The translations under genes and the position numbers were made by a program. Of a stretch of DNA of 64,000 nt, positions 1 through 64,000 are shown piece after piece. Each line of letters opens with the position of its first letter. Position 1 is the first letter of the stretch. The notes under the pieces were generated by a model. That model ran no database searches. It was not told where the DNA came from and saw only the letters and a program-made list of their open reading frames with translations. Origin of the DNA: Hericium rajendrae (taxonomy: Eukaryota > Basidiomycota > Agaricomycetes > Russulales > Hericiaceae). The stretch lies in the NCBI GenBank assembly GCA_033439255.1, contig CM065887.1, positions 186,001 through 250,000 of the forward strand. The letters are read 5' to 3'.

Positions 1-391
1 ACGACAAATATTGATGTGATGGAAAAGATCATCAAGGACACCTTTGACGACATTTCAGAAATCATGATCAAATGGTGAGCAACTTCTATTTCTATTTATT
101 GCCGAGATCTGATTTGTCTGCAGGTACTCGAAGTCTCGAACCATTCGGCATGCTTCATCTCTGGCTATGAGCAAGAATTGTCGGGACCTCAAGCAGCATG
201 GGCAAATAAGAAATATCATGGGCATTGTACACTATCCGCAGATATGGTTGCTGAAGTATAGGCAATGGTACAGAATATATAACTACTGTACATTACTATT
301 TTCTGGCCCTATGCCTGCCCATGGGGATAGGGGATGTGTTGATGCTAGCAGATTTGGTGGTTCTCATGCTACCTTATGTAATATTACATAA
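1..391 (+). CDS. partial unknown ORF at the left edge
   Basis: An open frame enters from the left edge and can be read through one probable intron, with a donor GTGAGC near base 76 and an acceptor CTGCAG ending near base 123. The reading continues to a stop at 389-391. The visible peptide starts TTNIDVMEKIIKDTF and carries the stretch YSKSRTIRHASSL after the splice. I do not recognise the family. The surrounding DNA is AT-rich and unlike the host genes to the right, so a decayed transposon end is as likely as a host gene. The stop lies inside a perfect palindrome, which also argues against a conserved C-terminus. Confidence 0.25.
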
Positions 392-394
392 GGT
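371..394. repeat. 24-base perfect palindrome
   Basis: The half-site ACCTTATGTAAT is followed directly by its exact reverse complement, giving a 24-base palindrome with no spacer. It lies at the border between the partial ORF and an AT-rich non-coding stretch (392-650). That stretch also contains shorter inverted copies of TATTTGATA/TATCAAATA (about 425-498). Function unknown. Confidence 0.85.
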
Positions 395-650
395 GCAGCT
401 TTTGTCTGTCATCTATCTTAATAGTATTTGATAATGACTTATACTATTTGATGCATCTAATTTGACTCACACAAGGTCTAATAGATACTATCAAATAGCT
501 GCAAATCAATGAAAAGACTGTCAAGATTTTTGATGAAGTATAGTGCAACTGCCATTCAGACTACTTTTAAGTTATTTTTTTTTTAAATTAATAATGTTTG
601 TTTTTATTAGTCTGAATAAATATAATAGTAATAAATCTAAGCAATTTTAC

Positions 651-2119
651 TTATATTTCAAGGTGATGCTTTTGTAACTGGCAAATTGGCAGTCGATAAA
701 GTCCTACAGTAAAATATTCTCTTGTATGACCCCATCGACTTTCAATCTCATGAATTGTTGTATCAATATCACTCCAAGTAATATCGAATCCTGCATTGGC
801 CAAGTGCAGCTCAGAAAGATGAGTATAGATATCATAGAACATAGGATCTTCAAAAATAAGAGATGAGACATGTGACTTTTTTTAAACTAAATGTTGATTG
901 ACATACTTGTTGCTCCTAGCCCATTGAAAAAGCTGAATACAGAGTTTGTACCCACTAGTAATTTAGGAACATGGCCAAAGAATTGTTGTAGATCTGAAAA
1001 ATAATAAGCATAGCACAAATAGATAAATAAGAGTAAGATTTGTATACCAGAATAATTTTCTGAAAATGTGTCAGTATAGACAACATCAAAACCGCCTATA
1101 TCCAAGAGTTCTTCTTGATCAATAAAGTCTTGCCATTTCCCTTCCAGTATCTTCACCCCCTTTCTATCATACCAGCCCAGCTCACGCATATGCCTTAAGA
1201 CATCACGATGTGGCTCAATGATCACATGAACTGCAGGAGGCATAGGTAATTCCTGAAAGAAAGTATCTATCTGATAACAATATTGCTTTGAGTAAGGAGT
1301 GACTTAGAAACATGGAAGACGTACAATACCAAGACCAAAACCTACATTTAAAACCTTGATACCATCTATAGAGTTGCCTCTGGCCTTAGTCAGATGCTGT
1401 ACAGTGTTGTACACTTGGTATTATTCAATGTCAGAGTAATCTCCTATGATTATAGCAATGCCAACTTACTAATGCCACGCTCCCAACCCATCATGACGCC
1501 GATATCAACACCGCCTGCTCTCAAAAGACAAATTTCTTGACCTTGCTCGTCTTTTGTATACCTCAGCTGAGTCGATAGGAATGCATCGACGGATCCAAAA
1601 GCGGGAATATCTGTGGGCCTCAAGACCAAAGCACCTGCAGTAGTATCCTTGGACGACAGAAGGTGGAGGAGTAATTCTATAAGAATGTATATTCAGAGAT
1701 TTGCGATGGGACGGCACAAGCAAGCTTTCCTGATCTGAGACCTGCATCACGAATCAGACGATAACAGGGCTCATTATTCAACGACAATGCGATATCTCCG
1801 GCACTATTTCCTAGATTATCAACTGGGAGCCCAATTCAGCTGGACCCATCATTCGAACTTGATATTCCGCACCTGCGTTCCAAATTGCCCCTTGTTCGAT
1901 CAGGGATTTCACCAGAGGAATGTCCTCAATCTGCACTGCAGCGTGTAGAGGGGACCATCCTTCCGCATCCTGAAACCAGACAGGTGCACCCGCGGTAATG
2001 AGGTCTTGTATGTCGGAGTGCCGACTGCCTGTAAAGATGGCATGGATGAGGTCCCCGCCCAGTTGAATCAATTGATTCAGTTCTTCATCATTTTCCACCG
2101 CGCTGGATTCCATGAGCAT
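651..2119 (-). CDS. RMT2: protein arginine N-methyltransferase 2 (Rmt2)
   Basis: This SAM-dependent methyltransferase is the homologue of yeast Rmt2, which methylates the delta nitrogen of an arginine in ribosomal protein L12. The N-terminal exon holds an ankyrin-like segment (GWSPLHAAVQIEDIPLVKSL). The catalytic part follows across several short introns: VMMGWERGI, then motif I (KVLNVGFGLGI), then EPHRDVLRHMRELGW, then VVYTDTFSENYSDL, then FSFFNGLGA. The last exon ends in YFTVGLYRLPICQL, typical of the family C-terminus. The start ATG at 2119 opens the ankyrin exon in frame. All conserved blocks are present and no break is seen, so it looks functional. It diverges from BET5 across about 385 bases. 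Confidence 0.93.
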
Positions 2120-2169
2120 GATTCTGGTATTGCGAGAGCATTAGCCTGTGAGATGCATGTGACTTTTGA

Positions 2170-2474
2170 CTATTCGCTACCTGGAGGGTCAGATGAATTA
2201 TTCCTGAGACCAATGAGATAACGCAGAAAGAACGTCCGAAGAGGGTGCTCGAGGCGAATGGTGAGATAATAAAAGTAAGAATATGGCAACGGCACTAAGT
2301 TCGGAGCGGTGAAGGGCTTTTTGACCTGTTTCGTGTTGAGCAAATACTGGAGATCCTTCGGGTCTTGACATGCATGCTTACATAATCTGAAAAACCGCGG
2401 TGAGACAGCAAGTCGGGCCTCTAATGATCTGAGTACTATACTTACACAACAACTTCCTCTTTCTCGTTGTGCAT
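2170..2474 (-). CDS. doubtful small ORF in the RMT2/BET5 divergent promoter
   Basis: An ATG at 2474 could start a peptide of about 80 residues if one intron is removed (donor GTAAGT, acceptor TTTCAG). It would begin MHNEKEEVVVLCKHAC and end LIGLRNNSSDPPGSE. The unspliced frame is also open and starts further upstream, inside BET5 exon 1. I recognise no family. It fills almost the whole space between two divergent genes, so it may be a chance reading of promoter DNA. It could also be a real micro-gene or an uORF-like transcript. Confidence 0.2.
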
Positions 2475-2503
2475 TCGAGGCCGATAGCCATCCAATAGTG
2501 AAG

Positions 2504-3259
2504 ATGACCATATACAGTTTGTACATTTATGACAGGTATTTCACTCTTTCATCGCCAGACGTGACATGCTTCATTGTCTAAATTCAAAGACATTGCAATT
2601 GCATATATTATGCCGATTGGCATCGCACCAAGCGTCCAAAGGCTGCAAATGATGGCGGGCTGTTACCAGGTGTATCGCGAGCTGTTTCGTCGGGCATCTC
2701 CTCAGCACACACAAACTCCGGTACACCCCTTATGAGCCCGAGGAACACTCTTACATCAGGGTCGGGCATTGTTATCGCCGTGGGTGATGTTGTATCACAG
2801 TCCATCGCACCTGCATCACAAGTTTCAACGGCAACGGACCCACCACCGTCTCAACATAGTCTTCCATTTGACGAAGAGGCGAAACTTGTATATGGCGTCA
2901 TATTATCTCTCCGCCATATGATCAAACATCTTTCTGGAAGGTAGTAATCGTCGTACACCCTTGATTATCATGTTATTAACCCTTGGCTCTGTAGAAACGA
3001 ATCGTTCGTCAGTTATAACACCTCTTCTTACAAGCTCCATCTATATGAAACATTATCTGGATACAAATTCGTCATGCTCAGTGATCCACGGACCGACTCC
3101 CTTCGTCTCATCCTTCGTTCCATCCATACTGGTCCATTTCTTGAATACGTAGTCCGAAACCCCATCACGATCATGGACTCTCGAGAACGTGGCATAGATA
3201 ACGAATACTTTCGGGCCAGTGTTGACCGCCTTGTCAGAGGACTTACAATTTTCCCCTGA
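2504..3259 (+). CDS. BET5: TRAPP complex subunit Bet5/TRAPPC1
   Basis: A small core subunit of the TRAPP tethering complex (a Rab GEF) acting in ER-to-Golgi and Golgi traffic. Three exons (2504-2535, 2590-2940, 2995-3259) give 215 residues with intact phase. Exon 1 encodes the family start MTIYSLYIYDR. Exon 2 continues HCNCIYYADWHRTK, then a Ser/Thr/Pro-rich loop longer than in yeast, then LVYGVILSLRHMIKHLSG. Exon 3 carries SYKLHLYETLSGYKF and HTGPFLEYVVRNP, the usual longin-like core. The loop between the first and second beta strands is the only unusual part; such insertions are common in fungal orthologues. Its 3' end faces FUN30 with a gap of about 75 bases. Confidence 0.95.
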
Positions 3260-3335
3260 TTGTCCTACTTGTCTACCATTTCGCTTACTCCTTTGGAGTC
3301 ATAAGATACAAATAAATCCATGTTTCTCTGCAGGC

Positions 3336-6300
3336 TTAATTTATTTTTTGTTTCATATCCCTAGAGACATCGCTAGCATCATACTCTTGTCCGTCTAACT
3401 GCCTTCTCAATGCACCCATGAGCGAGATTTCCATATCTCTCTCTACTTTACGTCCTGCTTCTCCATCGGGGTCACCAGCAACGGCTTCGTCCAAGGCCAA
3501 TTTCGTCTGACCAAGTCGAAGCATGTCTTCCTCTATTGTCCCTCGGGTGATAAGCTTGACGACATCTACGTCACGCTTCTGCCCAATTCTATAAGCGCGA
3601 TCTTGCGCCTGCTTGTCATTATGTGGATTGAAATCCTGGTCAAAACTGTGTAGATGCCGAGGTTTAGTACGTAGGGTACAAAGCATGTTTGGCCACGTAC
3701 ATGATGACCACGCTTGCAGCAGTCAAGTTGATCCCCACACCGCCGGCTTTTGTTGATAGTAGGAAAACTGATATGGATTCGTCCTCAGTGAAGTCATCTA
3801 CAAGAGACTGGCGAATGTCAACAGGCGTAGAGCCTGTCATCAGTAAATGTTTGATACCACGTTGATTGAATAGGGTCTGCAATATGTCAAGAATTTGGGT
3901 AAACTAGTATAATTGAAGACGTTAGCGTATGATCAATCTACATTCTAGTTCATGATTCTGACCTGCGAAAAAATCAAAATCTTGCGATTGGCAGCGTGGT
4001 ATTCAGCCAGCAACTTAAGCAAAGTCTCGATTTTTCCGGCTTGCAGGTAACATTCATTGTCTTGAAGGAATTCCTGTGTAGACTAGGAATATATTATTGA
4101 CCGTATGCTGCGCACAATTCGGGGCATGGGGCTTACCCTATACATCACAAGGAAGGCTTGCAATTCTGCATCCGTCATCACCTCCATGTCCTCTTTTACA
4201 AATTGCGCGATCGCTCCTCTCCGCTTAAACTCCGGTTCCTTCAGAAGGACCTTTGTGACAGCATCCAAGATTTGGTCGGTATACCGTTTCCTGAACAACA
4301 TCGGATGTGAAGCCGCCTTGCGAAGATCCATAAGAACATTGGAACTATTAGCCATAAATAGCTTTTCCTTCCGTCGTGAGCCTGTTCTGTGGTCCTTCGT
4401 CACCTTGCTCGGCCCTATCCCTGGCGTTTCAGATCCAGTTGGTGTATCTATATCTAATATTGTTTTTCGGGACCGCCGAAGGGTATCGTTGTAGATCGTC
4501 CGTTGAATAGCAGACATTTCACACCATTCAATTCGCTCGACCTTGCTAGGCAGCTCCTTTAAAACCTAGAACCAAGGCCGTGGACCGATAGATGAGAACA
4601 TAATGGCTCTCGACTTGAACGATGCTCACCTGATCTTTGCGCCGCCGCATAACGAATGGTGTCATCATCTTCTTGGCCCTCGAGACTCGCTCTTGAGCGA
4701 GAAGAGTCACGTCTCCTTTAGCCTTGAACACAGCACGTAACGAATCTAGTGATTCATTGAGAAGATCAGGAAGGATGAAGTTCATCAAAGACTAGATATA
4801 ATGGGTCAATAGCCACATTAATAACCACAAGACAGCACTAACGACAAGCTCCTGCAAATTGTTTTGGAGAGGAGTGCCTGTGAGAAGTAAGCGCCAATTG
4901 CAGGCGTTCTTCATTAACGATTGATAGCGTTGAGAGTCGAAGTTCTTCAGAACATGACCCTCATCAAAAACGCATGCCTGCCATCAGATTCAGTACATTG
5001 AAACAAGCTTGTTAATTGGCCATGAACACTCACATCCCATTCTAGCTTCCTTAGAAATTTGCGATCCTTATCATCTCCAGAAGCCAAGTTATAAGTTGTG
5101 ATCAGGACCTCCCAACCATCTCTAGTCTTTTTTCTCTGTGTATCGAGTAAGTTCTGTCGCAAGACTGGGCGATCGTCTTTGGAACCGTAATAAGTTTGAA
5201 CAGAGATTGAAGGTGCGAAGAATCTAAACTCTCGGACCCAGTTTTCTAACGTGGATGATCTAGAAGCAAAAGCTGTGTAAAATTGCAGAGCTATATAGTC
5301 GACGAAAACGTACGGAACAACGATGAGATGAGGACCTTTATTGCCTTGTTCCTTGAGGTAAGCAAATAAACTGATGACTTGCGCAGTTTTGCCCAATCCT
5401 AGATACCAAAACTATAAGATCTTACATCCTAACGTTCATTCGCAGTCCAATGGCCAGTCACACATACCCATTTCATCAGCAAGAATGCAGCTGAGACCCT
5501 TGCCATAAAGCAGGCGAAGCCAATTGACGCCAATAAGCTGATAGTCCTTGAGTCTCACACCTGGCGATAACAATTGAGGTTGTTCGGTCATGAATTCTCG
5601 ATCCGTGTTGCTATCAAGAGAGGCTAGAACTCGAAGACTGATAGCCCCTTCTTCAGGAGCATCATCAACTAGAGGCGTGGATCGATCTCGAGATGGAAGG
5701 CCAGACGTAACGGACACTTCCTTCCGATTACCTCTGGCCACACCATTCCATGACGCTATCGCAGCTCGAATTTCAGACCCGATGCTTTCACATTGATCCA
5801 GTACGTCGTCAACGGCACTGTAACCATGGAATATGCGAACACAATCATCAAAAATGCGCGGACTAAGGCCTGCCGGCCCCGCCTTCTTCTTGCGTTGCCC
5901 GAGTTTGTTTAGTAGCTCAGATACAGAGCGAAACGGACGCAATTTAACAATCGACTCCGCTTGCTCTTTAGTACAGCCTGAGATATAGTGGAATGAGAAT
6001 GGTATGGACAAGAAATCGATCGACATACCAGTGAGGCGCTGTAGTCCATCCACGGAGGCAGTGTTGATGAAGTCAAAAGTTCGCCGCTCATCCGACATCT
6101 CATCTGCCCGACGATGTATCCGCCGAGGCCTTGGTTCTCCTTCCGGAAGTTCGTCTTCCTCGTTGTCAGACGTAATCGCTCGTCTTAAGCGTTTACGACG
6201 CGGACCAATATCTGGAGTGAGCGGGGAGAGTGGAGGACTTGTTTGGGCAGGCCGCTTTGCAGGCGACGAAATGTTGGGGGTCGTATTGTCATTTAGGGTT

Positions 6301-7316
6301 TGCCGTCCAGCATAAATCATGGACTTCTTGCCCTTCTCCTTCGCTGCGGCACGCTGTGCTTTCGTTACTTCGTCAAGCTCTCTGATTCTACCGGAAGGGT
6401 TGGGCGTAGAAGCATTTCTATGCCAATTGAAGTTCGGATCCCGGAGTAGCACCGTAGCCGCCTTCGTATCGCCGCTACTTTGATCCCAAGCGGCTCGGAC
6501 TTTTGCCTCTTCAAGCTCTAAGAACGTCATGCGGAAGAGATGAAATTGGTGAGGATCTGCTTCAGCAGCTGATATGTCGGAGGATTGTCGTGTTGCGCTG
6601 CTATAGTTCCCCCGTCGTATAAGGCGAGACGTAGAGGGTCCGGCTACAGAAGACTCTGCTCCTGACTCGTCAGACAAAACCAATATAATGGTCGCACGCC
6701 TCTGACCTGGATTATGGATATCTAACGAGCCTCGAGCGTTGCATAGATCCAGCGGGTCGTTCGATAGAGAACTATGATTGACACGTCCAAAAGGTAGCCC
6801 ATCCGACTTGTCTGTGCTCCCATGATTGGTATCAAGGTCTTCCAGAGAGTGTGAGGGCGAAGCGTGACCAAGAGGACCTCCGTGCGTGAAGCCACTCGAC
6901 ATAGATAGAGGGTCTAAGGCAAATTGCCCGCCAGGTATAGGTGCCACGTCATGGACAGTATCAAGATACGGTCGATAATGAGATTCATGAGAGTTAGGAC
7001 TTGAGTTCGGGACAAGTACTACTCCATTGGCCGAAGGTGATGTCGAGTTGAAGAAACGCGATGGCATGGTCGCGTCACGCGATTGGAATGGCAGCGAGTC
7101 GAGGCTATTCTGCGATACTGCTGAGGAAAGAGAAGCTGACGCCGAAATCGTATCCTCTTTATTTCCAATCGGCTTTTTCGTCTTTCTAAACTTTAGTCGG
7201 TTCAGAGCAGCCGCCTGAGGGATGGTTAACGAGTATGAACTTGGTGGGAAACTTCATGTAAACTTGACAATCGAACTGACCCTACTACAAGCTTGCGAGT
7301 CTGACCCATAAGACAT
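3336..7316 (-). CDS. FUN30: SNF2-family chromatin remodeller Fun30/SMARCAD1
   Basis: An ATP-driven remodeller, known in other fungi to act in silencing, nucleosome editing and long-range end resection at double-strand breaks. A short first exon (ATG at 7316, [12 protein letters not shown]) splices in phase to [15 protein letters not shown] disordered N-terminus and a CUE-like segment ([16 protein letters not shown]) follow. Next is the family-specific helical region before the ATPase ([17 protein letters not shown]). The ATPase shows motif I split by an intron (ILADEMG/LGKT), motif II as DEGH, which is characteristic of Fun30, and [11 protein letters not shown]. The C-terminal lobe has [12 protein letters not shown] and [15 protein letters not shown]. 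About ten exons. It looks intact. Confidence 0.93.
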
Positions 7317-7867
7317 CCTTCGCGAAGCGGAATTCCAGGGCTTGCAAAGGCTTGCACTGATAGAAGACGGAAGACAGAGGAAGATGGTAAGTGATGGGGG
7401 GCCAATGCGCCAAAACGTCACCTGCTTACTGTACACTGGGCCACAGTCCGGAGAGTTTGCGAGCGGCGACAGAATTCCCGGTGGCGGCCCCCTTTACAAT
7501 ATAATACACGCTCCGCTTCGATTCGCTTGCGAAGTAAAATCAATACGGTAGCCTGTTACATAGCATCGATCTGAAGACCCTGTAATCAAAAACAGTTTAG
7601 AAGTCTACATATCATTATCAAAGCTGGCTAAAACTACTGAGAAACAGGGTACGCAATAAGCAATAAGATGTAAGAATACTCAACGATGCATCGACGATGC
7701 TACGACCACATAAGAACAGCCTCTGCCCGGCCGGCTTTGGTCTCGGCGACCCGCCGGCAGCTTAGCGCTCACTAGCACTACACTGGCACTGCAGCGCCCC
7801 TTCCGAGCTGCTGCCACTTGATCATACATACTTGCGCAGCGACGTCCCCTACTTGATTCCGAACGTC
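7317..7867. promoter_or_regulatory. divergent intergenic region, FUN30 / carrier
   Basis: About 550 bases separate the start codons of two divergent genes. It has mixed composition, with a GC-rich stretch (GCCCGGCCGGC near 7724) close to the carrier side. I see no further ORF with family signal. It presumably holds both promoters and 5' UTRs. Confidence 0.5.
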
Positions 7868-9091
7868 ATGGCCGCCCTCTCTTTCTTCGCATTGCTCATG
7901 TTTTTCATCTTCTTAGCTCTGTTTTTGGTCACAACAGTACCTCTAAATGGTACTCTTGTACGTTTGCGGGCCAATTTCAATCCCAAAGGACTACAACTTG
8001 ACCCGGACGAAGGGGTACAGCCGCACACGGGGCCCGTCATAAGTGGCTTCTTCGTTATGATGACGAGGGTGCGCAGATTGGAGGTGAGTCTTGGTTGCAG
8101 TGGTACACCTTGGCCAGAAGTGCTGTAACCTCATATAATCGTCATGACTAGGGCTTGGGTGGATTGTTCAAGGGACTCAGTACGCATCTATCTAGGATGC
8201 AGAGAGCGTACTCAATTGTTTTCTTCTCGTAGTGCCCACGCTCATATGGAATATCACCTTGATGGCATTTTCGGTTCTTTTCCTCGATGCTTCATTGGCC
8301 AACCCCCGCAATCACGGAATTTACAATGCTCCAGCTACGAGCTTTTTGGGCACGCTATTCTATAGCATATTTTTGATGCTCGTTTCTTTACCAGCTGTGA
8401 TCATCACATATCGGTTCGTCTTACTCTTATTATCGCTCGTGAATACGTTCACTCAGGTCAATTCTCTCAGTTCAATCACTACCCCTCATCGTTTGCCATA
8501 TTTCAATCCGACTTATTCCCTACGCGTCCTCCTCACTCCAACTGAACGTCGCAAACCCTGGATTCTCTACTTCACTCCTGGCCTCTTGGCGGCTGAAATC
8601 TTGCATATCGCATACGTAGTCTTAGGTCTTCGCACTCTCCGCCACTACCTTTTACCCTCCTTGTCTGGGCCTGACGAACCGCGACCGCAAGAAGTCTCAA
8701 CAGTCCAGTTGTTGATCTACTTCATCGTCGTTCTCATCAGCACCGCCATTCTTTGTCCACTCGAGGTGATATCCACACGACTTTCTGTCCAGCGCAATCA
8801 TGTTTCTCCCGAATTTAATTCCACATCACAAGAGGAAGAGGGCGATAGCGAGGCGACCGCTGAGTACTCCGGTGCCGAGGAGGATGTTATTGGGTTCGTC
8901 TTTTTACCGCAGTCACTGTACCTAGCAACTATTCACTCTAATTCTTGCTGGTTAGATTGAGAAGCGAGAAAGACCCTTATCTCGGTCTCTATGACTGTTT
9001 CGGAAGGATCGTAGCTGAAGAAGGATGGCGAGCACTGTATCGTGGTTGGTGGTTGACCTTGTTGTTTGGTTTATTCGGTGCCTTTTCGTGA
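7868..9091 (+). CDS. mitochondrial carrier-like membrane protein
   Basis: A multi-span membrane protein related to the mitochondrial carrier (SLC25) family, probably in the inner mitochondrial membrane; substrate unknown. The first exon is very hydrophobic (ALLMFFIFLALFLV) and leads to PLNGTLVRLRANFNPKG. After two introns come GLGGLFKGLMPTLIWN and long membrane segments. A 57-base intron probably splits ITYR/SITTPHRLPYF. The last repeat has PLEVISTRLSVQ followed by EEGWRALYRGWWLTLL, a clear carrier signature (PxE...R, then EG...LYRG). The first two repeats have lost the acidic residue of the signature motif. The reading ends FGLFGAFS at 9089-9091. Gene order and phase are good. Confidence 0.75.
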
Positions 9092-9961
9092 ACTCTAAAC
9101 TTTCATGCCTGCATTCATACCTTTCTCTCGTGACTATCCGCTAACTCTGTGGAGAGTAAGCATACATAATTTGCCTTCCATCCACCTTTTTTTATCTGAC
9201 ATGCTTGTAGATTCGGAGAGGGCTCGTGACACAGAGAAATGCCTAGTCGAGCATATGATATGTACCAATGTGTATTCAATGTGCACCTCCTTCGCTGAGA
9301 ATCTCGAGGGCGGTTGGAAGATGAAGTACTGCTTCCCTCGTAGCATTTGCCATGAATACCCTACTTAGTCGACTCGTCAGGATAGTCCTCGAATGTACGA
9401 TATGGTCGCTGCGTGCAACTATCGTCTCTCCATCTTGGTTCATGATCAACGCATAACAAGATCCGGGTCTCTCTTTGGATGCTAATTAGAGATCAATGAC
9501 CGCTAGTCCGAATACAGTCTGTCCCTCGCATTCATGTCACTGGTCAGACCTGTTCGGCTCACAGAGTGGGCATATGAACTTGCCTTCCTTCTTCCTTTAC
9601 ACTGCCCTGCCCAGTGGCCGGGGTACCTCAGGCTCTTGGCTCGTCACGAAGCTTGAAGTTCCTGCTTCCTTTCCGACAGGATTCTCGAGTGATTCGCGAC
9701 GGACTTGGCATCGAGGATGTAGTTCCGAAACGTGTGTCTCTCGGGCCAAGCCTCTGTTGTCGTTATTGCGCCGAACCTCAGCGCTCAGCCCCAGTTCCCA
9801 ATCGCACATAATGCTGAGTCCTTTCCGGCGTGCTCGATAATTACTCTTCTCACGTTATCGTGTCTTCAGCCCGGCGACTCTCGCAGACATACGTAACTAT
9901 GGAAGGCGATGATTCCCCGTTCCCGACTGTCTTGTATAAGTAGCGCTGTTCTCCGCTACTT
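9092..9961. other. intergenic region, no gene seen
   Basis: About 870 bases downstream of the carrier gene. The first part has a plausible 3' UTR intron (GTAAGC at about 9157, TTGTAG near 9212). The rest shows only short unconserved frames. The last 100 bases would hold the promoter of the Zn2Cys6 gene that starts at 9962. Confidence 0.5.
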
Positions 9962-11421
9962 ATGGCTCCCCCACAACTCACAATGCCACTGGGTCCTACT
10001 GTCACTTCCACCAAAAAGCGTGATTCGCCACAGGCAGTAACAGCAATTCCACAAGATGACCACAGGAAGCGACGGCGCAACCGCACCACGCAGTCGTGCC
10101 TCAACTGTCATACTTCAAAGCGCATGGTAAATCATCATTGATGTCTTCTGTATATTCATATTCATCCCTGTTTTAGTGCGATAGGCGGCGTCCGTGCGGG
10201 CGATGTGTTCAGCTTGGTCTCGTAGGTATCTTTCCAGCAAGGCCACGACCATCCTTTCCTTAGATCATTATTCAGACAGGTCTTTGTGTCTATGAAGTCG
10301 ATGACCCAAGCCAGCGGCAGGTCCTTTTGTTTGGAACGATTCCTGGCATCTGAATAGGTTTTAGTAGCGACTCAGCAGACGATAAAATTCGTCTCCAGAA
10401 ACGTGTGGCCGAGCTCGAAGGAGTTATTCGAGAGGTAGGTGTCATGATATTGTTTTCGAGTCCCATATCGTTTAGCGCGCCACCGTTTGACAGCTCAAGA
10501 ATAAGCCGCATCCGAGATGGGCCCAAAACTTCGGTTCTTGCCATAACCTTGATACTGGAATAAACCTGTCATCAGCGACACAATCAGCTTCGCCCCCTGA
10601 CTTATCTCTCTCGGGCCTGGAGTCCTCGTTTTCTTCGTCCTACTCAATGGCACATTCTGCACCTGCTGCCGGATCTGAAATGCATCCGACATCAGCCTGT
10701 GCTTTACGGCGGTCCCCTCTCATGGATGATTCGGTACCTTCCTTATTGTCATACCTACTCAATTTAGACCGTTTAGAGGACCAGTCAGTCGCCAGGATCT
10801 CCGATGGTCATGCGACGAACACTGCCCATGCCTCCTTAAATTACATGGACCATTCACAGCGTCATCATCACGCGGCTAGCAATACTGCCGGACAATGTGG
10901 TTGTCTCAAGGAGTCCAATATCTATCATGTAGTTCTAGAGCTGTCGTTACGCCTTCGAAAGGCTGCAGAAACGCTCAGCCAGTATCCGGACCATGGTAAT
11001 GGGTCGGTGTGTTTACTGAAACAGCGTATCGCAGAACTTGATGCCTTAGCTTCGTAAGTAGTCTTCGATACCAGGATATCTTTACTCATCTTCATGACAC
11101 AGGACTACTCTTGGAGATGTTGAAATATCTGGCGGATTGACAAGGCAGCGAATGGGTCTGACCGATTTTTCAACCCATGGAGGCACAGTTGGGTCTCATG
11201 ATATTGTATCCAACACCGCCCAAATCACATCCCCTTCACTCTTTCCACCGAGTTCATCCACAGCGACAATATCTCCTCACCTTTTGATACGTTCGGGAGG
11301 GTTATTTGGAGAGGGACAAGTGACCGAAGATTCACTGATGACCTGGGAACCGAGGCGGCACGGAGATGGGTCGTCGATGTCGGCGCCCCGTCCAGCATCT
11401 GATGTGGTAAGCCATTATTGA
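9962..11421 (+). CDS. short Zn2Cys6 transcription factor
   Basis: A nuclear DNA-binding regulator of the Gal4-type binuclear zinc cluster class. Across two introns the cluster reads CLNCHTSKRM / CDRRRPCGRCVQLGL / TGLC, i.e. C-x2-C-x6-C-x5-C-x2-C-x8-C, and is preceded by a basic stretch (RKRRRNR). A linker and coiled-coil follow (LQKRVAELEGVIRE / LKNKPHPRW). A Ser-rich region then leads to a block with CGCLKESNIYHVVLEL and LRKAAETLSQYP, and RIAELDALAS/TTLGDVEI across an intron. No fungal_trans domain is seen. The length of roughly 400 residues fits a short class of basidiomycete regulators. One intron (10317-10364) seems to need a GC donor. The exact C-terminus is uncertain. Confidence 0.8.
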
Positions 11422-12708
11422 GGTCCTCCCAAATCTGCACTGCTAACCCTGAGTTCCGTAGCCTACCCAGGTCATGTTCTGACAGTGATGAACTTTCCCG
11501 TAGCGATTTCACCTTTCTGAAGACAGCGATTGCAATGGACCTTTTTTTTGGTATTTCCATAGGTGACTATTATACCAAGAGAATCTTTCTTCGATAGGCT
11601 GAAATCACATACTTCACACCAAGAACTCATTATCAACGCCAGCGCCGTGCCAATATTTCCCGGCATCAAGCCTACCGGTGATCTTCGTTTGCCCTCGGTG
11701 CCTTGCCAAGAGATTCGAGACTCAGGAGAGTTGAGATAAGCAGACTGTTTCATTGTCTTGGCAGGCTTCAGAGAAGACATCGGGATAGCATACTGGCAGC
11801 ATTGGGCTAGTAAGCTGGTTCGGTCCTCGTCAATGTCTTGGCAGGAAAAGTCCGCTGTCTAACTTAATGGTTGTAAAATATTCGTTACTGCTTCCCGCTC
11901 GAAGAGGGATATGCGCCAAGATATGCTTGAATGCGATCCTTGAACCTGAAATACCACAGACCGATCGGAGTCCAAGCATTTCTATCGGGACGCAAGGGAA
12001 GGACTGATACTTAATGCGATGAACAAGTAAGTATGCTCATGATCAACCTTAATAATACATCATGAGTACCCACTGCCAGGTGGACGGCAGTCCATTGTAG
12101 CTATGTTCGGCGGAAAGTCGAATCCTAATAAGCGCTTCAGCTTGCGGCGACCTGTAAAGAGTGCAGAGCCGAGCGGAGAGGTCCAAGTTCCACCAATTGC
12201 AAATCTCGACTCCCCGTCTACATTTGGTCCACATACACGTTTATGTGAACTAGAAAAAAAAAGTTCCTCGCCTTCGACCCACTGAGTCGGCATGAACGAA
12301 AATACAATCGATGGGACAGAGTATCTGGCAGACGTGTGCCAACGGTAAGCAACAACTTTGACTGGGAGATTACAACTCATCTGCGATAAGTAGCTACTAA
12401 CGTACCTACATTCTCAGGTACTCATGATCAGAATGCATGGAAGGCCGTATATCGACGCGGCTGAAGATAGTGAAAAACGGTGCGAGGTGGTCTTGGCATC
12501 CGTATAGTGCAAAGATTCCACCTCTTCAATTGAATAAATGCCTGCGAGCCAGAGCAATCTGTGAAATTATTGAATTACTGTGAGAAGCATACAGGGAAGA
12601 TCTGTCACTGGCTGTCAGCCTACTGTCAGCCTCCGGACATGCCAAGAAGATGTGCCACGGCGCATACGCGCGCACAGCTGCATAAATTCCCGCTATTCCC
12701 GCTACCTA
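11422..12708. other. intergenic region, no gene seen
   Basis: No reading frame here shows family signal on either strand. Short open stretches occur (for example minus 11472-11780 and plus 12103-12285), but they lack supporting splice structure or motifs. A short direct repeat, CTGTCAGCCT twice one base apart, lies near 12617. Confidence 0.45.
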
Positions 12709-13084
12709 TAGGTAGTGGGTCTTAGGGCCATCAACTCTGATTCACTTTTGGCGGAGGATTTTACGTTCATGACATTCGACTCCGTTCCGGCAACGTCCGC
12801 ACATCATCTCCTTCACTACTCCGCACTAACCCGAATATCAGTGGCAATGTCAAGCAAGCAATATCAACCGTGGCGTGCTCGGCGCAGAGTGCCGTGACCT
12901 GCCACAATGGGAATCCATCGGGATGTGTCCGGCCATTGCCGAAAGCCAAAGCCAAACGGCGGGAGTCGAGTCACACCCACACAAGTCGAAATTCCATACA
13001 AATTTCCAACGCACCAGGCGATCATACTTTTGTCCGCTCCTGTACGCTCAAGTGTACGCTATACCTAAGACCCACTAGTACCTA
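12709..13084. mobile_element. MITE-like element with TA target duplication
   Basis: The left end reads TAGGTA-GTGGGTCTTAGG. The right end, read on the opposite strand, is TAGGTA-CTA-GTGGGTCTTAGG. So 18 bases match apart from one 3-base insertion. A TA lies directly outside each end (12707-12708 and 13085-13086). The 376-base interior has no transposase frame. This layout is that of a non-autonomous Tc1/mariner-type miniature element; family assignment rests only on the TA duplication. It lies in the gap upstream of U2AF35. Confidence 0.6.
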
Positions 13085-13338
13085 TACGTACTTTTCCGAT
13101 TTGTTTTGGCTTTGCCGCTTGCGCTTGACAGAGTGGATCGGGAGCCGATTCTTCTGTTACCTGCCAGAAGCATCCAGAAGCCACCGTACAAGTTTAAACT
13201 CCGCGGGAGTTGCTGAGTAAGCAGTCGCACAACCGTTTCGTCCAGGAGTACGAATGGCGAGATTCTACTTCACGTTCATACTCCCCACTTACTGCAAATC
13301 ATCATCTCCCTCGAGCTAGCATCCCCACCAGACTTACT

Positions 13339-14237
13339 ATGGCTTCCCACTTGGTGAGTTTAATACCATCTCTTCTCTTCAGGCTGTACTTATCCTTTCC
13401 AACAGGCGAATATCTTTGGAACCGAACAGGACCGCGTGAACTGCTCGTTCTACTATAAGGTACGTCGTAGTATCCATTACAGTTGAAAAGACACTAACAT
13501 CTGTCATCTAGATTGGAGCATGTCGACACGGCGATCGTTGCTCACGAAAGCACATCAAGCCGCCATTTTCTCAGACCATTTTGCTGCCAAACGTCTACCA
13601 TAACCCTGCTCACGACCCAGTGTGCAAGCTGACAGAGCAGGAGCTTCAAGAGGGGTTTGATGCTGTATATGAGGACCTATACTGTGAATTGTCGAAGTTT
13701 GGTCATCTCTTGGAGTTACATGTGAGTTTTGGTGATTCTTCTTTCCGAACTGGTTGCTGATTACTATGGTATGCAGGTTTGTGATAACGTTGGAGACCAC
13801 CTAATTGGCAATGTGTATGCACGCTATGAATGGGAGACGGAGGCACAAACTGCTGTCGACAATCTGAATGACCGCTGGTATGCAGGTAAGTATAATCACA
13901 AGTCCCATGCGTACTCCTTACTAATTCCATACTAGGTCGCCCGCTTTACGCTGAGCTGTCACCCGTGACCGACTTTCGGGAGGCTTGCTGTCGCCAAAAT
14001 GAAAATGGAGAGTGCAACAGAGGGGGCTTTTGCAATTTCATGCATCTTCGGTTGGCATCAAAGGAGCTCGTGTCCTCTCTTCGTCATGGGCAACGCCTGG
14101 AACGGAAATTAAACCCCCCTAAAACCCAGGCAGGTGGAGGCTGGGAACCCGGCAAGCGGGAAGGAGGACGTGGCCGCAGTGCCAGCCCCTCGCGACGAGG
14201 CGGAAACAATGGGGAGGACAGGTGGACAAGGAAGTGA
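13339..14237 (+). CDS. U2AF1: U2 snRNP auxiliary factor small subunit (U2AF35)
   Basis: The splicing factor that recognises the AG at the 3' splice site, as a dimer with U2AF65. After the tiny first exon (MASHL) the protein runs ANIFGTEQDRVNCSFYYK, then zinc finger 1 (CRHGDRCSRKH). The central UHM/RRM follows: HDPVCKLTEQELQEGFDAVY, FGHLLELHVCDN, GNVYARYEWETEAQTAV. The second zinc finger is CRQNENGECNRGGFCNFMH. The C-terminus is a short Gly/Arg/Ser-rich tail (GGRGRSASPSRRGG). All family landmarks are present over four short introns, and the length is typical. Its 3' end converges on ALG14 with about 390 bases between. Confidence 0.96.
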
Positions 14238-14627
14238 TTCAGTAATACTCATTAGTAGTAGCGACACGTCTTGCTGGGCTGTATGCTATGCTAATTGTTT
14301 ACTCCACGCATCGCTGGAGCAGTCGATATAAGGTTACTTTTCGGACCTGTCCTGTTATGTGTAGCAATATGCGGCCTTATAACATCTTGCTGCCAACCTC
14401 ATTGAATAGCTTTGGCATATGCTCGGCCGCTTTCAGTGGTAAGGCCTTTTTATGAATTACATATTCTGTGATGCAATTTTCGCGTGCGAGCCAAACAGTA
14501 CGCGGGACATATCGTTCCGAAATGATCGACAAGTGTCGTGCATCCCTATATGAAGAAAGCCATGAAGCTATCAACTCATCCCAATACATGGGCAATCGTT
14601 GTATTGTGCAGAGGCAGGTCGGCTAGG
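14238..14627. other. convergent 3' region, no gene supported
   Basis: Lies between the stop of U2AF35 (+) and the stop of ALG14 (-). A 72-codon open frame on the minus strand (14377-14595) has no recognisable motif and overlaps expected 3' UTRs, so I do not call it a gene. Confidence 0.5.
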
Positions 14628-15566
14628 CTAGACAAGCCACCCATGGCATATACCTTTACGATTGTCATCTAAAAGGTCTGGCCACTGCACCACAAAGCTT
14701 GAGGATGGACACAGTCTTATCAGTATTTCGCAATTGGTCGCTGATAATTGACTTACATATCCACAATCGAGCGCAACAGTTTCCCCGACAAAGAAAGGGA
14801 TCTGACGCGTGCAAATGATTCAATGTACATCAGTTGTGGCGATGGCAGACCAAGAATCTGCAAGTATTAATGCTGTACATGCGAAACAACGTATGCATGA
14901 GAGAGCAAACGTACTCGGTTGAAGTATGCGGCAATGCAAAGAACAAAACATGTCCCGGGGCCATTCAATATCAGCACCTCTGCGGCGAAACGGCGGGATG
15001 CGGAGGCCAAAAGAAAGGGGTCAAGCGCGAGATGGTAGATTGATGCGACGAGAGAATAGGATGCCGTCCACGGTGTCGTGAGCAGTTTCTGATGGACGTG
15101 ACGAGCGCGAGGAATGGTGACAATCCTGTAGTCAGCGGTGCATTTCCGACTGTCTTCCTGGAGAAAGTGGAAATGATCAGTGCAATAGCGACTAACCGAT
15201 GCCGACGTTCACGGACAGGCTGTGAAGACAGGTTCGGAGATTTGATCGACTCCAAAGCAATGGCCTTTTGAATGCTGAGAGAATCGCCCTTACTGACAAA
15301 ATAAGTGCGCGGGGTATAGCGGGTAAAATCTAAAGAGGACAAGAGCGAAATGGCCTCGCTAGTGTGTCCGCCTGATAAGAGTAAAAATGTATGGGTTGTG
15401 CACGAGAACAGGACGAAATAGACAGACCTGAGCCAAGGAAGACGGCAAGACTGCATGTCGGGGCATGCCTGGGCCTCGGGGGCTTTCGTGGAAGGCAGGC
15501 AATGTATGTTCTGACGAGAACAAGAACGAGGAATGAGAAGAGCCAGACAGCCATGGCAGGGAACAT
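14628..15566 (-). CDS. ALG14: UDP-GlcNAc transferase subunit Alg14
   Basis: The membrane anchor that recruits catalytic Alg13 to the ER surface for adding the second GlcNAc to dolichol-PP-GlcNAc in N-glycan synthesis. The N-terminus is a membrane span (MAVWLFSFLVLVLVRTYIA). Then comes VFLGSG/GGHTSEAISLLSSLD, split by an intron in the usual glycine-rich loop, and FTRYTPRTYFVSKGDSLS. Later exons give the conserved Alg14 C-terminus: AAEVLILNGPGTC, then LGLPSPQLMYIESFARV, then FVVQWPDLLDDN and a final WLV. Four to five exons, intact. The start at 15566 is the first ATG in frame ahead of the membrane span. It diverges from APC8 over about 125 bases. Confidence 0.93.
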
Positions 15567-15690
15567 GGAGGAGGGAGAGGTTAGCGGGGGACCTGTGAAG
15601 GACTTGGCAAGATCGAAGCGTGCGGCGCGTCAGTGTCACGGTCGTTGCATCTTCCTGCGCACCCACTCCCTCCTCCTTCCATTCTTCCTT

Positions 15691-18243
15691 ATGCCGAGCG
15701 ACCCCTTTCTACCCCCGTATGTCTCTGCCCTTCTCCCTGATCCGTCTTGCTAATTCGCTCTAGCATCGCCGCTGCCGTCAGTCTCGTCGACGGGGATATG
15801 ATCAAGGGTCTCCGCAGGGCAGTCAAAGATTGTTCAGACAGAGGTCTCAACCACGCTTCAAAATGGTGAGTATCCTCCGCACGAGGTCTCACGCACACCT
15901 TAAGACGCTCTTAGGGCCGCAGAATTGCTCGTAGCAATCCCTTCGGAAAAGAAGCAGGGCCCCGCCGCCGCCGTCCTTGCCTCACTCTATACCTCCACCC
16001 CTGCCCGCCTTCAGCCCAAACTGTCCTCGAATCCTCCCACTCTTTCACCTGCTTCTTCAGCTATGCCTCCCCCGCCAATACCCATGTATCATCCTCATGC
16101 GCCGCAGGCGAGCGACGTCATGCTCGATCTTGACGCGCAGACAGCCGATTTGGCGCTGGAAGATAATGAAGAAGACGTTCTTGCTGCTGGAAAAGCGTGT
16201 TTTGACACAAAGGAGTACACTCGTGCCGCCCATATAATGAAGGATTGCGTTAGTTCTCGCGGTCAGTTTCTGATGCTGTATAGTCAATATCTAGTATGCC
16301 TGCCTTGTTTCCTTGTATCTTCACGACTGACCACTTTCGCAGGCTAGTGAAAAAAAAGCCCTTCAAGACTGGAACAAGCTTGACAGTGAGTTTGCGGTTC
16401 ACTGCTTTCTCGGCGCCATGAACAAACGGAATTACAGGCGACAGGAATCAACCGTCGGTCCCTGTGAATCTCATGCTCACAGTTCTCCTAAACGAAACCT
16501 CGCCGCGTTCGGAGAAAAGCGACCCTTGGGCCCTTTTCCTGTGAGCGTAGCACATGCATTTGATCTGCATCTATATTGACAAGAGGTCAGCCGTGGTCTC
16601 TTTCTTTCTCGACTGAATCGCCGTGAAGAGGCGACGGAGGCTATTTTGAGGTCCCTTCAAAGATACATCTGGAATTGGTCGGCATGGTCCCTGCTCAGCG
16701 ATCTCATCAAGGATAGTGAAGAGGTACGATCGTCTCATATGCGTCGCCGCACATTGATAACGAACGAAATTGCAGTTATCGAGCCTTCTCCCTCTTATGC
16801 CACTTCCCATGACACATCCACTTGTCCATCTGTTCCAAATTCGAACGCTCAATTCTCTTCATCAACCGTCTGAAAATGAACTCGGGCTCTGCGATCGGCT
16901 CTTAAGTTCTGATTATTTCCCGCAGAGCTTGTGGATCATGAGTCTTCGTGCCTGCGTCCTCTATCACTTGCACGGTAAAGTAGATTCCTAGCTTCTGATC
17001 GATATTCTCTGATTATGTTGCTGCAGATTTTAAGCAAGCAGAGGAACAATTCGAGAAAATACTCAGCATCGACCCGTACCGAATAGATGATATTGATGTC
17101 TATTCTAATATCTTATACGTCACTGAAGCAAGACTCAAGCTGTCAAAGTTGGCTCACGATTTCCTTGCACTCGATAAAGATCGTCCCGAGGTCTGTTGTT
17201 TAGTCGGTATGTTTATCCAGGATGTCACTATGGGACTGCGCTCACCTTGCCGGCTCAGGAAATCATTACTCCCTTCGCGCAGAGCATGAGAAGGCTATAA
17301 AATACTTTCGCAGAGCAACGCAACTTGATCGAACATACCTTTCTGCATGGACACTTATGGGTCATGAATATGTCGAGATGAAGAATTCACATGCGGCCAT
17401 CGAGGCATATCGAAAAGCGGTTGGTTCGTGGCAGTCCTCTGGCACTTCAGAGATCTGAGCTGATTCATGATAGATGTCAACAGAAAAGACTATAGAGCAT
17501 GGTATGGCTTGGGCCAAGCATACGAGCTGCTCAACATGCATCAATATGCTCTGCACTACTTTCAACATGCGACTGCGTTACGGCGAGTCCAGTCGATTTT
17601 ATAAATCACTTTCGCTGATCTTCGGTGGGTCGACAGGCCTTATGATGTTCGATTATGGCAAGCGCAGGGGGCAAGTTATGAAGAAATGGGCCGGTAAGTC
17701 TTCCGCCGGTTGCAATGCTCTAGAGCGCCGTTGATATCGAACTACATGGATAGACTGAGGGAGGCGGTCGACTGCTACAAACGTGCCCTACTTGGTGCCG
17801 ATGTGAATGAGGGAACCATCAATCTGAAGCTCGCAAAGCTTCACGACGACCTGGAAGAACGGCAGGAAGCGGCGGCCTACCATCAAAGGGTCATCGAAGT
17901 ATCCAAAGCACTCTGTGGGTACTCAATATCTGTATGCGCGGACACTCATGGGCTAATATACCCCACAGTGAAGCCTTTAGCAGACTATGCAAAGTCGTGC
18001 ATGTACATTGCTCGGTACCACATGGAGCAAGGCGGAGACTTGGAGCTTTCAAAGGATTACTTGGCCAAGGTAGCCATCAGCAATTCAGAAGACGCGGCCG
18101 AAGCAGCGGATTTGTTAAGAACAGTCGATCTCTTGCTATTGCAAGAAAAGGAAGCGAAGCGAAAGGCTGAAATGGCAGAACAGAACGGGGCCAAGGTCGA
18201 GATGATGGACCACTCGGCAGACGTGAAAGAAGAAATGCTATGA
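15691..18243 (+). CDS. CDC23: anaphase-promoting complex subunit 8 (Cdc23)
   Basis: A TPR scaffold subunit of the APC/C ubiquitin ligase, which drives mitotic exit. The first exon is short (MPSDPFLP) and splices to [16 protein letters not shown]. The N-terminal Apc8 domain follows ([16 protein letters not shown]). A run of TPRs comes next, e.g. [36 protein letters not shown] and [34 protein letters not shown], with the strongly conserved [11 protein letters not shown]. The tail is charged and Lys/Glu-rich ([15 protein letters not shown]). More than ten introns, all GT-AG where checked. Full length for the family. Confidence 0.95.
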
Positions 18244-18463
18244 GCACTTAGGCCCTAGACTGGCAACGTGTAGAGTAGTGTATGTACTGTATGTATTCTT
18301 GCGGGTTGGACGCCATGTCTGCTTGTATAAAATTAATGAAGGGTAGGAAGTGCAAGCTTGGATTTGCCGCGAGTTAGCTTGGCCTGCCCTAAAGCAAGGC
18401 TACGCGCAGCGTTCACGCGGTCACGAGGGTGTATACTGCCAAAGCACCACAAACGACAAAAGC

Positions 18464-20028
18464 ATGTCCGAATCGCTAGCTGCAGAACGCTCTTCAACTC
18501 CAGCTTTCTCTGGTGGACGGCCTGATGCTGCTTTGACAAATGTAACAGCATCAGGTTCTCAATTACCGCCTTCCGGCACTATTCCTCCATCCTCATTACC
18601 TTCTGCCACTACTTCGGCTCATACCTCTATACCGCCCGATACAACTCTGCCGTCGTTTGACATACCATACTTACGCCGACGGACATCACAGGTGAAGTTT
18701 GATCCAGAAGAGGAGGTTGCTTCTGCGAGAGTTGCTGCAAGGTGGGCTCTTTGTTTCCATCTGCCCTTGATAAAGTATTCATTAAGATATCTAGAATTGC
18801 GTCCTGTCTAACATCCGACCACATAGCTGCGCTATTCCCTGATGTTGACACGCCATTCCAAAGTATCGAAGACTCCGTGAACCGTCTACTTCCTTATCAC
18901 ATCTTTCAGTACCCGCGAGAAGATTTGGGAAATGGGAAGGGGAAAGGCAAGGCCCGTGAGATCGACATATTGAAGGAAGAACTAGCTGGTGAGTAGTATC
19001 TATCTATCCCCAGTCACAGTCGCCTATAACCTCTTTTCAGAAGCCAGATTGGCTTGCGACTATGCCAAGCGACGGAAAACATTGAACGATCGATTCAGGC
19101 AGGCACGAATAAAATCGGGGACGGTTCGCATTGTTCTTTGCAATACACTACCAAGTAGTGCTGATTGCGCACGCAGCGTCCATCCCCAGATGATCAAGCA
19201 TACTATCTTGCCCAGGCAGTCCTGGAGACGGATCGTGCGGAGACCACCAGCATCACGTCCGCGCTGCGCAGCTCGCGTTCCGAGCTTGAGAAAATCGAGC
19301 GTGAAAAGCGGCTAGCTGCAATGCCTTCGCGCCCCTCTTTCAGCGCGACACCGTCTGCAGCTGCCTATCCACAGCATTACCGCCCCTATCACTACCCATA
19401 CGCACCGTACAGCGCGACGCCTTCCATCACTCCTGCGCCCTCGTCTTCGACCCCTGGATACAATTTCTCCACGCCAGTATCTCAGGCACCATTTATCGCG
19501 CAATATTTCCCACCCCCTTCTGCGACATCTCCTCCGACTCCAAGCCACGCACCGCCCGCGTCACTTGCAGCCCGTGGTACACCTGCTCAACCTGTTCAGC
19601 CGGCCAGCACGAGCCTTCCGCCGCCTCCGGGTGCCATTCCAGTCCAGCTGCCCGTCTCCTCCCTTTCTGCGCTACACGCCCTCGGCATTGTCCCCGTCCC
19701 AGCCAACACGGTATCCCCGGGCGATCAGCAGCACCCTGCTGCCGTTTTGCTCGGGTCATCCGCGAACGGAGCAGTGCTCAGTCTCGAAATCAACCTGTCG
19801 CGTTTACAGTCCGCTCAACTGAGCGGTTTGGCCTCCATGCTCAATTCCATCATGCGTGGCGCGGGTGTGGAAAGCGATGTGCCTCCTCCGGCATCTTATA
19901 CGCAGATGGGGGCACCATATAGCTATCCCGCGCCAGTCAGTGGCCAGCCCCCTCAGGCGGCCGCGGGACATAATGCGGACGGGAGCACGACGACGAATCA
20001 TGGTCCGAAGGACGATTCTGGAGGGTAG
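18464..20028 (+). CDS. GLTSCR-domain protein (BICRA/BICRAL-like)
   Basis: A nuclear protein with the GLTSCR conserved domain. In animals that domain defines BICRA/BICRAL, subunits of the non-canonical BAF remodelling complex. After a Ser/Thr/Pro-rich N-terminus, a splice joins ASARVAAR to IASCLTSDHIAALFPDVD. The domain core follows: TPFQSIEDSVNRLLPYHIFQ, then YPREDL. The next exons give EARLACDYAKRRKTLNDRF and a helical segment (AYYLAQAVLETDRAETTS). The remaining 230 residues are low-complexity Pro/Ser/Ala/Tyr. Membership of a SWI/SNF-type complex in this fungus is inference from the domain. ATG 18464 is the first in frame after the APC8 3' region. Confidence 0.75.
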
Positions 20029-20157
20029 AGTCGGCAAGATGGGTTGATGTCGCACATTTTTCGCATTCGTCTGTATCACATCCGCAATTCATCTTGATCA
20101 CTCCTGCTTGTCTGATCGTCTGAGCGAGTAGTATATCTATGACTCTCTACGGTTGGA

Positions 20158-21363
20158 CTAAACATGATCTGAGGCACCGGGTCGTAGCCAGAGCCCTTCG
20201 GCGCCAGGTACCAATCCGTCTTGTGCCTCAATGTTATCTATATAAAGACCTCCTTCGGCGAGTTCGCTGTTTGGAAGCTCAATCCCCGTGTCTCTGCATA
20301 TCTCTAGGAAGTCGGGAGGCAATGGAGCAGTGATTCCAAGGCGGAAGAGCTTGTGCGGCCCTGACCGTCGATATCTCTGCATTCTGTGAGCATACCATAG
20401 AAGTAGCATGTGATTGATTGGCTGCTCACATTTAATGCGATATGCGACGCATGCAAAAACATGCGGTCTTCCGGTAACTGAGTCAAGGCGCCGATTTGGG
20501 GTGCGAGTTTAGCGCTGCCATAGCGCACGTCGCCAAGGATCGGAGCTGGGGCGATGAAGCAGAGTTAATGAAAGCGGAAGCGCGCGGGCACAGACAAACT
20601 TGCCTTTCAGGACGTGGGCTGCGTGAATACGTAGTTGGTGCTTGAGCCCTGTACAGAGCCGCAAGCGGAGCAGTGATATGGGTGCATTCGGCTACATACC
20701 AGTTTATTGGTCCCCAGAACTCTGGTCACAGTAATGGGGCGATGGACGAACGGATGATGACAGCAGCTCCCATTCGGTGAGGGCAGGTTTGGTCCCTTCC
20801 TTTGCAGGTCCTGCAGCTATTGAAACGCGGCCATCGTCAAAGTGCAAATGGCCTTGGATTGTGCCGCTTCGAACAGGGAACGTTTTCTCTCCCCCGCGCA
20901 CGAGGGCAAGGTACGTCTTGTCGATAGCGCGGGACCGGAACTGTCGAGAAAGCTCCTGCGCGAGGTGCTTCGTACGGGCAAGGACGAGAGCTCCGGTAGT
21001 GGGCTGTGATGAATACCTGTTGGGATGACGTGGTATACTTGCATGGATAAGCCAATTTCACCTTATCTAGCCTATGCACGGGATACAGCTCATCCAGTTG
21101 TAGATGGGTCTTGAGCTCTGCGCGGTATCACGGCGTTAGCACGGATCAAGGGCCGTTGAGCAGGGACACGGACGATGGATGAGTGCATCGTATTCTGATG
21201 CGGAGCCTGCATGGTTTTGGGGTGCTGAGGCTTGGGAAACGAGGCCTGGGGGCTTGTTCAAGACGAGAATGCCGCGATCGATGTAGAGCACATGGCGGGC
21301 CCAAGGGCCGTTTGCGCGACGAAGACGTTTGGAAACGAGTGCCAGGTGTTCGGGGAGGGACAT
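20158..21363 (-). CDS. RluA-family pseudouridine synthase
   Basis: Isomerises uridine to pseudouridine in RNA; the compact form resembles mitochondrial rRNA synthases (yeast Pus5) and RPUSD proteins. The start ATG (21363) gives MSLPEHLALVSKRLRR, then HVLYIDRGILVLNKPPGL. The catalytic motif is split by an intron, HRLDK / PTTGALVLARTK, with the presumed catalytic Asp in HRLD. Next are SRQFRSRAIDKTYLALV, then LKHQLRIHAAHVL, then APILGDVRYG and FLHASHIAL. No S4 domain is seen. No clear mitochondrial presequence is visible from this ATG. An unspliced frame upstream might hold one, so the start is less certain than the rest. Confidence 0.9.
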
Positions 21364-21708
21364 GGTGAGTGCGGCCACCTTCCACGATTGGACGCGACGT
21401 GGAATTTGTTGCGCACAAATGCCAGAAAGTGCAGGGGCTGTGCTCTTTTCTATCCGTCCGCGCTCGATCCCAAAACTTCCTTGCCATCTCTTCCCCGTCC
21501 ACTCCAAACACTCCACCTCCTTTGTTTCCGATGATCTACTTTGATGCTCCTCACATGCCTCTCTTTGCCTTTATATCCCCTCGGCGGCGGTCCTGCTCAC
21601 TCTTATCCGCCCCGACCTGCATACCATAGGTCTGTCAATGTTCTACCCATTGCTCTAGATACTGACCGATGTTGGCAGACTTAGAGTTGACATCCCTCAA
21701 CAGACATC

Positions 21709-22599
21709 ATGTCTCAGACAGACTGCCCTTCGGCCTTTCATCGCTTTCCTGTAGAGCTCGTCCGTGACATCTTCGAGTTCGCGGCGCAGTCCGACCCCTC
21801 CTCAGCATGCGCATTATCCCTCGTCTGCGGCATCTCGCGTATCTGGATAGAGCCCATCCTGTACCATACCGTCGTGATAGAGTCCGCCCGCTCCCTCAAC
21901 GCATTCGCAGCCACCATCAACGCCAAACCCGCCAGCTTCTCCAGCCGCGTAAAGCACCTCGGCATCTTTGCGCCCGGCCCTCTCTCTGTCATCCACAGAC
22001 TGCTGTCCGCATGCCAAGGCGTGCAGAACCTGGCGTGTGGCTTCTCGCTACCATCCTACGCCAAGGAGTACCGGATCGCCGAGCACGCATTCGCTCAGCG
22101 GGAACAGCATCTGCTCAGTCTTTCCTGCACAGAAGGCTGGGACCCGACTCTCCTCGGCCCCTCCGTCACCCGCCTCCGCGTGCATCTGTCCTCGGCGAGC
22201 TGGGATCCCTCCCGCTTGGAACAGCTCACCCACCTCCGTTCTCTCACGCATCTGGCCATCATCCACCGACAGAGCAACAACACCCTCGCGTTCCTCGATC
22301 CCATCATCCGCGACATCCTTGAAAACATCCCTCTCCGGCTCCTCCTGGTCCAGGTGATCGGAAGGCCGCAGAGAGCCGCAGACGATTTAGTCCACGTGCT
22401 GAACACATGTGCAATGGGGGAGCTGCATGATCCACGCCTGGTCGCAGAAGCTGCGCCGTTCTCCACGGTGCGCCAATGGGAGTCTGCTTCCCGAGGTGCT
22501 GAGGATATGTGGTCCGCGGCAGAATCAGAGGTGACTCGCAGGCGAGAAAGCTTGTTGACTCGCCAGCGCATCCATGCATCAACCATGACACAAGCGTAG
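21709..22599 (+). CDS. intronless F-box-like protein
   Basis: A single 296-codon frame without introns, in unusually GC-rich sequence. The N-terminus FHRFPVELVRDIFEFAAQS, followed by ALSLVCGISRIWIEPILY, is the F-box-like pattern seen in large basidiomycete families, which should bind Skp1. The remainder (RVKHLGIFAP, CQGVQNLACGF, LTHLRSLTHLAIIHR) resembles the leucine-rich spacing of the same families without countable LRRs. Substrate unknown. Agaricomycete genomes carry many such rapidly changing genes. It stands between two opposite-strand genes and shares nothing obvious with them. Confidence 0.65.
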   Translation: MSQTDCPSAFHRFPVELVRDIFEFAAQSDPSSACALSLVCGISRIWIEPILYHTVVIESARSLNAFAATINAKPASFSSRVKHLGIFAPGPLSVIHRLLSACQGVQNLACGFSLPSYAKEYRIAEHAFAQREQHLLSLSCTEGWDPTLLGPSVTRLRVHLSSASWDPSRLEQLTHLRSLTHLAIIHRQSNNTLAFLDPIIRDILENIPLRLLLVQVIGRPQRAADDLVHVLNTCAMGELHDPRLVAEAAPFSTVRQWESASRGAEDMWSAAESEVTRRRESLLTRQRIHASTMTQA

Positions 22600-23174
22600 T
22601 GTTCTTTCATTCGACAACTGCAGTGTTGTATAGAAGCTACTTTTGTTCTCTTTGCCTATGTAGAATAAGGTAATATGGTGGAATACGATCCCCAGGATCT
22701 GAGTGGTGGTCTATGTGCGTATAATTATATATCGTTCCTGCGCTCCAGCAACTGTGTGGATCCGATATTGTGCTATAATTGCATTCCGAGGAAATTATAA
22801 AGGCAGTCCATCCTGCCGTGTGCGCGAAAGCTGTAATCGTCCGAGCTTTGCTTGTATGTAGATCCCCTTCTAAACATCGATAAGATGAGAGGGCGGTCAG
22901 ACGATTAGTCAGGGTATGTCCATTTAACGCAGTCATCCTCGTGTGACGGATGTAATGCCAGTGCGCTTTTGAGGACCATGGACGGGTCTCTGCATCGTTT
23001 GCATCCGAGCACGACCGCCATGCCATACCACCGCTTTGAAGCAGGTGTGTAACGAACAAGTCAACACCACAATAGCGGGTTCATCCCGAACGGCCATGAT
23101 AGCGAGTATCTTCATCTGACTGCGACGCATGGTCTGTATGCGAGTACGCGAGATAATTACCCGCATCGCGAGGG
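22600..23174. other. intergenic region, no gene supported
   Basis: Convergent space between the F-box-like gene and the large regulator. A 140-codon minus-strand frame (22637-23059) exists but has no motif, no splice support and an odd composition. It probably is 3' UTR sequence. Confidence 0.45.
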
Positions 23175-26100
23175 CTACAGACAAAAAGTGATGAGTATAA
23201 CAAGGCGCTGGAAAATTAATGGTCCGAACCTATGCTGCAGACTCTGTGCTGGATCAGATTCATAGAAACAATCGTATGAGGAACCATGCGAAGAGCCAGA
23301 GATATACGGCGGTGCTCCAAAATTATCCGTGAAACTCGAGACGGAATGTCGTCGAGATCCTGGTCGTATAAAAGAGAGTGAACCGATGTCACCATCCTCG
23401 CGCTTTACATAAGGTCCACGCGACGACGAGGGGTGCAACGGCGGCAAATGTTCCGCCGATACACTGTTGCTTAATCTATTTGACGACTCCGGAGGCGCGA
23501 CGTGATTCGTGGTAAATGGAGGGGACCACGAAGGAGAGGGGTACGGCTGCGGTGTTGGAGCGATAGAATTGCACCACTGAGCAGCGGGTGCGTGTGTAGG
23601 TAAAGGAGGCGGGGGCATTGCTCTGTGACTACCAGCGGGAGGTGCAAAGTTCGGGGGTTTGTGGTCCTTCTGATTGCATGTATTATTCGGCCTCAGAAAT
23701 TTCATCAGTTTATCAAGCGGGAGGGTCTCCAAATTGTCCTGCAACATAATCGAGTCGTCGGGCGGAGAAGCTTGCGCCGTCGATGAGGACGGCATGCTGA
23801 ACTGATCTTCGGTGCGTCCATAATGGCGAACAGTGTGCCAAGGGTCTGAAGGTGGTAGCGTGGCCGGCATATCGGAGTGGTAATCGAACTCTGCCGAAGT
23901 AATGATCTCCAACTGCATGCCATCCAAATCTGTGGGTTCGTTGGTTGCACCCGGTAGAGCGGATTTCAGGTAGGACCTAGCAACCCCGATGTAATGGTCA
24001 GTGAAGTCAAATTTCGGAACAAGAAGAGATAGTAATTACAGAGCTTCATCCGCTTTTTCCCACCTCTGCGCTGCCCACTCAAGACCTGCTACCAGCGAGT
24101 TGATATCCTCCATCAACGCGTCGATCGTGTTTGCAGCAGCCAGGTCTGGTTCAAACCCTTTCGCCCGTCGTGCCTTTTCCCTAGCTTTGATAATCCATAC
24201 GTTCAAGCACAGCACCGCACTGCATACTTCAGACGCAGACATGAGAATAGTGACATTGGCAAGCGAGCGGCGGCGTATTTCCTCTCCGATGCGAGCGATG
24301 GACCTGGCAGCATTCACAGCGATCGCGAGGTGAGTCAGGGCCTTCCGATCCACAGAAAATTGCTGCGTCGGTGCCCCAAGCGCCCGAAGCCGCGACGCTG
24401 ACTGGGGAAGAAAGGAACGGTGGATCGAGATCTGGAGGAGATTGAAGGCGATATAGATCGTCGCGGATTGGTTTGCGACGATCGGGTCCTCGATATTGGG
24501 CGTCCACCTGACTTACACAAAGTCTAAGAACGTGTATAAAAATGGAAAACAGAGTTCGACATACGGTACTCAGGCACAGCCGTAGCCCACTGCGTGAGAA
24601 CTGCGTTGAGTTGCTTCAAGATTTCTTCCGGCTTCTGAGGATCTTTGAGACCCATGCGACTTTTCCACTTATCTACAGCGTACTAAGAGAACGGTTAAGC
24701 CACTCGCAACTAAAAGCAAGGGTAGATCGTACAAGAGTGCGCAAACTGAAGGCAATGATGTCTGTTATCTTCAGCCAAAGGACATACGCTGTGACTGCCG
24801 AAGGTTTCTGTGGAGGCTGCTTAAAAGCCAAAGCCGGATCATCGTTCTCCCAATACTCATCGTCGACCTCAAGGGGGTGGGGTGTGTCAAAGCTACAACA
24901 AATGTCAATGAAGGGCGAATGACGGCTGGCAGTGACAGACACTTACTCCTCGTCTCGCATTATACATGGTCTGCCCAACATGATGCTGCCTACGCGATCC
25001 CAAGCGACAAGGTGCCAGAACGCCCGTCTCCACAGTTCGTCCTCCACGCTCGGAGTGACTCCATAAACCTGCTTCCGATGCGCTCCAACATCCTGGATCT
25101 TGCGGGCACCGATGCCGATGACTATCCAGGCGTTTGGATGCCAATGGGTGTCTCGCGTAAAAGCCGATGTCAACTGCAGAAAACGTCAACTGTGTCCAGA
25201 ATTAGGACAGAACATTAGCAAGGCGTACACAGGCTGCTTGCACTTCAAACAGTCCTGCAGGCACCATCAGAGACCGCTTGTGCAGGATGACATCTATGAC
25301 GACAAGACTTGAGCGGCTATTGGGCAGAAAGTCCAGAATGACGTACCCATAGCGGCAAAATAATACCCAAACCCGGCTTTCTTCCATCTTAGGCGTGTTG
25401 TTTCCTCATCCGCCGGCTTGTCTGGCGGCTCAGGCAAGAGCACTCGTTCATCATCCGTATAGCGGCTTGCCTGGGCGAACACGCACATGCAGACACATGC
25501 GAACCATACATCACGAGTATAAAGCCCATCCGCGAATTGCCGCTCGAAGGTTGGCCGATGTAGCAGCCGAAACATGCTTTCGCATTGTTTGAAGTACAAA
25601 TCGATGAGGGCTGTAGCAAGGTCCGGAAGTGGGAAGGCTTTTCGCAGGCTCGGAAAACTGCTCGGCGACGTGACGTGGACACCTTCCCATTCGAGTTCCC
25701 ACTGGCAAATGAAGTAAGTCCCAGATTGACAAGATATGGGAAGAAGCACTACTGGGCGCATGGGCGGCGTGACGATGACAGCCGCTCCATATGCACCGCT
25801 TCTTCGCTACGGAGGTCTGAGTGGGATTGAGAGTACTCACAATGGGAGTTTTCCAGAATGACTCTCGAAGGGACGAGTTCTGGGGGAGCTCGTGTTCTGG
25901 CAGCTCCCTTGGACTTCCATCCTCGGCAGAAAGGCCAGCGTCTACTCTCATCTCATTCAAGCGCTGCCGTTTCAGTTGACGAGTGGCTGCAGCTAGTCTG
26001 AAGGGACTGCTGCTGCCGTGAAAACGCATCTGCCCGTCAAGAGAGCGGTCACTCTTCTCCGATGGTCGCATATCGTGAAGGTTGAGACGTTTCATAGAGT

Positions 26101-26979
26101 TTTGTAAATTTGTCTCGTATATGTCTTCATCTTCGGACGTTGAGTAGCCATTAGATGCATCGCTATCTTGCTCTGCATCTGTAAGACCCGCTGAGGCAAT
26201 CCTCCCCGTCCTCGCGGACGCGGATGGCAAAGAAGCGTAGGGCAATGGCGGAGCCAAGTGAAGTCGACGGGGGCGAGGAGGATCAGTAGTAAGTTGCAGG
26301 GTATCGTCTGTCCTCCATGAATCGCGAATGACAGGAGGTCCTAATTCTGCAGAGAAATCGACCTCCGGTCGAAGCTAAGACAGATTTCAGTAAGCAGGCT
26401 GCACAGACGAGCAAAGAGGAACACGCGATGCCAAGCCGAAAAGAAAAACAGCAGCTGAAGCGTGCCAATCGACTCCTATACACGAACGCGTCCAGATAAT
26501 GAATGAAAAGGATGACACCGACCCGCTTGAGTAAAGCCTCCATTTTCTCCAATCTGTTTTCCAAGCCCGTCACGTAGCTGCAATCGGGATGAGCACCAGA
26601 CCATTCGCACGGAGCGCCGAATTACTGACGCTTTGGGGGGACCTCTCGGTTTGGACGCTTCTCTGGCCACAGGATCGCACGGGTGCAGAAGTCAGTCACA
26701 CAGTATACGTAAATAAAACTGGAAGACGGCGCACTGGTAGGTGCAGGGTCTTCTCGCTTGCACACAGTTTGAGCAGACATTGGTCGCCGTCTGTGGCCCA
26801 TCACAGCGGGTCTTGCGCCTGCGACACGCATCGCAGGCGCGCTCGACCTTGCGCTTCTTGTGGGATGGACCGGCAAAATTAGCGGACCAGGAATATTGTG
26901 AAATATCGGAGAGTGGGCTTTCAAGGATTTGGTGAAAGGACGAGGAAGGCTGGGTAAAAACGGTCGTGTTGACATGCAT
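23175..26979 (-). CDS. Zn2Cys6 / fungal_trans transcription factor (XlnR-like layout)
   Basis: A large nuclear regulator. From ATG 26979, a Ser-rich leader ends in KKRKVERACDACRRRK; the zinc cluster is C-x2-C-x6-C-x9-C-x2-C-x6-C. A coiled-coil follows (TGLENRLEKMEALLKR), then an acidic Ser-rich linker. The fungal_trans domain begins near LPDLATALIDLYFKQ with RLLHRPTFERQFADGL, and continues through HPNAWIVIGIGARKIQDVG, ELWRRAFWHLVAWDR and LGRPCIMRDEEFD. After a helical region (SLVAGLEWAAQRW) the C-terminus is Pro/Ser-rich. The layout matches regulators of sugar or xylan use, but the regulon cannot be read from sequence. About ten introns. A Helitron end lies only about 210 bases upstream of the start codon. 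Confidence 0.88.
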
Positions 26980-27190
26980 AAGACCGCAAGAGCTAGGGTC
27001 TTCGGGTACAGAGAGGTGGCCTGGATTGCGCAGAGTCGATGAAGGACGTGTTGAAGCCTTGAAAGGGTAAAGAGCAGGGGAGAAAGAGAGGTGGAGAGGT
27101 GGCCCAAGGGTAGAGCACGGAGCGAAAGCGAAATGAGAGGATGTATGGAAGAACAGATATTGCCGAAGTCAGTAACACAGGTTAACAAAA
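26980..27190 (-). promoter_or_regulatory. remaining host sequence upstream of the fungal_trans regulator
   Basis: About 211 bases between the regulator's ATG and the proposed Helitron 3' terminus. This must contain its 5' UTR and, unless promoters are supplied from the element, the core promoter. No clear TATA or activator site was recognised. Confidence 0.4.
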
Positions 27191-27195
27191 CAAGA

Positions 27196-27221
27196 GCCGA
27201 CGGAGCTGGCGCTCCGCCGGT
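27196..27221 (-). repeat. Helitron 3' terminal stem-loop
   Basis: On the element strand the arms are ACCGGCGGAGC and GCTCCGTCGGC around a GCCA loop. Ten of eleven positions pair, counting one G-U. It is followed by TCTTG (27191-27195 in this window). GC-rich hairpins just inside the 3' terminus act as rolling-circle terminators in Helitrons. Confidence 0.7.
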
Positions 27222-27295
27222 CTTGGTGGCGGATATGATGCGACGGTTCTTGAAAAAACCCAAAAATATGAAGACTTAAGAAAAGACATGATTTG

Positions 27296-30200
27296 CTATA
27301 GTAAAATCTCTGGGAAAGTAACATTCGACGTGGTGGTTATGCCTTCAGGTAATCGAAGGAGACAGTGGCGGCGATGACGAATCCTGGACAAAGCAGTATA
27401 TAATTGACCATGAGAGAAAACTGGACGACAGAGATCCACCCCGACTCGATCTAATGTTAGTCCTTGACAACTATTGAAAGTTGTCGCGTATGCAATTGCG
27501 AGAGGAAATTGGCGCCGTAGCAATGTGTGGCCTGAATGCAGTTCGTGATGGAAAGGTATGCGAGGGATAAGAATATTGTCGGATGCAACATCACCATGTC
27601 CATTCAGAGTTGGTAAAAGGCGTTTGACCGTAATGAGGCGTTGTCCGACATCAACGACCACCACACGAGTGTTCTTGACGAGTCCGCGGTCCAAGGACAT
27701 ATTGCGCATTATGCGCATGACTGCGCCGCGCTTTGTTGTTAGGGTGTGGTGCGGTAAACCGGGAGGGGTCTTGGCATGAGCAATGTAATCCAAAACTGGT
27801 TGAGGAGGAATCATTCCGGCATCGTCCGCCTCCTTTAGTGAGTCGGCGGCGAGATAAGTACGTGCGGGTGCTGGCAGTCGATCGAGGATAATACTATTGT
27901 AATTGTCTGTTTGTTCATTCGTAACAGCGAGAATGGATTGGCGGACAGCGGAAATGGGCTCGGTGATGGTTGTGCCAGGAAAGACGAAGTCAATAAGGTC
28001 TTCGGGTGTGGAGCATGTCGGCAGGAAGTCGAGGTTAACCGTGGGACCAGCGCCGTCGCCAATTCCATCGACGAACGCGGCGAATTCGGGATCTTCTGCG
28101 TTACGAATGGGAATGGTCAGACGGCGAATTGTGAATAAATCCCACAGGCCAGAGGAGCGAATAGATGCGTCAACTGTTTGGCGTCGGGAACCATTTTTGA
28201 CGACGGGACATGTTTGACGGAAGTCTCCTGAAATTTTGATAATGAGTGAATGGAGTCAGGTGTAAAGAGCATTGTGACATACCCAGTAAAAGAAGTGTTT
28301 TACCACCGAACGGAATGTCATTTCCCATCACACGTCGTAAGGTGTCATCAACGCAGCTGAGAACGGCTTTATTGGCCATTGGTGCTTCATCCCAAATAAG
28401 GAGAGTAGCAGCTTGAAGAAGTTCACCTCGCGGCGAGTTGCGTTCGATGGGAGAGATGAGCATTTCACTTTTTTCATTGACGGGGACCTAGATGGACTAT
28501 GTTAGTATAATCCGGATGGGATATATAGTAAGACTGACCTTGAATGTGGAATGAGTCGTTCGGCCACCGGGATAAAGTTGAGCGGCATAAGCCGCAGTAG
28601 CAGTCGCAAGCACGATTTGGTTGTGTGCGCGTAGATAATCACATAAACAATTGAGTAGAAATGTTTTACCACGGCCGGCTTTGCCGTCGATGAACATGAG
28701 CGCTGGTGTGGATGTGCGGACGCTAGCCAAGACATCGTCGAAGATGGATCGTTGTTCAATATTTAATATGCCGAGTGCAGCTTGCGCACGAGTATTCAGG
28801 GAAGCGTCGGCTTGCCAACGTTGTAATTCATGTTGCACTTCAGATGAAACATGTTCAACGTCCGGGAGACCGTAGTCTTCAAGGGTCTTGCCTTGTTCTT
28901 CGAGATAAGAATTGAGTTCAGCTAAGGCATGACTAGTGCCAATCGCTTGGTCACCATCGGCATGAACACGAAAGTCGAGCGTGAGATTCGGCTGGAATTG
29001 ATCCCATATTTGGCGGGGGGCAGGGACACAATCATTAAGGAGGAGATCGAGGAATAAAAAACGTAGCTGGCGTGGGCTGCGCATAGCCTGTACACCCTCG
29101 AGGATTGTGTATTCGGCCTCAGTAGTGTGTGTGAATAAACCGGCTTCTATCGCTGCAGCTTGGAAAGAAGGATGCGCGATACCGTCGATCGTGCGGAGGT
29201 CGGCAAACGATAGAGCGGGCTTGTGTTGTAGTAGGCAGCGGACATAAAATCGTTCGCCATCACTCGGGCGTGCGAAAGCCAAACGAGCGACATGTCGTCG
29301 GTTTTCACTGCGCAAGATTACGTGCATGCTAGGTTGGCCAGGGATGAGTCGACTTTCAGCAAATACTTGTGCTTGACTTCGCGAAGATGGACGAGACGTG
29401 CTGAGACGGAAGAGAGTGTAATAATCAGAATAACATAAATCGTCAAAAGAGTGATTTATGCCGCGATAAATGAAAGTGCCGGTTGGGCGCGAGAAATAGC
29501 GATCAAGAAGGGAAGATGATGCACGATTTGGGCCGAATTGACCAACATATTGACGGTGTTGTCGCGAAAGATGGTCATGCACAGGGAGTGTTGAGATGGC
29601 AGGTTTTTTCTTGATTAGTTTGTAACCCAGAATGCGCCAGGTAGCTTCTCCCGAAGTAAGAAAACGTGCATTCCAATATTCCTCGATTTCATCTATATTG
29701 TCTTGGTCTTCGCCGTCGGCGGAACGGACCACGTAAGAGGCTGTATCAGGTCCTGTAGTCGAGCTTAGCATACAGATAATGATGATAAAAATGGAATGAA
29801 CGGACCTTTGTGAACGTATTTGAACAAATAATTAAACATGTGCGAAGACTCAGCAGCTTCGAAATTGATGTGACAATCGAATTTGCGAATCAATTCGAGG
29901 CAATATGCGACAATCATAGAATCGGATGGATGACGCCGGCGATAATTCGGACGTCCAGAAGCTTCGAATGTAGTCGTCTCTTGGAGGGTTTTCGGATATC
30001 CAAAGCGGCAATATCGATTGCCTCGGCTGTCAACGCGTTGACAATACGTCGAAAGCGGTGCGTTCTCGTGGGGATGATGATGGACCATGAATTTTTGGAT
30101 GAGAGCTGCATCGGAGGTGTTCGTTGGAACTTCAGCCGAGATAATCGAATCAATGTCGGCAGACGTTACGCATGGCTTTGCGAACTTGACGAGAATGTGA

Positions 30201-31645
30201 GCATGAGGCAAGCCACGTTTCTGAAACTCGACAACACGAATCATGTACTGCAGATGACCTGCATTCGGAAACATGGTCTCCAGGGCTTTGCAGAGCAAGG
30301 CGAGCTTTTGTTTGAACACGCGCATGACGAGCACAGGCCTGTCAGCGTAATCTTGACCAGGCCGCAGTTGTGATTGGATCTCCGGCCACTGGGCATTGCA
30401 GGTCATTGTGATGAAGAATGTGGGGATGCCATAAAGTGAGGCAAGTGCCAGCGAATCAGCAACTTGTTCGATAGACCAGCGGCGAGAGCCTAAAAATGAT
30501 GCGGGAAGGTAGATGTTCTCATGAGGAGCGATGTCATCGGCACCCATAAGTTCGGCATCCTCTCGACGAAGACGCTCTTGGTTAACACGAATGAAATTGA
30601 GACGTGCCTCAATGCTTCGACTGAACATGTCAACAGCATATTCGTTGGCGAGTCGGCCGAAAATTTCGAAGCGTTGTTCACGTAGCAAACGCGCTCGATA
30701 GTGCCACATTTGAGTGGTTACTGAATCAGCGCTGGCGCTCGTCGTACCTATTCATGCGAGTAATTAGCAAGCATGTCAGATAGTAAAGATAACACACTTA
30801 CCTGCCAAAGAAGCATGCGAAGATGGCAACAGTGTAGCATATTCGTCCGCAGCGTCAGATAGTGGAACACCCCATCCAAGTGTTCCATGCGGAAAGAGCA
30901 GTGGATAAGCTAGAGGTTCCCAGAGACGGCTGTAGATGGAGATATTCTGTGGTCGTCCATCTGTATGTGAGATGACAATTTCGCGAGGGTGTACATCGGT
31001 CAATGATGTATTCTGGAATGAGATAAGTGCAGCTATGTCCTTCGCAGGTCCAGAGTCACGGACGACGAGCTGATATGAAGGCGTTGTTTGTGTTGCTGAT
31101 GATTGCTTTTGGAATACGGAATGCATGGTCCCAAGTGCGGAGACGAATGGATTGTGTGTAAGCAATGCATTGCGAACGCCATCATATGAGAAAGGCGGAA
31201 GGGCAGGAAGGAGTGTAGAATGTGGGGCACCTGCTTCTGGCATGTATCCGTCGTGAAGTATCCACCGAACTGCAGAGTTCGCATGTTGAGAACGCACACG
31301 ATGGTAAGCTTTCCCTTGAATGGCGAAGAAGGCAGGTGGTCCTCTACTGAAGTCAGGAAAGGTGTGAGTGGTTTCGAGAGACGCGAAGCTGAAAACTAAG
31401 TTGATAAGCCGGGATTTGGAAGATACGGTTGGTTCGAGTAGCATGAGATTGTATGTGGGAGGTAACGGCGGCAATGGTGGAACATCGTCCTTTTTCGATC
31501 CATTCGGGCCACAGCAGAATCCCGCACGCTCGCCTGTGAGAAGTAGAATGCCGCAATGTTGACAACGATGAGGCCCGTTTTGGGTTTGCGCTCCCCACTG
31601 TAGTCGCGCACTTGAAATGCGAGCCATCGACCATGTGTCAGTCAT
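27296..31645 (-). CDS. Helitron Rep-helicase transposase
   Basis: One protein of about 1,370 residues in five exons carries both transposition activities. N-terminus: a zinc finger (CQHCGILLLTGERAGFCC). Rep part: the Helitron_like_N signature (FFITMTCNAQWPEI), then the HUH nuclease motif (GLPHAHILV), then the catalytic tyrosine region (FNYLFKYVHKG). Helicase part, of the PIF1/RecD-like SF1 type: Walker A GKAGRGKT, IWDEAPM, GDFRQTCPV split by an intron, and the late motifs ATTFNSCQGLTLDRV and LYTALSRIRHR. The four introns (at about 30.8, 29.8, 28.5 and 28.25 kb) all have GT-AG ends and keep phase. I choose ATG 31645 (MTDTWSM) because the frame further up has no ATG. No break seen. Confidence 0.93.
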
Positions 31646-31888
31646 TATGACTGTGAGACGCAAAAGACAGAAATGAACAGATTGGAAAATGGCGGGGGGC
31701 GAAGCAAGATGAAAATTGTCTGTGGAATGGTACAAATATCCTAAATTCTCAACCTGAAACGCGTTCCGCTGGAGACATGTATCGGCGATTCATGTGAGAT
31801 ATGATAAGCGATATAAAAACTGACACAACTGCGACAATGGACCGGTCGCTCGCACGCGCCGTTGGCATATTACGGAAGGAAACATACG

Positions 31889-32865
31889 TTATGTTTGGCA
31901 TATTTCCGACTGGAAAAATCTACGTCTCATATGAGTCTTGCGAAATGCAAATAACAATGCAAACTCACCGTAGTAGCTAAAATGTGGACATGGATGAAGC
32001 CGCGGCCTTGGACCTCTGTGACAATGTGATAGACTGCAGGCATATCGTTGGTGTGGAGAATGAAAGTGAGCGACAGCCTTGAAGACAGCTGCTGCGAGAT
32101 CAGTCTTCGGTGTATCTGGTACTTAAAAGAAACACGAACCGCGAGACAGTGACTGCATGCGTCATCAGCGACAGGTCCATATCGGCGGCGGGATTGATGG
32201 ACAGCATGGTCATGAAACCGTCACCGATAGTATCCGAGGCTAGACAATCGGCCTGCGCGGCATCAAAAGCAAGCTCTAGACGGCTATCATAGACAATCGT
32301 GGCTATAACGTAGCCTCCCAGCAATGCATACGAGAGATCTAGCGCCATAGTTTCATCTGCATATGTGAATGCGACTGCATCTGAGAAGCGCAAAAGTGTG
32401 TACGCGAGGCGCAATGCACGAAGGGACGTGGGCGATGGGAAAACCATCGTCAGTTCGTACGTGATGATGGATTGTTGACGTCGCTCCCAAAAGATGTGGA
32501 CGGGGAAATGCAAGAAGTCGGAACGATATGCAGTTTCGACAGAAGGCGAGAGCTGCGAAGATGTAATGAGAGAGAATGTCTGAATCAACGGCAAGTTGAA
32601 CTCACCGTCAATGCAATTGTGAGCTTCGGAATAAGATCGCACATAGCTTCATTTGCGACGCGGTTGATAATAGCTAGTGAAATCTCTACAGCATTGGAAA
32701 CGATTTCGATACAGGGTGCTGAGGACACAGCGGAGGAGACGACGGCGATATCTGACGCAAAGTGAGACGGAAGATTCCGGTGGCATTTACCAAACAAAAC
32801 TTACAGTCAGCATTGCCAACCATACATTGGAAACGGAAATAATCGGTTTGCAAGGCATAACGCAT
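31889..32865 (-). CDS. Helitron-borne accessory protein of unknown function
   Basis: Four or five exons give a protein of about 270 residues that I cannot assign. It starts MRYALQTDYFRFQCMV and splices to IAVVSSAVSSAPCIEIVSNA. It then continues KLTIALT / LSPSVETAYRSDFLHF, IFWERRQQSIITYELTM, YALLGGYVIATIVYD and a final exon with TEVQGRGFIHVHIL, ending SEICQT (stop 31889-31891). Every intron is a GT-AG intron of about 50-70 bases and phase is kept. It lies between the Rep-helicase and the OB-like gene, all in one orientation, with gaps of about 120-250 bases. That arrangement suggests a function in the element's life cycle; this is inference. It could also be a captured host gene. Confidence 0.6.
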
Positions 32866-32986
32866 ATCGCGGCAGAAAGTCAAAAGCACAACACAGAGAT
32901 ATTTATTGTCAACGCAATCTTATACGGTACAGAACGGTCACAGGGGGCCAAATCATGCAATACAGGCGGAAGGTAACTTAGATCAG

Positions 32987-34268
32987 TTACCGCTCACGCT
33001 TCTTGCCCTTTCCCTTAGCACGCGTGGCATTGGCAAGCGCACTGCCATCGTTCTCTGACTGCATGCCGGCAGCGGGTGGCACCGAATAATCACGCTCACC
33101 ATCGCTAGGGCTAGTCGGACGATCGATAACACGCTCCACCGGCCCACTGCAAATATGCCAATGAGTGTCTGTTTCATCGCGCGAGTTGAGAGAACTCACA
33201 ATGCAAACGGCGCTGCGGACAAACTGTCAGAGGTTGCGGTAGAACCCACACCTCCTGCAGTCACAGAAGATGGTCCTGCATTGAGAGAAGACGGTCCTGC
33301 GATTGGTGAAGAGCCTACAGTCTGCGTAGCTGATGGCAGCTGCGGAACATGGGCGACTCTAGCGAAATCATGAACAAACGCAAATGTGACGCATGAAAGA
33401 TATAGCCTACCCTGAACTTTGAACAGATCCTCCAACCTTGGATGCGGTACTTGACATGGAGGATACGACCCTGCCAGCCATCAGAACATGTGAATCGAAA
33501 TATACTGCAAAAGACTCACGCGGCTGCGACATCGGTCTTAGGTCGACCGTATTTGCGATGCTTGGCTGCCGGCTGATCTATATCAGGAGGACCAGACGCT
33601 AGATCGCCGTCGGTGGACTCCGTGGCGGTAACCTGCGCGCCAAAGACCAAGTGCGAAACAGACACATGCACGCGCTGCTGCAAAACATGCGAACATGTCC
33701 CAACGACAAATACTGTGCCTCCAACACGAGGCGGCTTCGTGCGCTGCCAGCGCGGTGACTCATCGAAGAAACATCTGTGAAAGAGGACGTTAAATCTCGA
33801 AAACCAAGAATGATTTGAAGCTCACCCGACGACAGAAGTCTGCATACCTCCACGCAGATATTCAGACACGCGAAGGATGAAGTTACGTGGACCAGTCTGA
33901 ATGACTGTGCCCAAACCCGTGAAGGTCGTGCCCTCCATGTCTGGGACAACGGCCTCATAACCATCATCGTCAGGATCGCCGGGATAGGGGAAGAAGTAGA
34001 TAGGTTCGAGGATCGCGCCACCAATCTCGGCATCGATGTGCACCTTGGCCAAGATATAGGCGACGGTCTTATCTGGCAGAGGCTGGCTACCAGCTGGCGC
34101 ATATACTCGTACAGTGCCGTCCATGGGAGTTCCGTTGTTGGCAGATAGCTGGAATGAGAGACTGTATAAATTGAATGGCGTACCAGGTCCGGTGGACCCA
34201 GGAGTCTTTACGAGTGTGTGGCGGGCAGAATACAGTCCGAAATTGCCGCTGACGAGGGCAGAAGACAT
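32987..34268 (-). CDS. Helitron-associated OB-fold-like protein with basic tail
   Basis: About 360 residues over five exons. The N-terminal 150 residues are beta-rich: NGTPMDGTVRVYAPAG, KTVAYILAKVHIDAEIG, then an acidic loop (FPYPGDPDDDGYEAVVPD) and TTFTGLGTVI. A second beta block crosses an intron (LRVSEYLRGG / CFFDESPRWQRT), with GGTVFVVGTCSHV. This pattern recalls the RPA/OB-fold proteins that accompany Helitrons, which bind single-stranded DNA, but I can show no diagnostic motif. The second half is Ser/Ala/Pro-rich and ends in a very basic tail (TRAKGKGKKRER), which would suit nuclear import or DNA contact. It is the first gene at the element's 5' side. Confidence 0.6.
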
Positions 34269-34829
34269 ACTGAGGACAGATAAATGATGAGGGACGGTAG
34301 TTCAGCAAAGGCTTTATGGAGGAAAAGTGGACGAGATACAGCGTAAACGGGAGAAGAACTGAAAGCACTCCAACGACATGCGGAATGACGCACGAACAGC
34401 GGACATGGTTGTCTGATCGGCGATATCGCCCCACTGAATCAATATTGTTTGATTACATCGCGCCCGATGAGAAGCGACGTGGCATAACAGTCATTGAGTG
34501 CAAGGGCGGCAATTATTAAGTATGGTCTCACCAGCGACCGATGATGCGGAACGGCGAGCTTTCAGGACAACGGGCGGGATGACGCGACAGTTTTGAATGA
34601 AGTGGAACGCGGAAGGGCAAGCACGCAACGGAAGCAAATGCAATATTGTAGTCTGAACAGAAGGCAGTCTACAACCAAACACGAGCAAAGTCAGGCAAGA
34701 CGCGCGAAAAGGACTACAACCAAACATGTACAATTGCTGCGCTGCGTCCTGGGTAATAGTAGAGTAATTGAAAATCGAGCTCCGCGAGGAAGCAGTCGAT
34801 CAGAATAGAGCCTTGCCTAGTAACGTACC
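34269..34829. other. non-coding stretch upstream of the OB-like gene
   Basis: About 560 bases with no supported gene on either strand. It probably is the leader region of the Helitron's first gene, or holds the element-host border. Confidence 0.4.
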
Positions 34830-34980
34830 GCGCAGTACGACTGCGCTTCCGACATCGCTGCGTCATACAGGGACCGCATCGCTCAGAACATCCATCTCGA
34901 TCGCACGATCGTCGCACATCCTGAGTCTCACGGAACCGTGAGCTCGCAACGTCTAAAAATCGCATAGAATTCGTATGCGA
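34830..34980. repeat. cluster of four perfect short hairpins
   Basis: Within 151 bases lie GCGCAGT-ACG-ACTGCGC (34830-34846), CGATCG-CA-CGATCG (34898-34911), CTCACGG-AA-CCGTGAG (34927-34942) and TCGCATA-7nt-TATGCGA (34960-34980). The last is nested in ACGTC/GACGT arms (34949-34953 and 34979-34983). They sit 560-715 bases upstream of the OB-like gene, where the Helitron 5' end is expected. Confidence 0.8.
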
Positions 34981-35300
34981 CGTTTGGGTGACGTCCTAGA
35001 CTCCTAATATTATTATACCACCTTGTTGCACCCTATCTCAGTGTCTGACGTTCTTCATCGGCCAGACGCGAGTCCGGCACTCAACGATACGCCAAACGAG
35101 GTTGAGAGGGCGCTTGCATCGAACCTCCGAATTGCTTTGGACCCCGTTTGACCAGCTTTGACCTAATACACATGCGCAGGCACGCCTGGTCTCCGAGTCC
35201 GTACGTGGGTGACGTCGGTAAGGAGCACAAATTGGCCAACAAGTCAGCGGTCGACTAATCAGCGCTTAGCAGAGACGAACCAGACATACGTAAGTTATCA
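34981..35300. promoter_or_regulatory. SDHAF4 upstream region
   Basis: About 320 bases between the hairpin cluster and the SDHAF4 start codon. It includes an AT-rich patch (AATATTATTATA near 35009) and no other gene. Part of it may belong to the Helitron. Confidence 0.4.
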
Positions 35301-35750
35301 ATGGCTCCGCTCACACGCCGGCTTCTACCCGGCCCGACGCTTACTAGTCCGTGGTGTAAAGCCTGGCCAAGTACTGCGCGCATCTTGAAACCAAACATGT
35401 CTTTCTCCTCATCGGCTCCAGTCTCTCGTGCAATCTTCAGACACTCTCGGCTCGCTTTCGCTGTCCGCCATCGATGGATGTCGTCACTTCCACCCCGGAA
35501 GCGACCATCCCCTCCCCCTCTGCCGCCCTCCGAACAACGTGAGTTCGAGGAGCTTGTTCGCAAGGCCCAAGGACCGTCTATTAGTCAGAATGACTTGCAT
35601 CCCGATACGCCAGTATCACTCAAGAAAGAGTTTGAAGGCGATGTCAACCCGATCACCGGCGAACGCGGGGGTCCCAAGCGCGAGCCTGTGAATCGATGGT
35701 CTGAGGATGGGGGTGATTGGAGTTTCAAAGGCAGAGTCTCCGACTTCTGA
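35301..35750 (+). CDS. SDH8: succinate dehydrogenase assembly factor 4 (SDHAF4/Sdh8)
   Basis: A mitochondrial matrix chaperone that binds flavinylated Sdh1/SDHA before complex II assembly. It is a single exon of 149 residues. The N-terminus is Arg-rich without acidic residues (MAPLTRRLLPGPTL), as expected for a presequence. The C-terminal block is the family signature: EFEGDVNPITGERGGPKREP, followed by DWSFKGRVSDF at the end. ATG 35301 directly precedes the presequence. The linker is rich in Pro (PPRKRPSPPPLPP). Confidence 0.93.
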   Translation: MAPLTRRLLPGPTLTSPWCKAWPSTARILKPNMSFSSSAPVSRAIFRHSRLAFAVRHRWMSSLPPRKRPSPPPLPPSEQREFEELVRKAQGPSISQNDLHPDTPVSLKKEFEGDVNPITGERGGPKREPVNRWSEDGGDWSFKGRVSDF

Positions 35751-36573
35751 CGAGGTACGGATGGTCGAATAATGATTGGGAATCTTCACATGAGTACGCA
35801 CGTCCCATCCCATCCCATTATAGCTTTACCCATCCCATTCCATTATAGCTTTACCCGTCCCTTAACCACGTACTCCGTATGTCCTTAGTCTTCTATTAAT
35901 TCCCGCAAGAAGACATTAATGTACCTTCATCGTTGCAGTGCCTTAAAGTGTTTTCGATTCAGAATTCTTTCGATATCGACTTTCAGTCCATTTGATGGAT
36001 ACGGCAACCACCCGACGTTCGCAATGTCGGAGTTTGCAGCGAGAGCCACTACAATCGTCATTACAGATGACAGGAAGCAGCATTCGCGCATTCCGCAGTA
36101 TTCATGGCTTTGGATTGTAGACTACACACATGTAATGCCGCATGACGCAACAGCATCGCAAGGCAATATGGAATAGTATGGAATCCAAAAAAAAAAAAAG
36201 GCACCACCTACCGCAGCAGTTCCATAGTATGCGTCTGGATAAATAAATGTGCAGTGGAGTAAGCGTATGGATGATAGATCTGCCAGGTTACTATTATGGA
36301 CACTTGAAGGACGTCAGGATATAAGTGTTTCGCCTTTGGTAAGTAAGTCTCCGTAAATGGTGTTCGATATAGAGAAGGGACACAAATGAGACGAGACTGA
36401 TATCTTTATGGTATCCAATTCCGTTTGAAGAACAGTAGACATGATTTGAGTCCAGGCTGCCATTGGAAACGGGCAATTGACGCTGATGCGAATGGGTATA
36501 AATTGGAGTAGAAACGTTCTGACTGAATGATATAGCGCGGCCGGAATGGATTGGTCTCTGAAGCCAGAGAGAA
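35751..36573. other. convergent intergenic region with a small tandem repeat
   Basis: About 820 bases between SDHAF4 and the CLC gene stop. It holds a two-copy repeat built on CCCATT(CCA)TTATAGCTTTA (about 35804-35860) and a run of 13 A near 36187-36199. No gene is supported. Open frames on the minus strand here (36294-36629) overlap the CLC stop and lack motifs. Confidence 0.5.
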
Positions 36574-39500
36574 TCATAAAGATTTCTGTTCCAGCTTGCC
36601 AAGGAAACCGACCCAGGCTTTCTTGTCAATGACGCCTTCGTCTGCGAAAGTCATTACTCATTTTCACACAGCCAAGACTTGCACTGCCGACTTACAGTAC
36701 CCGTCATTGTCAATAACGACGACATATTTGGCACCAAGCTTGACGAAAAACTGCTGGACCACTTCCAGCGGGGAGTTGGTCTGAACAGTCAGCGGCGCCT
36801 ACGTTTCAATCCGTCATTCGAACACGAACAGAAACGTCTGCAATAGTGTCATACCTGGTCCATATACACGCTAAAATCGAATGGATCGAGCTCTGGTCGG
36901 GTGCCACCTTCCACGAACAGAGACGAGACTGACGAAGAGAACAAACTGTGTCTCCCAAATTGCTTTTGGCTGCGGAAGTGTACAAGGCTGTCTGCTTCAT
37001 CTGCGACGATACCTGAGGGCAGAACGTAATGACTAACGACCTTCAAGATGAATGGAATCAAACTTACTTAGTGCATGTTCGAGTTCATTTGCCCCTATAT
37101 ATCCTACCATGCGCGAGCCCCCTTCGTCGTCACGAAGGATTGGAAAGCCACTGTCTTCATAGCCTACTTTGACCAACTCCTGCAGCTGGTCTCGAATTGT
37201 CTCCACAGTGTTGGGACGATCCAATCGAATCACATCCACATCGCGGTTAGCCTCACAGTGAAGGATCAGGCGCCTGCATATTACAAGCCACGACGAGTGG
37301 GACATACGCACGACGTCGCTGATCTCGAGATTGCCCCAAATATAGTCATGCTTAGCATCAAGGTAGGGTAACTGAGCCAGCCTACAAAATATCAGACAGC
37401 GGCATGGACGAATGCATGAGATTGACAAACTCAATGACTAGATCATATATGCCTTTGGGTTCCAAGGCATCTGCAACCGTCTTCGCCACCAAAACTGCCA
37501 GCATCACCGGAACAGCATAAGTCAGGGTATCTGTTAACTCGAACATGATGACCGCTAGAGATACCGTTGCCCTAGTCACACCTGACAAGGACGCAGCGGC
37601 ACCGACCATGGCATATAATCCTGGGACAACGCAATCTAAGTCCCCTCGGCATACACTAAACAAGGAGGAATGCGGCCATCGCCACTGCGCATATTGAACT
37701 AGAACTCCCACGATTCGACCGGCGCATGCACCAACACCCAGCGTAGGGATGAAGATGCCAGCAGGAACCTTGATGCCAAAGGTAACGATCGTGAGGGCAG
37801 CCTTAATGACAAGTGTGATGAAGATAGCCTGGATGACGGGCCAAGTCTGTGAAGCGGGATCGAGCACACAGAGACCCGAGCGTGTGTTAACGGAGCCGGC
37901 TCGACATTCTGCGAAGAGATTGTATACAAGTTCAGTGCCGCCCATGTGCGTGTAGGGATTCACGAAGCTGCATAACGCCGTGAGCAGCGTGATCTGTAGA
38001 CGGAGGTTTAGTCTAACGCTCGAACAGCGATAATTCCATATTCCATATAATAACCCACCAGAGCTACTTCAGCAGCGGGATATCTAGCAAGCCACGTCTT
38101 GCTACGCACATCACGACTCCAACGATAGTTGAGTTTGGAGAACCATGCCCCATAGACCCCACCGAATACGCCTAGAAGCAGAAACGGCACTAGTTCATAA
38201 GCATGCCAGTCCTGTTTGCCCGCGTCAACACGGGAAAACCACAGATCGGAAGTTATATCTAGACCGTACCTTGTCATAGGTCACCTGTAACATCACCAGC
38301 TTTCCGGTGCCAAAAGGGTCGAGGAAACGAAGAGTGATTGCTGCAATCATGGCACAAAAGAAACTTGAAGCTCGTCAGTAAAGGTTCTGTTATTTTCGGT
38401 GTCGAGATATGGCAGTCGCACCTGCGCCACATGACCTGGAACCCATACGCTTTGAGCCATGAGAAATTAGAAAGTGCATAAAGGCGGACCTTGGGAGGGA
38501 AGAAATAGGATACTTCTTCAAGACTGAAAAGAGTTCCCCCAATGGGTGCACCGAAGGCCACTGCGACGCCTGCAGCACTCGCAGCACTGAGCACTTCCCT
38601 ACGTTTCCCTGCATGCAAGCCAATTCGTTACGAGACAGAAGTAGGGCCGCAAGTTGCAGAGTAGACGGACCTTCATTGTTCTCGTACTTGTGGAAGTAAC
38701 GACTGACAATGTTGCCTATGCAACTGGCGATATGTACAAACGGTCCTTCCTTGCCAAGAGACAATCCCGATGCCGTAGATAGTGCGAGTCCAACGGACTT
38801 GGTAAACAGCGTACGACCACCAAGATAGCCGTGAATAACGAAACCTGATGAACCTGAATTAGATGACATGTAATGCAAAGAAGGCAACTGTCCTACCCGA
38901 CAAAATTGTTTTAATTTCGGGTATCCCACTCCCTGCCGCGTAATACATGACCTGGCGTCTGGCGGATGGGTTCGCTGGCGCGGCAGAGACTCCGGCGCCA
39001 TCCTCATTTGCGAATTCAGGAGCTAAAACACCAGAGTCCTTGCGAGTGACAAAGGAAGTCGACTTGGTCAGCTTGAGGGTTAACGCGCAAGAAGTGAGGG
39101 CAAGGATGAGCTATTGACAAAACTTGATCAATATCGGCAACGAAGGCATATGGTCTGATCTCATCGCGATGCTCACCGCAAACAGGATGTAGGCGAGATA
39201 GTCGATAACTTCTTGGGAGGAAGTCGACGATCCCGGCCTGCCCAGAACCTGGCCCCATGATCGCCACGCACTGCACGTTTCCTCCGCGTCCACGAGAGCA
39301 TTCCTAAGGTTGTCTACCATAGATAAGGAGAAATCCTCATCGTCACGGACAGCGGGACAACAGAACCGCTTAGCCTTCCACCACGCCAACTGACAGTACC
39401 CATCCTTCAGATCGAACAGCCACTGTTCGCTACGCACGATGAGGAAAGCGATGACCGCAGTGAGAAAGCCAACAATCGTAACGACCACCCAGCCGATGGA

Positions 39501-40139
39501 ACGATCGACCGCGTTCCGGATGCGACCCCGGGCAGACTTGCGGCGCCTGAGACGGTGCATGCGCGCAGAGTCCTTGATAGCGTCGTGCAGCCAATCGATG
39601 GAGGTAAATGACGAGTACCAAACGCGGATGCCATTTGTCTTGGTGTCGGCGTTGGTCGATGACGCATCTTCTGATTTGCCCTGCGATCCAGCCAGAACGG
39701 GAGCATCGTATGCAGAAATAGGACGCTGGCCGTGGATCCTGCCGAAGAACGACGAGCGGTCGTTAGAGGCTGATGCGGGATCTGGCGTTACGGGATTCGA
39801 TGATGGCCGAAGACGCTGCGGAAGTGTCGAAAGCTGCGGAAGTGCGGGAAGTCCGTGACGTTTGCGGAAGGAGGGCTTGGTCGCGGTGCGCGACGGGGAA
39901 AGGGCAGGGAGCGCACCGTATGAAGAATGGTGCTGACGGAGATCTGGGCGCGGTGAAGGGTTGAGAGGAGTCGTTTCTAGAGTATCGTCCGACGGCTCGT
40001 TCCCTGTGCCAATGCGTAGGAGACGTTGGCGACGCCAGGTCGTGGTGGATGGGCCCCCAAGCGGCCCCGAAGGTGCGTCGGTGTCAGATGGTGTCGGTAA
40101 CACTGACTTCGCTCTGGACAGCGTCGGTGATCGCGACAT
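36574..40139 (-). CDS. CLC-family chloride/proton exchanger (Gef1-like)
   Basis: A Golgi/endosome-type CLC transporter related to yeast Gef1. After a long disordered N-terminus ([17 protein letters not shown]) and a membrane segment ([20 protein letters not shown]) come the filter motifs. [14 protein letters not shown] lies across an intron; then [14 protein letters not shown] with the gating Glu; then [20 protein letters not shown], which keeps the Glu used for protons. An exchanger is therefore expected rather than a channel. The cytoplasmic end has two CBS domains: [18 protein letters not shown] with [14 protein letters not shown], and [20 protein letters not shown] with [17 protein letters not shown]. 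Many introns; the stop is at 36574-36576. It looks complete. Confidence 0.92.
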
Positions 40140-40480
40140 CGTGCCTACTTCCCGTCATCACCGTCGAACGATGACTGCTGAGCTTGCCGATGGCGAAACA
40201 CAATACTTTATGATCATGATGTGTATTGACCACGTTGCCACTACCGCTCACGGATCTCCCATCGGCATTATGGCCGTATTCGACCCTAAATCAGGGTCAC
40301 ACAGCTAAGCTGAGCATCGAATGAACCCTTCGTGCGCTATAACATAGTTTTAGAAATCATGAGAATCTTTGTAGACTACATGTCCGCTTGATGGATTCGC
40401 AAAGTCTGGACCAGGACGTGGTACTACACAGGAAAGGGATTCGGAGAGCGAAATACGTCAGGTACACATAGAGCAAGAGA
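40140..40480. promoter_or_regulatory. region upstream of the CLC gene
   Basis: About 340 bases between the CLC start codon and the stop of the next minus-strand gene. It would hold the CLC promoter. No ORF with signal. Confidence 0.4.
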
Positions 40481-41825
40481 TCATGCAAACACAAGGGAGA
40501 GACTCTTGAAAGACACCAGGCTCGGAAGTGTAAGCTGGGAATGTCCACCTGAATCAAGCCCATGATCAGTACCAGGCCATCCGATACGCGCACGAACGGC
40601 ACGTACCAGACTGCCTCGGCTGAGCCTTGGGCCTCTTGGCAATCGGAGTCGCCATCTTACCGAACAGACTCTTGATGCCTGTATTGGGGCCTTCCGATGT
40701 CCTCGAGGCCAGCGCCGCGTCGGAGAAGGGCAGGGTGCCCTTCGATCTGCGTGGCAAGAAACTGAGGATGGAGAAGCCCTTGAACTCATGAAGTCTTGTC
40801 GATGCCTGTACGTCCGGCTCGGATCTGAAAATGGACCCGCCGTCAAAGTCGGAAGCCGCAGTGTCGCCAGACGCTGAAGTGGGCGCGGATGAGCAGTCCA
40901 AGAGGCCAGTTTCGATATATCTCGATCCCGATGCGATGCCTACAGCTTGGACGGGTACGGCCGCTTCAACTTCTTCGGTGAGTGCCACAGGACCGTGTCC
41001 CCCCTGCTGCGATTCGCCTTCGACGCCCGCTGGGGTGACATCCGTGACTGCGGAAACAGTCGTGCTCTGCTCGGGCTCGCAAGCAGGGAACCCTGACGTT
41101 GAAGGAGCGGCCTGAGAGGATGGTACGTTCAGATCGTCGGCAGCAGCTGCGGAAGAATCTGGTTGGGTCTGACTTTCGACGTTGGCCGTGGCCACAGCAT
41201 CAAGGGATGAGACCGTGTGCGTGTCCGAGGAACGTCGCTCCCGTGTGATAGACTCCGAACGTTTGCGTGACGCGGGTTCGAGTTCATTGTCTGGAAGTGG
41301 GCTCGATACCGTGGCCGATACAGAACAGTATTTGGAAAGGGCGTCGCCTATCAATCCGCACGATGATGCTGGTAGCTCGAGTAGCTCGCTCCTATTCACA
41401 ACTTCAAGGTCGCGTGTAGCGATGGATGGTCGTCCGGAGGTGGACGGGCCAGCGACGGTGGAATCTACCTGGAGAGAAGCAGAACGCTGGAATGCAGATG
41501 GCCCAAGCATCTTGCGGATGGCGATGGTGATGTCAGACGGCTCTAGAAGACCAAGATCTATACTGTCGACACCATGCCCACTCATGAATGACGTGGATGT
41601 TACAGAAACGGAGGCAGAGACAGGCCCTTCGGTTTGCAGCGTAGGTATCGGTGTTGATGGAAGAGGGCGGTGTTGGAAGATAGATGGACGAAGATATCTA
41701 CCTCTGGGAGGCGTCGGCAAAGTGAGTGTCTGTGTCTGTACGGGCAAGCCTGGCCCGACGCCAGACGACGATCCCCGCTTCCGAGCGAGGGACGAGAAAG
41801 TGGAAGAAGAGAGAACGCTGAGCAT
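40481..41825 (-). CDS. uncharacterised Ser/Ala-rich disordered protein
   Basis: About 425 residues in two exons. The intron (donor GTACGT, acceptor TTCAG) joins QPRQSG to GHSQLTLPSLVSFKSL, with the stop at 40481-40483. I recognise no domain. Composition is dominated by Ser, Ala, Thr and Pro. One more ordered stretch is DSIDLGLLEPSDITIAIRKM near residue 90; another, KGFSILSFLPRRSKGTLPF, is near the C-terminus. The frame is GC-rich and open throughout, which supports coding. An upstream ATG is absent because a stop lies in frame, so 41825 is the first usable start unless another exon exists. Function unknown. Confidence 0.6.
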
Positions 41826-42500
41826 GACGGCGCTCCAGATTGGAGTGAGCAAAGTACGCTAGAAGATAATGAGGAAAAATACCGATCATGTCCAAGCCGG
41901 TCCGCAACCAAACCAGACTCGTCTTGACCAGATCTCTGAAACGTGATCTATATGGCACATATAACTAGTTTCACATGAGAGGAGTGCTAGCATTCTGGTT
42001 TCCTGAACTTCAACCTATGGCAGTACTTACTGTTTAACCATGCGTAGATGTCGGACTCGGCAATTCTGAAGGAAGGAAGGTGATCAGGCTTCGGTAACTT
42101 AGGGTTGGGGTTACGGGCAAATCTATAGATTTGGTGGCTGTGCTCCCTGTTATCCCGACTGACGTCGAGGAACCTGTCGGAAGTTCTCCGTGTCGTGTGC
42201 GTCAAGTCAAGTATCTTTATCATTTCTCATCATCTCTCAGTGCACAGGTCATCTAGGCCATGTGCCAGATATCGACGAAAAGTGAGTGCGTCAGGGTCCT
42301 CATTGGGTGAAAGTCCCGCCAAGGAATTCGCCCGGTCGATCACCTCTGGTCGTGTTCAGGGTATCCGGCGCGGCCTGTTGCAGTAATGACCGCGCAGCAT
42401 CCGGCTTTACCGTACACTACGCTGTGACCATCATGGAAATGGTGCATTATAAAGTCTCTCATTTTAACGGCTGATCCTCATTGCAACCACTTGGTCAACG
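41826..42500. other. intergenic region, no gene supported
   Basis: About 675 bases between divergent genes. Short open frames occur on both strands (minus 41987-42223, plus 42195-42386). None shows a motif or matching splice sites. Confidence 0.45.
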
Positions 42501-43927
42501 ATGGCTTCGAATCGCTGGCTTTCTGCACCTGATCCTGAGTGGACTGCAGTAGCCTCAACGCTGCCGTCCTTTGCGTTGCCGATTGACGTCCCCCGAGGTC
42601 AGAAAGAAATACCATGATGATCTCGTTCCAGGTATCAAGAAGTCGCTGGAACCCCGTTTGCCAAAAGGTGAGCAACTTCCTTCGAGGTGAAAACAAGTGC
42701 TCATTGAGGCAATGTAGAATCCGAGTACCGCACTGAGGATCATCACATTCCGGTCGAGGGGGGCACAATTCTAGTTCGGTGCTACATTCCGACACCGGTC
42801 GGTGGAGAACGCAGACATTTCCCGGTCATGATGTGGTACCATGGCGGTGGTAAGGACAACATTGGCAATTTCGAATGTTGGCATTAATGCTCGCGTCCCT
42901 GTGCGACGTTAGGTTGGATGCTCGCCGACATAGAATTCGATTACTATCGGCTCCGAAAGACTTGTGTGGACCTGCAAATCTCTATCGTCAATGTCGAATA
43001 CAGGTCGGCTATGTAATTGACGGTCATGTTCCATATTCTTAACAGCATTGTTCATTTTAGATTGATGCCTGAACACTCTTTCGCAACTAGCGTTAACGAT
43101 TGCTATGCCGCAGTCAAATGGGTCAGCGTCATATTAATGGAATACTCAACCTGCAATTTCTGGCAAACTACACAGGCTGTGTCCAACAATGATATCCTTT
43201 CGAGCAGCCCAGAGCAGCCCCTCATCGTTGCCGGCTCGACTGCCGGAGCAAACACAGTGTCGGTCATAGCGCATAGAGCTCGCGAGGATCCGTTTTTAAA
43301 GTCAAGACCCATCACTGGACACGCGGTCCAGAGCCCGAACCTCTGTCACTGCGATGACTTCCCAGAGAGGTATCCATAATTCCTGCCAGTGTGCATCAAT
43401 GCGCTCCAACGCTCTCCGCACTTGCAGATTCCGCAATGAACTTCTTTCGAAGGATGAGCTCAAAGATGGGCCACTCGTAGGGCGGTCAGAGCTCATGCTC
43501 ATGTATAGTGAGCATGCCCCGCAGTTTGCATTTGTCTTTCCTTTTCTCAACTATCTTGAAGCCGTCGCCGGCAACAGTGGTATGGCCGATATGCAGAATC
43601 CTGAAATTGCACCGCTCTTGTACCCGTCTCACGCCGGCCTTCCGCCATTGTACATTCAGATATGTGGAATGGACTCCCTTCGGGATGAAGAGCTGCTCTA
43701 CGAGCGCATGTTACGTGAGGCCGGGGTAAAGACGAAGTTTACTCTGTGCGTAATCATTACACACAATGGACTACAAAATTTCCATGAACCAACTGACTTG
43801 TTCGAGTTGTAGGTATCCCGGTTTGCCGCACTGGTTTCACAATTATGTGCCCACGTTGTCAGCAGCAGAAAGATTTGACAATGACTTTCGGCAAGGTGTC
43901 CAGTGGTTACTTAGCGGGGCCAACTGA
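42501..43927 (+). CDS. alpha/beta hydrolase fold-3 (HSL family), catalytic Ser replaced
   Basis: An esterase/lipase-like protein of the hormone-sensitive lipase family, about 330 residues in seven or eight exons. The start is MASNRWLSAPDPEWTAVAST. Small introns then lead to TEDHHIPVEGGTILVRCY. The oxyanion motif WYHGGG is split by an intron (HGG/GWML). The elbow that normally reads GDSAG here reads GSTAG (AGSTAGANTVSV), so the nucleophile position holds Thr. The acid and base positions look kept: CGMDSLRDEELLYERML and YPGLPHWFHNY. A 57-base intron joins DFPER to FRNELLSKDEL. All junctions keep phase, so it is not an obvious pseudogene, but ordinary serine hydrolase activity is doubtful. Confidence 0.75.
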
Positions 43928-44182
43928 ACTACAGCGTGATAGCCTTAATAGACTGTTGAAGGTAGTTAAAATAAGTTATGTCCAATGACGATGGGTAACG
44001 TAAGAGGACAGGATTCGGTAAAGACCACGAGGTCCACATACAAATAACAAGCAGGAGAGCCGGTTCGCGACAATAGTGAATACGTGTTGAAATAAGTAAG
44101 TCCATCGAGTAATCTGTCGTGGCGATAGAGGTCGGTGGAGATGATTGAACGAAAAACGTCGCCTCGCGTGCTCGTACCAGAT

Positions 44183-46988
44183 TCAGAAGCCTGCAAGTAT
44201 ACCCAACCAAGTGTGTGCATGATAGTTGAGCTCCATGTACTCCTCATCCTCGTCACTGTCGATGTCGTCGTAGCCCCAAATATCATAGCCTCCATCATAA
44301 TCTTCTTCGGAGTCGTCGTCCAAATAGTCATAAGCTGTAGGTGATGGAAATTTCTTGTGAAAGCGGGGGTTCCAGAAGAAGTCTTGCGTCTCTACAGGAT
44401 TGTCGATGCCATGGCTGGTCGGGTTGAATAATTAGCTAGTTCATATATATTGGTGATAGCCGAACACACCTCTCCTTTACATGTTGGACAATGACCTCAC
44501 GATAGAGCCAAGTCGAAAGAGATCCATGTCGTTCGATGTGAATAGCACAATGTGCACATCCCCAGTGTTGGTCCGCGCCGTGAATGATAGGGTTTTCCTG
44601 GTCTTTGACAATTATGGTTTCTTGCTCGCCCAGAAGCTCAAACCGCGCCACGTCATGATTAGTTGCCAGACCATGTAGGGTGTGTTCAACCTGCAGAGAA
44701 CAGGTAAATCCGGCGGATGATAACCCGAACATCCTCGACACTTACGCATGCCCGCCAAGACAACGCTCTCCTTCTTACAACTCCAGGCCCACCGTATAGA
44801 ATATCATGTTGCGTGGTGTGTGCGGAACAATTCAAGCAGATGAACCGTGGATCCAGCCTGTCAAGATCATCCGGTTTCGTTGTCCTAACATCTAGGCCGA
44901 ATAGCTGTATGACCATTGAGACTATCTCCGAGCCTTTCTCGTGGTACTCGGGCAACGCTGCATCTACATTCCGCGCATGGTCCAAGTGCTGGCATCTGTG
45001 TGCAATGACTTCCGGACCAACCAGTATCTGGCCGGCCCACCCGCCAGTCCCGGCGTAGCGACGACAACCCAGACTATTTTTGCAGATAAAGACGGAGGTA
45101 GCCAAATCGAGACGTTCCGACGGAGAGACAGGTGAAGACACCCCGGCTGACGCGCCCAATGAGGAACTGGACTCAGTATTGGTCGACGGGAGCTTGGGTT
45201 CTGGAAGCCTTGCCGATAGGGCGGCCCTACGGTTCTGCATCCAGTGGTCTAGCTCGCCTTGGATGTGTGGCATGACGTCTGCAAGGGCTTGCCGCATCTG
45301 CTGGCCGACTTCGGCGTCTTCCTCTATGAGATCCGCGATGCTCGGCAGTTGTAGCACATCGTGCTCCGATGGCAAAAAGGGTACATCCTTGGGAGGCAAA
45401 GTCTTGAGGTAATTGATGTACTGTTCAGCAGCTAATGTTTCTCGACACTTTCTACGCGCTCTCATCTCAGCTGCGAGCCGCCTGGCTTGAGCTGCGTCCA
45501 GATCAGGCTTCAAGATCGGCCAGATCCGAGCCCAGACTAGAAGAGGGGATGACTATAGTTTGATTATCACGAGTGAATCACTCACCTCGGTCAGACATAG
45601 GTTTGGCGCTTTTGACTTCACGATGGTAACGCATCTCTGCAACATCCGCTTTGGTGTACCCCAACTGCAAGCACCGAGATTGAATCCTAATAACGAATCA
45701 GCTGATGCCCCAATAGATTTAGATTAGACAGCGCACTCTTCATATCGTGTATCTTTGATTTGCTGCAGTTCGATCCAGCGATCATCAACCTTCTTAAGAT
45801 TCCACTCTCGACAGAGGCGGGTATGCTGTGCGATGATTAGGCAAAGACTTTGTGGAAAGACGGGAGAACTAACTTCTTTCCGAGCTTCTAATGCTTGCTT
45901 TTTCTTCGCCTTAAAAGCTTGTAATGCTTCACGGTACTCATCACTGTCCATATTACCGACTTTTTCCCCGACAGCGTCAAATTCCTTCTGAAGCCGACAT
46001 ATATCTTCGTCCCACCAGTGATTGCCGTACCAGACGCGTCCGCGACTTTTCGGGCCCTCTGCAGCAACATAGTAAATGACGGGCTAGACGTTCAATTCTC
46101 ATTATGCAAAGATAAGCAAGACGGACCTGTGGTGGCAGGCAAAAGCTCCAGCAGACTGAGGTCGAATTTAGGGTACAACGCTTGTATCTGGATAACATCT
46201 CCAAGGAGACTGTGCCAGAGAATTAGATTGTGGTCTGTCAGATAAGATAAGCCACATACTGATTTGCAAGGCAAGCGTTACAAGCCCGACGTTGTAGTAT
46301 AAATATTACCTTGGCGACAGGCTTTGCGCCGCAAGTCTGCAAGTTCATTATGTTACACTGACGAACAGGAGCAAAGGGACGTAAGACCGCACATGACAAA
46401 ATGCCCCTCCAAAGAGGAGATTGGACCAGGCAGGATGCGACATATCGGCGGGGCAAGGGGGAACATCCGGGGTCAGCTCATATGAACCTTTCCAAAGGAA
46501 TGCACAGCGTCGAGACAAGAGAACCCGACGGAAGGCCTTGGACACACGGCTGAGCTGAACCAAATCGACAGGTAGAAGATGGCTGAATATCTAGAAAAAG
46601 GAGATGAGCAAATCCAGAGCGACTTAGCGAAATGCAGATGGTGCTAAGCTTACCTCGTAAAGGATGTCCAGCGGCATAGTAGGAAGAGCACTGAGACGGC
46701 CTTGTTTACGCTTTGAGAGACCGTTCCCCTTCCTACTTTTCGTATTTGAGGCCTTTCTAGGTCGTTTAGCAGGGCGCTCGTCTGGCTCATCCGAATCCTC
46801 TGAATGGAGTGTTTCAGTGCAAGGTCGCGACGCAAAGGCAGGAAGCCACATGTGAAACGTGAGCTATGAGACTCACCGTGATCCATAACAGCATGGTCGC
46901 TGTCATCGTCGCGATCGTCAACGAAATCGTCGACCATCATGGATGGCGGCGGTAGCTTTCCGGTTCTACTGCGAGTGGTTGGAGCCAT
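44183..46988 (-). CDS. F-box protein with acidic C-terminal tail
   Basis: About 600 residues in many exons. The start MAPTTRSRTGKLPPPSMM is followed by an acidic patch and a nuclear-type basic region (RPAKRPRKASNTKSRKG). The F-box spans an intron: LSALPTMPLDILYE / IFSHLLPVDLVQLSRVSKA. Next are FLWKGSYELTPDVPPCP, then CGAKPVAKVIFILQRRAC, which may be a Cys-based turn, and a Lys-rich coil (LQAFKAKKKQALEARKE). The middle contains FICLNCSAHTTQHD. The last exon is strongly acidic (YLDDDSEEDYDGGYD) and ends GILAGF. The F-box should bind Skp1 in an SCF ligase; the target is unknown. Such Cys-containing F-box proteins form a family in basidiomycetes. Confidence 0.75.
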
Positions 46989-47144
46989 GGTGAGAGGAGG
47001 ATGGATCCGAGGAGGCGACGGCTGCAGGCCCGAGACGGAGGAGCGCTTGCGGAGTCCCAATACGCTTGGCGCCCAAGAGGCGGGACGCGTCTGTTCTCAC
47101 GCTCCTAGCCTTATCCCTTCGACCACCATCGCCCATACACAAAC
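46989..47144. promoter_or_regulatory. compact divergent promoter, F-box gene / SmD3
   Basis: Only 156 bases separate the two start codons, so both promoters must overlap here. Confidence 0.6.
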
Positions 47145-47747
47145 ATGAGCTCTAGCCTCGGTGTCCCCGTCAAACTTCTTCACGAATCGTTCGGTCATAT
47201 CATCACAGTGGAATTAAAAACAGGCCAGCTGTATCGCGGCAAGTTGGCCGAAGGTTTGTTCCAGGCATTCTCTTCGTTTGAGCATTCTCCGATCTTCTTT
47301 CATTCCTACAGCCGAGGACAATCTAAACGTTTCTCTGAAAGACATCACCGTGACAGGCAGAGATGGCCGCGTCTCACAACTCGATCAGGTGTATATTCGG
47401 GGAAGCATGGTCCGATTCTTCATCGTGCCGGACATGTTGCAGAACGCTCCCATGTATGCACTATAGTGTTTCGTCTCGAAGCATATCTCTGATCATGCAT
47501 CAATTAGGTTCAAACGAGTAGGACCAAATGCCATGCGGGGTAGGGGTATTGGTACGGCTCGTGGACGTGCAACGATCATGAGAGGTGTGCATATCATTAT
47601 TCTTTCCTTCTGACATACTAATCAACCATCTTCATCTAGCGAACGGTACGCGTGTCCTGACTAACACCTTCGGACTGACGCTTATCATCTCCCTTTTTAG
47701 CTCGTCGTGGCCGTGGTGTTCCTGCCGCAAGAGGAATCAGACGATGA
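47145..47747 (+). CDS. SMD3: small nuclear ribonucleoprotein Sm D3
   Basis: A core subunit of the seven-membered Sm ring on spliceosomal U1, U2, U4 and U5 snRNAs. Exon 1: [20 protein letters not shown], then the Sm1 motif through [11 protein letters not shown]. Exon 2: [20 protein letters not shown], then the Sm2 motif [16 protein letters not shown] and QNAPM. The last exons give [15 protein letters not shown] and an Arg/Gly tail ([14 protein letters not shown]), the site usually bearing symmetric dimethylarginine. Length is normal. The stop TGA is at 47745-47747. Confidence 0.96.
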
Positions 47748-48512
47748 AGTTGAGTATTGTAGCCAGCCTTCCATCCCCAAAAGCCATTGTGTCCTTGCTT
47801 GTATAATATTATGTGTACGCCGATCATATTGAGTGGGTGTCTTCCTCCCTACGGTTGGGTGCCTAGCTCTCTTCTCGATATGCTGCAAACTATGAAGGCC
47901 TAGTGACATCTCTATCGTGCGCGAGCGACGTCAATGGAAGACGTATCCCATGTACGTCCGGCTATCTTGTCCTTTCTGAACCTTTGCAGAACGCATGACT
48001 GATGGTGTCGTGCCGAAGGTCCGCCTTTTCGTCTAGCATCTGTATCTAGTACTTAAGGCATCCACACAGTTGCATGTTTGAGACCAAGACTAGGACACGC
48101 TCCGTCCTTCAATAAGTGTTACCTTGTTCGTGTCGAAATATGTAGTCATGGTTGCGTTGTGAGCTCTTGTCCGTAATCTCAGTTTTTATGTACACGCATG
48201 CTCTGTATAGTACAAACTCTACCGGTAGCTAGGTGCTGGAGATAGCAAAGGCAGCTCTCGCGGGTTTCAAGGATGCGCTCAGTTGACTTGCTATTGACTC
48301 TCTGTCTTCGGCAGACGTCAGCAGTGAAAAATGACATAGACTGAATTACAAACATATAATGTGGCACCTTCATTGTGGACCAATCGACCGAACTTATGGA
48401 CGGAGCTTGAGTTTGAGGATGGTGGAATTTGAAACCAAAGTTGCCAAACAACACGATCGAGCGCCAATTGGTCTTTCGCCACCTTGTCCGAGTCCGTCGC
48501 GCGCTGTGGACG
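47748..48512. other. intergenic region between SmD3 and COG2
   Basis: About 765 bases with the SmD3 3' UTR and the COG2 promoter. The frame leading into COG2 is open upstream of 48513 and has another ATG at 48429. Family comparison favours the later start. No independent gene seen. Confidence 0.45.
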
Positions 48513-51500
48513 ATGGCCGTGCAAAGCCCTCCTGCAGCATCTACGGATCCTTATGAACTCGAACGACTCGCTGAAGAACTAGCAGCCCGTGAAGCCTCGA
48601 ACGCGCTTTCCCCGGTCAAACAACAGTTCGAAGATGCAGACTTGATGCCACATGAGCTCCCTCTCTATGCCCCGCTCTCTCATAGCAACCCATTTTTTAC
48701 TGCTGAGACTTTCAATGTGGAGGACTTCCTGCTTTCGCGCTCTCACACATCTCTGCCCGATTTGCGCTCAGAACTTAGGGACTACCTTGGAAACTTGAAG
48801 GAGGAGCTGGTCAAGCTCATCAATGACGATTACGAGGCGTTCATTAGTCTGAGCACAGACTTGAAGGGAGAGGGTGTGAGACTGGACGAGTTGAGACGCC
48901 CTCTTGCAGAGCTCAGAGCACAAATTCTTGTACGTTCGTTGAGATCTTAATCACGAACCTGACTCGAAATATGAATGATTTGAGACTAGGAGTCGCGGAG
49001 CGAGCTGCATTCGATACGGGAAGCAATCCAGACCAAACTCAAGAAACGATCTTCCCTTCGAGAGGAAAAGGTGTGGCCAAAATTTCAGCTGCCTTCGCTC
49101 GTCGTTCATTCTACTCTCCAGACCTTCCTTCATCTACTTTTGAAAATCTCGGAATCGATTACTCGCCTTGAGTCACTCCTTCTCATTGCGGCACACGAAG
49201 ATGTTCCTCCAGAACTTAAGGACATGCACTTATCAAATTCACTGAGTACCTTCGATGAAGACAACTCTGACGAACGGTAGCCGTGTCTCTATATGGCTTG
49301 GTCGTATACTTACTTTTCACCACTAGAATACGAGGCAACCGTGCCAAGCACCTTACTCGAGTCGCTGCGGAATATACACAGCTTCTGTATCACGTCCAGA
49401 AGGCGAATGATGAACGGCCCTCCGCTTTTGTGGACGAAATGCAATGGGTTTGTGAGCTGTTTTGATCCCCACTCGCTGCATTTTCTGATTCTATATTCAT
49501 TGGTCTTTTTGACTTAGAGAATTGAGAGAGTTAAATCCACCATCTCGTCTGATCTTGACCACCTATTTGCAACAACCCTAACGAAGCTCACGGATACCCG
49601 GAGTAGCAAACTCAGCGAGGTTGAGAAGGCTAAACAAGTGACAGACACGGCTGAATGCTTCAAGACGTACGATGCTCTTGGTCTTTGGCGTGATGCAGAG
49701 GATGTTCTTCGCCGTGAGATTGTGCGCGACTTCGTCAAAAAGGTGATTCTGCAGAAACAATGAGTTAATGACGTCGTCTTAATATCACCATCATTTTTTC
49801 TGTAGACAATATTCCCTGGCGCGCTTTCAGCACCTCATTCTCCACTTCTTCCTCACACTCCCCTACCGGTACGAGCTCCGTCACCGGCTCTTCTGACCGC
49901 CTCATTTCTGCCGCCGCGCACGCCATACACACCATTCACTGCATTCGCTTCCAAACAAAATCCCTTTGAGGCCGCGATTGCTTCTTCATCTGCCTATCTC
50001 CTCGATGATACGGACAATCCACTTGCCGGCTTGTACAACGCCATTCTGAAGTTTGTGGACCGCGATCTCAAGCGTATATTGGAGATCGCAGAGAAGGTCT
50101 CGATCAAAGCGGACAGAGGGAAGATACAGGAAGTACCTCAGCCAAGAGTGCAGCGCAGACAGAAAGGCGAGACATTCGAAATCATGTCTAATGTGATTTG
50201 GGCAGAGATTGGCAGGGCCATCATGGATGAACTCGGAAGTGTCATCTTTGCAGCCGGAAAGCCAGAAGAATTCCGTAGGGTAAGCATCCCGCATGCTCCA
50301 TGCATAATCAATCCGTCCTTGACAAGTTTCCAATCCTGACAGAACCACGAGACGACACAAGCCTTCATCCGCTCACTTCAATATTTGGCTCCTTCGGCTG
50401 CTTCTGCCAAGTCCATCACATCACATCCGGTCTATGCGGCCTTCCAGAAACGATGGCAGCTCCCAGTCTATTTTCAGTTACGGTGGAAAGAAATTGTCAC
50501 CAAAGTCGAAGATGCCCTTACTGTACAAAAGGTCGAAGCCAACGCACCTCCTGGTACGTGATACCTTCTAGCACATCTGACTGATATTGATCGGTCTCGA
50601 AGATATGCGTCCTTTCGTCACTGCCCAGGGTGCCGCTATATGGACTGCCATCACCACATGCTGGAGCGGAGAGGTTTACATTCCTCAGCTCGGCCATCGC
50701 TTCTGGAAATTAACCCTGCAGCTACTATGCCGATACAGGGTATGGCTGGAAAGCAGTCTCCCGAGGTTCGAACCTTCCCTTAAATCTGCGCTTTCTGAGA
50801 AGGTATGTCCATCGTACATTTGATTGAGGCACTCTTTGACGGTGATTGGTAGGCACAGGCCCCGGGAAGCCCATCTCTGAGCCGAGCGTCAACTCCAAAT
50901 CCGCCTGTTGAGGGACACGCGTTGGAGGATAATACCGCTGACGAGACAGTCCTGAAGCAGTTTGCAGCTGCCATAACTGAGATCACAGTTTTTGAGTCTC
51001 GCACACGCACACTGTGGAGAGAAGAGACAAGCATGATGTTGTCGACCTCTCTCGAAGACAGTGATGATGATGTCAACATCTTGGAAGGTGGGTTTTCCTC
51101 AACCACGATGTAGTCTTGATCTGACAATTAATAGATGCGCTAACTCATTCAATCTCTAACCTGACACCCCTGATCCCATCCATGTCGAGTCAAATCGTTG
51201 CAATTCTGAGCCGACGTGCTTGTGACGCATTGCTCCCCGTGCGATCCATACCATCTCAATTCCGAGCGATGTCCAACAAGCGCACGCCAACCGAACCAAG
51301 CTACTTCGTCGCACTGGTTCTGCGTCCCGTTCAAACTTTTTTCGGCATCGGTGCAGCTGATGGGCCTGGCAAAGCACTGAAAGACCAATTTCTCAAGTCT
51401 TACGTGGAAGAAATCTTCGAGAATGCTGTACAAAGGTATATATTTTTCCATCTTCATAAACCACAAATGGCTAATTGTGCATTCTACCTAGGTATATATT

Positions 51501-51811
51501 TTATCTGGCCGCCATGAAGAAAACCGAAGACTCCCTCAGGCGCCTCAAGAAGGGCAAGAAATCTACCTTCTCGCTCTTCGGGAGCTCTACAGCTGCAAAC
51601 GACGACAATCGGGATGAAGAGCGCATCCGCACCCAGATGATACTGGACGTTGAAGCATTTGGCAAAGATGCTCAGGCGCTCGGCGTCGATGTAGCGAACC
51701 ACCCAAACTTCAAGTCTTTACATGAAATGGTGCTCACAAACATCCCAGATGGTAAGCTTTGCCGGTGATGTATATGGATATGCTACTTATTCTTCCATCG
51801 CAGAATCTTAG
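48513..51811 (+). CDS. COG2: conserved oligomeric Golgi complex subunit 2
   Basis: A lobe A subunit of the COG tether, which acts in retrograde traffic within the Golgi and so supports glycosylation. The N-terminus has the hallmark ETFNVEDFLLSRSHTSLPDL and a coiled-coil (LRDYLGNLKEELVKLINDDY, then LDELRRPLAELRAQIL). Many exons follow, e.g. ITRLESLLLIAAHED, KAKQVTDTAECFKTYDALG, RYRVWLESSLPRFEPSL and PSYFVALVLRPVQTFF. The last exon is only ES plus stop after NIPD. All junctions checked use GT-AG. Full length for a fungal COG2 (about 900 residues). It converges on VPS8 with a gap of about 160 bases. Confidence 0.93.
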
Positions 51812-51971
51812 GAGAATGCTCTTGCGACATGTCAATATTTGTGTCTCGAGATACCTTCGCTTGTCAACGACATGGACATCCAACACCATGGACACTGAGG
51901 CGGATTTCATGAGAAATGACATACATATAAATTAAGCAAATCCGGTAGCGTAATTAAGTATTTAATGCGTC

Positions 51972-54900
51972 TTAATGTACAATGCTTGGTGAAGGATCAG
52001 ATGGTGCACATCTCATGTGGTATATAGTGCCTGTCCGTGAAACAACGATCTTGTCCACCGCTATGCGCTCTGCCGAACCATCGGTCGTCTGCGAAGTCGA
52101 CAGCAACGGATTTCGACAATACATACACGTTCCGTGCTCAGTAACCCAACCTTTCGCCCGCTCCCGAGTGAGGATCTCGACCGTCTCGAAGATGTCGCGC
52201 TCCACGAGATGCTTGGTGATGATCAGCATATCTCCGTCCGATCGATAGGTCTCCAACATGCTCGTCAATATTGTGCGGAATTCCGTATACGGCGTGCCTG
52301 CTGCCGACTTGGATGAAGCGTCGACCAAGCGCTTGAACAAACTGGGGAAGGAGACGCGGCGTGATGAGCTGACAGAAATCAGGGACAGGAAGGTTTCTTG
52401 TACAAGAGCGCGCAGGGCATCTAGCGTTCGGCGCTGGAACCGCGGTGTCTTCGTCTCCGAAGAATCATCTGCAACAACAGACAATGCTTCGGGAGAACAG
52501 CAGCTCATTGCGGACTGCACAGACTCGATCTGGATGTGCAGCAATCGGAACCAAAGCTCTTCTACTGGCACGTCGCTCCCTTTCGTCCTCGAATGCTGCA
52601 AACAAATGGATGTGCCCATCCGCACCAGTGCCTGCAAAGGGTTGATGTTATCCTGCACAGAAAGTTCTGTCCATGGTTCGATCGGCGCGGGTATCGCTTG
52701 ACAGACTCGTGATATCAGCTTTTGGTTGAAAGCTTCCAGCTTTGACATCGCAGATGCCGAGTCACCTCGCCAATCCAATGCCCAAACAACAGAGTCGAAG
52801 ACTTCATGTTCTTCACAAGTGCGCAGGGCATCGTCCCAGTCCAAGAAGTCGCGTGGCAGGTATTCCAAGGCCGGAATCACACCCGCTGCGTCTACCTGAC
52901 ACTGCAAAGAAATGTAGAGCTGACGCAAAGGTTGCGGGACATGCGGTGAAGGACGTTCCCCTCGTAACGTGACGATAGAATCCTCCTCCTCCGTTGCGGA
53001 CGCCGGGCCGAGGAGATGTCTCAAATATGCGAAACGCTGAAGAGTGGCGCTAGGATCAAGACAAGCCAGGGCCTGCTCGTGAAACTGCGGCGCATGCTTG
53101 TCCAGGAAAGACGAGGTGTCTACGATGCTAGCTTCCAGGAGCTGCTCTAAAGAATCGGAAACGGCTGCAAGGAGATCGCTCGGGACATGGCCGTCATTTC
53201 GCTGAGAGGCTTTCTGAAAGATAGCGTCGGCGTTTCGGAAGACCTCTGCAGTACGAAGGTCGGGGTCGTGCACATAGGCCAGGAGCAAAGGGGCCCACTG
53301 CTGTTCTTGGGAATACCACGATCGCAAGATGCGGTAGAAATGAGCTTCCTCGAATATACGGAGAATGCGATCGCTCTCGTGAGGCGTGTACACGGACAAG
53401 AGGTACTCTGCGGCCAATTGCCGATCCTCACGCGTACTCTGGTCCGGGTCCCGAGCGAGGCCGATGAGGATATTGTGCAAGGCCGAAGGCGGAATTTGAA
53501 TGAACTGAGGATACTTGGGGACATTGCGAGCGATGAAGATGTTGACAAAGGTGATGTCTGCATTAGAAAGATTAGGTGTTGAGACAAGCTCTAGCAGGAT
53601 CTTGACGATTATGAGTCTGGTGACGCCTTGCGTTTCGTCATTCAGATAAGGATCCTCAAATGCCATATCAAGCGAGTGTAGAAACGCCTCCGCATCGAAA
53701 CGAAGCAGGAGTCTACAGTAGGGATAAGTTGGTTCGATGCCACCTTCCTCATCTGCCGTGAAAACGAGCTTCCCATCTTCGCCCAGAGGCCAAACGCTGG
53801 AGCGCCCAAAGAATAGGAAGGTGTAGATATCGCGTTTGGCTGTGAATGATTCGTCTGGGTCCAGTGGTTCTTCACTGGGATAAGTCAGACCACAGAGAAC
53901 GGCCGCTAGGTAAGGAAAGATTTTGTAGGCATTAAGGACGGTGGATCGCATAGTCTCTTGGAGATATTCGGATGGCGAAGAACTCTCCGATCTGAGCAAC
54001 CTCTCGCGCCTATCCTGCATGACCTTCCGAATAAGGCCCAGCAACTCGACGAGAGGCGACACATAGTCCTTAAGGGCCCGTGTGTAGACATATATCAAAG
54101 CATCGTAGAGCTGATATTTCTGACAGAGCCCGATAGCCTGATTGATGTCCAAGCACTCCGGGTCTATATGCCAAATGACCCTTTCGGCATGATCTGGATG
54201 ATCATCTTCGCTATGCATTGCGATCAGACGTTGGGTGATGCGCGGAGGGACATACTGAATGTCGCCATTGAGGATGAAGGTCTCGAGCTGTTCAAGATAG
54301 ATGCGAGCAATCCCGGCGTCATCGTAGGATTGGAAGAGATCCTCGTAAAGGAAGTCGAAGTCATCCAGCGCAATGCAAGCGCGAGTGCATGTCGCCGTTA
54401 GGCTTTCAAATAACGAAGTGCGATCCACCCCCCGGCCATCGGGGGTGATGTGCGTGGCATCCGTCATTCGCTCTTCTGAGAATGCATATTGCGTAGATGC
54501 GGCCATGAGCTGGCGTATTCTGTCCCCTACCACTGCTTTGAGCTGATACGCGTCATCAGGTAAGCCATTCTTGTTGCCATGTGCAGTGCCAAGGTAATAT
54601 GACCGAGCGAGATCGATGGCGTTCAGGAAATCGCCTTCATCAACGAGTGTCAAGATTCGGTCTGCCCATGTGAGAAGCATTCCAACTTGGACCTCATGTG
54701 GGCCCTGAAAATCGTTCGGTCAAAAGCGAAAGAACCTCGAATGCAAACACCATGACACTCACAAGAAAGAATATCTTCCCCTTGTATGTCCGCACACTAT
54801 GAGCTACATCGGCCCGCGCATCTGCGAACGAAATAGCACCGCTCGCGGTGGAGGCCAGAGTCGGAGATACCAGCGTTGAGGCGTCGAAATGAACTTGTTC

Positions 54901-57116
54901 CACTAGCCGCGAAGTCCTGACATCGAACACGCTCAGAGTTGAAGCAGTGACCACAACAATTTGCTGTGATTCAAAAAGGTCAGGCTCGTCATACACGTAC
55001 GCAATCAACAAAACAAACGAACCCACATTTGGGTTCAACCATTGGATTGCTAGGACATCATCTTGTGCAGACCAGCTGGCGGCTTCTTGGAAGGTCAAGT
55101 GACCAACCTCGATGGTCGTTGTCTTTCCTGTCCTCTGATTTACACTCTTCTCTGTTGTCTTGCTCTCAGAGACCCGTATGAGATTCAATGAAGAACCCCA
55201 AGAGTAAACCAGCAACGGCACTGTGGATTCAGCCGGGGGGACCTTCTCGCCTTTCTTGGCCATCCTCGAAGCGTCAACGAACACGCTGGGAAACCACGCC
55301 AGAGCAGCGCGATATTTGGACTTTCCCATTTGTTCGTCGTCCTCGCTTCGATGCCGCCTGTACCATGTCTTCGGTGAAGGTCGGAGGCCCACGATTACAA
55401 GTTTCGCAGCTGTCAACAGAGCAACAACATTATATGCGTCGGTAGCATGGGGTGCTGTTCCGAGGGGTAATGGTGCCATGGCTAGAATCGTATTCGCCTT
55501 CCTCGACCTGTGCCGACGTATCGGAGGTGGTGGAGCAGGAGACCCATTCGCCTTGGCAAGTGAGAAGTGGGGTGGTGCTGGAGGGTCTTCATCAGGGTAT
55601 TTTCCCAAAATTCGCAGTACATCAGACGCATCGACGAAGAGCACTTTTCCGAGGCTATGGTAGAAGGCCAGTCCAATATCATCGGCTGAGACTATAGCTG
55701 TATGCCTCCCAGCTACGAAGTCTACGTTGACGATACGGGAGCCTAGAAGATGCCCTTCCTTCCGTCCCGACGCCACAGCAGCTAATGATGTTGGAGGTAC
55801 AAAACGCACAGGCGTTTGAGGTCTTGCCAAATCAAAGAGCTGAATATGGCCAAACGCATGCCCGACGGCAACGAAGGAGTGGTCATGCGACAGTGCCAAT
55901 GCGGTGACAGGCCCGACGGTCTTCTCTACAATTCACGCGTCAGGCATTTTCATCTCACGAAAGAAACCGGCTCACCGGAATTAGCATCTCCACATATCCA
56001 TTTGAGAGTCTGTTTGAAGTCGAACACATACACCCGCCCAGTATCAGTCCCGACGCAAATCAAACCGTTCGCAGCGAGGACCGTCGGAGAACCCGGCGGC
56101 GCAGACCCAAGAATAGCAGATGCTTTATGAGGCACCTTAGAGAAGATATACTGCCCGAGCTTGCGCAGCTGTGTCCATCGGAACACCTCTCGCCTAGACT
56201 CGTCATACGAATTCGCCGCGAAGTCGTGTTTCTCCGAAAGGGCACGCATATTGGTTGCCGAGAGTGTAGGAGACAGCGCAGAGAAATGGGAAGGGGCGGG
56301 GGACATATTGCCGTAAAATTGTGATTGGATGGTGTCGGCACTCGTGGTGGATGGGACGCCGGACGACCGTGGTACATATGACCGTAGACGCGAGACGGTT
56401 GGATGCAAGAAGGGCTTTCCGAGTATGCTCGGTGACCCATCTTGCATAGGAGAATCCATGCGCGGTGGTGTAAATGGGAGGGAGAGTTGCATGGAGAGCG
56501 GGGAGGGAGTATTGGTACGAGACTCCACGTTGAGATACTGACCCCGGTGATAAGTCGCAATGTACGCGGTGAGGCAAGGGTACGGAAGACTCACGGAAGC
56601 CTGGCCTTGCAAATCATGGCGAACTTCCGATTTCGTGCCCACCTCGCTTTGCACGTCAGGTGCATCGTGTAGAAGGGACCTCTCAACCTCTACCTCGTCT
56701 ACTTCGTCATCGTCCTCCGGGTCTGTATCGAGGATGTCTCGAAGTCGGTCGTCGTATGTGCCGTCGACCTGTTCGGCATCGGCACCATTGTAGACGAATC
56801 CCCCGTCTTCTTCTGAGTCAACCTCGCCTTCAGACACATCTTTGTGCTCTACCTCCTCGTCGTCATCGAAAAGCTCCTCCATGCGCGTGGAATAGTCTCC
56901 GGGATGGTCATCCTGGTCAATATCGTCAGTCGCGTCATCGGAGAAATCCAGCGATGTTAGACGAGAATGGGCATCAGCCGTCATGGCCTGGGTGTTTTTA
57001 GACGGCGAAGGCGACGTCAGGCCCGACGAGGAAAGGACACTGGGCATCGGCGCTGAGACGGCGGCGCGAATGGCTGAGCGCGGGAAAGCCCGTCGGCGTG
57101 ACGCATACATAATCAT
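51972..57116 (-). CDS. VPS8: vacuolar protein sorting protein 8 (CORVET subunit)
   Basis: The Rab5/Vps21-binding subunit of the CORVET endosome tether. A long acidic N-terminus (DDDEEVEHKDVSEGEVDSEE) precedes a beta-propeller: ANGLICVGTDTGRVYVFDF, then LALSHDHSFVAVGHAFGHIQ, then STLSVFDVRTSRLVEQV. The 5' part of the 900-codon last exon holds the Vps8 signature MLLTWADRILTLVDEGDFL with AIDLARSYYLGTA. A long helical solenoid follows (LCQKYQLYDALIYVYTRAL). The C-terminus has a RING-like start (HGTCMYCRNPLL) and IYHMRCAP, a reduced zinc ligand set. ATGs at 57116, 57110 and 57047 are all possible starts. About 1,600 residues, intact. Confidence 0.93.
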
Positions 57117-57473
57117 TGTTTGGTTCAAGGCTGCTGCCAAACAACCGCCTGCAGTCACGACGTCGAGCGCCGATTGGCCTTGGAGAACATGCCTGTGTCA
57201 AGTCCATGCCAAACTTCTAACCAGTTTCAACAGTACTATCGTGAATCATGATCTTATTCAACACACGCCAACGAACGACGTCGAGAGATGTAAGTACGAG
57301 AGTGTATATTATGGCAATAACAGTACAGAACCATTGAATAATGAATAGAAACACAGCAGATAGATGGCATCAGACAGAATAGTAAAAAGCAATCAACTCG
57401 AGAGTGTGGACATACCCGCCTGATATGAAAATCAAAATGTGAGAAGAGCGGAACACCGAAAGAGGACCAACCG
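57117..57473. other. intergenic region between VPS8 and the PHD gene
   Basis: About 355 bases with the VPS8 5' side and the 3' side of the next minus-strand gene. No ORF with signal. Confidence 0.45.
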
Positions 57474-59617
57474 TCATGATGCAGCGGTCCTACGCTCCCG
57501 CTCCTTAACTTTTGCACCAGGCCCAAAGCGCTCCTGGAACCCAATAAGCTCTTCCATCAGCTCCTCCATCATCTTCATAGTTGATTGTTGCGCCAGCTCG
57601 TTTTCCGATGCTGATACCGCTCCAGGCTGTTTGTCCAGCGTTGGCGACCGCGCTATATGGTCGCTATCCAAAACCATTGGCCGTTGATCCCCACCCGATC
57701 TCCTCCCGACCCCCGGACCTGACTCGCCATCGAGTATTGAGCGAGGCCCTTCAGTTGCCTCCTTGAGTGCCCTCTCCAGCGCCTCCCTCCGCCGACCGCG
57801 CTCCAGCGTATTCGCCTGCTCACGCACCACCCATTCTACCAATGACCTGATGCGCTTGTTCATGTCTCCGACACTCATCCTCTTGCTTGGCCACTTGACC
57901 TTTACGCCGCGTTCTGTTGACCTCTCCGCCGGATCCGAACCAGACATCCGCACCTCGAGCGGCTCAGGCGCATCAGTTGGTAGTATGTGGGCGAGATGCG
58001 CAAGATAGTCTGGGAGATTCCAGGAGGTCAGAAGTGACTGTTGCGAGACGACGTATGCATGCGAGTCACGGTAAGCGCGGGAGACAGCGGAGCCAGGCGC
58101 ATGCGAAGAGGACCCATTGGCTCCACCGGAGTAATTCCGCCTCGTGCCATGCTCATGGTTCGAGCTGCCATGAGCCTGCCCTCGTTTCGCCGGCGCAGAG
58201 GACGTTCCCTTGGACCGACTGTTATTGACGCGCTTGTTCGGCGTTCCGGCTAATCACGTCACGTGAATAAGCTAAAGCGAAAAGCTTAACGCGACAAGCG
58301 CCCATACCTTCATCGCCATCCACCGAGGCAAGGTCTTGGACGTGTACAGCCGACTTCCTTCCGCCTCCGCGTCGATTGCGCGACTTGATTGGTACTGGCG
58401 GGGCAGGCATCGTCGTCGCCTTTGCAGCAATTGTACTGACTGGCGTGTCTTCGCGATTCGTGTTGGATGGGGCTGGTCGTTCCGACGTCGTGGAGACAGA
58501 TCGTGTGCGCTTGGAAGGCACCCTAGATAATCTATGCTGTCAGATACGCCTCGAATAGCGCAAGGACAAGACGTACGGATCATCCTCTGCTCGTTTCCGC
58601 TTCTTTCTGCTGTTCTGCTCTGTCTCGTTCTGCTCTCCAACGTCACCGTTGCCGACGACGCTTCCACTGACAGATGAAGGTGCCTTATGACCCGCGGCAG
58701 CCTCGGCAGCCGTCGCCTCCATAATCTCCTTCAGGCTCTCGTCGTAAGCTGCGTCTCTGCTGTTCATAGTATTCCGTCGCTTCGCAGGTTTCAGAAGGTG
58801 GGAAGGAGAATGAGAGCGAGACGCGCGAGTCGTGCCGCTGCTGCTGTGATGTAGTCCATTGGAAGGGTGGCGTACGCGTCTGGCTAGTTTCCTGAGGCGC
58901 ATGGTAGGAAGGTGAGGAAGAGGGACGAGCGTTGGGTCAGCGGTAGACGTACTTAAGAAGCTCGACATGCATATCAGGCCTGCACTGCTCGCAATGGTAT
59001 TCGCCTTTCGGAAGTTGATCCTCGGCCTCATAGCCCATGCACAGGCCATGCTGCCACACGTCGCACGTCTCGCACTGGACCATAAACTCCCCGGCGTCCG
59101 CTTCATCCTCGCCTTGACGGCCGAAAAAGAGTGCGATCGTGAGAAAGAGATGAAATGAAACGCGATGGGACTCACCAGTACTGCCACAGACGCAGCGCGT
59201 AATGCCCTCCTGTTCCTCGGGTTCGATGTTTTCGACAGCGACGTCTCCGAGGGATGGCTCGAGCTTCGACACGACGGCGTCGATCGTGACTTCGGTGACG
59301 ATCTTTTCCTTGTCCTTGGTCTTGCGCTTGTTGCGAGAATTGCCGTTGGCGAAGGCGGCGCCGTTGGTGCCGTTCCTGTGGATGTCGTCGGCAGCATCGT
59401 CGAGGTCTTCTTGCTTGGAGCGTTTGTTGCGTCCTGAGCCATTGCTGGACGAGAGAGCGGGTCGTTGGTTGGGCTGAGATGGACGAGGGGTGGATTCGGA
59501 GGCTGGGGAATCTGGGGATTTGGAGGTGCTGTTGGAGCCAGAGGGTGGTGCTCGTCTCCCAGAACGTCGAGGCTCCTTTGGGGAGAGGGGAGGGCCCATG
59601 GAAACGGGATGGACCAT
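57474..59617 (-). CDS. CTI6: PHD-finger protein, Cti6-like
   Basis: A chromatin protein resembling yeast Cti6, a PHD subunit of the Rpd3L histone deacetylase complex that also bridges Cyc8-Tup1 and SAGA. The N-terminus is Ser/Pro-rich with a basic patch (GSGRNKRSKQEDLDDAAD). The PHD finger is split by one intron: ITRCVCGSTG, then FMVQCETCDVWQHGLCMGY and YHCEQCRPDMH, giving a Cys4-His-Cys3 pattern. Basic and Ser-rich parts follow (RSHSPSHLLKPAKRRN, SRKKRKRAEDD). The C-terminal helix block is KRMSVGDMNKRIRSLVEWV, then REQANTLERGRRREAL, then MKMMEELMEELIGFQERFG. Five exons. Assignment to Rpd3L is by similarity of layout. Confidence 0.82.
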
Positions 59618-59917
59618 GTCAGACGAGAAGCTCGAAGGTGGGGGATGTGTTGGGAAAGACGGGCGAGACTACAGGAGAGGGAGAGACTTGCGACCGTGAC
59701 CTGACTTTAGGGCGGGCCCCTTCCCCTCTTATCGCCGACCTGCAATATCTGCCACTCGCGCGTCCACCGACCGGCGTCTGCCGAGCCCAGCCGGGCCGGA
59801 CCCACAACGCTTTCGACGCAGATTTCTGGCACGCTCAACTCATTGCTCGCGACGGGGACATCGCTCGCACATCGCGCCTAGTGTAGAGCCAAGTGACCTG
59901 TCGTTTCTGCTGCTGTG
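59618..59917. promoter_or_regulatory. divergent promoter, PHD gene / ILV1
   Basis: 300 bases between the two start codons, with a GC-rich segment near 59715-59810. No further gene. Confidence 0.5.
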
Positions 59918-61845
59918 ATGTCATCGGCAGTTATCGAATATTCGTCTCATGCTCCAGAACCAGTACCATGGCCTCGTCTTTCCCCGCACCATATTCTGCC
60001 ATCGCAGACCCCAGACTATCTTCGCCTCATTCTGACTGCCAAAGTCTATGAAATCATCAAGGAGACACCCCTGGTCCACGCTCCGAACTTGAGCACGAAG
60101 CTCGGGAATCAGATCTTTCTCAAACGCGAGGACCTGCATGAAGTCTTCAGCTTCAAGATTCGGGGGGCATACAACTTCATGGCCAGCCTCTCAGAGGAAG
60201 AACGATGGAAGGGGGTGGTCACCTGCAGTGCTGGTTAGTGTGCGTATTCCCTGCCGAGCCACGCCCTGATTTTCAATCCATCTCCGTGTTCTCGTATTCT
60301 GAAAATCTTCGACATCAATAGGCAACCATGCACAGGGCGTCGCATTATCTGGAAGCCGACTAGGCATCCCGTGTACTATCGTAATGCCGAAAAATACGCC
60401 CACGATCAAAGTCCGCAACGTGTCTCGACTAGGTGCCAAGGTCGTCCTGCACGGCACCGATTTCGACGAAGCCAAAGCTGAATGTTCACGCCTAGCGGAG
60501 GCCCACGGATTGATTTTCGTGCCTCCTTACGATGACCCTCTCGTCATCGCCGGTCAAGGCACGGTGGGGATGGAAATCCTCAAGCAGCTTCCCGATTCGG
60601 ACCGCCTGGACGCTATTTTCGCTGCCGTGGGCGGGGGAGGTCTCGTCGCGGGCATCTGTGAATACGTGAAACGCATTGGCAGTCCCAACACCCAAGTGAT
60701 TGGCTGCGAGACGTTTGATGCGGACGCCATGGCAAAGAGTCTAGCAAACGGCGAACGGGTGACACTCTCAGAGGTCGGACCTTTCAGCGATGGCACTGCC
60801 GTCAAGCTCGTCGGAGAAGAACCGTTCCGGGTGTGCAAGGAACTACTGGACGGGATCGTCAAAGTGGATAACGACGAGATCTGTGCTGCGATCAAAGATA
60901 TCTTCGAGGGTAACGTTTGCTACCATTCCTTTTTGGTATTGGCTCATGTTTTGCCTTCAGAGACACGTTCCATCACTGAGCCCGCGGGTGCCCTCGCCCT
61001 TGCAGGTCTGAAACGTCACATCATCGACAACCAGCTTATCGGGGCTGAGAAGAAGTTTGTCGCTGTCATTAGTGGCGCCAACATGAACTTCGACCGGTTA
61101 CGTTTTGTGGCTGAACGTGCTGAATTGGGTGAAGGCAGAGAAGCTCTGTTGAGCGTAGAGATTCCTGAAAAGCCTGGAAGGCGCGCGTTTCTTCCTTCAC
61201 GCGTCATGTATTATGCTTATCTTCCTGACATGCAGCTTCTTCAAACTCCATACAGTCATTCATCCCCGGGCTGTGACTGAGTTTGTTTATCGTTACAGTT
61301 CCGCTGACCGTGCATACGTCTTCTTATCCTTCAAGCTCGAGACTACCTCTCGTGCCAAAGAAGTCGAAGATGTCTTGTCATCATTAGAACAACAAGACAT
61401 GAAGGGGCATGATATCAGCGACAACGAGTTGGCGAAAACCCACGCTCGATATATGATCGGTGGGATCTCGGATGTACAGAACGAGCGCGTGTTTAGATTC
61501 GGTACGTACCAATATGCACCACCAGCGCTGTTGACTGATCTCCCGTTGACCAGAGTTTCCCGAACGCCCTGGCGCATTGCGAAAGTTCCTATCCTCTCTC
61601 CATCAGGGATGGAATATTTCTCTGTTTCACTATCGAAATCATGGAGCCGGTTCGTCCATTCATCCTCGTCATCTCCTTTGAACTGGCCTTCATGCCCATT
61701 TGTTAGACCTTGGCAGGGTCCTTGCAGGCATCCAGGCCCCTCCCGAAGAGTCGACTCAATTTGATGAGTTCTTGAAGGAGCTGGGTTATCCCTATGTAGA
61801 GGAGACCGATAACGCGGTTTACAAGCGTTACCTTAGAACTTGATC
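59918..61845 (+). CDS. ILV1: threonine ammonia-lyase (threonine deaminase)
   Basis: A PLP enzyme converting L-threonine to 2-oxobutanoate, the first step of isoleucine synthesis. The PLP lysine lies in [16 protein letters not shown]. The glycine loop is [14 protein letters not shown] and the substrate loop crosses an intron at CSAG/NHAQGV. The rest of the fold includes FIFV-type and [20 protein letters not shown] blocks. Two ACT-like regulatory segments follow: [16 protein letters not shown] and [17 protein letters not shown] with [14 protein letters not shown], where isoleucine would bind. Several introns of 50-70 bases. Residues before TPDYLRL are few and not clearly a mitochondrial presequence. 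The stop is at 61843-61845. Confidence 0.94.
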
Positions 61846-62105
61846 AGTTCCATTCCTGCGATGCCAAATACCACATCTGATCAGAGCATGGCGAAAAGAA
61901 GACCATCCGAACTGCAATAGACATGTAGGCTCATCTAATAGAAATGATCTATACAAATCCGCGGAAACTTTGGTACAACAACGATAGCAGACTAGAACAC
62001 ATACAGAGCAAAATTTAACGATCCTTCCCAGAGGACATGAGTACGAGTATCTATGGTTCAAACCTTCCGAATAGGCATGTCGATGCGGCATTCCCCACAA
62101 GCCTC

Positions 62106-63881
62106 CTACACTACAGCAACGCGAAGCTTCCCAGGGTGCCACATGTTGCGCAAATACGCTCGGATGCCCTTCTTGAAGGAACGCTTCGACCATTGGCTGC
62201 CCGAGGGCGACGCTGGGGTTGTAGGCGACCTGGCGCTGTCCGAGGCAGCCGCGCGTGCGGTATCGATGGCTGCGGGAACATGACGTGTCCGGGTCTTCTC
62301 CAGGGACTTGATAGCTTTGAGCGCCAACGCTGTGGTGAGACCACGGTTGCCAATCTTCACCCCGGAGGACCCGTACTTGTACACCCACCCCGCCGGCCAG
62401 CCGCCGTCCTCGCACTGCAACGGCAGCAACTGCCGCATATCCATCTCGTCCGGAACACCCACGGTAGCGCACGCAAGGACGCGCATCGCCAATGCCAGCG
62501 CGTCTCCCGAAGCGCCTATGCGCTCCTCCAGACGCTCCTTCAACAGGGGCTTCAGCAGCGCGTCTAGCTTCGCATCTTTCGCGGTCTCCAGCAGGCGGCT
62601 GAGGAAGTACAAGAAGCACTCCGCCGTCTCGTAGTACCGCGTGCCTTCCACGTACGCACGGTTCTCTAGGACATGTTGGACCCAGTCGAGCGTCTGTGGG
62701 AGCTCGGACCCCCGTCCCCGCGAGTAGAACAGAGTGAGGACGTTGACACACACAACAGGGTCGACACGGGGGCGCAGATGGTCGAAGTATGTCTGCAGCA
62801 GACTGTCAGCCCGGCGTCGTGGCATAAGGAAGAGCGGCATCGACATACTTGGATTATACTATCCTCGTCTCTATATTGAAGCATTTCGTTCATCACAGAA
62901 TCCATTATCGCATCCCCGGGATGCGTTACGGTCAAGCCGATTGAGGTCGTATCAAGGTCATAGGGGAATTCGTCGCTCGTGAGTAAAGGTTTCTCTGCGG
63001 AACACCCGAGTTCAGCTTCAGCTCGTCAGCGTCGTGGAGTTGCTCACCTCGGAAGAAATTCCATTTGTGGGAGTGTTCCACATAGTTTACAAGTGCTCTG
63101 AGTGCGCCTGTCAGATAAATGGCCGGTATTAGGTTCGATGCGATGCTCACCGGTTGTTTGTCGCCTCAAGGATAAGAAGCTGGGCAAAGTTATCGCCGAT
63201 CTGGAGACCAGTATCCGTAACGGACTCCAGCTGGCCAGCTCTCGCCTCCAGGAACTGCTCTCCGCGAGAAGCGGGATCGCTCATGAGGTAGCGAAGTGCC
63301 TGACGAACGTTGTCGGGACTGTCGAAAACGACGCCATGGAGACCGAGTGAACGCGCAGCGAGCACGTTATCCAGCTTGTCGTCGACAAAGACAGCCGAAC
63401 GCGGGTCCGTGCCGGTCTTCTCCAGGACGTGCTTGTAGAAGCCGAGGTTCGGCTTGCGCATCCCTGCGGCGGCCGATGTGAAGATTTCGTCGAACGCTGA
63501 CCAGTCTGCAGGCTTGGTACGCAGGACTTCGTAGTCTGGCTGGGAGATGTTCGACATGGCGAAGACGCGAAGCTTGCCGTTGGACTCTGCCTTCAAAGCG
63601 CGGACGAAACCAATGAAGGCATCATTCGGCTGAAGCGAATCTCTGGCGTCTGCAAATGCCTGCTGCACCTCGGAGGGATGAAGAGAGAACTGCTCGCCGA
63701 TGAGGCGGTAGCATTCGTCTTCCGAGATGCGTCCACACTCGTAACGGTGCCATGTCGGTGACGAGAGGATGCTCTTCAAGGTACGTGGTGAGATGGAAGT
63801 CGTCGTTTTAGGGGACCACGTGAAGAGGACGTCGCCGATGTCAAGAATAAGGGTGGAGCATCTGGGTGGCATCGCAGACAT
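62106..63881 (-). CDS. HAD-like class II sesquiterpene cyclase (drimane type)
   Basis: A fusion of a HAD phosphatase-like domain with a class II terpene cyclase domain, the layout of AstC and DrtB, fungal enzymes that cyclise farnesyl diphosphate to drimane-type products. Four exons (63151-63881, 63048-63097, 62849-62994, 62106-62792) keep phase and give 537 residues. HAD part: [12 protein letters not shown] (nucleophile Asp14), [29 protein letters not shown]. Cyclase part: the proton-donor motif DLDTT at residues 273-277 in [14 protein letters not shown], then [38 protein letters not shown] and [15 protein letters not shown]. The second acidic residue of the HAD motif 1 (DxD) is Gly here. 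It looks intact. Confidence 0.85.
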
Positions 63882-64000
63882 GCTGGTCGTAAGGCTTCGT
63901 AAGGACGTCGTAAAATGGGGGGCCTGGAGGGGATGTCCTGTCTTTCCAAGAACGCAGCCTACTTATGCTTCGGGCTTCTGGACCGTCATGCTGCTAGTTC
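63882..64000. promoter_or_regulatory. upstream edge of the terpene cyclase gene
   Basis: The last 119 bases of the window, immediately upstream of the cyclase start codon. Nothing else can be read here; the next gene of any cluster lies outside. Confidence 0.4.

Follow-up and report, generated by a model that had tools for sequence, protein, structure and literature searches.

The window, i.e., the whole stretch of 64,000 nucleotides analysed (positions 186,001 to 250,000 of the forward strand of contig CM065887.1 of Hericium rajendrae), contained a Helitron on the minus strand. Between its ends lay a Rep-helicase gene and two further genes, here called gene 1 and gene 2, which were both located 5′ of the Rep-helicase gene in the same orientation. 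The features were as follows, in window coordinates.

27191-34767, minus strand: complete Helitron (7,577 bp), its limits located by using each end as a search query
34710-34767, minus strand: 5′ end, TTACTCTACTATTACCC..., the same end occurring at 38 places in the genome
32987-34268, minus strand: gene 1, 358 aa with the tail KGKGKKRER; exons 34268-33826, 33774-33520, 33470-33411, 33358-33200 and 33146-32987; splice sites conserved with the copy on contig C15
31969-32865, minus strand: gene 2, from constraint and a four-exon model, its end beyond exon 4 provisional; exons 32865-32805, 32751-32606 and 32552-32136, and predicted exon 4 (HUH-like) 32088-31969
31969-32088, minus strand: HUH-like segment, ...VTEVQGRGFIHVHILATT, in the one frame open in both copies
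27296-31645, minus strand: Rep-helicase gene, 1,378 aa, from Pfam matches, a spliced frame without stop and motifs in order; five exons, 31645-30802, 30747-29806, 29752-28539, 28487-28283 and 28227-27296, with GT..AG at 4 of 4 introns
27191-27232, minus strand: 3′ end, hairpin then CTTG, fold of -26.2 kcal/mol with RNA parameters

The mapping also drew on the sequences of 20 more 5′ ends and seven more 3′ ends. From 34767 to 27191, the 5′ start after the host A was TTACTCTACTATTACC, and the 3′ side consisted of the hairpin and then CTTG followed by T. The flanking host bases were the A at 34768 before the element and the T at 27190 after it. The host A immediately preceded the 5′ end in 19 of the 20 further copies (shared flanks included, about 15 being independent), and CTTG was followed by T at all seven 3′ ends. 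As in other Helitrons, the element sat between an A and a T, with no duplication of the target. However, the element started with TTACTC and other copies mostly with TTCCTC, rather than with the usual TC, and the 3′ terminus after the hairpin was CTTG instead of CTRR. With these non-standard ends it was still classed as a Helitron, and it was apparently intact and autonomous. The HELPO2 Helitrons of Pleurotus ostreatus are reported with a Rep-helicase only; they insert between A and T, have a subterminal hairpin and finish in CTTG rather than CTRR on the 3′ side (PMC4289320). Compared by description, the element here shares the Rep-helicase, the A-T insertion, the hairpin and the CTTG terminus, but carries two further genes 5′ of Rep. 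The initial annotation had set the 5′ limit at 34980, and the mapped 5′ end was 213 bp inside it. A 5′ end at 31.7-31.9 kb was excluded, because all three genes fell inside 34767-27191.

On the minus strand, the Rep-helicase matched the Pfam families Helitron_like_N (E 2.8e-39) and PIF1 helicase (E 9.1e-20 and 1.7e-9). As in other Helitrons, HUH and tyrosine motifs were joined to a Pif1-like helicase; the motifs were at residues 392, 453, 588 and 952-1345. The Rep-helicase had been described as uninterrupted, which was true of the stop-free spliced reading frame (1,378 aa) but not of the gene, which has four introns. Because of its motifs and established Helitron biology, this protein would nick and join the ends with the HUH/tyrosine centre and peel the strand with the Pif1-like helicase.

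A second copy of the Helitron was found on contig C15. It was old and broken, and its three genes had the order and orientation seen in the window. The introns of gene 1 and gene 2 were 46-55 nt long with GT..AG ends in both copies, and both genes were constrained, with a dN/dS of 0.125 over 346 codons for gene 1 and 0.19 over the 207 codons of exons 1-3 for gene 2 (dS about 1). The splice sites and coding constraint common to the C15 copy bore out the earlier proposal of two further multi-exon genes 5′ of Rep in the same orientation.

Gene 1 had been taken for an OB-like protein with a basic tail. The tail was present, but the OB fold was not recovered by sequence. Gene 1 showed no match in Pfam, NCBIfam or PHROG up to E 10, and no RPA or other OB family matched it by sequence. 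The structure model of exon 1 had a pLDDT of 47 and a best Foldseek E of 0.13. SSB appeared in the titles of 10 of the best 50 rows, all at E 0.13 or worse, and in none of the 50 listed in a second search. The sole REPA_OB_2 match in the genome was at C12:547k, on a different contig from the window. Exon 1 of gene 1 occurred at eight loci in the genome, of which four were beside Rep pieces of the same family; the other four were fragments with no Rep piece in the stretch read.

Exons 1-3 of gene 2 comprised 621 nt in both copies, with no gap and no stop. The differences by codon position were 38/27/88 (chi-square p 1e-9), and pS was 0.53 compared with a pN of 0.155 (z 8.5). The absence of family matches, and gene models drawn from DNA alone, could suggest that both extra genes are gene-like yet non-coding. 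This was contradicted by the codon-position bias and the z of 8.5 of gene 2. Such a chance origin is extremely improbable, as third-position excess, gapless open frames and conserved splice sites were found across the two copies. Exons 1-3 encode a 207-residue domain of unknown family; gene 2 showed no kinship to gene 1 (E 0.82). By eye, a likeness of these exons to Rep just upstream of the HUH segment seemed plausible. Homology of exons 1-3 to Rep was rejected: residues 1-208 scored 14.1 compared with up to 24.1 in 300 shuffles, and 1,770 of 3,000 shuffles reached the real score in a further test, which was rough because the Rep segment of C8:1403-1421k probably included intron sequence.

The initial annotation had read the last exon of gene 2 in a frame reaching 31889, which meets a stop in the C15 copy. 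The only frame of exon 4 open in both copies gives RGFIHVHIL, and the four-exon model has 248 stop-free codons in both. Since this sole doubly open frame gives RGFIHVHIL, the protein is predicted to consist of the 207-residue domain and an HUH-like segment, without a tyrosine motif or helicase. Given the predicted exon 4, RGFIHVHIL is an HUH motif in a Rep-like context. Compared with the Rep HUH region by HMM, the segment had E values of 0.021 here and 0.0069 in C15, ranked first among non-Rep ORFs (5,033 ORFs searched), and its result was reached by none of 18,597 scored shuffles. With hhalign against the Rep profile, E was 5.7e-5 in one comparison and 2.7e-4 in another, the latter with a score of 37.3, whereas 400 shuffles reached no more than 23.8 and reversal gave 19.1. 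The similarity stopped at exon 4 and did not extend into exons 1-3; past exon 4, neither tblastn (gene 2 compared with the Rep loci) nor hhalign detected Rep-like sequence. No catalytic tyrosine followed the HUH motif in the frame conserved between the copies, which ends at exon 4, and on its predicted sequence gene 2 is not classed as an active HUH enzyme because of the missing tyrosine motif. The third protein, earlier assigned to no known family, remains so for exons 1-3; it is not wholly unplaced, because its C-terminal part is similar to the HUH motif of Rep.

The splice joining exon 3 to exon 4 is a prediction. Its donors were weak (GTGTTT here and GTGCTC in C15), exon 4 alone showed no clear codon-position bias (10/8/11; dN/dS 0.38), and read-through past exon 3 meets an early stop in both copies. 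These observations favour a real gene 2 that ends soon after exon 3 with a short unspliced tail, exon 4 being an old Rep remnant. We regard this as rather doubtful: one frame is open in both copies over 120 gapless nt despite a dS near 1, and the GT..AG ends and length of the intron match those of the other introns. Exon 4 (120 nt, gapless) was 76% identical between the copies, which was not decisive because the figure was 72% for Rep intron 1 and 73% for the sequence following exon 4 in the same two copies. Two other joins were rejected. A better GT donor four bases upstream gave frames interrupted by a stop in at least one of the two copies, and a gene 2-Rep fusion, with exon 4 spliced to the acceptor that precedes the Rep start, hit a stop at once (by eye).

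Gene 2 was present at two loci, both with the trio, and the evidence on it comes from these two copies of one genome. Searches of this genome found gene 2 nowhere apart from the trio and turned up no paralogue of gene 1 or gene 2 that looked like a host gene. The other Rep loci examined were two Reps at C8:1403-1421k, one at C2:2168-2184k and one at C8:2117-2131k, plus the upstream side of six more; PF14214 had 67 matches in the genome. Gene 2 was absent from all of these, and one had an accessory of similar build. A gene at C8:2120.6-2121.5k (tail KGKGKKRKKT, directly 5′ of Rep) is an analogy only, because its match to gene 1 was not significant (E 0.34). Among the Rep loci examined, the trio was confined to one subfamily in this genome. 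The Rep relatives at C8:1403-1421k and C2:2168-2184k had neither gene upstream; therefore, not all Helitrons of this genome need the extra genes. That they are Helitron components agreed with their place inside the element, their constraint as proteins and their presence in the second copy.

Helitrons are well known to capture genes, and the Pleurotus element HELPO1 carries captured genes of unknown function (PMC4289320). The extra genes might likewise have been captured from the host or another element and retained for some purpose other than transposition, in line with the other Helitrons of the genome that lack these two genes. This seems unlikely, as gene 2 never occurred outside the trio, neither gene has a host-like paralogue, the HUH-like segment indicates Rep and not a host gene, and constraint persisted across a long divergence within the element.

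Accessory genes in Helitrons are already known as a kind. In IS91, a small accessory frame lies beside the HUH transposase, and the likeness is in arrangement only. The HELPO1.2 gene capB, of unknown function, accompanies the Rep-helicase in several basidiomycetes and is similar in this respect; however, the HELPO1 cap genes lie downstream of the Rep-helicase, whereas gene 1 and gene 2 are upstream (capA-capF compared by description; PMC4289320). Fusarium FoHeli3 owns an additional ORF without known domains, also restricted to Helitrons, but it is oppositely oriented, while gene 1 and gene 2 have the orientation of Rep; no RPA-like gene is reported from the FoHelis (PMC5148889). In plant Helitrons, an RPA-like gene is the proposed single-strand-binding companion of Rep (PMC4683698). 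Its likeness to gene 1 is that of a proposed single-strand-binding companion encoded by the element, but gene 1 has no RPA/OB family match by sequence. Its position, strand-rich pattern and basic tail suggest that gene 1 would probably bind the single strand or the element's ends, the role attributed to RPA-like proteins in plant Helitrons. Among the open-access papers searched, none was recognised as describing an accessory gene of OB or HUH type in a fungal Helitron.

Gene 2, with its constrained domain and a short HUH-like segment of putative Rep origin, would most likely act at the ends, pairing or competing there with the full Rep as a non-catalytic partner or brake; this role is an inference. 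There is about an even chance that an apparently intact, autonomous CTTG-type Helitron carries a three-protein kit with the roles proposed here. It is a tentative possibility that gene 2, with a novel domain and a tyrosine-less Rep-derived HUH segment, serves rolling-circle transposition in fungi as a new, dedicated component, working with an element-encoded single-strand-binding protein that has no sequence relationship to RPA. The usual model of a Helitron has a single protein together with host factors. An intact element whose ends are mapped and whose two extra genes are constrained offers concrete candidates for single-strand handling and Rep control in fungi. Gene 2 may be a new helper of rolling-circle transposition; an HUH segment derived from Rep but placed on another protein would point to a partner or brake built from the transposase itself.

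The element was located on the minus strand of the window (C10:186001-250000), where Helitron_like_N (E 2.8e-39) and a PIF1 helicase were detected with Pfam. The window copy and its Rep-helicase gene (Rep) were delimited as follows:

34767-27191, minus strand: Helitron copy, 7,577 bp, flanked by host A and T
31645-27296, minus strand: Rep gene, five exons, 1,378 residues, no stop

The ends were searched for in one fungal genome (46.8 Mb, 19 contigs), and were checked by reading 20 additional 5' ends and 7 additional 3' ends. With the window included, at least 38 places matched the 5' end of the element and at least 6 matched the 3' end in the DNA search. A host A immediately preceded the start TT(A/C/T)CTCTACT, with varying upstream sequence, in 19 of the 20 additional 5' ends, L062 being the single end lacking it; four of these 19 had one common flank and two nearly another, so that the 19 amount to about 15 independent insertions. 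All seven additional 3' ends were CTTG followed by T, and the 3' hairpin of the window copy folded with -26.2 kcal/mol (RNA parameters). The 5' end at 34980 proposed in the initial annotation was 213 bp too far outward. The mapped end at 34767 also excluded a 5' end at 31.7–31.9 kb, which that annotation had named as counting against its reading of the extra genes. Seven of the 38 listed 5'-end places (total at least 38) were less than 10 kb from a contig end (C2:4222, C4:7852, C4:3556414, C5:7979, C11:2268684, C12:839 and C12:2220773). One flank was common to four copies of the 5' end (L058, L059, L060 and L063), so part of the spread of this end was by duplication and not by insertion. Just past the 3' end of the element, a minus-strand frame at 26692-27168 contained VERACDACRRRKTRCDG, and presumably resembles a Zn2Cys6 transcription factor.

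The Rep-helicase of Helitrons is established as the protein of nicking, joining and unwinding. Motifs that we take to be the HUH, tyrosine and helicase motifs stood in order in the 1,378-residue Rep. A second copy on contig C15, with its 5' end at 372193, carried gene 1 (initially annotated as OB-like), gene 2 (the gene of unknown family) and the Rep start in the same order and orientation as in the window. Its Rep was broken and partly inverted; at C15:365153-369132, the Rep 3' part and the 3' end were inverted between the N-terminal and middle Rep parts.

Comparison of the two copies gave a dN/dS of 0.125 for gene 1 (346 codons, dS 1.02) and 0.19 for exons 1-3 of gene 2 (207 codons, dS 0.92). 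The latter were 621 nt in both copies, with no gaps or stops, and their differences at codon positions 1, 2 and 3 numbered 38, 27 and 88. For both genes, the excess of silent changes was largest in the true frame among six; the second-ranked was the antisense frame with the same wobble positions, which contained stops. Four gene 1 introns and three gene 2 introns (46-55 nt) had GT..AG in both copies. The six firm introns of the two genes were 42-64% identical versus 66-82% for their exons, and Rep intron 1 was 72% identical. Together, the dN/dS, codon-position, frame and intron-versus-exon data show that gene 1 and gene 2 are protein genes kept by selection, which a comparison of two copies cannot assign to a lineage.

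The frame initially annotated for the last exon of gene 2 met a stop in the C15 copy. A second frame was ruled out by stops in both copies. The third was open in both, reading LSSRLSLTFILHTNDMPAVYHIVTEVQGRGFIHVHILATT in the window. When 5,033 ORFs were searched with a HUH-region profile made from four Reps of the same genome, the exon in this frame (exon 4) ranked directly after the Rep ORFs (E 0.0069 for C15 and 0.021 for the window; next E 0.44). None of 18,597 scored shuffles matched these scores. Profile comparison of exon 4 with the Rep HUH region gave E 5.7e-5, and a longer Rep profile gave E 2.7e-4 with a score of 37.3; 400 column shuffles reached no more than 23.8, and the reversed sequence scored 19.1. 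Matches to other HUH proteins were weak and non-significant, with a consistent direction. The similarity to the Rep HUH region did not extend to exons 1-3. Exon 4 was 76% identical between the copies and gapless; taken alone, it had no clear codon bias (differences 10/8/11 by position) and a dN/dS of 0.38. The intron joining exons 3 and 4 is predicted, with weak donors (GTGTTT in the window, GTGCTC in C15). On balance, we lean slightly towards the HUH segment belonging to the gene 2 protein.

Similarity searches with gene 1 and gene 2 spanned the whole 46.8-Mb genome. Gene 2 was present at both loci with the trio (C10, the window contig, and C15), and gene 1 exon 2 was found only on these contigs. 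Gene 1 exon 1 was found at eight loci. Rep pieces of the same family adjoined it at four (C10, C15, C14 and C7); the other four (one on C9, three on C8) were fragments without such a Rep within the 10 kb read. The C14 locus was a deletion copy in which both ends, gene 1 exon 1 and 219 C-terminal Rep residues remained. Two stretches of C8, 1931001-1941000 and 1790001-1800000, were 94% identical across 8.8 kb, and each held a fragment of gene 1 exon 1. Helitron_like_N had 67 matches in the genome, some being pieces of one gene. Gene 2 was not found at four Reps outside the subfamily of the window copy (two at C8:1403-1421k, one at C2:2168-2184k and one at C8:2117-2131k), nor on the upstream side of six more, where ORFs on the same strand were covered down to 85 aa. 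Directly 5' of the Rep at C8:2117-2131k, at C8:2120591-2121516, there was a gene built like gene 1, with the tail KGKGKKRKKT and no significant similarity to gene 1. At C8:1403001-1421000, a plus-strand Rep-only Helitron appeared nested in a minus-strand relative, whose Rep lay in two pieces around it.

Extra genes have been described in several Helitrons. In its account of the HELPO elements of Pleurotus ostreatus, Castanera et al. (2014, PMC4289320) gave HELPO2 a CTTG end and a Rep-helicase only, and HELPO1 captured genes downstream of the Rep-helicase; that account reported no RPA domain in the RepHel ORF, and capB accompanying the Rep-helicase in several basidiomycetes. In a 2016 Fusarium survey, an RPA-like gene was not found and one extra ORF had the opposite orientation (PMC5148889). 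The Mothra paper covers the RPA-like genes of plant Helitrons and argues for at least three separate acquisitions of single-strand-binding proteins (PMC4683698). In addition, OTU and tegument-type deubiquitinase domains are described in some animal Helitrons (PMC9741609), and TET/JBP genes in some fungal ones (PMC12730594). Therefore, accessory genes are already known as a kind, and we tentatively rate the pair of gene 1 and gene 2 as new within it, allowing for possible kinship to the cap genes of HELPO1.

The best explanation, to which we give about an even chance, is a Helitron with a three-protein kit whose gene 2 includes the HUH-like segment; two points keep confidence at this level, the weak donor for exon 4 and a conservation of Rep intron 1 that nearly equals that of exon 4. 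In such a kit, the Rep-helicase would nick, join and unwind, judging from its motifs, the gene 1 product may bind the single strand or the ends, and the gene 2 product might be a partner or a brake, acting through its HUH-like segment.
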